From assembly GCA_903930455.1 (NCBI GenBank), contig CAIYYT010000004.1:1-37220 (forward strand): 37,220 bases of DNA. Direction: 5' to 3'. How positions within the stretch are numbered: the stretch's first letter is position 1; the number at the start of each line of letters is the position of its first letter. A program made the position numbers and the translations under genes. Shown one piece after another: positions 1 through 37,220 of this stretch. This DNA is from an uncultured bacterium (GTDB lineage: Bacteria > Zixibacteria > MSB-5A5 > CAIYYT01). A model generated the notes under the pieces. It did no database searches. It was given only the letters and a program-made list of their open reading frames with translations, and had not been told where the DNA came from.

Positions 1-680
1 GCCCAAAGACCGTATCCGCGAACGCCGAACATTCTCATCAGTTTGTGAGGTGAGTAATCGGCGAGTTGATCGAGAGTGTAGATCCCGACGGAATTGAGTT
101 TGCGTGCGGTTGGTTCGGCAATTCCCCAGGCTTCGGTAAGAGTGCGCGACTCCAGGTACTCGCGCATGTTGTCACTCTGGAGTATCAATAGTTTGCCCTT
201 ATCGCAAATATCCGAGGCGAATTTCGCCAACCACCTGGTTGACCCGATGCCGACCGAATTGCTCAACCAGTCTCCCACCTCGCAAAACACTCTGGTCTTT
301 ATCTCCGCGGCGATGGCTGCCGCTCTTTCAAATGAAGGCGCATAACCTGTCAGGCTGACAAATGCCTCGTCAATAGAGTATGGCTCAACGTCGTCCGAGT
401 ATTGTTTGAGAATGTCAAACACCTTCCGTGTGGTAGAGCGGTATTTCGGCGGGTCAACCTCCAGCAAGACGACTTCGGGGCAAAGCTTCCGGGCCTCGGA
501 TATCCGGCAACCGGTCTTGATCCCAATGGCTTTTGCCTCTCTGGATGATGCAATAATACATCCACGAGTACCCATGGTTGCGCAGACTCCGACCGGTCTG
601 CCTCGCAGTGACGGATTGACCTGCTGTTCCACACTCGCGAAATAGGAATTCATGTCAAGATGTAGAACGATTCTTCGCAT
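1..680 (-). CDS. dinB: Y-family DNA polymerase (Pol IV/DinB type), 3' end cut off by the window edge
   Basis: Translesion DNA polymerase of the Y family, which copies past damaged template bases. Reading the minus strand from the ATG at 680-678 gives 226 residues with no stop before the window edge. The N-terminus has the palm motif LHLDMNSYFASVEQQ (metal-binding D9). YSIDEAF at residues 101-107 supplies the catalytic D104/E105 pair, followed by the NSVGIGSTRWLAKFAS region and a helix-hairpin-helix-like stretch (AWGIAEPTARKLNSVG). Only the little-finger domain and C-terminus are missing. GGTGAG lies just before the start. The family is clear; whether the protein is DinB proper or a UmuC-like relative cannot be settled without the C-terminus. 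The gene lies alone here, and no SOS box was recognised upstream. Confidence 0.93.
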   Translation of the reverse strand, partial: MRRIVLHLDMNSYFASVEQQVNPSLRGRPVGVCATMGTRGCIIASSREAKAIGIKTGCRISEARKLCPEVVLLEVDPPKYRSTTRKVFDILKQYSDDVEPYSIDEAFVSLTGYAPSFERAAAIAAEIKTRVFCEVGDWLSNSVGIGSTRWLAKFASDICDKGKLLILQSDNMREYLESRTLTEAWGIAEPTARKLNSVGIYTLDQLADYSPHKLMRMFGVRGYGLW

Positions 681-882
681 GGCTCACCACAAGTGATACG
701 CACAATGCTAACCGGCGCCTTGTGGGAGTCAATCGCTTTTGGAGAGGTTGGCAGATGGATTCTGTACCCAGCCCAGGCGTAACGCCGGGCGGGCTATGGC
801 GCTATTTCATCACGCAGCAAATCGGCATGAGTTATGAGGCTATCGGTTATTCCCGCACAAGCGGAATCCGTCGGGCAGAACT
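681..882. other. Intergenic region with short palindromes, no gene
   Basis: No credible reading frame. It holds the start region of dinB on the left, a GC-rich inverted stretch near 774-800, and the ATTCCCGC-type palindrome at 846-873. The lipoprotein gene to the right converges towards it on the same strand as dinB. Confidence 0.6.
846..873. repeat. Dispersed ATTCCCGC...GCGGAAT palindrome
   Basis: The core ATTCCCGCACAAGCGGAAT forms a short hairpin. It is the reverse-orientation counterpart of the palindrome at 23671-23700 (GATTCCTGCCTTCGCGGGAAT), which sits inside a coding region. The sequence matches the widespread bacterial short repeat whose consensus arms are ATTCCCGC/GCGGGAAT. This copy has lost one G in the right arm. 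Confidence 0.6.
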
Positions 883-1854
883 CTAGTTAATGACCGTTAC
901 ACCGCGTGCCTTAAGGGTTGAAATCTGTGTCCCTAGCGCCTTCTGCGAAAGCGGATTGCCGCTGATATAGAGCGTGTCGGTCCCCGCGAAGGCAAGGTTG
1001 CTAGCAAGTATGTTCAGATCGGAGACGTTGTTGTTTCGCAGATCAAGCAGGTGAATGCGATAGTTCGAAGCCAAAGCCGAGAGATCGCTGACATGATTGT
1101 CGCGCAGCAAGAGAATGCCTACATTGACGTTGCTAGTCAGAGGTGTGATATCGGTAATGTTATTGACATTCAGTTGCAGGTTGTAGATCTTGTGTATGCT
1201 GCTGAACGGCGTGAGATCAGATATGGCGTTATTCGACAGATAGGCTGATGTGAGTTCGGGACAGTATTCAAGCCCGGAGAGAGAAGAGATATCCCTTTCA
1301 TTGGCATCGATAACCGCCAGAGTCATCACGTCGGAACGATACAACTGCCCAGAGTCCACGCCGATGGCTGCCCGGACGACCTGATCGAGAGCGGAATCGG
1401 GAAAGGACACAGGAAAATTGTTGAAGCAGGTGGCCGGACCGCAAGTGGAGATATTCGGGCAGTTGTTGGCTTCATCACAGGTCTTTAGTGCGAAGTAATA
1501 GGTCGAGTCTTCTTTCAATCCGCGGACTTCAAAAGTCTCGGCGCTGCCGGCAACTCTAGGGGAAGGCTCGCCAGTTACCTGAGTTGTACTATCCCAGTTG
1601 GCAAGCGTGATCGAGGACTTGCTGTAACGAATGTCGTAGGTCGCGGCCGTGCCCCGATCGGCATCGTCACCGGTGGCAGTCCATGCGAGCGTGACCGAGC
1701 TATCTGATACACTGGCCGCGTGAAAATCCAAAATGACGTAGGGCATGTTGCCGTCGTCGCCGTCTGAAGTCCCTCCCTTTTTGGAACATGAGGAGACAGC
1801 GAGCAGGAAAAGACAAAGAACTGAGAAGACAATGGCAAAACACCTTGGGAACAC
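883..1854 (-). CDS. Surface lipoprotein with FN3-like domain and internalin-type leucine-rich repeats
   Basis: A 323-residue exported lipoprotein. The signal peptide ends in a lipobox LAVSSC with the lipid-anchored cysteine at residue 23. Residues about 40-140 look like a fibronectin type III domain (SVTLAWTATGDD, YDIRYS, TYYFALKTCDEANN). Residues about 180-310 hold internalin-like leucine-rich repeats (LTSAYLSNNAISDLTPF, LQLNVNNITDITPL, LLLRDNHVSDLSAL, LLDLRNNNVSDLNIL) and end in the usual cap (NPLS...ISTLKARGVTVIN). The start is GTG at 1854-1852, preceded by a strong AAAGGAGGT Shine-Dalgarno sequence. It is probably a cell-surface protein for protein or ligand binding; the partner is unknown. 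The gene is monocistronic. Confidence 0.88.
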   Translation of the reverse strand: MFPRCFAIVFSVLCLFLLAVSSCSKKGGTSDGDDGNMPYVILDFHAASVSDSSVTLAWTATGDDADRGTAATYDIRYSKSSITLANWDSTTQVTGEPSPRVAGSAETFEVRGLKEDSTYYFALKTCDEANNCPNISTCGPATCFNNFPVSFPDSALDQVVRAAIGVDSGQLYRSDVMTLAVIDANERDISSLSGLEYCPELTSAYLSNNAISDLTPFSSIHKIYNLQLNVNNITDITPLTSNVNVGILLLRDNHVSDLSALASNYRIHLLDLRNNNVSDLNILASNLAFAGTDTLYISGNPLSQKALGTQISTLKARGVTVIN

Positions 1855-1972
1855 AGAAGACCTCCTTTATGTTCACATAAAGTAATATAGCTTCTGTCCC
1901 TACGTGAAGCAAGTGCTCAATTCACAAATCCGGACCTCGGGTTGAGAGTTGGAACTCAACACAGTTTCGTAG

Positions 1973-1995
1973 GTTAGGAGCTTTGCGCTCCTGAC
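1973..1995. repeat. Dispersed hairpin GTTAGGAGC...GCTCCTGAC
   Basis: Nine-base arms GTTAGGAGC and GCTCCTGAC (one mismatch) around TTTGC. The same sequence family recurs at 36044-36066 with perfect arms. It lies in the 1855-2250 intergenic region, which contains no other recognised gene. Confidence 0.6.
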
Positions 1996-2250
1996 ATAAA
2001 GTCAATCGGGTCAGGTGCTCAAGGCCTCTGACATGCATAACTGTATCAATTTGTACATCGCCTGTCCATTCTGTTGACTCCATTGTACAAAAGATGGAAT
2101 GTATCAATCCGGGAGCGAGCGAGATCACGCAACTTGCCCGGGAGTATGTGAAACAGCCGAATGATGTCAGGAGGGGAGCGGGCTCTTGGCTTTCGGCTTC
2201 AGAACAAATTCGTTTGTGTTCACCAGAAGGCTTCTTTGACGAGGGTTGAT

Positions 2251-3588
2251 ATGATGAAAAACACAGTTTCCTATCTGGCGGCCGTTCTTATTTTCATCGC
2301 CTCCGGCTGCAGCGGTGACAAGGCAACTGATTCAACGCCGGGTACTGTTACGGACGACACCACTAGCACCTCAACCGGTTACTATTATCAGAGCGGCGGG
2401 ACTGCAATCAAGGCAAACCAGACCTATACGTCGAGTATTACCGATACGTCTGGTGTCCGTGTCACGAATGCCGGCACTCTTACTTTGACAAATTCGAAGA
2501 TCACGACGGGCGGCAACACTACCTCGGAAGACAGCAGTAGTTTTTATGGCCTCAACGCGGGCGTGCTGGCAACCTCCGGCAGCAAGATAACGCTCACAGG
2601 TTGTTCGATAACCACGAGCGGCACAGGCGCCAATGGTGTCTTCGCAACCGGTTCAGGAACATCGATTGTCCTCTCCCGTGACACGATAACTTGCACCAAA
2701 GACGGCGCGCATGGCGTAGATGCTACTATTGCCGGTTTGTTAACGCTCACCGACGTGATAATCAGTACCGCTGGTGCTCATGGCGCCGCCATTTCCACGG
2801 ATCGGGGCGGTGGAACGGTAACAGTCACGGGCGGCAGAGCCATCGCGTCAGGGCAGGACTCGCCCGGCATTTATTCGACGGGTACGATCACGGCTCACGA
2901 TGCGACAATTTCAGCCACCGGGTCAGAAGCCGCCGTGATAGAAGGGGCCAACTTCATAACCTTGACGAATACCGTTCTCTCGGGAGCGAAAGGTTCAAGA
3001 GATCGCGGGCTGATGATCTATCAAAGCATGTCTGGCGACGCGCAAGGGACGGAAGGGACCTTCACCATGACCGGTGGCTCGTTCAATTGGCCATCGACAA
3101 CCGGCCCCGCAATGTATGTTACGAACTCGACAGGAGTGATCACGCTCACGGGAGTGACCGTCAATAACAGCTCCGCTACACTTATCAAAGCTGGTGCTGA
3201 TCAGTGGGGTACGACTGGCTCGAACGGCGGTACTGTGATCTTCACCGCCGATGGTGAGACCTTGACCGGCAACATCGACCTTGACAGCTACAGCTCAATG
3301 ACGGCCTCGCTGAAGAACAGTTCATCCCTGACGGGCCATATTGACGCAGCCAATACGGCCAAAGCGATAGCTTTGACCCTGGATGCAACCAGCACCTGGA
3401 CGGTTACCGCAAATTCGTATCTGACAAGCCTGAGCGACGCTGGCGGGATTTCGGGTACATCCATTACCAACATCACCAGCAATGGCCACACTGTCTACTA
3501 TGACGCGAGCGCAACCGCAAGCAGTCCGCTTGGCGGCAAGACCTATACCCTAAATGGCGGGGGTTCTCTGACCCCGCAAACGAAGTAA
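2251..3588 (+). CDS. Lipoprotein with repetitive right-handed beta-helix-like adhesin body
   Basis: A secreted lipoprotein of about 445 residues. The preferred start is the ATG pair at 2251/2254 behind GAGGGT. It gives a normal signal peptide (MMKNTVSYLAAVLIFIASGC) with the lipobox cysteine at residue 20, whereas a longer reading from 2161 buries the signal peptide. The rest is rich in Ser, Thr, Gly and Asn and is built of degenerate strands such as LTLTNSKITTGG, ITLTGCSITTSG, LTLTDVIISTAG and ITLTNTVLSG, as in parallel beta-helix and pertactin-like passenger domains. There is no autotransporter barrel and no catalytic signature. A surface adhesin or polysaccharide-binding role is inference. 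It is transcribed away from the leucine-rich-repeat lipoprotein. Confidence 0.82.
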   Translation: MMKNTVSYLAAVLIFIASGCSGDKATDSTPGTVTDDTTSTSTGYYYQSGGTAIKANQTYTSSITDTSGVRVTNAGTLTLTNSKITTGGNTTSEDSSSFYGLNAGVLATSGSKITLTGCSITTSGTGANGVFATGSGTSIVLSRDTITCTKDGAHGVDATIAGLLTLTDVIISTAGAHGAAISTDRGGGTVTVTGGRAIASGQDSPGIYSTGTITAHDATISATGSEAAVIEGANFITLTNTVLSGAKGSRDRGLMIYQSMSGDAQGTEGTFTMTGGSFNWPSTTGPAMYVTNSTGVITLTGVTVNNSSATLIKAGADQWGTTGSNGGTVIFTADGETLTGNIDLDSYSSMTASLKNSSSLTGHIDAANTAKAIALTLDATSTWTVTANSYLTSLSDAGGISGTSITNITSNGHTVYYDASATASSPLGGKTYTLNGGGSLTPQTK

Positions 3589-3720
3589 GAGCTTCCTTTT
3601 CGCAGAACACTTGTCGATTTCTTGATATACAAATCCCTACTGGCAGCGGCAGGGGTTTTCATTTGACACGCTTATCGCGATGGATTATCGTTCGAGCGAT
3701 AGGACTGCGATCTCAGTGCC

Positions 3721-3785
3721 GTAGGTCAAGCCCACTTGGGGCTTGACGTTTCTGTGGAGTCACGCCGCGAGTCGGCGCGACCTAC
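3721..3785. repeat. 65-bp palindromic element, copy 1 (GTAGGTC...GACCTAC)
   Basis: The element begins GTAGGTC and ends GACCTAC. It contains two sub-hairpins: GTCAAGCCCACTTGGGGCTTGAC on the left and CACGCCGCGAGTCGGCG on the right. A second full copy lies at 6401-6466, a left half at 4425-4457, and a diverged relative with the same ends at 33768-33819. It looks like a REP- or MITE-like non-coding repeat. It sits 23 bases upstream of the methyltransferase start. Confidence 0.75.
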
Positions 3786-3808
3786 TCAGACCGAATAGGA
3801 TCGAAGCA

Positions 3809-4423
3809 GTGGACAACAAGAAACTCGTGCAAGCCGGATACAATGCTATCGCTGCGGAGTATTTAACCACGCGCACGGAGACATCAGAGGATGTGCAGTT
3901 GCTTGACGAACTGGTTGCGCTATTGTCAAAGGAAGCCAGAGTTCTTGATGCCGGTTGTGGCGCTGGTGTCCCGGTGACGAAAATCCTGAGCCAATTCTTC
4001 GCTGTTACGGGAGTCGATTTCGCTCAGACCCAGATTGAGATGGCTCGGCAACTGGTACCGGATGCAACGTTCATCTGCCATGACATTGTCGATTTGGACC
4101 TGCCTGACGGCTCCTTTGATGCCGTCTGCTCATACTATGCCATCATCCACATTCCGCGACAGGAGCATCCGAAACTATTGCTGAATTTCCATCGGATGCT
4201 GAAGCCCGGTGGTCTGGCACTTCTCTGTTTGGGCGCGAATGACATTGAACATGAGATCGAGGAGAACTATCACGGTTCCCCGATGTACTGGAGTCACTTT
4301 GACGCTAAGACCAACTTGAAGCTGATAGGGGAAGCCGGCTTTGAGATTATCCTCTCCAAGGCCGTGACCGATAGCACCTGTCCGACTTCCCAGCACCTCT
4401 TCGTCTTGGCGAGCAAGAAGTGA
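3809..4423 (+). CDS. Class I SAM-dependent methyltransferase
   Basis: A stand-alone Rossmann-fold methyltransferase of 204 residues. Motif I is VLDAGCGAGVPV (residues 45-56). It is followed by VTGVDFAQTQIEMAR (acidic residue for the ribose of SAM), the DLPDGSFDAVCSYYAIIHIP motif and the post-motif LKPGGLALL. The substrate cannot be predicted; the family includes small-molecule and lipid methyltransferases. The start is placed at GTG 3809 because the truncated paralogue at 6492 begins with ATG at exactly this point (MDNKKLVQAGYNAIAAEYL). The extra residues of a longer reading from 3743 are encoded by the palindromic element. The gene is followed by a half copy of that element. Confidence 0.88.
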   Translation: MDNKKLVQAGYNAIAAEYLTTRTETSEDVQLLDELVALLSKEARVLDAGCGAGVPVTKILSQFFAVTGVDFAQTQIEMARQLVPDATFICHDIVDLDLPDGSFDAVCSYYAIIHIPRQEHPKLLLNFHRMLKPGGLALLCLGANDIEHEIEENYHGSPMYWSHFDAKTNLKLIGEAGFEIILSKAVTDSTCPTSQHLFVLASKK

Positions 4424-4424
4424 A

Positions 4425-4457
4425 GTAGGTTCGGCCTACTCGGGGCTTGACGTTTCT
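4425..4457. repeat. Left half of the GTAGGTC palindromic element
   Basis: GTAGGTTCGGCCTACTCGGGGCTTGACGTTTCT matches the left half of the element at 3721-3785 and stops before the right hairpin. It starts one base after the methyltransferase stop codon. The same placement is seen after the M56 protease gene, where AGCAAGTGAA precedes the full copy. Confidence 0.6.
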
Positions 4458-4505
4458 TCCGGCAACTAATTGACTCACAACGCCGTACAGCGGCAATGCC
4501 TTAAA

Positions 4506-4565
4506 TGCTAAAATATTAGCAAATAGCTCTTGACAAACGGCCGTATAAATGCTAAATTATTAGCA
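4506..4565 (+). promoter_or_regulatory. Promoter with two TGCTAA-N4-TTAGCA operators upstream of blaI
   Basis: Two 16-base palindromes with identical arms, TGCTAA and TTAGCA, lie at 4506-4521 and 4550-4565. Between them is a -35 box TTGACA (4530-4535). After 17 bases a weak -10 TAAATT (4553-4558) falls inside the second palindrome. This is the arrangement expected of an autorepressed promoter: operator occupancy would cover both promoter boxes. The matching arms and the BlaI-family repressor gene just downstream make BlaI the obvious ligand. That assignment is inference. Confidence 0.75.
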
Positions 4566-4616
4566 GATAGGAATTGACTGGAACGATGAAGAGATCATCA
4601 CAACTGTGGCAAGACG

Positions 4617-5015
4617 ATGCAGAAACGTTCGTTTGAGCATTTGAGCCGCAGAGAGCGGCAGATCATGAATGTCATCTACCGCTTAGGAGAGGCCTTGGTT
4701 TCTGATGTCCGCGACAACATACCTGATCCTCCCAGCTATTCCGCAGTGAGGGCGTTGCTCGTACTGCTGGAGAGCAAAGGTCACTTGAAGCATAGGAAAG
4801 TGGGTCGTGCCTACCTGTACAAGCCGGTTGTCAGCCGTGACAAGACGCGACACTCAGCGCTGAAACAGTTGATGCACACCTTCTTTGACGGTTCAGCGGA
4901 AAATGTCATGGCCGCTTTGCTGGGTTCATCCGTGAAACTGTCTGAGGATGAACTGGAGAAAATAGAAAGACTCATCAAGCAGAAACGGGAGGGGAAAGAG
5001 AATGAATCTGTTTGA
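4617..5015 (+). CDS. blaI: BlaI/MecI/CopY-family transcriptional repressor
   Basis: A 132-residue winged-helix repressor of the penicillinase repressor family. The N-terminus (LSRRERQIMNVIYRLGEALVSDVRD) and YSAVRALLVLLESKGHL form the DNA-binding helices. Residues about 75-130 form the dimerisation part (SALKQLMHTFFDGSAENVMAALL). Members bind palindromic operators and are cleaved when the partner M56 membrane protease is activated. Its last 14 bases overlap the start of that protease gene, so the two are translationally coupled. No strong Shine-Dalgarno sequence precedes the ATG. Two operator-like palindromes lie about 50-110 bases upstream, suggesting autorepression. The inducing signal is unknown, and no beta-lactamase gene is in the window. 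Confidence 0.9.
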   Translation: MQKRSFEHLSRRERQIMNVIYRLGEALVSDVRDNIPDPPSYSAVRALLVLLESKGHLKHRKVGRAYLYKPVVSRDKTRHSALKQLMHTFFDGSAENVMAALLGSSVKLSEDELEKIERLIKQKREGKENESV

Positions 5016-6399
5016 GACTATCGTTGGGTTGGCCGGAACCTCGGAGACAACAGTATTGCTGGTTCTCGGCTTCCTCAAAGTCACGATTCTTCTCGGCCTG
5101 GCGCTTCTGGTGAGGAGACTCTTGTCACAAGCACACCCGGATAGACGGCACTTGCTTATGCGGATAGCGCTGGCAACGGCGGTAGTGCTGCCGTTGATGT
5201 CGTTCGCGTTGCCGACATACAGTCTCCACCTATTTGACACCGTACTGTCGTCTGCAGGGTATACCGTTCCCAGCTTGGTCACCACGACCTCCGCTAGCGG
5301 CCGGTTGTCCACAGATGCGGTCGTGGGTTTTCCATGGATGGGATATTTGGTACTGATTTGGATTGTAGGGGTTTTGACGATCCTGACCCGTCTTGGGTAC
5401 GGTTTGGTACTGAGATCAAGAATCCTGCGTCAATCTCAGCCTTTCGAAGTTGATGAGGGATTGAGGCTCGCGAGCCAGCTATCCGAAGAACTCAAGATCC
5501 GAAAGCCCGTTCGGCTGGCAGTATCGTCAGCGGTAGGTGGCCCAGTCGCCTGGAGCTTCATGAAGCCGACCGTGATCTTGCCCGCTGCGTCACTCACTTG
5601 GAGTCTAAGTAATCTGAGACTGGCGTTGGCGCACGAGCTCAGTCATGTCAAGCGCCGCGACGATGTCTGGATGCTCGTCGGGTCTCTCGCCACCGCTCTC
5701 CATTGGTACAATCCTCTTGTCTGGCTGGTTCGAGACGGGTTGACTCTCGAGGCCGACAACGTGTGTGACGGTTACGTCGTTAACTCTGGCGCTGATTCGA
5801 CAATTTATGCCAGCTTCATGTTGGCCATGGCGCGTGAGTGTATTGCGATCAGAACACCCGTCGCGATTGGTTCAGAAATCATTGGCAAGAAGCAATTGGA
5901 GGTAAGGATCATGTCCATTCAGAACGGTGGTATTCGCTCTCACCAAGTGAGGCGATCCCTGGTCAGATTAGCGTGGGTATTGGCCCTGTCTGTCAGTATT
6001 CCGGTGGCGGCGATGCAACTCGCCGGCGGGTCTGATACAACCAAGAACTCGACGGAAGCGAAGACGCAGCAAAATCCGTCCCCCGATTCGTTCGTTGGTG
6101 CGGATTCTGTGCCTGTGCCGATCCACATGGAGAGACCAGTCTATCCAGACTCAGCAATGAAGGTTGGGCTCGAAGGGAGCGTTTGGGTTCAGGTTCTGGT
6201 AGACAAAGCCGGAAACGCCGCCGATGTCAAGATCAACAAGACGTCCGGTCACGAATTCTTTGATCGGTCAGCTCTCGATGCGGCCAAGAAGACCACTTGG
6301 AAACCGGCTGTGCAAGATGGCCGAAAAGTTGCAGTTTGGGTTAAATACGAGATTGCGTTCCAACTGAAGGCCGAGGGTTCTGGCACGAAGAGCAAGTGA
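5002..6399 (+). CDS. BlaR1/MecR1-type M56 metalloprotease with C-terminal TonB domain
   Basis: A membrane-bound zinc protease, the likely sensor partner of the upstream BlaI repressor. It is 465 residues long. Hydrophobic segments lie near 19-40, 52-70, 111-138 and 320-340. The cytoplasmic loop carries the zinc-protease motif HELSH (211-215) and a downstream LEADNVCD (249-256) that can supply the third ligand. Residues about 372-456 form a TonB C-terminal domain (RPVYPDSAMKVGLEGSVWVQ, SGHEFFDRSALDAAKKTTW, WVKYEIAFQL). That domain replaces the penicillin-binding sensor of classical BlaR1. GGAGGGG precedes the ATG. The architecture suggests that the periplasmic TonB-like domain contacts an envelope protein or peptidoglycan. 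What it senses is unknown. Confidence 0.9.
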   Translation: MNLFETIVGLAGTSETTVLLVLGFLKVTILLGLALLVRRLLSQAHPDRRHLLMRIALATAVVLPLMSFALPTYSLHLFDTVLSSAGYTVPSLVTTTSASGRLSTDAVVGFPWMGYLVLIWIVGVLTILTRLGYGLVLRSRILRQSQPFEVDEGLRLASQLSEELKIRKPVRLAVSSAVGGPVAWSFMKPTVILPAASLTWSLSNLRLALAHELSHVKRRDDVWMLVGSLATALHWYNPLVWLVRDGLTLEADNVCDGYVVNSGADSTIYASFMLAMARECIAIRTPVAIGSEIIGKKQLEVRIMSIQNGGIRSHQVRRSLVRLAWVLALSVSIPVAAMQLAGGSDTTKNSTEAKTQQNPSPDSFVGADSVPVPIHMERPVYPDSAMKVGLEGSVWVQVLVDKAGNAADVKINKTSGHEFFDRSALDAAKKTTWKPAVQDGRKVAVWVKYEIAFQLKAEGSGTKSK

Positions 6400-6400
6400 A

Positions 6401-6466
6401 GTAGGTCAAAGGCCACTTGGGGCTTGACTTTCCCGCAGCGTGACGCCGCGAGTCGGCGTGACCTAC
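6401..6466. repeat. 66-bp palindromic element, copy 2
   Basis: GTAGGTCAAAGGCCACTTGG...GACGCCGCGAGTCGGCGTGACCTAC, closely matching the copy at 3721-3785. It begins two bases after the M56 protease stop codon and ends 25 bases before the truncated methyltransferase copy, mirroring the spacing of copy 1 to the intact methyltransferase. Confidence 0.75.
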
Positions 6467-6491
6467 GAGGTTGTGTGGAGTGGATCAAACA

Positions 6492-6620
6492 ATGGACAAC
6501 AAGAAACTCGTACAAGCCGGTTACAACGCCATCGCAGCCGAGTATTTGACCACGCGCTCGGAAACATCAGAGGATGCGTTGTTGCTTCAGGAACTGGTTG
6601 CGCGATTGCTCAAGGGAGCG
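6492..6620 (+). pseudogene. Truncated duplicate of the SAM methyltransferase (first ~43 codons)
   Basis: From ATG 6492 the sequence encodes MDNKKLVQAGYNAIAAEYLT and continues to about LVARLLKGA, nearly identical to the N-terminus of the intact gene at 3809-4423. Homology stops near 6620, before motif I. The reading frame then runs on antisense to the double-receiver gene and has no meaning there. Upstream it keeps the same palindromic element at the same distance, so element and gene start were duplicated together. The copy has no SAM-binding site and should be inactive. Confidence 0.8.
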
Positions 6621-6668
6621 ATACGCTGTCGATCGACATTGAACATAGGTGGTAATGGCATATCTCGG

Positions 6669-7532
6669 TCAGGGCCGTCTCCCACAGGCCACTTTAACCT
6701 TGTGCACGATATCAACGTTGCTCAGTGGCCGATCGATCAGACCGAACCCGCCCGCCGAGCGGATATCATCGTCTGTCATGCGAGCTATCGAATCGTTGAG
6801 GAACAAGAATGGCACTGCGGAAGTGATCCCCTGCGCCTCCATCATCAGATCCAAGCCCGTCATGTCTTCGAGCACCAATTCCGAAATAACCAGCCTGACA
6901 CTTTTCCCCGCCAGCACGCTCAGTGCCTGAGCGCCGGCGTTGGCGGCGATGATTTCAAAGCCCGCCGTGCTCAAGGTTCGGACCAGCATCGACCTCTGCA
7001 AGTCGTCTTCAAACACAACCAGAACCACCCCCTTGGTTCGCTCAAACACGCGGTGCACACGACTCAAGAGAGACTCGGCATTGAAGGGTTTTGACAAGAA
7101 GTCTGCGGCGCCCAGTTCAATGGCACGGGAAACCTTGTCCTGATGCGAGCAACAGGAAGAGACAATGGCGGGAATGTGACCAAAGCGGAGATTCTCCTTG
7201 AGAAACTCCAGCAGTGAGAAACCATCTTCATCTGGCATGCGCAGATCGGTGATGACGAGGCTGATATCGGAATCTGATTGCAGCAAGGCCTTTCCTTCTC
7301 TCACAGTCGTAGCTACGTGAACTTTGAAACCGTCGCTCACGAGAATATGACTCGCCAGTTCCAGGGCCGACTGCTCATCGTCGATGATGAGAATAGTCCT
7401 GGCGGCGACGCTATCCAGAACACGTTTGCGGTCGATGGAAGCCCGTCGACTCTGCTGGCTACCTTCCTTGCCGAGCTGGACAAGCAGCATCTTGCGATAG
7501 AAGGATTTCATTTTGCTTCCTGCTGTGGGCAT
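6669..7532 (-). CDS. Double receiver-domain (REC-REC) response regulator
   Basis: A 287-residue cytoplasmic signalling protein with two CheY-like domains and no output domain. The first (about 45-165) is complete: acidic pair D51/D52, phosphoacceptor D96 in VITDLRMPDEDG, and lysine K148 in FLSKPF. The second (about 168-285) is degenerate: the acceptor position is E218 (VISELVLEDMTG) and the lysine is R268 (IDRPLS), so it should not be phosphorylated normally. It may act as a phosphomimetic or binding module. The start may be ATG 7532 or the internal ATG at 7511, which has AGGA upstream. No histidine kinase is adjacent. The 3' end abuts the truncated methyltransferase. Confidence 0.85.
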   Translation of the reverse strand: MPTAGSKMKSFYRKMLLVQLGKEGSQQSRRASIDRKRVLDSVAARTILIIDDEQSALELASHILVSDGFKVHVATTVREGKALLQSDSDISLVITDLRMPDEDGFSLLEFLKENLRFGHIPAIVSSCCSHQDKVSRAIELGAADFLSKPFNAESLLSRVHRVFERTKGVVLVVFEDDLQRSMLVRTLSTAGFEIIAANAGAQALSVLAGKSVRLVISELVLEDMTGLDLMMEAQGITSAVPFLFLNDSIARMTDDDIRSAGGFGLIDRPLSNVDIVHKVKVACGRRP

Positions 7533-7986
7533 TGTTGTTTGCTCCCGCTTTTATCCGCGCCAATATTGCCGTACATATCAACTACGGCTGGCATTGCTGC
7601 ACGTTTGGCAGTTTCCCGCCGCTCTTCACCATATCGACTTCATCACTGTCAAAAGCTGTCAGTAGTCGCCCAAAACACTCCGAATTGTCAAGAACATATC
7701 AAAATCAGGTAACTCATGGCAATCGCATCAGTTAACCGGTTATGATCGTCGTATTGTTCAAGAATAGTCTCGTGGAGTACCCCCTTGGAGAAACATAATC
7801 CATCCGCCCTGGTGTTTAGCTCTTGAAAGCGCGCAGATCGCTCAGATGACACCGGGAAGAAAAAGACAGGAACATCGAGAGCTGCGGTTTCGTTTTTCGA
7901 GTCTCTCCGGCTATCGCATCATCGCCAACGGGAATCCACATTGCATTCGTATATACTGGCAAACTCTCGAAAGGAGATATTTCATC
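7533..7986. other. Intergenic region, no gene recognised
   Basis: About 450 bases between the divergently transcribed double-receiver gene and the VOC gene remnant. The short reading frames here are antisense extensions with no recognisable content. A good ribosome-binding site (GAAAGGAGATATTTCATC) lies at the right end, in front of the VOC start. Confidence 0.5.
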
Positions 7987-8367
7987 ATGGCAGACGGCAC
8001 GCGCAATGCAATCAATTGGTTCCAGATACCCTCATCGGATTACGGGCGTGCTACGAGGTTCTACGAGTCAATTCTTGGCGCACTATGCATAGAATGCCGA
8101 TGGGGGACGCGGAAATGGCGTTCTTACCTGCGGATGAGGGCAAGGTTGGTGAAGTGATTGTCTTTCACAAAGACGCTAAACCCAGCGCTGATGGTACCAT
8201 GGTCTTTCTCAACGCCAATCCCGATCTCGCTGAGATTCTCGCCCGCGTCGAAAAAGCCGGCGGCAAGGCGATCGTCCCCAAGACACATATCAATCCGGAG
8301 ATTGGCTACTTCGCCGTGTATCCTCGATACCGAAGGCAACAGAATCGCACTGCATCCGCAGAAGTAA
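7987..8367 (+). pseudogene. VOC-family (glyoxalase/bleomycin-resistance fold) protein broken by two frameshifts
   Basis: Joined across frames, the sequence gives a typical 126-residue VOC protein. It begins MADGTRNAINWFQIPSSDYG and RATRFYESILG in frame 1. It continues MHRMPMGDAEMAFLPADEG, VIVFHKDAKPSADGTMVFLN and EKAGGKAIVPKTHI in another frame, and ends ILDTEGNRIALHPQK back in frame 1. The first shift lies near 8080-8090 (one base missing) and the second near 8318-8325 (one base extra, probably a T), so the net length is preserved. A strong Shine-Dalgarno sequence precedes the ATG. Either the gene is a young pseudogene or the assembly has two indel errors. Enzymatic function is not predictable. 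Confidence 0.8.
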
Positions 8368-8372
8368 ATCGA

Positions 8373-8495
8373 ATGCTCCTGAAGAAGAATGAGTTCTGCA
8401 GGATGTCAAGAGCTGGAAATGAACCGAGGGTCAGAGTGTATGACATTGACGGACAGTTGATTGATCACTTTGAAGTTGCGAGAAGTACTAAGTAG
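8373..8495 (+). CDS. Possible 40-residue small protein, or gene remnant
   Basis: A short open frame after the VOC remnant, ending with PRVRVYDIDGQLIDHFEVAR. The strand-like alternation looks coding, but there is no family match and no convincing Shine-Dalgarno sequence. ATG 8373 and ATG 8403 are both possible starts. It could be a real small gene or the tail of a decayed one. Confidence 0.25.
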   Translation: MLLKKNEFCRMSRAGNEPRVRVYDIDGQLIDHFEVARSTK

Positions 8496-8526
8496 TGTTT
8501 GGCGGTCGCATTTGCAACTTCACTGT

Positions 8527-8883
8527 CTAAGCCATTCGCTCGACATGCTCCGTTGGCACCCAGCCGAGCCGACCATCCTCGTGTCTGCACCATAACCAGC
8601 CACTCTCCACATCGATGATCGTCAGCGAGTCCCCCTTTATCACCGACAGTTCAGTTGCGGCGTAGTCACGAAGCATGGCGCCGCTATTGCCAGTGCGCCG
8701 GACATATTTCTCCGGAACCCAGCCGCTTTTACCATGACGAGAGGTGCACCAGATCCAGCCACTCCATTCGGACTCGCGATCTTCTATGGTCACTACATCC
8801 CCCGAGCTTAGCACAATCGGATCAGGGTACGCCGATCGATAGTCTGTGATCACGCGGCAAAATTCCCGTTGAGGCAGTTCCAC
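8527..8883 (-). CDS. Tandem SH3-like domain protein
   Basis: A 118-residue soluble protein with two bacterial SH3-like domains. The first covers about residues 8-62 (ITDYRSAYPDPIVLSSGDVV, WIWCTSRHGKSGWVPEKYV). The second covers about 68-116 (LRDYAATELSVIKGDSLTII, WLWCRHEDGRLGWVPTEHV). Both keep the ALYDY-like start, the Gly-Trp-Val-Pro strand and aromatic binding-site residues. There is no signal peptide, so it should be cytoplasmic. It starts at GTG 8883, only seven bases after the stop of the upstream membrane protein gene on the same strand, and the two probably form an operon. Ligand and role are unknown. Confidence 0.85.
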   Translation of the reverse strand: MELPQREFCRVITDYRSAYPDPIVLSSGDVVTIEDRESEWSGWIWCTSRHGKSGWVPEKYVRRTGNSGAMLRDYAATELSVIKGDSLTIIDVESGWLWCRHEDGRLGWVPTEHVERMA

Positions 8884-8890
8884 GGTTCAA

Positions 8891-9361
8891 TCACTTCCGC
8901 CGTAATACGATCATCACAATCGCGAACACGATTATGATACCAAATGGTAGATAGAGCATTGCAGATGATTCAGCTGATTTGTTCTCAAGCAGGAACAAAG
9001 TGGCCGCCAGCACCAGCGCCACTCCAACAGCGACCAGTGGAAAAACGATCCGGCTTGTGCCGTAGTTTGTACGATACGGATCAACGCCGCCTCCCGAACT
9101 GAGCGAGCGTTTATCGGTGCGGCGTTTGAATCGGATGCGGTAGTCATCAAATTTCTCGACCATCTCCCAGCCATTCCGCGCTTCTTCTTCCATCAGCCGG
9201 CGGATGATCTCAGAATTGCGGAATCTACCAAATGTCGAATGAACTATTTTGAACTCCCAACCATTCAGGTCATCAGCATTGTATTGAGTCAATTTTTGCT
9301 CCTCTTCCTCTTGCTGCCTTTTCTTGGCGGCAATTATTGCTCCGTGTATCGCTGGATTCAT
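8891..9361 (-). CDS. Small membrane protein with DUF4177-like N-terminal part
   Basis: A 156-residue protein. The N-terminus has a charged helix (KKRQQEEEEQK) and a domain resembling DUF4177-like modules (LNGWEFKIVHSTFGRF, LMEEEARNGWEMVEKFDDYR). Two closely spaced transmembrane helices follow (about 106-125 and 134-153, SSAMLYLPFGIIIVFAIVMI), ending RRK. The soluble part should face the cytoplasm. It is the first gene of a two-gene unit with the SH3 protein; ATG 9361 follows AGGAGACA. No function can be given. The family resemblance is by eye and uncertain. Confidence 0.72.
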   Translation of the reverse strand: MNPAIHGAIIAAKKRQQEEEEQKLTQYNADDLNGWEFKIVHSTFGRFRNSEIIRRLMEEEARNGWEMVEKFDDYRIRFKRRTDKRSLSSGGGVDPYRTNYGTSRIVFPLVAVGVALVLAATLFLLENKSAESSAMLYLPFGIIIVFAIVMIVLRRK

Positions 9362-9505
9362 GTCTCCTCCTTGCGTACAATATACGAAGCTGCAATCGCG
9401 CGGTTGCGATTATCGGAGGTCTCCGTTTTGTCTTGACGACATACGCCTCTGCAATTAGATTCGAACAAAGCAACTTGATTACATAGGACGAAGTGGATTA
9501 GTTCA

Positions 9506-10339
9506 ATGGCTGTCAGCATATCGCCTTTGACGCGGGACGACCTCGATTTCGCGATTGCGCTGACCGACGCTGAGAGCTGGGGTTATCTGCGCTCGGATTT
9601 CGGGCGATTGATTAGTCTTGCCCCGGATGGATGCTTTGTCGCACGAGGTGTGCTGCGGCGTGTTGGCATCATTACGACTACCAGGCACGGTGACTATGGA
9701 TTCATGGGCACGCTGATTGTCATGAAGAACCATCGCCACAGCGGAATCGGCGGTGCGCTGTTTGCTCACGCGATGACCTACCTCCAGGAACGGGGTACGA
9801 AGACTATCGAACTAGACGGAGTTTTCCCAGCCGTTTCGCTCTATCGTCGGCTTGGCTTTCATGACAAGCATCTTTCTCTCCGCTTTGTGAGACCGCCATC
9901 ACCATGTGATGCTCAGGCGGAGCAATTGCTGACAGTGACGACCGATGAAATCGTGCGTTTTGACCGTGAGCATTCGCAGGTCGATCGGAGCGCCGTAATA
10001 ACTCGTTTCTGCGATGATTCTCGAGACTCACTATTTGCAATTGGAGACGGGCAACCGTCCGCCTATGCAGTCGTCAAGCCACGCGACAACGGTAGCCTGT
10101 CTGTTGGCCCGCTTGTAGCGAAGAGCCCGGATGCAGCAATCGCACTGCTTAAGACTATTCTAAGTCGATTCCATGACAGGCCGATCCAGATCGGCGTCCC
10201 CGAAATGAAAAAGCCATTTGTGCAAGCTCTGGTCGCGGAAGGCTTTTTCTACAAGTGTCCTTCGCTCAGAATGTATTCAGGAGCGCAACTGGATTTGGAT
10301 GACTGTGTGTATGGCATCATCTCTCCTGAGAAGGGGTAG
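9506..10339 (+). CDS. GNAT acetyltransferase with second C-terminal domain (YitH/HolE type)
   Basis: A 277-residue protein. Residues 1-130 form a GNAT fold: the acetyl-CoA-binding motif is MGTLIVMKNHRHSGIGGALF (RxxGxG-like HRHSGIGG), followed by AVSLYRRLGF, a typical beta4-alpha4 end. Residues about 150-275 (IVRFDREHSQVDRSAVITRF, IGDGQPSAYAVVKPRDNGSL, VGPLVAKSPDAAIALL) match the C-terminal domain found in YitH/HolE-like acetyltransferases. The acetyl acceptor is unknown. It stands alone and is divergent from the 9361 gene. Homology begins directly at MAVSISPLTRDDLDFA, which supports the start. Confidence 0.87.
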   Translation: MAVSISPLTRDDLDFAIALTDAESWGYLRSDFGRLISLAPDGCFVARGVLRRVGIITTTRHGDYGFMGTLIVMKNHRHSGIGGALFAHAMTYLQERGTKTIELDGVFPAVSLYRRLGFHDKHLSLRFVRPPSPCDAQAEQLLTVTTDEIVRFDREHSQVDRSAVITRFCDDSRDSLFAIGDGQPSAYAVVKPRDNGSLSVGPLVAKSPDAAIALLKTILSRFHDRPIQIGVPEMKKPFVQALVAEGFFYKCPSLRMYSGAQLDLDDCVYGIISPEKG

Positions 10340-10410
10340 CCACTAGCTCATGTAAAGCCTCGGCAGCATTATTGACTTGAACCAAAGGTAATCTCTGGCT
10401 CGCTCAGCTT

Positions 10411-10674
10411 ATGCCGAAGTTGCCGGTTCGCATTGAGCCGGATCGTATCGTGGCCGACAGCGTCTATTCGGGAACTAATTTGCGTCTTGTCATGGCTTGG
10501 CCCAATCCGCAGAATCAATCAAAGGGGGTGGCTATTTATACAGCCCAGCAGGCCGGAGATATCATAGGTATTAACGGTGTGTTCCATGGGCCGACCGATT
10601 TTGTCGTGGCCAATGACTTGGACGTGCTGAAGGCGGGTTATTACATGAAGAAAAGTGCTGCGTGGACGTTCTAG
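10411..10674 (+). CDS. Short orphan protein, possibly the C-terminal remnant of a larger secreted protein
   Basis: An 87-residue frame with plausible coding composition (TNLRLVMAWPNPQNQSKGVA, YTAQQAGDIIGINGVFHGPT, DFVVANDLDVLKAGYYMKK). It lacks a signal peptide, a strong Shine-Dalgarno sequence and a recognised family. The sequence looks like the closing domain of a longer extracytoplasmic hydrolase found in related bacteria, but that is an impression and not a match. It lies between a GNAT gene and the convergent pilin gene. Confidence 0.4.
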   Translation: MPKLPVRIEPDRIVADSVYSGTNLRLVMAWPNPQNQSKGVAIYTAQQAGDIIGINGVFHGPTDFVVANDLDVLKAGYYMKKSAAWTF

Positions 10675-10728
10675 ATTGTCGCTGGCCACGGCAGATCGCA
10701 AGTTACCCAATGGGAGTGACTAGCAGGA

Positions 10729-11202
10729 TCACCAGGTGTTTTCATTCAGGTTGGTCGTAGTAGTGCCGGAGCACCCGCTGCTTGTTCCGATTGCCGTGTT
10801 TGTGTTAGCCCAGATTTCGCCGGTGTTGGCGTTGTATGCCCAGCCACCACGCGTTCCAACTGTCACACCTCGACTAACACCCAGAACTATCGAATCAGGC
10901 GCGGAGTCTGGCTTCTGAAATGGATTCGGTGGTATCTGGTTGACCACCACCCTGCCTACGGAACGCAGCGTGTCGATGGGGGGCCACAATGGTGTCGTTT
11001 GCCCGGCCACCACCTTCTTGCTATACCACGTTGAGATTCCGCCTCGCAATCCGCCGAGCGCCGCCTTGCAGGCACTTGTTTTCGCATCCGTAGCTAGATC
11101 CTGATACTTGGCGATGGCGATCGTGGCCATGATTCCCAAGACCACGATGATCAAAACCAATTCAATAAGGGTAAATCCTGTCAATGTGCGAAACTTGCGC
11201 AA
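10729..11202 (-). CDS. Type IV pilin / type II secretion pseudopilin-like protein
   Basis: A prepilin with the class III signal: a short basic leader ending in G, then FTLIELVLIIVVLGIMATIA. Peptidase cleavage is expected between Gly and Phe, with Glu at mature position 5. The globular part has a C-terminal Cys pair (about ACKAALGG and SSGCSG) and the strand GWAYNANTGEIWAN common to pseudopilins. The preferred start is TTG at 11202-11200, with GGGAAGG five bases upstream, giving the usual short leader; a longer reading starts at GTG 11229. No assembly ATPase, prepilin peptidase or secretin gene is in the window, so it must be served from elsewhere. It is divergent from the ferredoxin gene. Confidence 0.87.
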   Translation of the reverse strand: MRKFRTLTGFTLIELVLIIVVLGIMATIAIAKYQDLATDAKTSACKAALGGLRGGISTWYSKKVVAGQTTPLWPPIDTLRSVGRVVVNQIPPNPFQKPDSAPDSIVLGVSRGVTVGTRGGWAYNANTGEIWANTNTAIGTSSGCSGTTTTNLNENTW

Positions 11203-11395
11203 TGTTACCTTCCCGCTTTTTCCGTGCACGACACGGCATATTCCCCTTGATATAGCATCGGTCGATTCTTGGTATTATTGAATGCACAACCAGTACTAGT
11301 CGAATCAATTTGCTGAGCCTCCCCGTGGACGCCGATCAGATTCTTATACCCATCTGACCATCTCTCGGCATATATTGGGCAATGCAGGAGGTGGA

Positions 11396-11944
11396 ATGGA
11401 CTCACAAGATTTAACAATGCATTATGTCTGCACTTGGGACGAAGCTGGTGCGCTGGTCGATACTCACGACCGGTTCTGGGTCTCCAATTGTGGTTGCCGC
11501 GAGAGACGTGGCGGCTGTTCGCGGTCGCGCCTGGATGTCTGCCTAATGTTCAATCAAGAAGATCAGGGCAGCGGCTCAGGCAAGAAAGAAATCACCCGTT
11601 CGCAGGTAGATGAGATTCTGAAGGAAGCGGAAACCAAGTACCTGGTGACTCGGCCGTTTCGTAACGACCAGAATAAAGCGGTGACCGACGGCATCTGCTT
11701 TTGCTGTGACGATTGCTGTGGATATCTCCTTGATCCGACTGATAAGTGCGATCGCGGCAAACTGATCGAGATCACAGATCTCGACAAATGCACTCACTGT
11801 GGACTCTGCGTTGATGGCTGTTATTTCCTGACCCGCACGATGGTTGAAGACAAGATCAACGTCGACCGCGACTATTGCTTCGGCTGTGGCCTTTGCGTGG
11901 CGATCTGTCCGGAGAAGTGCATTGACATGATCCTGCGTCAATGA
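11396..11944 (+). CDS. Cysteine-rich 4Fe-4S ferredoxin-like protein
   Basis: A 182-residue iron-sulfur protein. The C-terminal third has two 4Fe-4S motifs, CTHCGLCVDGC and CFGCGLCVAICPEKC, as in 2[4Fe-4S] ferredoxins. The N-terminal part adds unusual cysteine clusters: CGCRERRGGC near residues 31-40 and CFCCDDCC near 95-102. Proteins of this build combine a ferredoxin tail with a domain resembling heterodisulfide-reductase or Fe-S oxidoreductase companions. The electron partner is unknown. The start is ATG 11396 with AGGAGGTG directly upstream; the earlier in-frame ATG at 11375 lacks a site. It is followed by bacterioferritin, which has its own promoter. A role in electron transfer or iron-sulfur handling is inference. 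Confidence 0.85.
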   Translation: MDSQDLTMHYVCTWDEAGALVDTHDRFWVSNCGCRERRGGCSRSRLDVCLMFNQEDQGSGSGKKEITRSQVDEILKEAETKYLVTRPFRNDQNKAVTDGICFCCDDCCGYLLDPTDKCDRGKLIEITDLDKCTHCGLCVDGCYFLTRTMVEDKINVDRDYCFGCGLCVAICPEKCIDMILRQ

Positions 11945-12001
11945 GCGGTTATCGCCTGCCCTGTCAGCAAGAGTGCGGTCTCTGTTCATCTTGACTACCG
12001 G

Positions 12002-12030
12002 TTGACATGCTTGCGTCGAATTCGTATACT
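12002..12030 (+). promoter_or_regulatory. Sigma70-type promoter of bacterioferritin gene
   Basis: A perfect -35 TTGACA (12002-12007), a 17-base spacer and -10 TATACT (12025-12030), about 45 bases upstream of the bfr ATG. No Fur or IscR box was recognised. Confidence 0.75.
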
Positions 12031-12074
12031 CGTATTTGCAACTAAGAGTGACATAACCACGAAAGGAATAGATC

Positions 12075-12539
12075 ATGCAAGGCAAACCCGAAATAATCGC
12101 CACCCTCAACAACCTGCTCGCCGACGAACTGACCGCAATCAACCAGTACATGGTGCACTCCGAGATGTGCAGCAATTGGGGCTACGGTAAACTTCACGAG
12201 GCGATTGAAAAGCGCGCTATAACCGAGATGAAACACGCCGAAAAACTAATAGCGCGAATCATCTTTCTTGAAGGGCAACCGCAGGTGAGCAAGCTTAAGG
12301 ATATCCATATCGGCGCAAACGTTGAAGCACAACTCAAGCATGATCTTGCGGCCGAGCAGGGTGCTGTGGCTGTCTACAACGCCGGTGTCAAGCAGGCGGC
12401 AGCGCTGGACGACAATGCTTCCCGCGAGATGATGGAATCAATCCTGAAGGATGAAGAAGACCATCTCGACTGGATCGAAGCGCAACTCGACCAGATTAAT
12501 CAGATGGGTATCCAGAATTATCTCGCGCAGCAGGTGTAG
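12075..12539 (+). CDS. bfr: Bacterioferritin
   Basis: An iron-storage protein that forms a 24-subunit haem-containing shell and oxidises Fe(II). It is 154 residues long, close to the family norm, and collinear with E. coli Bfr. Ferroxidase ligands are visible: E18, E51 and H54 (TEMKHAEK), E94 in DLAAEQ, and E127/H130 in DEEDHLDW. M52, the axial haem ligand at the subunit interface, is conserved, so this is a true bacterioferritin and not a plain ferritin. The closing sequence MGIQNYLAQQV is typical. Shine-Dalgarno AAAGGAA precedes the ATG. It has its own promoter and follows the ferredoxin gene. No bacterioferritin-associated ferredoxin (bfd) is recognisable next to it. Confidence 0.96.
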   Translation: MQGKPEIIATLNNLLADELTAINQYMVHSEMCSNWGYGKLHEAIEKRAITEMKHAEKLIARIIFLEGQPQVSKLKDIHIGANVEAQLKHDLAAEQGAVAVYNAGVKQAAALDDNASREMMESILKDEEDHLDWIEAQLDQINQMGIQNYLAQQV

Positions 12540-12677
12540 ACAGTAGCAGGGCGATGGGTCTGATGCCACCAGCGCCTATCTTTACGACAATCTTGTAGTC
12601 CCGATAGCTGTACCTTTGGCGAGCGCCGTTACCGCCTGCGTCTTGTTGACGTCAGGTTGCATAGCATCCTCCGCCTA

Positions 12678-12779
12678 TCAATGTTCCAGTTTCATTTTTC
12701 TAAGTAGCTCCATAAACCTCGCGTCTGTTCGAAGGCCCCTGACCATGGGATTTACTTTCACCGACACGATCCAGTGGTC
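12678..12779 (-). pseudogene. Stranded C-terminal tail of the kinase-TPR gene, beyond the in-frame TGA
   Basis: Thirty-three sense codons in the same frame as the kinase gene, then TGA at 12680-12678. The encoded sequence (D-H-W-I-V-S-V-K-V-N-P, LRTDARFMELLRKM) follows the pattern W-L-x-x-L-K-V-D-P...L-R-x-D-P-R-F-x-x-L-L-x-x-M that closes many TolB-TPR kinases. It is still intact, so the break is recent or an assembly error. The remaining 12541-12677 holds nothing recognisable. Confidence 0.75.
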
Positions 12780-14945
12780 TCACTCAACATAAGCCTTGTC
12801 CAGCCATTTGAAGGCCTGCTCCCTCTGACCCAGGGCAAGGTAAGTAGTCGCTATTTGAGCAGGCGATATGTACCTGGTTTTCGACAGGGCAATCACTCGA
12901 TCCAATAGCTGTTGTCCCTTATCTATCCTACCCGCTAGCCCATAAATTGCTCCCAGAAGCCCCTGTTGAGGTGAGTCATCACTTCCCGAAAGATCAATTC
13001 CTTTCTGGCACTCTGCGATGGCCTCGTCATATCGCTCGACCGCTGCATAGGTGAGACCGAGGTAAATTCTGGCGACCGCCAAATTCGAATCCATCTCCAG
13101 GGCTTTCCGAAACTCCTCTATTGCCGTGTCATACTGTCCTGCAACAAAGTAGAAGCTTGCCAGATTGGACGCTATAATAGGAGAAAGAGGGTCAAGCTCC
13201 ATCGACCGTTTGCCCATGCCAATGGATTCATCATATCTTCCCATGAATGCCAGGTATTCGGCATACCATTGGTAGGCTGTTGAATAGCCGGGATTGAGTT
13301 CAATGGCATTCTTGAATTCTCTTTCAGCGCCTTCCCAGTCCCAATCGTAGTACAGCCGCACGCCTGCCAGAGACGTGTGCGCCTCGGCAAGGAGACTGTC
13401 CAATCCAATGGCCTTCTCCGCCGCCGCCTTTGCTGTTGGAAAGGCTTCCTTGGGAGGAAGAATGTCATAAAACCCGAGCGTGACATAGCAGTCAGCAAGC
13501 CCAGCATAGGCCGGTGCGTAGCCAGAGTCTGCCTGAGTTGCTTGCTCAAAAAGTGAGATCGCCTTTTTGGTACCCTCTTCGGAACGCTTATTCCAAAAGT
13601 AGCGTCCTTTCAGATAAAGACCATAAGCAACAGGATCATCGGTGTGCCGCTTCGCCAATCTGGTTTCATCACCTTTCTGTAGTCGGACTCTGAGATTCTC
13701 GACCACCGCGAGAGAAATTTCATCCTGAATGGCAAAAACATCCTCCAGATCGCGATCGAACTTCTCTGACCACAGATGATAGCCGCTGGCAACATCGACA
13801 AGCTGAGTTGTGATACGCAAACGGCTCCCAGAGCGTCGAACACTCCCCTCCATAACCGTCTTTACACCAAGTCTTCGGCCGATCTCTCGGACGTCGATAG
13901 CTTGTCCCTTGAATGATAAGGCCGATGTTCTCGCCACAACTTGCAGATCCTCTATATGCGATAGCGCGTTGATAATCTCCTCGGCCATTCCATCACAAAA
14001 ATATTCTTGTTCTGGGTCAGAGCTTAAATTGGCAAAAGAAAGCACAGCGATTGAAGGTTGCTCCGTTCGGACCTGGAACACCGGTTGCTGGCGAAGCCTT
14101 TTCAGATCAGCTAATAGGTCGTCCATGTGCTGATAACGATAATTCTTGTCTTTGGCTAACATCCTGATCGCTATGCGCTGCAAATCATCCGGCACTCCCG
14201 CCTTATACCTCGCCAGTGGCTCGGGATCGTGGTCGGTGATATTTCGGGATGTTGCAACATCGTTGTCGCTTTTAAATGGCTGTCGTCCCGCAATCAACTC
14301 ATAGAGAACGACACCGAGCGAGAAGATGTCCGTGCGCTGATCGACTTGTTCACCGCGAAGCTGTTCGGGAGACATGTAGCCGACGGTACCAAGCGTCGAG
14401 CCGGTTTTGGTCAGGTGATCGGAACCGGCAACACTCGCGAGTCCGAAATCAAGTATCTTCGCCCGGCCATCAGCGTCGATCAGGATGTTCGCAGGTTTGA
14501 CGTCGCGATGAACGGTGCCGGATTGATGCGCCTTGTGCAGCCCCTCGCAGATTTGAATAGCGAGTTCGATCACCCGCTCAATTGGCAGTTCTTTCGCCTT
14601 GATCAACTCGCGCAGCGATTGGCCTTCGATATGTTGCATCGCAAAGAATGGCCGCCCCTGAAACTCGCCTACCTCATGCACTGTGACAATACTCGGATGA
14701 TCGAGTTTGGCGGCGGCTTGGGCTTCGCGCTTGAAGCGCGCACGGCAGTCAGCGTCTTGACAAAGATGAGGTGAAAGGAACTTGAGGGCGACCTTCCGAT
14801 TGAGTTCGGTGTCCTCCGCCAGATACACCTCTCCCATCCCACCCGCGCCGATCTTCTCGACAATCCGATAGTGCCCGACCGAAGTTCCCTTGGTCAACTG
14901 CGTAACAAGTCTGGTTTTTTCCCCTTCCGGCTTGTCTTCAGGCAT
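12780..14945 (-). CDS. Ser/Thr protein kinase with TolB-like domain and TPR repeats, ended early by an in-frame TGA
   Basis: A Hanks-type kinase fused to an adaptor region, 721 residues to the first stop. Kinase domain about 26-290: glycine loop GAGGMGEV (33-40), ATP-binding K55, catalytic HRDVKPAN (146-153), DFG 166-168, GTVGYMSPEQL. Residues about 300-440 (IAVLSFANLSSDPEQEYFCD, GVKTVMEGSVRRSG, YHLWSEKFDRDLEDVFAIQD) match the TolB-like segment often joined to such kinases and adenylate cyclases. Residues about 460-710 are tetratricopeptide repeats. After WLDKAYVE the TGA at 12782-12780 is followed in the same frame by 33 codons, including DHWIVSVKVNPMVRGLRTDA and RFMELLRKM, the normal family ending. 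The true stop is at 12680-12678. The TGA sits where relatives tend to have Arg, which fits CGA to TGA. Loss of this tail may leave the kinase functional. Confidence 0.9.
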   Translation of the reverse strand: MPEDKPEGEKTRLVTQLTKGTSVGHYRIVEKIGAGGMGEVYLAEDTELNRKVALKFLSPHLCQDADCRARFKREAQAAAKLDHPSIVTVHEVGEFQGRPFFAMQHIEGQSLRELIKAKELPIERVIELAIQICEGLHKAHQSGTVHRDVKPANILIDADGRAKILDFGLASVAGSDHLTKTGSTLGTVGYMSPEQLRGEQVDQRTDIFSLGVVLYELIAGRQPFKSDNDVATSRNITDHDPEPLARYKAGVPDDLQRIAIRMLAKDKNYRYQHMDDLLADLKRLRQQPVFQVRTEQPSIAVLSFANLSSDPEQEYFCDGMAEEIINALSHIEDLQVVARTSALSFKGQAIDVREIGRRLGVKTVMEGSVRRSGSRLRITTQLVDVASGYHLWSEKFDRDLEDVFAIQDEISLAVVENLRVRLQKGDETRLAKRHTDDPVAYGLYLKGRYFWNKRSEEGTKKAISLFEQATQADSGYAPAYAGLADCYVTLGFYDILPPKEAFPTAKAAAEKAIGLDSLLAEAHTSLAGVRLYYDWDWEGAEREFKNAIELNPGYSTAYQWYAEYLAFMGRYDESIGMGKRSMELDPLSPIIASNLASFYFVAGQYDTAIEEFRKALEMDSNLAVARIYLGLTYAAVERYDEAIAECQKGIDLSGSDDSPQQGLLGAIYGLAGRIDKGQQLLDRVIALSKTRYISPAQIATTYLALGQREQAFKWLDKAYVE

Positions 14946-14993
14946 TCCTCGACTCCTCAGTCAGAAAGTCTAAGCCTCATGAAAATCTGCCAC

Positions 14994-15022
14994 AAGATAG
15001 AAGTTGTTGACTATTCAGTCAA
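14994..15022 (-). promoter_or_regulatory. Promoter of the kinase gene
   Basis: On the minus strand TTGACT (15022-15017), a 17-base spacer and TATCTT (14999-14994), about 50 bases before the kinase ATG. The -35 box is half of a small palindrome, TTGACTGAATAGTCAA. Confidence 0.55.
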
Positions 15023-15143
15023 TAGCGTTTGTTCCTAAAACGTTAGCTTTCAGTCGGATCGGCAGAAACACGGTCACTTCACTGGGCGCCTGTATGCGCT
15101 CGCAAAGACTCCGTTTCGACCTCGAATGGCTCCGAAATTTCTC

Positions 15144-15172
15144 TTGCATAATTCCGCGAAAGTCCCTATATA
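15144..15172 (+). promoter_or_regulatory. Promoter of the ffh-rplS operon
   Basis: TTGCAT (15144-15149), a 17-base spacer and TATATA (15167-15172). Transcription would start near 15180, leaving only a short leader before the ffh ATG at 15194, which has just a weak TGGTGA site. Confidence 0.55.
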
Positions 15173-15193
15173 GCAAGTTTCTATTGGTGAACT

Positions 15194-16513
15194 ATGTTCG
15201 ATACGTTGTCGGAAAAATTAGAAGGTGTATTTAAGACTCTCCGGGGTCATGGCAAGCTCACAGAGCAGAACATCAAGGACTCTCTCAAGGAAGTCCGGCG
15301 CGCGCTGCTGGAAGCCGATGTTAACTTTAAGGTAGTCAAGCAGTTTGTCGCCAATGTCGAAGCCAAAGCGAGCGGGCAGGAGACGCTCCGTTCAATATCG
15401 CCCGGGGAGCAAGTTGTCAAGGTCGTCCATGACGAATTGATCGCCGTATTGGGTGGCCAGAATGCGCCGATTGCCTTTCGCAGCACCCCCGGCAAACTGC
15501 TCGTTTGCGGTCTGCAAGGTTCCGGTAAGACAACTCTTTGCGCCAAAATCGCGCTTCATTACAAGAAAAAGAATGCTCGTCCGCTGATGGTGGCTGCCGA
15601 TATCTACCGTCCCGCCGCCGTGAAACAGCTTCAGGTTCTCGGCAAGCAGATTGACGTGCCGGTATTCCACGTCGACAAAAAGCCGCCGCAGATTTGCGAA
15701 GATGCGGTTGAGTACGCCCGCGCCAACAATCTGCACCCGGTGATTTTCGATACGGCTGGTCGACTGCATATCGATACCGAGTTGATGGATGAGCTCAGGA
15801 ACATCAAGAGCAAGATCAATCCCGATGAAATTCTGCTGGTCGCCGATGCGATGACCGGCCAGGATGCGGTCAATGTCGCCACCCAGTTCAACGAAACACT
15901 TGATCTTACCGGCGTGGTGCTTACCAAGCTGGACGGTGATGCCCGAGGTGGCGCTGCTTTGTCAATTCGGCAGGTAACCGGCAAACCGCTCAAGCTGGTT
16001 AGCGTAGGGGAGAAGCTTTCGGATCTCGAAGTGTTCTATCCCGAGCGGATGGCATCTCGTATTCTCGGTATGGGAGACATTGTCTCACTGGTCGAAAAGG
16101 CGCAGGAGACAATCGATGTCAAAGAGGCTGAGAAGCTCGAAAAGAAGCTGCGCAAGGACACGCTGACATTGGAAGACTTCTATCAGCAACTGCAGCAGCT
16201 TAAGAAGATGGGATCGCTGGAATCGATTCTCAAGATGATTCCGGGAGTCTCCAGCGCCATTCGTGACGTACAAATTGATGAATCGAGCATGAAGCGTGTC
16301 GAGGCGATTATCCTGTCGATGACCCCCGATGAGCGCGCCAAACCCACGATACTTAATGGTTCGCGACGCGCCCGCATCGCCGCAGGTTCCGGTACTTCCG
16401 TTCAAGAGGTCAACCGGCTATTGCGGCAGTTTGAGCAGATGCAAAAGATGATCAAGCAGATGCGCGGCGGAAAGTTCAACAAGAAGATGATGCCCGGGCT
16501 GTTTCCCGGTTAG
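15194..16513 (+). CDS. ffh: Signal recognition particle GTPase Ffh
   Basis: The protein subunit of the signal recognition particle. It binds signal peptides of nascent chains and, with 4.5S RNA and FtsY, delivers ribosomes to the membrane. It is 439 residues long. The N domain is 1-95; the G domain has GLQGSGKTT (106-114), DTAGR (186-190) and TKLDGD (244-249). The M domain (about 300-430) contains GSLESILKMIPG, the RNA-binding GSRRARIAAGSGTSVQEVN region and a methionine-rich C-terminus (QMQKMIKQMRGGKFNKKMMP). It is the first gene of a compact translation operon, with rpsP 45 bases downstream. It is slightly shorter than E. coli Ffh but complete. Confidence 0.98.
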   Translation: MFDTLSEKLEGVFKTLRGHGKLTEQNIKDSLKEVRRALLEADVNFKVVKQFVANVEAKASGQETLRSISPGEQVVKVVHDELIAVLGGQNAPIAFRSTPGKLLVCGLQGSGKTTLCAKIALHYKKKNARPLMVAADIYRPAAVKQLQVLGKQIDVPVFHVDKKPPQICEDAVEYARANNLHPVIFDTAGRLHIDTELMDELRNIKSKINPDEILLVADAMTGQDAVNVATQFNETLDLTGVVLTKLDGDARGGAALSIRQVTGKPLKLVSVGEKLSDLEVFYPERMASRILGMGDIVSLVEKAQETIDVKEAEKLEKKLRKDTLTLEDFYQQLQQLKKMGSLESILKMIPGVSSAIRDVQIDESSMKRVEAIILSMTPDERAKPTILNGSRRARIAAGSGTSVQEVNRLLRQFEQMQKMIKQMRGGKFNKKMMPGLFPG

Positions 16514-16558
16514 TGTGAATACGAACAACAATTTGCTTTACTCTTATGGAGGAATACA

Positions 16559-16930
16559 TTGGCGGTAACGATTAGACTAAGACGAATGGGAGCCAAAAAG
16601 CGCCCGATGTACCGGTTCGTGGCGATAGACTCTCGTCGCGCCCGCGAAGGACGCTTTGTTGACATGCTCGGCCATTACAACCCGATTGTCAGGCCGGCGA
16701 CGATCTCGATTGACGAGGAGAAGGTATTCCACTGGTTGAAAGAAGGCGCGACGCCCTCCGAGACCGTGCACACGCTCTTTTCGCAGATCGGCATCAACGA
16801 GAAGTGGGAATTGCTCAAGCAAGGCAAGGACGCAACCGGCGTGGAAATCAAGACCATGATTTTGGAACGCAAGAAGAGGTCGCGCAAGGCGAAAAAGGCT
16901 TCCGTGACTGAAGAGGAAGCGGCGAAATAG
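16559..16930 (+). CDS. rpsP: 30S ribosomal protein S16
   Basis: A small-subunit protein needed for early 30S assembly. The N-terminus VTIRLRRMGAKKRPMYRFVA and VDMLGHYNPIVRP are diagnostic. At 123 residues it has a longer basic C-terminal tail (ERKKRSRKAKKASVTEEEAA) than the E. coli protein, which is common. The start is TTG at 16559, supported by GGAGGA at the usual distance; Ala follows as residue 2, as in most S16 proteins. It is the second gene of the ffh operon. Confidence 0.97.
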   Translation: MAVTIRLRRMGAKKRPMYRFVAIDSRRAREGRFVDMLGHYNPIVRPATISIDEEKVFHWLKEGATPSETVHTLFSQIGINEKWELLKQGKDATGVEIKTMILERKKRSRKAKKASVTEEEAAK

Positions 16931-17055
16931 CAGAAGAAGCGTGAGTGGGGAATCGCGTTGATTGGCAAGAGGCTCTGACACCCGATTCCAAATGGCTGGA
17001 GATGATTTCGAGGCACGCATTTAGGGATGAACACTGAAAAATGGGAGAAGAATCT

Positions 17056-17286
17056 GTGAAGGAATTTGTCGAAACCATCATCAAGGCGCTTGTTGACAAT
17101 CCTGATGCAGTAGTGCTCAAGGAAATCGAAGGAGAGCGAACCACGGTATTCGAAGTGCGGGTCGGTCCCGGGGATATGGGCAAGGTAATCGGTAAAGGCG
17201 GTCAGACGGCCAAAGCAATCCGCACCATCATTATGGCGATCTCAGCCAAGAAGGGCAAGCGGGCCCAGTTGGAGATTCTGGAATAG
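17056..17286 (+). CDS. khpA: KH-domain RNA-binding protein KhpA
   Basis: A small single-KH-domain RNA-binding protein that in other bacteria pairs with KhpB/EloR and acts in RNA metabolism and cell elongation. The KH core is [20 protein letters not shown] with the GxxG loop GKGG, followed by [20 protein letters not shown]. The family usually begins near KEFVE, which here follows GTG 17056 with GGGAGAAG upstream. An in-frame ATG at 17041 would add five residues and is the alternative. The stop codon TAG overlaps the apparent start of rimM. It lies in the standard position between rpsP and rimM. Confidence 0.9.
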
Positions 17287-17792
17287 GTCAAGAGCTTTAC
17301 GCTATCGGCAAGATCGTTCGAGTTCGCGGCCTTGAGGGCGAAGTGGTCGTCCAGCCGCTTACCGATTTTGTCGATCGTTTCCACGACCTAGGTGAAGTGT
17401 TCCTTGAGGGCAAGACGGCTAACCTTTTTACTGTCAAGTCAATAAGGATTCATCAAAACAGTGTTCTAATGCGGTTTGACGGGATAGACTCCCGCACCGC
17501 TGCGGAGGAGTTGGTAGGTAGGTTTGTCTCGGTCACGAAGGCCGATTTGGTTGACCTGCCGGAGAGTACGTTCTTTCAGTTCGACATCATCGGTATGCAA
17601 GTATACTCCGAGGATGGTCGATTGCTCGGCACAATCGCCGAAATAATCCCGATGCCGGCGAATGATCTCTGGCGCGTGGAAGGTGAAGTGGAGTTCCTGC
17701 TTCCGGCAATCGCGCAAGTGATTGTGAAGGTCGACACGAAGGAACGCAAAGTAATAGTCCGCTTGATGGAAGGTTTGATCGAAAGTCAATAG
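17283..17792 (+). CDS. rimM: Ribosome maturation factor RimM, no canonical start codon
   Basis: A 16S rRNA processing factor that binds ribosomal protein S19 during maturation of the 30S head. The N-terminal RimM domain begins [18 protein letters not shown], the family's conserved opening, then VVVQPLTDF. The C-terminal PRC-barrel part includes [20 protein letters not shown] and [17 protein letters not shown]. The conserved opening is encoded from about 17292, but that frame has no ATG, GTG or TTG between the upstream stop at 17193 and GTG 17343, which would delete it. The only plausible initiator is ATA 17283, overlapping the khpA stop as ATAG with GGAG eight bases upstream. That start gives 169 residues, the normal length. 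Either ATA is used, helped by coupling to khpA, or there is a sequence error. Confidence 0.85.
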
Positions 17793-17800
17793 TCGCGAAA

Positions 17801-18556
17801 ATGAAGATCACGATACTGACCATATTCCCGGAGTTTTTCGCGTCACCGCTTGAGCAGTCTTTGCTTAAGAAGGCGATTGATTCCGGCACCATTGAGATCG
17901 AGATGGTCGATATCCGGGATTATGCGCACGACAAACACAAAACGGTTGATGACACTCCGTTTGGTGGTGGTGGTGGCATGGTTATGAAAGTCGAACCGCT
18001 GTACGATTGCCTAAATGATGTTGTCAGCAGGAGTACGCCGCAGAATCGACGCATCATGTTGACCTCGGCATCGGGGCGGAAGTTTGATCAGAAGACAGCG
18101 GTGGAGTATTCGCTGCTCGATCATCTGATCATCATCTGCGGCAGATATAAAGGCGTAGATGAGCGCATCATGAAGTTCTTTGAGATTGAGGAAGTCTCCA
18201 TAGGAGATTATATCATCAATGGCGGCGAGACCGCGTCACTGGTAGTGTTGGAGTCGGTGTTTCGGTTGATTCCGGGCGCTATCAGCAGTATTGAATCGGC
18301 AATGAGCGATTCGTTCAGCGAGGATCTGCTTGGTGCGCCGGTATACACTCGTCCCGCAGAATTTTTGGGCACAAAGGTGCCACAGGTGCTGATTGAAGGG
18401 AACCACGCGCGGCAGCAGCAATATCAGCGTTGGGCGGCGCTGCAACGGACAATGAATAATCGTCCCGATTTGCTCTGGCATTCAGAGCTGACGGATGAAG
18501 ATAGATCGATGATGCAGCACATCGCTGCGGGTAATGAATTTGATAATTGCTTTTAG
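17801..18556 (+). CDS. trmD: tRNA (guanine-37 N1)-methyltransferase TrmD
   Basis: A SPOUT-class enzyme that methylates G37 next to the anticodon of tRNAs reading CNN codons and so prevents frameshifting. It is 251 residues long. Family motifs: ITILTIFPEFFASPLEQSLL at the start, DDTPFGGGGGMVMKVEPL, LIIICGRYKGVDERI, EEVSIGDYIINGGETASLV (trefoil knot and SAM site) and PAEFLGTKVPQVLIEGNHAR with the catalytic Asp/Arg region. It starts eight bases after rimM and ends nine bases before rplS. Its place in the operon is standard. Confidence 0.98.
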   Translation: MKITILTIFPEFFASPLEQSLLKKAIDSGTIEIEMVDIRDYAHDKHKTVDDTPFGGGGGMVMKVEPLYDCLNDVVSRSTPQNRRIMLTSASGRKFDQKTAVEYSLLDHLIIICGRYKGVDERIMKFFEIEEVSIGDYIINGGETASLVVLESVFRLIPGAISSIESAMSDSFSEDLLGAPVYTRPAEFLGTKVPQVLIEGNHARQQQYQRWAALQRTMNNRPDLLWHSELTDEDRSMMQHIAAGNEFDNCF

Positions 18557-18565
18557 GAGGATACA

Positions 18566-18925
18566 ATGAATCTGGTAGACAAATTCGAAGAAAAATACCT
18601 GAAGGAGCAGAAGGTAAATTTTGCTCCGGGTGATACGATTGCCGTGCATCAGACGATCGAGGAAGGGGACAAGACTCGTATTCAGGTTTTCCAAGGAGTG
18701 GTGATCGGCAAGCGCGGCAGCGGCACCGGCGCGACGTTTACCGTCCGCAAGATGACCGCTGGTATTGCCGTCGAGAAAATCTATCCGGTGCATTCACCGA
18801 ACATTGCCAAGATCGAAAGAATCCGCGAAGGCAAGGTGCATCGCGCCAAGTTGAACTATCTCCGTCAACGCGCCGGCAAGTCGGCCCGTATCGACGAAAA
18901 GCGCAGAGACCAGAAGGAGCGGTAG
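18566..18925 (+). CDS. rplS: 50S ribosomal protein L19
   Basis: A large-subunit protein at the 30S-50S interface. It is 119 residues long; the characteristic parts are FAPGDTIAVHQTIEEGDKTR, IQVFQGVVIGKRGSG, FTVRKMTAGIAVEKIYPVHS and VHRAKLNYLRQRAGKSARI. Shine-Dalgarno GGAGG precedes the ATG. It is the last gene of the ffh operon, and a strong terminator follows 26 bases after the stop. Confidence 0.98.
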   Translation: MNLVDKFEEKYLKEQKVNFAPGDTIAVHQTIEEGDKTRIQVFQGVVIGKRGSGTGATFTVRKMTAGIAVEKIYPVHSPNIAKIERIREGKVHRAKLNYLRQRAGKSARIDEKRRDQKER

Positions 18926-18951
18926 TCTCGATCTCTTCTGAATCTAATTTT

Positions 18952-18979
18952 AGGGCGACTGGCGAGTCGCCCTTTTTTT
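18952..18979 (+). terminator. Rho-independent terminator of the ffh-rplS operon
   Basis: A perfect nine-base stem AGGGCGACT / AGTCGCCCT around GGCG, followed by a run of T (18973-18979). The stem core GGGCGACT...AGTCGCCC also occurs as an apparently free-standing hairpin at 30285-30306 and 36086-36112. Confidence 0.92.
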
Positions 18980-19432
18980 GTTGTGCCAGTTCTTATGTAA
19001 GTTACATCCGGTTCTTCCTCAATAATAGGGAGCGTAGCGCTACGCATAGCGATGTCACCAGAGCGAAGGTGCGAGTAGGCAACCCACAGCAAGCTGTGGG
19101 GTACCAACCTTCCACAACACATCTGATAGACCCGAAGCCATTTGCCATGCCGTGCCCAAAGTTGGGATGGATCGGGAAGTCCATTGGATAGTTCGTGGTG
19201 AACGCACCCACACGGTTTTCTTAGCGCTAAGTTGGCGGCTACCCGACACATTGCGGCGCGGCTACAACCGCACTTCCGCAAGATCGGTGACAACGCCCTC
19301 TTACTAACTGGTTTGGGGAATGTTTTTGCAGTGCGGCGCTACAAAAAGGGGGGACGTTGAAGGTGTCAAGATCGACGGGGTTTTGAGCTGCCCAGCCAAT
19401 TCTCGTAACCAGACTGCCAACCTAGCCTATTA
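18980..19432. other. Intergenic region built of short palindromes, no gene
   Basis: About 450 bases without a convincing gene. It contains GCGTAGCGCTACGC (19032-19045) and CCCACAGCAAGCTGTGGG (19083-19100), both clean palindromes of the kind scattered between genes in this window. Apparent reading frames on the minus strand run straight through these palindromes and are rejected. Confidence 0.55.
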
Positions 19433-20568
19433 TCATTTCGATTTCAGAATTCCTTCGCGTTCAAGCACTTTGCGTATCTCTTCGCTACACTCGAGAATAT
19501 TGCCTTTACGAAATCTGATCTGCCCAAGACCTGACACATTCGAGAACTCGCTACAGCCTTCTTCCAGGAGAACAATGGCCTTACGCATTCCAAGACGACC
19601 CTGAAATAGCCCCACTTCATGGATGACATTTTCTCGAGCGTGCTTTGACCCATCTGCATGTTCATCTTCTGCGGTCATGATCAGGAGCGCGAAGCAACTC
19701 TGATCAAGTAATTCTTCTAGTCGCTCTAGGGTACTGACTCCAGCTGCTGACTCCCTGTTGAATTCGGTGTAGTCCACAGTCGTTCCGAAAGGAGGTCTTT
19801 CAACTCCCGCCAGAGCGCCGACCGCCCGTGTCCCAAAAAGATCTTATTGCCTGTTACACTTGACACTGCTATTCTCCGCGTTATAGAAGATTCTCTTGCT
19901 TCTATGTACTTCGTGGCCTTCCTCGCTAGCTTAAGCAGTTCCTGGATACTGGAAATATGAGACTTGAACTCGATCACTCTACCCAGAACCCGTATGTGGG
20001 GTGGAACCTGCAAACTGCCCTGCACTGCTCTCTGATCTCGGGTGATTAACTGTTTCTTGCCGACTAGAAGAGTCACGTAATCAGAATAACTGATATGAGA
20101 TTGAGACCCTTTCCATTCTTCCAGTGTTGCCGCTAAAAAGGCGTCTGCAGAGAGTGCATTTGCCTCGAATACTATTATGAGATCGTCCTTGGCGTTCTGA
20201 AACGCATCCTCCAAATCGCTTTCGAGGTCAAAGATTGAATTAGGATTGGTCAAGGACGAAGCCGCATAGATTTGCTGCACTAGCGCCTCTGGATCGAATT
20301 CTGACCATTCTCCCGTCGATGTGTTACCGAATGCTCCATACTGTCCCCATTCAAGGTCAAAGCTCTCTCCAGGTTTTCTAGGTTTTAGATCGCGTTTGTA
20401 GATGAAAGCATGATACCCTAGCCATCCACCTGACCAGGCTTGGGCTATTTGAGCACAAGTCTGTTCTAACGACACTAAGGTTTCCATTGACTCAATGATC
20501 TTCTTGTTCTCGATTGACGATTCGAGCCTTGATTCAATGTCTTTGATTTCTTTTATGATTTTCTTCAT
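19433..20568 (-). pseudogene. TIR-like predicted nucleotide-binding protein, interrupted by one frameshift
   Basis: The C-terminal ~125 residues form a TIR-like nucleotide-binding domain of the CAP12/PCTIR type. It starts with KIFLGHGRSALWRELKDLLS and continues DYTEFNRESAAGVSTLERLE, CFALLIMTAEDEHADGS, ARENVIHEVGLFQGRLG (with the conserved Glu expected for NAD+ cleavage) and KAIVLLEEGCSEFSNVSGLG. The frame is lost between ERL and DYTEF near 19774-19780, where one base appears to be missing; without the lesion the protein would be about 378 residues. The N-terminal ~240 residues are not recognised (helical start KKIIKEIKDIESRLESSI, then WLGYHAFIYKRDLKPRKP). Such proteins are often defence effectors, but no partner gene is adjacent. 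It is a young pseudogene or carries a sequence error. Confidence 0.78.
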
Positions 20569-20701
20569 GGACTACTGCTAACAACCTGTGGCGTACCCAA
20601 ATCCTTTAGTCAAGAGTCTTGTGCTCCTGCTATTCCTCCGTTGTTACTTGACAGCAGTATACTATCAACTCCGCGCGCTGCCTACAAGAATCGCAGCGGA
20701 C

Positions 20702-20726
20702 AAAAAGGGGCGCGGTCTCCGCGCCC
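20702..20726 (-). terminator. Rho-independent terminator of the zinc-ribbon gene
   Basis: On the minus strand a perfect eight-base stem GGGCGCGG / CCGCGCCC with a three-base loop, then a C and five T residues (complement of 20702-20706). It lies about 33 bases after the zinc-ribbon stop codon. The rest of 20569-20758 is empty. Confidence 0.8.
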
Positions 20727-20758
20727 GTATGTGTGGGTGTCCGCCACGAATCGTAGCG

Positions 20759-20953
20759 TCATGGTCTGCCGGTTAGTAGACCACCGATAAAGAAACCAAA
20801 CCCGAGAATGGAGTCGCAATGGGGGCAGGAGTACATGATTTCCTTCTTGACGAAGCCCTCGGTCTCGCGATTGACTTCCTCAGTGGGCAGCATGGTATCC
20901 CGCCGGGCGTGTTCCAGCGTCAAGGTCTGTTTGCAGTAAGGGCATTTTGGCAT
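20759..20953 (-). CDS. Small zinc-ribbon protein
   Basis: A 64-residue protein with two CxxC knuckles, CPYC (residues 4-7) and CPHC (about 43-46), separated by a charged linker, and a short hydrophobic tail ILGFGFFIGGLLTG. The two pairs should bind one zinc ion. It starts at ATG 20953 with GGAGGA upstream and has its own terminator. It is divergent from hutH. No function is known for such proteins. Confidence 0.78.
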   Translation of the reverse strand: MPKCPYCKQTLTLEHARRDTMLPTEEVNRETEGFVKKEIMYSCPHCDSILGFGFFIGGLLTGRP

Positions 20954-21067
20954 TTGTTCCTCCGTTTATCTCCGTGATGTGCGGCAAGGTTTCGTTTTCG
21001 TTGGACGCAATAAGCATTCATGTTCGTTGTTTGTCCATATCAATCGCATGAGTGGTAGGGGATTCGT

Positions 21068-21093
21068 GTCGTCAGGAAAGGATTCCCGACGAC
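21068..21093. repeat. Dispersed 26-bp quasi-palindrome GTCGTC...GACGAC, copy 1
   Basis: GTCGTCAGGAAAGG followed by ATTCCCGACGAC. A second copy at 30535-30560 differs at only a few positions (GTCGTTGGGAAGGG then ATTCCCGACGAC). Both lie in intergenic DNA: this one upstream of hutH, the other just upstream of the 5S rRNA. Confidence 0.6.
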
Positions 21094-21217
21094 GCCGGGA
21101 AATTTAGGCACGGTACGCCATGCCCCTACGCTTGATGGTTGCGAGCAGAGCCAAGAAAACGCTTGATTTTGGGCTGTCGTAAGGGTAGTTTTGCGGACAA
21201 ACTTTTTGGAGGAATTC

Positions 21218-22741
21218 ATGAGTGTTAAGATAGGTGATAGCAAAATCAGTATATATGACGTCCGCAAGATCGCCCGTCATAACGATAAAATTGAGCTGAC
21301 CCCGGCGGCTGTCGACCGGATCAATAATTGTCGAAAATTCGTCGACAAGAAGGTTGCCGAACAGGAAGTAATGTACGGCATCAATACCGGTATCGGTGAT
21401 CTGGCTAAGATGGCTTTGCCAGCCGAGAAGCTCGAAGTATTTCAGAAGTTGTTGGTCTTCTCGCATGCCGCCGGCTATGGCGATCCCATGGCGATTGAGT
21501 TTGTGCGCGCAGCGTGGACGTCGCGCATCAATGTGCTCTCAAAAGGGCACTCCGGGTGCAATTTGCGCGTGGTCGAAACGATGATGAACATGCTGAACAA
21601 AGGAGTAATTCCGGTTTCGTGTGAAAAGGGTTCGGTCGGCGCGTGCGGTGATTTGTCGCCGCTGTCGCAAATGTCGCTGGTGATGATTGGCGTTGGTGAG
21701 GCGTTTTATCAGGGACAACGGATGAGCGCGGAAGACGCTATGAAAAAGGCCGGAATTCCGATCATCAAATTCGAGGCGCGCGATGGTTTGGCTTCGATCA
21801 ACGGCTCGAATGTCATCTCCGGAGCAGGCTCGCTTTTGATGTGCGATGCAATCGACGTCGTGAAGAACTCCGAAATAGCGGCGGCGATGACTCTGGAAGC
21901 GCTCAATACAAATCCTCAGGCACTGGATGAACGGATTCATAAGATCAGAGGATTTGCCGGAGCGGTGAGATCGGCGGAGCATATCCGTGAGATCATGAAG
22001 GATTCCGAGATCATGAAGCGTAGCGGCAAGAATGTGCAGGATGCCTATTCGCTACGCTCGACGCCGCAAGTTGTCGGCGCTGTTTGGGACTGCCTTGATT
22101 ATGCGAGAAAGCAATTTGAAGTAGAGATCAATGGCGTCGGCGATAATCCGATCTTCTTCCCGGATGAAGGTATCGTCCTGACGGGGGCGAATTTCCAGGG
22201 GACGCCAATTTCCTATCCGCTTGATTTTGTCGGCTCCGGTCTGACGATGGTAACGGTCATTTCCGAACGTCGCCTCAACCGACTGCTCAATAAGGCACTG
22301 TCAATGGGATTGCCGGCCTATTTGACCAAAGGCGCAGGGATGATGTCGGGAATGATGCTGATGCAGTACACCGCAGGCGCGCTGGTATGCGAAAATCGTA
22401 TCCTGTCAGCACCGGCGTCAATCGGCTCAATTCCGGCGGCGGCCGATCAGGAAGATTTTGTATCAATGGGTATGACAACGCTTTTGAAGACACGGGACAT
22501 CATCAAGAATGCGTTCGCCGGCATGGCGATGGAGATGATTGCCGGAGCGCAGGCATTTGACCTGCTCAAGCCGCTGAAGCCGGGCAAAGGTTCCTTGGCG
22601 GCGTACGAAGTCATTCGCAAGCATGTGCCGTATATGGACGATGACCGCCCGTTGCACAAGGATATCAATGCAATGGCGGAGGCAGTGAGAAGTGGCGAAG
22701 TTTTGGCGGCGGTGGAATCGGCAGTTGGTGAATTGAAATAG
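21218..22741 (+). CDS. hutH: Histidine ammonia-lyase (MIO-type aromatic amino acid lyase)
   Basis: Catalyses non-oxidative deamination of histidine to trans-urocanate using a self-made MIO electrophile. It is 507 residues long, the family norm. MIO region: GSVGACGDLSPLSQ, where the usual Ala-Ser-Gly is A142-C143-G144. Y53 (YGINTGIG) and H83 (SHAAGYG), the latter typical of histidine rather than phenylalanine lyases, are in place. NGVGDNPIFFPDEG and AAADQEDFVSMGM complete the active site. Cys at position 143 is known from mutant studies of the Pseudomonas enzyme to allow MIO formation, so activity is expected. Substrate choice (His versus Tyr) is inferred from H83 only. The start is ATG 21218 after GGAGGA. 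No other hut genes are nearby. Confidence 0.9.
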   Translation: MSVKIGDSKISIYDVRKIARHNDKIELTPAAVDRINNCRKFVDKKVAEQEVMYGINTGIGDLAKMALPAEKLEVFQKLLVFSHAAGYGDPMAIEFVRAAWTSRINVLSKGHSGCNLRVVETMMNMLNKGVIPVSCEKGSVGACGDLSPLSQMSLVMIGVGEAFYQGQRMSAEDAMKKAGIPIIKFEARDGLASINGSNVISGAGSLLMCDAIDVVKNSEIAAAMTLEALNTNPQALDERIHKIRGFAGAVRSAEHIREIMKDSEIMKRSGKNVQDAYSLRSTPQVVGAVWDCLDYARKQFEVEINGVGDNPIFFPDEGIVLTGANFQGTPISYPLDFVGSGLTMVTVISERRLNRLLNKALSMGLPAYLTKGAGMMSGMMLMQYTAGALVCENRILSAPASIGSIPAAADQEDFVSMGMTTLLKTRDIIKNAFAGMAMEMIAGAQAFDLLKPLKPGKGSLAAYEVIRKHVPYMDDDRPLHKDINAMAEAVRSGEVLAAVESAVGELK

Positions 22742-22750
22742 AATCTGGAA

Positions 22751-22790
22751 CCGTCAGGTCACGCCCGTAGGGCGGGCTAAGACCTGACGG
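22751..22790. repeat. 40-bp perfect-armed palindrome after hutH
   Basis: Ten-base arms CCGTCAGGTC / GACCTGACGG enclose a second hairpin CGCCC-GTA-GGGCG. It begins nine bases after the hutH stop codon. There is no T run, so it is not a simple terminator, and it precedes the true terminator by 25 bases. Confidence 0.7.
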
Positions 22791-22815
22791 AACGATGAAT
22801 TTGGCATATCCTTAT

Positions 22816-22845
22816 AAGGGCGATCCTCGGTGGTCGCCCTTTTTA
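22816..22845 (+). terminator. Rho-independent terminator of hutH
   Basis: Stem AAGGGCGA / TCGCCCTT (22816-22823 with 22834-22841), followed by TTTT (22842 onward). Confidence 0.82.
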
Positions 22846-22870
22846 TTGTACATCTATCTCGGTAATGGCA

Positions 22871-22898
22871 AAGCCCGTGGGCGGCGACCCACGGGCTT
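22871..22898. repeat. Perfect 11-bp hairpin AAGCCCGTGGG...CCCACGGGCTT
   Basis: Eleven-base perfect arms around CGGCGA. It is not followed by a T run. It is part of the hairpin-rich stretch between hutH and tRNA-Ile. Confidence 0.65.
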
Positions 22899-22948
22899 GT
22901 TGGGTGAGTGGAGGGATTATGACCAAACCCGCTTACGGAGAGTAATCG

Positions 22949-23019
22949 GTGTAAAGGAAAGGTCCAGTTTTACTGGCTGTAGGAGCAAATTGAAATAAGC
23001 CTTGCCAGTTCCTTTACAC
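22949..23019. other. Long inverted repeat, possible structured RNA upstream of tRNA-Ile
   Basis: Arms GTGTAAAGGAA (22949-22959) and TTCCTTTACAC (23009-23019) match perfectly across 49 bases. Inside, ACTGGC (22971-22976) can pair with GCCAGT (23004-23009), and CCAG...CTGG forms a small local hairpin. The arrangement could be a folded RNA or a decayed small mobile element. No family was recognised. Confidence 0.45.
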
Positions 23020-23084
23020 AGGGTAAGACGCGGAAAGCGGCATTCTGTTCAATGGCCAGGGCCGTTTTTCGCGCAAAATAGTTG

Positions 23085-23112
23085 TTGACTTGGCCGCATC
23101 TGCGCGTAATTT
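23085..23112 (+). promoter_or_regulatory. Likely promoter of tRNA-Ile
   Basis: TTGACT (23085-23090), a 16-base spacer and TAATTT (23107-23112), about 45 bases before the tRNA. Confidence 0.5.
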
Positions 23113-23156
23113 CCGTTGCTGCGCTGGCCATTAGATGGCCGGTATCCCAAGGTTTT

Positions 23157-23230
23157 GGGCCCGTAGCTCAGTTGGTTAGAGCGCGCGCCTGATAAGCGCG
23201 AGGTCGGCAGTCCGATTCTGCCCGGGCCCA
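23157..23230 (+). tRNA. tRNA-Ile, anticodon GAT
   Basis: A complete 74-base cloverleaf: acceptor stem GGGCCCG / CGGGCCC, D arm GCTC...GAGC, anticodon stem CGCGC / GCGCG with loop CTGATAA (anticodon GAT), and T arm GGCAG / CTGCC. The 3' CCA is not encoded. This isoacceptor normally sits in the 16S-23S spacer, but here it stands alone with no 16S gene upstream. Confidence 0.96.
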
Positions 23231-23332
23231 GTTTTATATTCTCCCGCGACGAGTTCCGGCGATTGTGCTTGACATTTGCACAAATTCGACGATATTTAAC
23301 ATGTACTACTAGAGGAATATCCGGGAGAAGAA

Positions 23333-25747
23333 ATGCTTGTCGGTTTTGTCGCGACGAATCGCAGATCACGACTCTTTGCCGAAGTTACTATTCTGGCTGT
23401 TGCAGTGGCTTGGTTTTTTGTGGTAGGGTCGGTGTTTGCATCAGACAAGTCGCTGTCGGTTTATGGAATCAATACCATGCCGTTGTCGTTCACGCAGAAT
23501 AATGGGCAGTGGAATGAACAGGTAGCGTTCCGCGCGAACGCCGGTGGGTTTACGGGGTGGTTTGGGAGAGAAGGGTTGACCTATCAGTTTACACGACGCA
23601 CCGGTAGGGGCACACTGCGTGTGCTCGATTCATTGAGGGTGCATGCCAGTCGCCCGTACTCAATAGAAGGACTGGATTCCTGCCTTCGCGGGAATGACAT
23701 GGAGGGGGACAGCGTCGAGCAATTGGCGCTGACCGCCAAATTTATCGGCGCAAATCCGAACCCACAAGTTCTCGGCGAAGAGCTGATGGAATACAAATGC
23801 AATTACTTCATCGGGAACGATCCGACGAAATGGCGGAGGGATGTGCCAAACTACCAATCCGTAGTCTACAAGGACATTTATCCTGGGATTGACTTGAAGT
23901 ACTACGGCAGCGGTGATGGCAGAATAGAATACGATTTCATCATCTCACCCAATGCTAATCCATCGCAAATCGCGATTCGCTATGACGGCGCGGATGAAGT
24001 CTGCGTTGACAATCAGGGGCAGTTGGTTGTCGAGACCGAATGGGGAGAGGTGACAGAGCATGCGCCGGTGGTATGGCAGGTGGTTGATGGGGATATTAGA
24101 GAGATCACCGCTGATTACGTGCAGAAAGAGGGGAGCACGTTTGGCTTCAGGTTGGGTGACGGATATCAGCCGGAGTATGCGGTGGTGCTTGATCCCGTGT
24201 TGAGCTATAGCACCTATCTTGCCGCCAGTGATGAGGAGTTTTGCATTGGAGTGGGCGTTGACGCAAGTGGCATCTATGTGGGTGGAAACACCTATTCCTC
24301 CGATTTCCCGGTGCAAAATCCCTTTCAGGGGACACTGTATGACAGAAGTGACGCCTATGTCACAAAGCTGAACAAGGCAGGCAATGCTCTGGTCTACAGC
24401 ACCTATCTTGGTGGCAATGACGATGATTTTACAAACGGGTTTACAATCGACCAGAGTGGTCATGCCTATGTGGTCGGCGAGACGCGAGCTAACAATTTCC
24501 CGATGCACAATGCGTTTCAGTCGACCAATCACGGAATCTCCAACGTCTTCATCACGAAACTGAGCACAGGCGGCGACAGTCTGTCATACAGCACTTACCT
24601 TGGCGGCACATCTCTCGATTATGGTGAGGCCGTAGCTGTTGACAACAACGGGAATGCCTATGTCACCGGCATTTCCAGATCAGCAAATTTCCCGTTGAAG
24701 AACCCTATCCAGGCGACCGCCAAGGGAGAGGACGCATTTGTCACAAAGATGGGCGCGGCAGGTGACAGTCTGGTCTATAGCACCTATTTGGGTGGCACCA
24801 GTTGGGACGATGCTTTCGCAATCGCCGTGGACAAGGCCGGCGCCGCCTACATCACCGGGGGAACGGAGTCGACGAATTATCCGACTCTGAACCCATTTCA
24901 GGCAATCTATGGCGGGAGTCTCGAGGACTGCTTTGTCACCAAGTTGAATAGCGCTGGGAGCGCTCTTGTCTTTAGCACCTATCTGGGGGGAAACGACGAC
25001 GAATATGGTTTTGGCATTGCCGTGGATACCAACTGCAATGCCTATGTCACAGGTCGAACCGGGTCCATGAACTTTCCGACCGTGAATCTGATTGAATCAG
25101 TATATCAAGGGGGCTGGTACGATGCTTTTGTTACCAAGTTGGATGGCGCCGGCAACACGCTTCAATACAGTACTTTCTTGGGCGGCAGTGACTGGGACGA
25201 GGGCGACGCAATTACTGTCGATAAGCAAGGCAATGCTTATGTGACGGGGGGTACGAATTCCAGTGATTTCCCGACCTTGGATGCCTATCAGACAACCAAC
25301 CAGGGTTCGTACTCCGCCGATGTTTTCCTTTCGAAGTTGACTCCGGAAGGTAGCGCTCTTGTGTACAGCACCTACCTGGGCGGTAGTAGGGGAGACGAGG
25401 GCAGAGGAATCGCGATTGATGGCATAGGGAATGTCTATGTCGCCGGCAGAACCGATTCACCAAATTTCCCGACGCACAACGCCTATCAGTCGACAGGTAA
25501 TGGTGGTGACGATATCTTCATCACCAAGCTCAGGGAATCTAAGTGTGGCGATGCCGACGGCAGCCACGACATCGACATCGCTGACGTCGTCTATCTGATA
25601 AACTATATCTTTTCCGGTGGCCCCGCGCCCAATCCCTTGGTGGCCGGAGATGCTGACTGCAGCGGAGATATCGACATTGCCGATGTGGTGTATCTGATCG
25701 CTTACATCTTCTCCGGCGGGCCGGAGCCGTGTGCGGCATGCAAATAG
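23333..25747 (+). CDS. Secreted SBBP beta-propeller protein with C-terminal dockerin-like repeats
   Basis: An 804-residue exported protein. The signal peptide covers about 1-37 (ILAVAVAWFFVVGSVFA). Residues about 48-290 form the N-terminal domain usual for SBBP proteins (FTQNNGQWNEQVAFRANAGG, YPGIDLKYYGSGDGRIEYDF). Then come seven seven-bladed-propeller-type SBBP repeats, each opening YSTYLGG and containing AYVTG...NFPT. The last ~65 residues are two dockerin-like calcium-binding repeats (GDADGSHDIDIADVVYLI and GDADCSGDIDIADVVYLI, each followed by FSGGP). These C-terminal repeats are typical of Zixibacteria-like genomes. A palindromic repeat is inserted in frame near residue 115. The start follows GGGAGAAG. 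It is probably surface-attached or secreted; the ligand is unknown. Confidence 0.9.
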   Translation: MLVGFVATNRRSRLFAEVTILAVAVAWFFVVGSVFASDKSLSVYGINTMPLSFTQNNGQWNEQVAFRANAGGFTGWFGREGLTYQFTRRTGRGTLRVLDSLRVHASRPYSIEGLDSCLRGNDMEGDSVEQLALTAKFIGANPNPQVLGEELMEYKCNYFIGNDPTKWRRDVPNYQSVVYKDIYPGIDLKYYGSGDGRIEYDFIISPNANPSQIAIRYDGADEVCVDNQGQLVVETEWGEVTEHAPVVWQVVDGDIREITADYVQKEGSTFGFRLGDGYQPEYAVVLDPVLSYSTYLAASDEEFCIGVGVDASGIYVGGNTYSSDFPVQNPFQGTLYDRSDAYVTKLNKAGNALVYSTYLGGNDDDFTNGFTIDQSGHAYVVGETRANNFPMHNAFQSTNHGISNVFITKLSTGGDSLSYSTYLGGTSLDYGEAVAVDNNGNAYVTGISRSANFPLKNPIQATAKGEDAFVTKMGAAGDSLVYSTYLGGTSWDDAFAIAVDKAGAAYITGGTESTNYPTLNPFQAIYGGSLEDCFVTKLNSAGSALVFSTYLGGNDDEYGFGIAVDTNCNAYVTGRTGSMNFPTVNLIESVYQGGWYDAFVTKLDGAGNTLQYSTFLGGSDWDEGDAITVDKQGNAYVTGGTNSSDFPTLDAYQTTNQGSYSADVFLSKLTPEGSALVYSTYLGGSRGDEGRGIAIDGIGNVYVAGRTDSPNFPTHNAYQSTGNGGDDIFITKLRESKCGDADGSHDIDIADVVYLINYIFSGGPAPNPLVAGDADCSGDIDIADVVYLIAYIFSGGPEPCAACK
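23671..23700. repeat. Palindromic repeat inserted in frame in the SBBP gene
   Basis: ATTCCTGC-CTTC-GCGGGAAT, flanked by ACTGG and GACATGG, encodes GLDSCLRGNDM within the N-terminal domain. This is the known peptide signature of a dispersed ATTCCCGC...GCGGGAAT repeat when read through. The repeat also occurs between genes at 846-873. Confidence 0.72.
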
Positions 25748-25835
25748 GGTCGATGGACTATGCCGAGCACTCGCCGTGCGCCCTGACAACGGGCAGTGTT
25801 AGCAGGAAAAGTCTCTTCCAAGTTGGGAAAGAAAT

Positions 25836-25862
25836 GCGGGCGATGCGATATGCACCGCCCGC
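25836..25862. terminator. Hairpin between two convergent genes, possible bidirectional terminator
   Basis: GCGGGCG / CGCCCGC arms with an inner TGC...GCA pairing, in the gap between the SBBP gene and the convergent exported-protein gene. Neither side has a strong T run (ATTTCTTTCCC on the minus strand is the better one), so the terminator call is tentative. Confidence 0.45.
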
Positions 25863-25916
25863 GTGGTTGTATAATCGAACACGGCAGAGTCGCCTCTGTC
25901 GCGAGGGAGGGTTAAC

Positions 25917-26459
25917 CTATTTGCCGCCGACTTTCTTGGGCTCGCCGGAGGTTTTCGGCGCCTTGCCGCCTTTATGCTCCATATGCTCCATCTTTGCCGC
26001 GGTGCCCTTGGCCCACATGTTCACTGGCTCTTTGCCTTCCTGAACCATCTTGGCAGTGGCATCCAACTCGTCGCCTTTCACCGTACCCGACCATTCCATT
26101 TTGCCATTCTTGGCGCTGGAGCAGGTTGAGGTGAAATTGATCACGCCGCCTTCTTCGGTGGCAGTGTAGGCAGCCGGAGCAAAGCCGTTGGAATCGCAGG
26201 CCGAGGAATGGAAGGTACCGCGCCTAAAGGTGATGGCTTCCTTATCGCCCGTGGTTTTGCCTTCCTGGCCGATCTGACCGACGAAATGCTTGCCATCAAG
26301 CAGTCCTTTCGGTGCTTCCATCTTTTTCGACATTTCCGCGGGTTTCGGCTTCTCCTGAGGTTTCGCGGCATCTTGACCAAAAGCAGCAACCGCGAGTGCG
26401 AAGATGAACATCAGCGCGGCCAGGGCAATAAGCCACTTGGAAAAGAGGTTCTTCCGCAT
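25917..26459 (-). CDS. Exported protein of unknown function with charged termini
   Basis: A 180-residue periplasmic or surface protein. The signal peptide is MRKNLFSKWLIALAALMFIF...AFGQ (about 1-29), followed by a Lys/Pro/Glu-rich linker. The folded core of about 100 residues (LLDGKHFVGQIGQEGKTTGD, CDSNGFAPAAYTATEEGG, NGKMEWSGTVKGDELDATA) looks like a small beta-barrel or lipocalin-like fold, with two cysteines (CDSNGF, TCSSAK). The tail is basic and low-complexity. AAGGAG precedes ATG 26459. No family name is known to me; similar short proteins are common in environmental genomes. Confidence 0.75.
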   Translation of the reverse strand: MRKNLFSKWLIALAALMFIFALAVAAFGQDAAKPQEKPKPAEMSKKMEAPKGLLDGKHFVGQIGQEGKTTGDKEAITFRRGTFHSSACDSNGFAPAAYTATEEGGVINFTSTCSSAKNGKMEWSGTVKGDELDATAKMVQEGKEPVNMWAKGTAAKMEHMEHKGGKAPKTSGEPKKVGGK

Positions 26460-26869
26460 GTGTTACACTCCTTGTATTGGGTTTGGTTTGACATCAGGCA
26501 ATGACTGGTGTCGCATACATCGAAACTGATTGACGATTCCGAGCCTATCTGGACCCCAAGTCTCGACAACTGTTTTCATGGCAAGTATTACCAAAGATCG
26601 GTCAGATCGTTCCATAAAAATGTCGTGTCAGCTTGTCATTTTCTGTGTAGAAAATACTGTGCCGCCGGGCGTCCTGTTGGGTGTTTTTGACAGCAGCGAG
26701 GGAGTCGATCCTGGGTGACTGGCCTGCAATAGCTTATGGGACGGAAGAACGACAGAGGTGGCTGGCCAAGCGGGTTGTCCGAGAAGGATTTGTTGTAGTG
26801 CCAGATCTGCCGATAACAGGGTTAGGAAAGAGTTAGTGTTTCTTTTGTGAAATATTTTGAAAAAACCTG
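26460..26869. other. Intergenic region upstream of the tRNA-Ala-23S unit, no gene and no 16S
   Basis: About 410 bases without a convincing gene. I looked for 16S rRNA landmarks (the GTGCCAGC and anti-Shine-Dalgarno GGATCACCTCCTTT regions) here and over the preceding 3 kb and saw none. The rrn promoter begins at 26870. Confidence 0.6.
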
Positions 26870-26897
26870 TTGACACGGGAGAACTTGCGTATATATT
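26870..26897 (+). promoter_or_regulatory. Strong promoter of the tRNA-Ala-23S-5S unit
   Basis: A perfect -35 TTGACA (26870-26875), a 16-base spacer and -10 TATATT (26892-26897), embedded in AT-rich sequence about 118 bases before tRNA-Ala. Two boxA-like GATCTTTGA motifs follow, one before tRNA-Ala (about 27000) and one before 23S (about 27153), as expected for rRNA antitermination. The boxA assignment is tentative. Confidence 0.75.
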
Positions 26898-27014
26898 AAG
26901 CGCCCCTGTGAGGAGTAGAGGTTGGAGTGTCCTGTAAAATCAAGGGCAAACATGAGGTTAGGGCACGGGGGTCGGACGAAAGCGCAAGCACGCCGACACG
27001 ATCTTTGATTTTTC

Positions 27015-27087
27015 GGGGATGTAGCTCAGCTGGGAGAGCGGCGGCTTTGCAAGCCGTAGGTCGCCGGTTCGATCCCGGTCATCTCCA
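27015..27087 (+). tRNA. tRNA-Ala, anticodon TGC
   Basis: A 73-base cloverleaf: acceptor GGGGATG / CATCTCC, D arm GCTC...GAGC, anticodon stem GCGGC / GCCGT with loop TTTGCAA (anticodon TGC), and T arm GCCGG / CCGGT. CCA is not encoded. It lies 150 bases before the 23S 5' end, within the same transcription unit. Confidence 0.96.
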
Positions 27088-27212
27088 GAGGCGATAGGGC
27101 AGATAGCCGGTAAAGATAGAAAAGTTTTTCTTCGGGTGACCGGAGAAGTAACGATCTTTGACAACCAAATATCAGAGCTATGCGGAATCTTCATAAGAAG
27201 ACCGTATGGCTA

Positions 27213-27232
27213 CAGAAATCGAGCTTTTAGGA
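27213..27232 (+). other. 5' half of the pre-23S processing stem
   Basis: CAGAAA...AGCTTTTAGGA lies just before the 23S 5' end. AGCTTTTAGGA (27222-27232) pairs perfectly with TCCTAAAAGCT at 30328-30338, and CAGAAA pairs with TTTCTG. Such stems bring the two ends of 23S together for RNase III cleavage. Confidence 0.7.
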
Positions 27233-27236
27233 TTTC

Positions 27237-30269
<3,033 letters not shown>

Positions 30270-30284
30270 AAAATTTGTCGCGTA

Positions 30285-30306
30285 GGGGCGACTGAAAAGT
30301 CGCCCC
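30285..30306. repeat. GGGCGACT-type hairpin after 23S
   Basis: GGGGCGACT-GAAA-AGTCGCCCC, nine-base perfect arms, in the 23S-5S spacer. The same core forms the rplS terminator (18952-18973) and the hairpin at 36086-36112. No T run follows here, so transcription presumably continues to 5S. Confidence 0.65.
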
Positions 30307-30327
30307 CAACGTGATGGATTTGAAAGT

Positions 30328-30343
30328 CCTAAAAGCTTTTCTG
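30328..30343 (+). other. 3' half of the pre-23S processing stem
   Basis: TCCTAAAAGCTTTTCTG begins at 30328 and pairs with the sequence at 27213-27232 immediately 5' of 23S. It shows that the pre-23S is processed as a unit of its own. Confidence 0.7.
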
Positions 30344-30534
30344 AGTCAGTGGTCTCTTATGATTGGCGTCTGTTTACAGCCGTCAGTATGTCACTACTCC
30401 TGCGCAATGTCGTCCGTGCTGGTTCGATATGCAGGAAGAGAGATAAAGAAGACCCGCATCGCTCTGATGTTGGTGATAAATTTGCTGGACGTGTCGCGCC
30501 GTCAGTCGCGCGAAAGCACTTAAACTGACGGTAG

Positions 30535-30560
30535 GTCGTTGGGAAGGGATTCCCGACGAC
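30535..30560. repeat. Dispersed 26-bp quasi-palindrome, copy 2
   Basis: GTCGTTGGGAAGGG then ATTCCCGACGAC, matching the copy at 21068-21093 with few differences. It lies in the 23S-5S spacer, 27 bases before the 5S gene. Confidence 0.6.
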
Positions 30561-30587
30561 AGACAAAACACGATCCGATAAAATATC

Positions 30588-30703
30588 TCCGGTGGCTATG
30601 ACGAGAGGGTCACACCCGTTCCCATTCCGAACACGGCAGTTAAGCCTCTCAGTGTCGATGGTACTGCCTTGGAGACGAGGTGGGAGAGTAGATCGCTGCC
30701 GGT
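30588..30703 (+). rRNA. rrf: 5S ribosomal RNA
   Basis: About 116 bases. Terminal stem CCGGTGGC / GCTGCCGG; landmarks CCCGTTCCCATTCCGAACAC and GTTAAGCCTCTCAGTGTCGA are typical. Ends are set by the terminal stem. It is followed directly by a strong terminator. Its last ~31 bases are repeated at 31398-31428. Confidence 0.94.
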
Positions 30704-30751
30704 CTAAATGAAGAAGCCCCGCTTGGAGACAAGCGGGGTTTTTTGTTGTTG
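30673..30751. repeat. 79-bp direct repeat, left copy: 5S rRNA tail plus rrn terminator
   Basis: This segment covers the last 31 bases of 5S rRNA and the following terminator. It recurs at 31398-31476 with five mismatches over 79 bases (offset exactly 725). The two copies bracket the mntA-hepT pair. Confidence 0.9.
30717..30744 (+). terminator. Rho-independent terminator of the 23S-5S unit
   Basis: Stem CCCCGCTT / AAGCGGGG (30717-30724 with 30731-30738), loop GGAGAC, then six T residues. Confidence 0.93.
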
Positions 30752-30779
30752 GCTTTGAAAGAGAAGCTATATTGCACTC

Positions 30780-31079
30780 ATGACGCCGAAAATTGCGATT
30801 CCATACGACAAGATTGCCGAGTTCTGCAAGAAGAATCACATCAAGAAGCTGTCGCTATTTGGTTCGGTTCTACGCGAGGACTTCACGGAGAATAGTGATG
30901 TTGATGTGTTGGTGGAGTTTGAAGCGGGGGCGAGGGTCGGTCTGGCGTTTTTTGGCATGGGGGAGCAGCTTTCAGAAATAATTGGGCGCAAGGTGGACTT
31001 TAACACCGAAGGATTCCTCAGCAAGTACTTTGTGGACAAGGTGAAGAGAGAGGCGATGACGCTGTATGACAGAGCATGA
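30780..31079 (+). CDS. mntA: MntA-type minimal nucleotidyltransferase antitoxin
   Basis: A 99-residue minimal nucleotidyltransferase (MNT), the antitoxin of a MNT-HEPN module. In characterised systems MntA inactivates HepT by adding AMP residues to a tyrosine near its active site. The core GSVLREDFTENSDVDVLVEF (residues 28-47) has the GS motif and the catalytic D40-x-D42 pair, with GRKVDFNTEGFLSK downstream. It starts 29 bases after the left 5S-tail repeat. Its last 14 bases overlap hepT, so the genes are co-translated. No strong Shine-Dalgarno sequence is visible before the ATG. The pair sits between two copies of the rrn terminator. Confidence 0.9.
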   Translation: MTPKIAIPYDKIAEFCKKNHIKKLSLFGSVLREDFTENSDVDVLVEFEAGARVGLAFFGMGEQLSEIIGRKVDFNTEGFLSKYFVDKVKREAMTLYDRA

Positions 31080-31416
31080 TGATACATTGTGCGTGAGAGA
31101 CATGTTGGATGCAGCAAGGCAGGCGATAAAGATCAGTGCCGGGACGAACCGGGCCGACTTGGATGCATTTGACACCGAGACGCTGGCTCTGAGGAAGCTG
31201 CTGGAGATAATGGGTGAAGCCTCAAGGCGCACAGACTCTGCATTCAGAGAAAGACACCCGGAAATCGAATGGAAGAGCATAGCCGCAATGCGAGATCGCC
31301 TGATTCATGGGTATGACCGAGTGGACTATGATGTTCTCTGGGATACTTGTACTAACGATCTTCCCCATCTAGCGGCGAAACTGGAAAAGGCCCTGCAAGA
31401 TGAGGTGGGAGAGTAG
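31066..31416 (+). CDS. hepT: HepT-type HEPN toxin (ribonuclease)
   Basis: A 116-residue HEPN-domain protein, the toxin of the MNT-HEPN pair and a probable RNase that acts on tRNA or mRNA. The signature Rx4HxY is intact: R76-DRLI-H81-G-Y83 in AMRDRLIHGYDRVDYDVLWD. The N-terminal helices (LCVRDMLDAARQAIKI, LRKLLEIMGEASRR) are typical. The last five residues (D-E-V-G-E) and the TAG stop are encoded by the duplicated 5S rRNA tail, and the following terminator is also a copy of the rrn terminator. The C-terminus therefore looks acquired at the insertion site. Confidence 0.9.
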   Translation: MTEHDDTLCVRDMLDAARQAIKISAGTNRADLDAFDTETLALRKLLEIMGEASRRTDSAFRERHPEIEWKSIAAMRDRLIHGYDRVDYDVLWDTCTNDLPHLAAKLEKALQDEVGE

Positions 31417-31476
31417 ATCGCTGCCGGTCTAAATTAAGAAACCCCGCTTGGAGACAGGCGGGGTTTTTTGTTATTG
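31398..31476. repeat. 79-bp direct repeat, right copy: 5S tail plus terminator behind hepT
   Basis: GAGGTGGGAGAGTAGATCGC, TGCCGGTCTAAAT and the terminator match 30673-30751 apart from five substitutions. It contains the hepT stop codon. The rest of the 5S gene is absent here, so it is a tail fragment and not a second 5S gene. Confidence 0.9.
31442..31469 (+). terminator. Terminator of mntA-hepT, copy of the rrn terminator
   Basis: Stem CCCCGC / GCGGGG (31442-31447 with 31458-31463), followed by six T residues. Within the stem one A to G change has turned an A-T pair into a G-T pair. Confidence 0.88.
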
Positions 31477-31546
31477 ACAAAAAGGGGGTAGTGGAGTTTG
31501 TTGTCGAGAGAGCGGGCTAGGAGTAAGGTCAAAGGTTGGGGAAATT

Positions 31547-32539
31547 GTGGCGGAAAAGAGAGTAGTTGTTATGGCTCGGAAATTTGCTGTAGGGGTGTTT
31601 GACGCAATTGTTGTCATGGGTAATAGACTTCGGAGGGCAATTCCCGCTACCGTCGCGGGAGCACGTGATTCTTGGAAGGCACTCGCCGTATCGCCGGGTC
31701 ATGTGCAGGCATTCGTGGCCGTGCTTACTCTGTGGATCCTCTGGAATCAGTGGGGAATAAACGCGAGAGTAGCTGAGATTCAAGAGCAGCAGGGAAGACT
31801 GGCTAGTGTGCCGGAACTAGACTTGTCTTTCGCGTGGAGAGACACCCTAGACAATCCGCTGGCCCCTTTCTTCATCATTCAAAATGAAGGCGGGGACTCG
31901 GCATTCGGAATCTGGCCGACTATGCAAAACCTGCTGGTGTTGGACACCGTACTCATTTACGACAGGTACCGGCCGGACAGCCATTTCAGCGTTCTGGCAG
32001 ATCACTCTGGTGTGCTTGGCATGTTCACTCGCGATGCAGCGCGAACACTCGCGCCTTCTTCAGAGCAGGGATTCGTTGCGGACATTCACGATGCTCGGAT
32101 AGGATCGGTGTCGGCAATTCTAGGGGGAGTACAGATGGCGGAGGTCACATGCATCTACTGGGACGGCTATCCGCAACGTCGATATGAGAAGACAGAGTAT
32201 TTCATAATCGACGATACCGGACCCACTGCCAGCCATTTGCGTGTGTCTGACATGAGGGAGGGGCAGTATTGGCTGAACAAGATCAACGACCTCAAATCAC
32301 GAAACGCGATTGCGGAGATGGATCAGGTGTGGCGAGAAAACTTCTATGGCACCCCGTTACCGTCCGATTGGGGAGAGTTCAAGACTCTGATTTCGGTATT
32401 ATGCGCAAAGGCGTACACCAGCTACCAGGGCTATAGGGTTCAGTACAATTCGTGGAGGGACACTCTTGTGGTGTTTGATAGTACACTGGTGCCTATAGAC
32501 TCGGTGCGTAGCATCCTTCTTCATCGGGCGAGGAATTAG
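31547..32539 (+). CDS. Membrane-anchored protein of unknown function
   Basis: A 330-residue protein I do not recognise. It has an N-terminal basic segment (about 1-48), one clear transmembrane helix near residues 53-70 (VQAFVAVLTLWILWNQWGI), then a short coiled stretch (ARVAEIQEQQGRLASVPELD) and a ~230-residue domain, probably extracytoplasmic (SFAWRDTLDNPLAPFFIIQN, NEGGDSAFGIWPTMQNLLVL, YSWRDTLVVFD-like repeats). The start is GTG 31547; ATG 31571 is an alternative. It follows the right 5S-tail repeat by 70 bases and precedes another unknown membrane protein on the same strand. The two may belong together, but nothing shows what they do. Confidence 0.65.
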   Translation: MAEKRVVVMARKFAVGVFDAIVVMGNRLRRAIPATVAGARDSWKALAVSPGHVQAFVAVLTLWILWNQWGINARVAEIQEQQGRLASVPELDLSFAWRDTLDNPLAPFFIIQNEGGDSAFGIWPTMQNLLVLDTVLIYDRYRPDSHFSVLADHSGVLGMFTRDAARTLAPSSEQGFVADIHDARIGSVSAILGGVQMAEVTCIYWDGYPQRRYEKTEYFIIDDTGPTASHLRVSDMREGQYWLNKINDLKSRNAIAEMDQVWRENFYGTPLPSDWGEFKTLISVLCAKAYTSYQGYRVQYNSWRDTLVVFDSTLVPIDSVRSILLHRARN

Positions 32540-32633
32540 TAACCGACTCGCCAGATTCGGAGTTTGGAGAGGTGATTACTTCCAATCAGAGTTAGTGCGC
32601 TGGTCGGCTTGTGTTGGAAGGAGAATTGACCAC

Positions 32634-33194
32634 ATGGACAAAGAGAGATTTGACGCATTGCACAAGCTCGCGGAACAAGCATGGCGCGATTGGGATCACA
32701 AGGCTCGGTATCAATGGCGTCTAGCGTTTGGCATCTGGGGCGCCGTGCTCGCAGCCATGTCAGTCATAGTCACGAGAAATATTACGGTCAATATGCTCAC
32801 GACTGTAGCTGTCTGTCTTCCGCTCTTCGCTATCCATTACATTTTCTCCGCCTGGATTGAGGGCAGGATTCGAGATTGCAGGAGACAAATGTCGCAGTAC
32901 GTTCAGGAAATGGAAGATATGGTCGGCTTGCGTTCAGATGAAATAGCCAAGATTCTAGGGATCATCGAGAAAGAGAGAGCCGAGGATGAAAGGGATGCAG
33001 TGATCGGAAAGACATGGACAGAGAAGCATTTGCCGTTTAACAAGAAATGGCGTTGGTGGAATTATCGCTTGTTCGTCTTTTGGCACAAGCCAGCTGCGGG
33101 TGTTCATTTGGCGATAACCTTGTTCTTGTGTTTCGTACTGCTGGTTGTCATCCGATTCATCAACCACCAACCGGTAGTTCGCCCGCCGATGTGA
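32634..33194 (+). CDS. Small integral membrane protein of unknown function
   Basis: About 186 residues, not recognised. The start is ATG 32634 with AAGGAG upstream; a longer frame from 32595 has no site. The layout is an amphipathic charged N-terminus (MDKERFDALHKLAEQAWRDW), two transmembrane helices near 31-49 and 53-72 (WGAVLAAMSVIVT, LTTVAVCLPLFAIHYIF), a ~70-residue charged, probably coiled-coil cytoplasmic segment (QMSQYVQEMEDMVG, ILGIIEKERAEDERD), then a C-terminal transmembrane helix (HLAITLFLCFVLLVVIRF). It lies about 90 bases behind the previous membrane gene. Confidence 0.68.
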   Translation: MDKERFDALHKLAEQAWRDWDHKARYQWRLAFGIWGAVLAAMSVIVTRNITVNMLTTVAVCLPLFAIHYIFSAWIEGRIRDCRRQMSQYVQEMEDMVGLRSDEIAKILGIIEKERAEDERDAVIGKTWTEKHLPFNKKWRWWNYRLFVFWHKPAAGVHLAITLFLCFVLLVVIRFINHQPVVRPPM

Positions 33195-33341
33195 GAGTCT
33201 GAGGAGGAAGTGCTTTCGACAACAAACCACCCTTGCGGGTGGGGCACCGGTGTATTCTTAGATTCATGTTTGTCAGAGATTGACAATCCTTGGCTGAAAC
33301 ACCAAATTACCTTCTGAAACCGTAACCATGGAGGATCAGGA

Positions 33342-33752
33342 ATGAACTTGGTTCCTAACGTTTTGGCGACGCTTGTGGGAGGCGCGATTTACTGGGTCAT
33401 CGGCGGGGCATGGTATGCCGTGATTTTTAGCAAACCGTATCAGGCTGCGCTGGGATTCAGCGAGGATCAGTGGCCACAGCTCAAGAAATCGATGCCGATT
33501 GCGCTCTCACTGTTTCTGATCAGCGGTATTCTGTCGTCTTATGTCATCGGGCGGATCGTATTAGTGGCTAACGCTGCCACTTTCCTGCAGGGGATGATTG
33601 TGGGATTGTGGATTTGGGTAGGATTTGGAATTACGATAATAGTAAATCTGCAGGTATTTGAGCATCGACCGAAGCCAATGTTGTGGATCAATGGTGCTTT
33701 CTATCTGATTGCATTCCCGGTGCTTGGCGGGATCATGGCGATCTGGAAGTGA
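33342..33752 (+). CDS. DUF1761-family membrane protein
   Basis: A 136-residue polytopic membrane protein of the DUF1761 family. It has four hydrophobic helices: about 5-28 (VLATLVGGAIYWVIGGAWYAVIF shortened), 52-72, 80-103 and 113-133. The typical motif is GGAWYAVIFSKPYQAALGFS after the first helix. No function is established for the family. Shine-Dalgarno GGAGGA-like sequence precedes ATG 33342. It stands alone; a GTAGGTC-type palindrome follows 15 bases after its stop codon. The 33195-33341 gap holds a CCACCC-TTGC-GGGTGG hairpin (33227-33242). Confidence 0.83.
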   Translation: MNLVPNVLATLVGGAIYWVIGGAWYAVIFSKPYQAALGFSEDQWPQLKKSMPIALSLFLISGILSSYVIGRIVLVANAATFLQGMIVGLWIWVGFGITIIVNLQVFEHRPKPMLWINGAFYLIAFPVLGGIMAIWK

Positions 33753-33767
33753 CCTTGGTACAGTGGA

Positions 33768-33819
33768 GTAGGTCGAACGTGTCGCTGATCTGGGTAGATG
33801 CCGTTGGGGTTTGACCTAC
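33768..33819. repeat. Diverged GTAGGTC...GACCTAC element
   Basis: 52 bases with the same terminal GTAGGTC and GACCTAC as the elements at 3721 and 6401, and a TTGGGG core near the right end. The inner sub-hairpins are lost. As with two of the other copies, it starts shortly after a stop codon. Confidence 0.5.
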
Positions 33820-33899
33820 AAGACTGATTTCGCGCGCCAATGATTGTGCCGTTGCGTATATGATCTACATTATGATCGCATGGTTCATAGGATGGCAAG

Positions 33900-34835
33900 A
33901 TGAATTGTAGACGCATCATGGTGGTCGCTGGAACATGGTTTTTTCTGTGCGTTGCGATTGCCTTTCTCTGCTGCATCTTGGCGTGCTCTGACGACAAAGG
34001 GACTACGGGGACCACCACTCCGCAAAAGGATATTACTTTCGAGCTGACCGGTAGCCAGACGATTCAGATTTGGTCGGAAGGAAAGCTGACGTTGCGGGCA
34101 ACTGCGAAGAGCGGGGAGAAGCCAACTCTCACGGCAACCGGAGTAATGGGCAATGCCTCGTTTCTCGATAACGGCAACGGCACTGCTTTGATTGAGTTCT
34201 GCCCGACGAAGGATCAGGTAGGAGACTACTCTCTCAAGATAATGGCAACGACCAGTACGGAGAAGGAGAGTGCAGCGGTTCACCTGACAGTTGTGGACAG
34301 GAGTTCTTTACGCAAAGCCCTTCTTCCCGTTGCTATGGGGAATCGCTGGATCTATCAGTCAGTCCAGAGCCGGATGTTTCTGGACACAGTAGCGATCAGG
34401 GGGTCATCCTCGGACGAAGGTCGCATCATTTGGGACTGCGGGTTCTACCCAACCTTGGGGATGTTATCTGGAGGCATCGTCGTCTCTGGTGACAGCATAT
34501 ATTCCGCGACTCTCGGCATTCAATTCGTCATATCCGATCATGTGCCTGCTGAGATAGAGATCAATTCACGATCGACCTGCTACGAGTCTAGTATGACTCG
34601 GCGAATTGAATGGAGCGTCACTCCGATTAGTGTGCCAGCCGGTGTGTTTGTAGGATGCTTCAAGTATTCGACTTGGCAGGAATCGGCCTGTGAGAATGGC
34701 GGGAGCGATGCTATAGTAGAAGAGATTATTATCAAGCCGGGTGTGGGCATTGTCAAAACTACCCAGATCAGAAGTTCAAATTGCGCAGGCGCTTGTACTT
34801 CGCGCTGGGAACTTCTAGCCTGGACTATCCACTAG
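33900..34835 (+). CDS. Lipoprotein of unknown function with Ig-like segment
   Basis: A 311-residue lipoprotein. The signal peptide ends in the lipobox CILAC (Cys at about residue 29). Residues about 42-132 look like an immunoglobulin-like beta domain (FELTGSQTIQIWSEGKLTLR, ASFLDNGNGTALIEFCPTKD, AAVHLTVVD). The rest resembles the common 'LLPVAMGNRWIYQS' type of lipoprotein domain, ending with GVFVGCFKYSTW and IIKPGVGIVKTT, seen in many FCB-group lipoproteins. It has several cysteines. It is probably exposed at the outer membrane. Function is unknown. Confidence 0.8.
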   Translation: MNCRRIMVVAGTWFFLCVAIAFLCCILACSDDKGTTGTTTPQKDITFELTGSQTIQIWSEGKLTLRATAKSGEKPTLTATGVMGNASFLDNGNGTALIEFCPTKDQVGDYSLKIMATTSTEKESAAVHLTVVDRSSLRKALLPVAMGNRWIYQSVQSRMFLDTVAIRGSSSDEGRIIWDCGFYPTLGMLSGGIVVSGDSIYSATLGIQFVISDHVPAEIEINSRSTCYESSMTRRIEWSVTPISVPAGVFVGCFKYSTWQESACENGGSDAIVEEIIIKPGVGIVKTTQIRSSNCAGACTSRWELLAWTIH

Positions 34836-34923
34836 TTCGTCGTTTCGAACGATGCTGGCGGAGAGCTGCACCGCCTGACATCCATTCCTTGCGTTCATCA
34901 TCAATACACTGTATTTTCACATC

Positions 34924-35436
34924 ATGATCATTCGTAAATTGGCAATTGAGGATGCGGAAGCGTTCCGGGAAATCCGGGTGGAAATGTGTCGTCTTCACCC
35001 GGAGGCGTTCGGACAGACGCCAGAGGAAGTGGCAGCGATGTCGATGGACTCATGTCATCTGTGGTTGACCTCCAGCGATGTCTTTCCAGAGAAGTTCTTG
35101 TTGGCCGCATTTGACGGGAAGCGTATTGTCGGCACGGCGGCGTTTAAGCGAGAAGCTTCAAGCAATGTGCGCCATCGCGCCTGGATCTGGTCGGTGTACG
35201 TTCGACCTGAAGCCAGAGGCAAGGGACTCAGTAAGGCACTGATGCAACAGATCATCGACGAAGCTCGACAAATGGAAGGACTTGAGATTCTCGCATTGAC
35301 GGTCTCGCTGCCGCAGACAAGCGCACGGACGTTGTACACGTCGCTCGGATTCTTCACGACGGGCTTGGTTCTGCACGGCTACAAATTGCCCGACGGCCGC
35401 TACATCGACCACGAAGAGATGATGCTCTGGCTGTAG
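34924..35436 (+). CDS. GNAT-family N-acetyltransferase
   Basis: A 170-residue single-domain GNAT. The acetyl-CoA site is WSVYVRPEARGKGLSKALMQ (RGKG), followed by ILALTVSLPQTSARTLYTSL and GFFTTGLVLHGYKL, a complete fold. The N-terminus (IIRKLAIEDAEAFREIRVEM) is typical. The acceptor is not predictable from sequence. No strong Shine-Dalgarno sequence is seen. It is monocistronic. Confidence 0.9.
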   Translation: MIIRKLAIEDAEAFREIRVEMCRLHPEAFGQTPEEVAAMSMDSCHLWLTSSDVFPEKFLLAAFDGKRIVGTAAFKREASSNVRHRAWIWSVYVRPEARGKGLSKALMQQIIDEARQMEGLEILALTVSLPQTSARTLYTSLGFFTTGLVLHGYKLPDGRYIDHEEMMLWL

Positions 35437-35561
35437 GGCGTCCGGTTTTGTTGTGCTGCTAAGCAAAATGCGTAATGTAGTAATGAAGTGAGACTCTCGT
35501 TGCGAGGGTGAAACCCACACATCAGGTGGGAGCACAGGCGGATTGTTTCACAGGAGGAATT

Positions 35562-36035
35562 ATGAAGCACAGGTTGTTGGTTACTGCCGTGGCTATAATG
35601 GCTATCGCCATGGTCGCGGTTGCTGTCGCGCAGGAGAAACCATGGTACGACATGAAGAACTGCGAATTCTGTAAACCTTGGTTGACGCCGGAAATGATGA
35701 AGAACTGCACGTGGGACCAGCGGGAGGTCTCGAATGGAGTGATGACGCTCTGTTTCTTCCCGGAAAGCTTCCGCGAATCTTACAAAAAGGCCAGCGCTCA
35801 GATGGGGGCGCTGTCTAAGAGGGCTGCTACAGGAGAGAAAATACCGATTTGTGGAAGTTGTGAGGCGATGGGAAGCTTCTTCATGCGAGGCGCGAAAATG
35901 GAAGAGGTTCCGACTAAGAGCGGAGTGGTGCAGTTGCTGACCGCTAGCGATTCCAGTCTGGTTGCTGATATGCACAAATGGGCCAAGCGAAACGCCGAAG
36001 AACAAAAGAAGATGCTAGCGGCGGAAAAGAAGTAG
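35562..36035 (+). CDS. Exported cysteine-containing protein of unknown function
   Basis: 157 residues. The start is ATG 35562 behind AGGAGGA; a reading from 35508 would bury the signal peptide. The signal peptide is MKHRLLVTAVAIMAIAMVAV...AVAQ (about 1-23). The mature part has paired cysteines NCEFCKPW, KNCTW, TLCFF and CGSCEAMG that could bind metal or form disulfides, and a charged C-terminal helix (ADMHKWAKRNAEEQKKMLAA). It is predicted to be periplasmic. No known family was recognised. Confidence 0.75.
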   Translation: MKHRLLVTAVAIMAIAMVAVAVAQEKPWYDMKNCEFCKPWLTPEMMKNCTWDQREVSNGVMTLCFFPESFRESYKKASAQMGALSKRAATGEKIPICGSCEAMGSFFMRGAKMEEVPTKSGVVQLLTASDSSLVADMHKWAKRNAEEQKKMLAAEKK

Positions 36036-36043
36036 AAACGGTT

Positions 36044-36066
36044 GTCAGGAGCGCAGGGCTCCTGAC
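36044..36066. repeat. Dispersed hairpin GTCAGGAGC...GCTCCTGAC, copy 2
   Basis: Nine-base perfect arms around CGCAGGG-type loop sequence. It matches 1973-1995. Confidence 0.6.
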
Positions 36067-36085
36067 TTACATAGCTACGAGCAAA

Positions 36086-36112
36086 TACGGGCGACTGAGA
36101 CAGTCGCCCGTA
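36086..36112. repeat. Perfect 12-bp hairpin with GGGCGACT core
   Basis: TACGGGCGACTG-AGA-CAGTCGCCCGTA, perfect arms. It shares its core with the rplS terminator and with 30285-30306. It lies between two convergent genes and may serve as a terminator, though no T run follows. Confidence 0.65.
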
Positions 36113-36128
36113 CGAAATTATGGGCGGA

Positions 36129-36809
36129 TCAGAATATGCCGATGGCGACACCAATATTGAAGGTTGGGCCTTGGAGATCATCCTGCGTGTAGTAAAAACT
36201 CTTCACATGGTCAACGAAACGATAGCTGCCGCCAACGCTCAGGCGGACATTGCGCGCGACACTCGCCGATAGATCAAGCTGTGGCTCCAACACGAAGAAC
36301 CCATGTCTGCGGTGATATTCACCGTGATAGTCACTGAGATTGTCACCAGTATAGCCACTATTATAGTCATAGCGGTGTTCATTGGTTGCTCCACCACCGA
36401 CTAACACACCAAAGGAGAGCTGGCCGGTCCGCGGTCTACCGGCGATGACGCCAAATTCCAGCCCGCCATACCCCAAGTCCCACTCGTTGTTGTGGTTGAA
36501 GTCGTCATAGTGGTTAAGCGCCTGGGGTCCGGGCCCGTCGGATTCGGGTCTGGGCAGACCGTAGCCTGCCAATCCGACATAGAAGCTTCGATTGATCTCT
36601 ATCCCGCCACGAATTCCAACCATTGGCTTGATATCATTGCGAATCTCGCCAATCTTAAGTTCGGGCTCAAGATACCAGCCGATATGCACCTTAGCTTCTT
36701 GAGACTCTTGAGGATGCCACACAGGTTTCTTATGGACTGGTGTTTTGACCACCGCAAATGAACTCGCGGTCATTCCGAGAGTCACGATGAGTATGAGTAG
36801 CTTCCGCAT
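36129..36809 (-). CDS. Probable outer-membrane beta-barrel protein
   Basis: A 226-residue exported protein. The signal peptide is MRKLLILIVTLGMTASSFA (about 1-19). The rest is Gly- and aromatic-rich with alternating strands (VHIGWYLEPELKIGEIRNDI, GIRGGIEINRSFYVGLAGYG, LEPQLDLSASVARNVRLSVG) and ends PTFNIGVAIGIF with a terminal Phe, as outer-membrane barrels do. A His/Tyr/Asp-rich loop lies in the middle (YDYNSGYTGD, YHGEYHRRHGF). GGAGGA precedes ATG 36809. Ligand and role are unknown. Confidence 0.78.
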   Translation of the reverse strand: MRKLLILIVTLGMTASSFAVVKTPVHKKPVWHPQESQEAKVHIGWYLEPELKIGEIRNDIKPMVGIRGGIEINRSFYVGLAGYGLPRPESDGPGPQALNHYDDFNHNNEWDLGYGGLEFGVIAGRPRTGQLSFGVLVGGGATNEHRYDYNSGYTGDNLSDYHGEYHRRHGFFVLEPQLDLSASVARNVRLSVGGSYRFVDHVKSFYYTQDDLQGPTFNIGVAIGIF

Positions 36810-37048
36810 TTAATCCTCCAATCGATTCGTAAAGCAGCATTTCGCTTTCATGCACTACTTGCATACAAGAAGTATGCCGATGTCGCTAAATCAGTGGGGG
36901 ATCGAGCATTGAGACGATTTCGAATATGCTGCCATGCACAAAAACTGGGCGGAAGCGATCACGCGGCACTCAAAGTACACACGGGCGCCACACTCGAGGC
37001 GTTAGTGCTCAACTCCCGCCGGGTTGGCTGGCACCGCTCTATACTCTG
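36810..37048. other. Intergenic region, no gene
   Basis: About 240 bases between the barrel protein gene and the pirin-like gene; nothing recognisable beyond short GC-rich repeats. Confidence 0.5.
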
Positions 37049-37220
37049 CTACTTCTGTTCGCCTTTGAGAGTCTGACGGTCATAACCCCAGCCCTTGCAG
37101 GAAGGGACATCGATCAGAATCAGATCGGTTGGAGCATGAGCTGTTAAGAGCAATTTGTCTTCAAGGTCGACGCGTGCCTGATCGTTGGTTTTCAATCGCT
37201 GATCGTTGAGTCGCAGGTCA
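37049..37220 (-). CDS. Pirin-like protein, C-terminal end only
   Basis: On the minus strand the window edge opens into 56 residues ending in TAG at 37051-37049. LEDKLLLTAHAPTDLILIDV matches the last cupin strands of bacterial pirins (YhhW-type), where it is followed by P and a short tail, here SCKGWGYDRQTLKGEQK. Pirins are bicupin metal proteins, some with quercetin 2,3-dioxygenase activity. Only the C-terminal end is present, so activity and metal site cannot be judged. Confidence 0.7.
   Translation of the reverse strand, partial: DLRLNDQRLKTNDQARVDLEDKLLLTAHAPTDLILIDVPSCKGWGYDRQTLKGEQK

Follow-up and report, generated by a model that had tools for sequence, protein, structure and literature searches.

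A histidine ammonia-lyase-like gene of Zixibacteria with cysteine at the MIO-forming position, a swap found across many bacterial and archaeal phyla

As printed for MIO enzymes, the tripeptide from which the MIO group is formed follows an X-Ser-Gly rule with a central Ser. In the excerpts of published accounts considered here, Ala-Ser-Gly (ASG) is called strictly conserved (PMC3903478) and the central Ser is treated as fixed (PMC3903478, PMC9002059). The DNA stretch analysed here (the window; 37,220 nucleotides, which is the entire contig C4 of a 3.77-Mb Zixibacteria genome in 266 contigs) encodes a lyase that departs from this rule and reads Ala-Cys-Gly (ACG), which raises the question of whether Cys can serve as MIO precursor in a natural enzyme and what such an enzyme does. 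The first-pass annotation had placed the tripeptide at the exact position of Ser143 of histidine ammonia-lyase (HAL) from Pseudomonas putida, and this is confirmed by its codons and by an alignment that is gap-free across the region (Table 1). Tyr53, His83 and the QED(F) segment, described there as intact, are all present. The gene is a stop-free, full-length ORF for 507 amino acids whose ATG start is preceded by GGAGG (21208-21212). Elsewhere in the window, a TIR domain of the CAP12/Pycsar type (PF10137, 4.5e-18) is found in a smaller ORF (19433-19777, minus strand) that overlaps a longer ORF (19726-20568, minus strand) in a different reading frame, an arrangement that resembles a single gene broken in two, and positions 23333-25747 (plus strand) encode an 804-aa protein with DUF7948, SBBP beta-propeller repeats and a dockerin-like end scoring below the Pfam cut-off.

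Table 1. Positions in the window of the HAL-like lyase gene and of residues discussed in the text, with the evidence for each; residue numbers are those of the window protein unless stated otherwise.
Feature	Position	Strand	Evidence
HAL-like MIO lyase gene	21218..22741	+	PF00221 525 bits; PRK09367 546.9; model mean pLDDT 93.5
MIO tripeptide Ala142-Cys143-Gly144	21641..21649	+	GCG TGC GGT
Cys143 codon TGC, at the Ser143 position of P. putida HAL	21644..21646	+	alignment
Tyr53, catalytic loop tyrosine	21374..21376	+	167/168 clade rows, 1 gap
His83	21464..21466	+	168/168 clade rows
Asp145	21650..21652	+	168/168 clade rows
Asn195	21800..21802	+	168/168 clade rows
Gln274-Arg280 (P. putida Q277, Y280, R283)	22037..22057	+	Q274, Y277, R280 each 168/168 clade rows
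Phe326-Gln327 (P. putida F329-H330); Gln327 marks the clade	22193..22198	+	Q 168/168 in clade; H 65/65 outside (rows sorted into the clade by this residue)
Glu412-Asp-Phe414 (P. putida E414, then D-H); Phe414 replaces His	22451..22459	+	E 168/168; F 167/168 clade rows

The window lyase is matched over its full length by PF00221, the aromatic amino acid lyase family (525.4 bits, cut-off 27.3), and scores above the cut-off of the HAL subfamily model NCBIfam PRK09367 (546.9 versus 524 bits). It stays below the cut-offs of the hutH equivalog TIGR01225 (519.9 versus 539.15), of tyrosine 2,3-aminomutase TIGR03832 (365.7 versus 501) and of phenylalanine ammonia-lyase TIGR01226 (203.4 versus 519). Four other members of its clade that were scanned also fell short of the hutH equivalog cut-off, all five scoring 499-524 versus 539 bits. 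An AlphaFold model built from 40 sequences predicts a HAL/PAL/TAL fold and superposes on P. putida HAL (PDB 1b8f) with a Z of 47.5 and 1.5 A over 499 residues at 34% identity; the top structural match by Z, tyrosine aminomutase from S. globisporus (PDB 2ohy, 49.3), is about equal to HAL. The window lyase is a divergent HAL-like MIO lyase and, though no hutH equivalog by TIGR01225, most likely represents a HAL-like subfamily that works as a HAL.

Samples from Zixibacteria and Bacteroidota, the only ones chosen by homology, were sorted by residue 327, with Gln indicating the window's clade and His a sequence outside it. When 132 Zixibacteria genomes were searched with the window protein, homologs were found in 111, and the clade sequences that were read (54 sequences from 74 clade genomes, with L031 counted and its two pieces read apart) had ACG in 46 of 54 cases and ASG in 8 of 54. 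Zixibacteria sequences with His at 327 displayed ASG (17), TSG (16), SSG (1) or CSG (1); the 16 TSG rows of these sister HAL-type groups are among L072-L084, L087, L105 and L106, and the CSG is that of L090. For Bacteroidota, 272 of the 395 genomes searched by homology gave a match, and the best 30 of 33 clade matches, all 30 of them clade members, comprised 26 ACG and 4 ASG sequences.

To survey other phyla, a degenerate DNA pattern for G-S/T-V/L-G-x-C-G-D-L-x-P was scanned over 84,980 species genomes and gave at least 115 loci, which were selected for ACG and are uninformative on its frequency. Among the pattern matches listed, 80 of 80 hold lyase ORFs with the motif; of the other 35 of the at least 115 loci, 33 proved on reading to be ACG lyases, and the last two repeat known ACG loci of Zixibacteria (L237 is L071, and L216 lies in L111). 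Residue 327 assigns 93 loci to the window's clade and 12 to other HAL lineages, with 8 too short and 2 duplicates. Among the matches listed, the 93 clade loci come from at least 23 ranked phyla and from unranked ones and include 8 archaeal records, the labels being those on the deposited records, where single records per phylum may be misbinned. The Cys-for-Ser swap at the MIO residue is a common one and extends over many phyla of bacteria and archaea. Among individual loci, the alphaproteobacterial ACG lyases at L131 (6148-7701, minus strand) and L148 (3960-5702, minus strand) have LRDGLSLR and LRDALSLR, respectively, in place of VQDxYSxR and have lost the active-site Gln and Tyr; judged by sequence, they possibly catalyse another reaction or are inactive. 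The named strain of Maledivibacter halophilus (L207, genome G169) has five PF00221 genes, one of them with ACG.

The origin of the window in an assembly of 266 contigs might suggest that the Cys codon is an artefact of sequencing or assembly, or that the gene is decaying. However, two same-family relatives, 79% and 76% identical, share ACG, as do 45 other Zixibacteria clade sequences and the at least 115 loci of other assemblies, and the ORF is full-length with no stops. The probability of this explanation is close to nil, and an error or a lone mutation at Cys143 was rejected, being refuted for practical purposes by the recurrence of ACG in relatives and other assemblies. Resequencing to a Ser codon, named in the first-pass annotation as a result that would overturn its reading, is very unlikely given the retention of ACG at 79% and 76% identity.

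The relationship between Cys-type and Ser-type sequences was analysed in a tree of 71 rows, a chosen subset of 233 aligned rows with the MIO triad masked, for which clade rows were thinned by identity, all clade Ser rows and all non-clade Cys rows were kept and the long row L108 was dropped. The earlier suggestion that ACG might mark a clade is borne out, as the clade is split from all other rows by a branch with 100/100 support. If the tree is rooted outside the clade, as was assumed, Cys is found on the basal clade branches, that of the window protein among them, and the Ser sequences are nested. The tree requires 11 Cys/Ser changes in total, at least 4 of them inside the clade, where they are forced by starred branches, and 6 to account for Cys outside the clade, of which 5 are forced; a FastTree of 190 rows likewise gives 11 changes. 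Cys is basal in the clade, where four or more reversions to Ser have occurred, and has separate origins in other HAL lineages. Clade Ser rows use AGC/AGT (6 rows) or TCN (6 rows) and clade Cys rows TGC (114 rows) or TGT (42 rows), and since AGY and TCN both occur among the clade Ser rows, the Cys/Ser changes must have taken more than one codon route. A Cys codon TGY is one step from either Ser codon set, and both sets occur at the MIO residue in the 233 rows; TGY may be a bridge between TCN and AGY.

Whether the scaffold that carries Cys143 could still form MIO was judged by the residues around it. His83, Asp145, Asn195, Gln274, Tyr277, Arg280, Phe326 and Glu412 are invariant in the 168 clade rows, as is Tyr53 apart from one gap. 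Functions in ring formation and catalysis are assigned to them after studies of the P. putida enzyme, in which the equivalent of Asp145 is needed for cyclisation (PDB 1gk3 is D145A), and His83 is regarded as the HAL-type selectivity residue. An alternative is that Cys143 stays unconverted, in a pseudo-enzyme or an enzyme with a MIO-free, thiol-based mechanism, which would agree with the Ser found in the middle of published triads in the excerpts considered, but none of the MIO-forming and catalytic residues checked has been lost, the same scaffold has repeatedly reverted to Ser, and genes of this type are the sole PF00221 genes of hut genomes, all of which make it highly improbable. The prediction that a natural Cys variant should still form MIO is supported by this analysis.

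No clade position tracks the Cys/Ser exchange, the best mutual information besides position 143 being 0.10 bits of 0.37. The idea that Cys143 requires Gln327 and Phe414 was rejected, as Gln327 persists in the 12 clade rows with Ser and His in 13 non-clade rows with Cys, and Cys135 is unneeded as a partner of Cys143, as it is absent in 8 of 156 clade Cys rows and kept in 11 of 12 Ser rows. The first-pass annotation had also considered that Cys might mark a separate substrate class. This did not hold up, as Cys and Ser exchange within the clade without active-site change and some canonical HALs of hut operons have Cys as well. Although members of the clade are divergent and at times have a canonical HAL as neighbour, the data do not support a substrate class linked to Cys.

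Regarding the pathway, the earlier statement that no other hut genes are nearby is right for the window's contig, on which none of hutU, hutI and ftcD was found. These genes are located on other contigs of the same genome, which contains one urocanase (contig C174), HutI (C193, 465 bits versus cut-off 298) and a fused FTCD (C208), and in which the window lyase is the one PF00221 gene. The role in histidine breakdown, previously left open, is thereby largely answered, even if the absence of hut genes nearby stands. In the Zixibacteria stretches fetched, none had hutU, hutI or ftcD adjoining the lyase. Urocanase was detected in 63 of 74 Zixibacteria clade genomes, in 34 of 37 with another HAL type and in 12 of 21 without a homolog, and the 11 of 74 clade genomes without a detected urocanase are explained partly by incompleteness; a Fisher test of urocanase against clade presence (p 0.012) was given no weight, since genome completeness confounds it. 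A urocanase match was obtained in 39 of 43 named genomes chosen for ACG, and in one of the four others (G161) an incomplete urocanase ORF adjoins the lyase (L182). The clade gene is the only PF00221 match in 17 of the 43, and 15 of these 17 have urocanase. Clade genes adjoin urocanase at L124 (Myxococcota), L165 and L185 (Elusimicrobia) and L211 (Planctomycetota) and, in archaeal records, at L125, L224 and L160, with FTCD-like ORFs too at L125 and L224. The rate of such adjacency is low (7 of 93 clade loci among the matches listed). Non-clade Cys HALs also adjoin urocanase, in Aliidiomarina taiwanensis (L143), Woeseiaceae (L182), Oligoflexia (L183) and Bacteriovoracaceae (L220). The pathway data fit urocanate as the product.

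The same evidence bears on the possibility that the clade enzymes are some other ammonia-lyase or an aminomutase, for another imidazole or aromatic amino acid, with Cys143, Gln327 and Phe414 as marks of its class. Scores below the hutH equivalog cut-off, the replacement of two His of other HALs by Gln327 and Phe414, and a best structural Z for tyrosine aminomutase that is within 2 of HAL would agree with this, as would the presence in about ten genomes of another PF00221 gene directly adjacent to the clade gene or no more than about 4 kb away (loci L129, L140, L151, L188, L202, L231, L257, L291 and L305; genomes G441 and G209). At the named loci, which belong to diverse phyla, the Cys-type gene is found beside a Ser-type paralog (ASG or SSG where read), and three partners that were scanned (L202, L188 and L140) reach 605-704 bits with the hutH model, cut-off 539. 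Against a different lyase are the clade genes that are the sole PF00221 gene in genomes with urocanase, the 7 loci, archaeal ones included, where urocanase adjoins, the invariant HAL-type His83 and Glu412 and the free swapping of Cys and Ser, and we consider it unlikely. Where paired, the clade enzyme could serve a different function or, because active sites of the HAL/PAL fold are built from several subunits, could form mixed Cys/Ser tetramers.

The window gene is probably the HAL of a complete but scattered hut pathway, with its MIO group matured from Cys. The Cys itself, its conservation and recurrence in the tree, the intact residues for catalysis and cyclisation, the predicted fold and the genomic tie to urocanase are observed, whereas MIO formation, H2S loss, substrate and activity are inferred. 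By analogy with the usual enzyme, cyclisation likely proceeds with Cys in place of Ser. The folded tetramer would form the ring autocatalytically from the backbone of Ala142-Cys143-Gly144, by attack of the Gly144 nitrogen on the Ala142 carbonyl with loss of water, and Cys143 would then be beta-eliminated, formally as H2S in place of the second water released by the usual enzyme. The MIO group would be identical by either route and would take ammonia off L-histidine to give urocanate. We know of no assayed enzyme of the window's clade. A bolder idea, to which we give little credence, is that maturation with H2S loss is the clade's ancestral chemistry and that Cys143 does more than stand in for Ser. 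In anoxic hosts, redox state or sulfide might perhaps control the enzyme, which would then be switched on only with a free thiol; in the extreme, some members might keep the thiol for catalysis.

A Cys clade spanning many phyla, together with separate Cys lineages, would correct the rule of a fixed Ser and be a warning for annotation that filters on ASG. Natural Cys/Ser enzyme pairs on one scaffold would permit a direct comparison of MIO maturation, and, with both codon sets at the MIO site in the clade, an essential Ser could pass between TCN and AGY codons via Cys. Within the open-licence literature searched, no natural X-Cys-Gly MIO lyase was found. The UniProt vocabulary includes the term 'didehydroalanine (Cys)', so annotators may already know Cys-type sequences.

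Compared with known systems, the window lyase resembles P. putida HutH (1b8f) in its full-length fold, the catalytic residues checked, the equivalents of His83 and Glu414 and a hut pathway in the genome, but differs in having Cys for Ser143, Gln for His330 and Phe for the His of the QEDH segment and in scoring below the NCBIfam hutH equivalog cut-off. With tyrosine aminomutase (2ohy) and PAL/TAL it shares the fold (Z about 35-49) and an NFQG segment that we take to be PAL-like, whereas His83 and Glu412 are of HAL type and the aminomutase model gives 366 bits for a cut-off of 501. Published tripeptide variants of the same family, in the portions considered, vary at the first residue, whereas the window's variation is at the central, methylidene-forming one. 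The closest parallel for Cys as MIO precursor is a laboratory Ser143Cys mutant of P. putida HAL, which Langer and co-workers reportedly found to be active in 1994; unlike that mutation, the Cys of the window lyase occurs in nature, is the basal state of a large clade and has arisen repeatedly.
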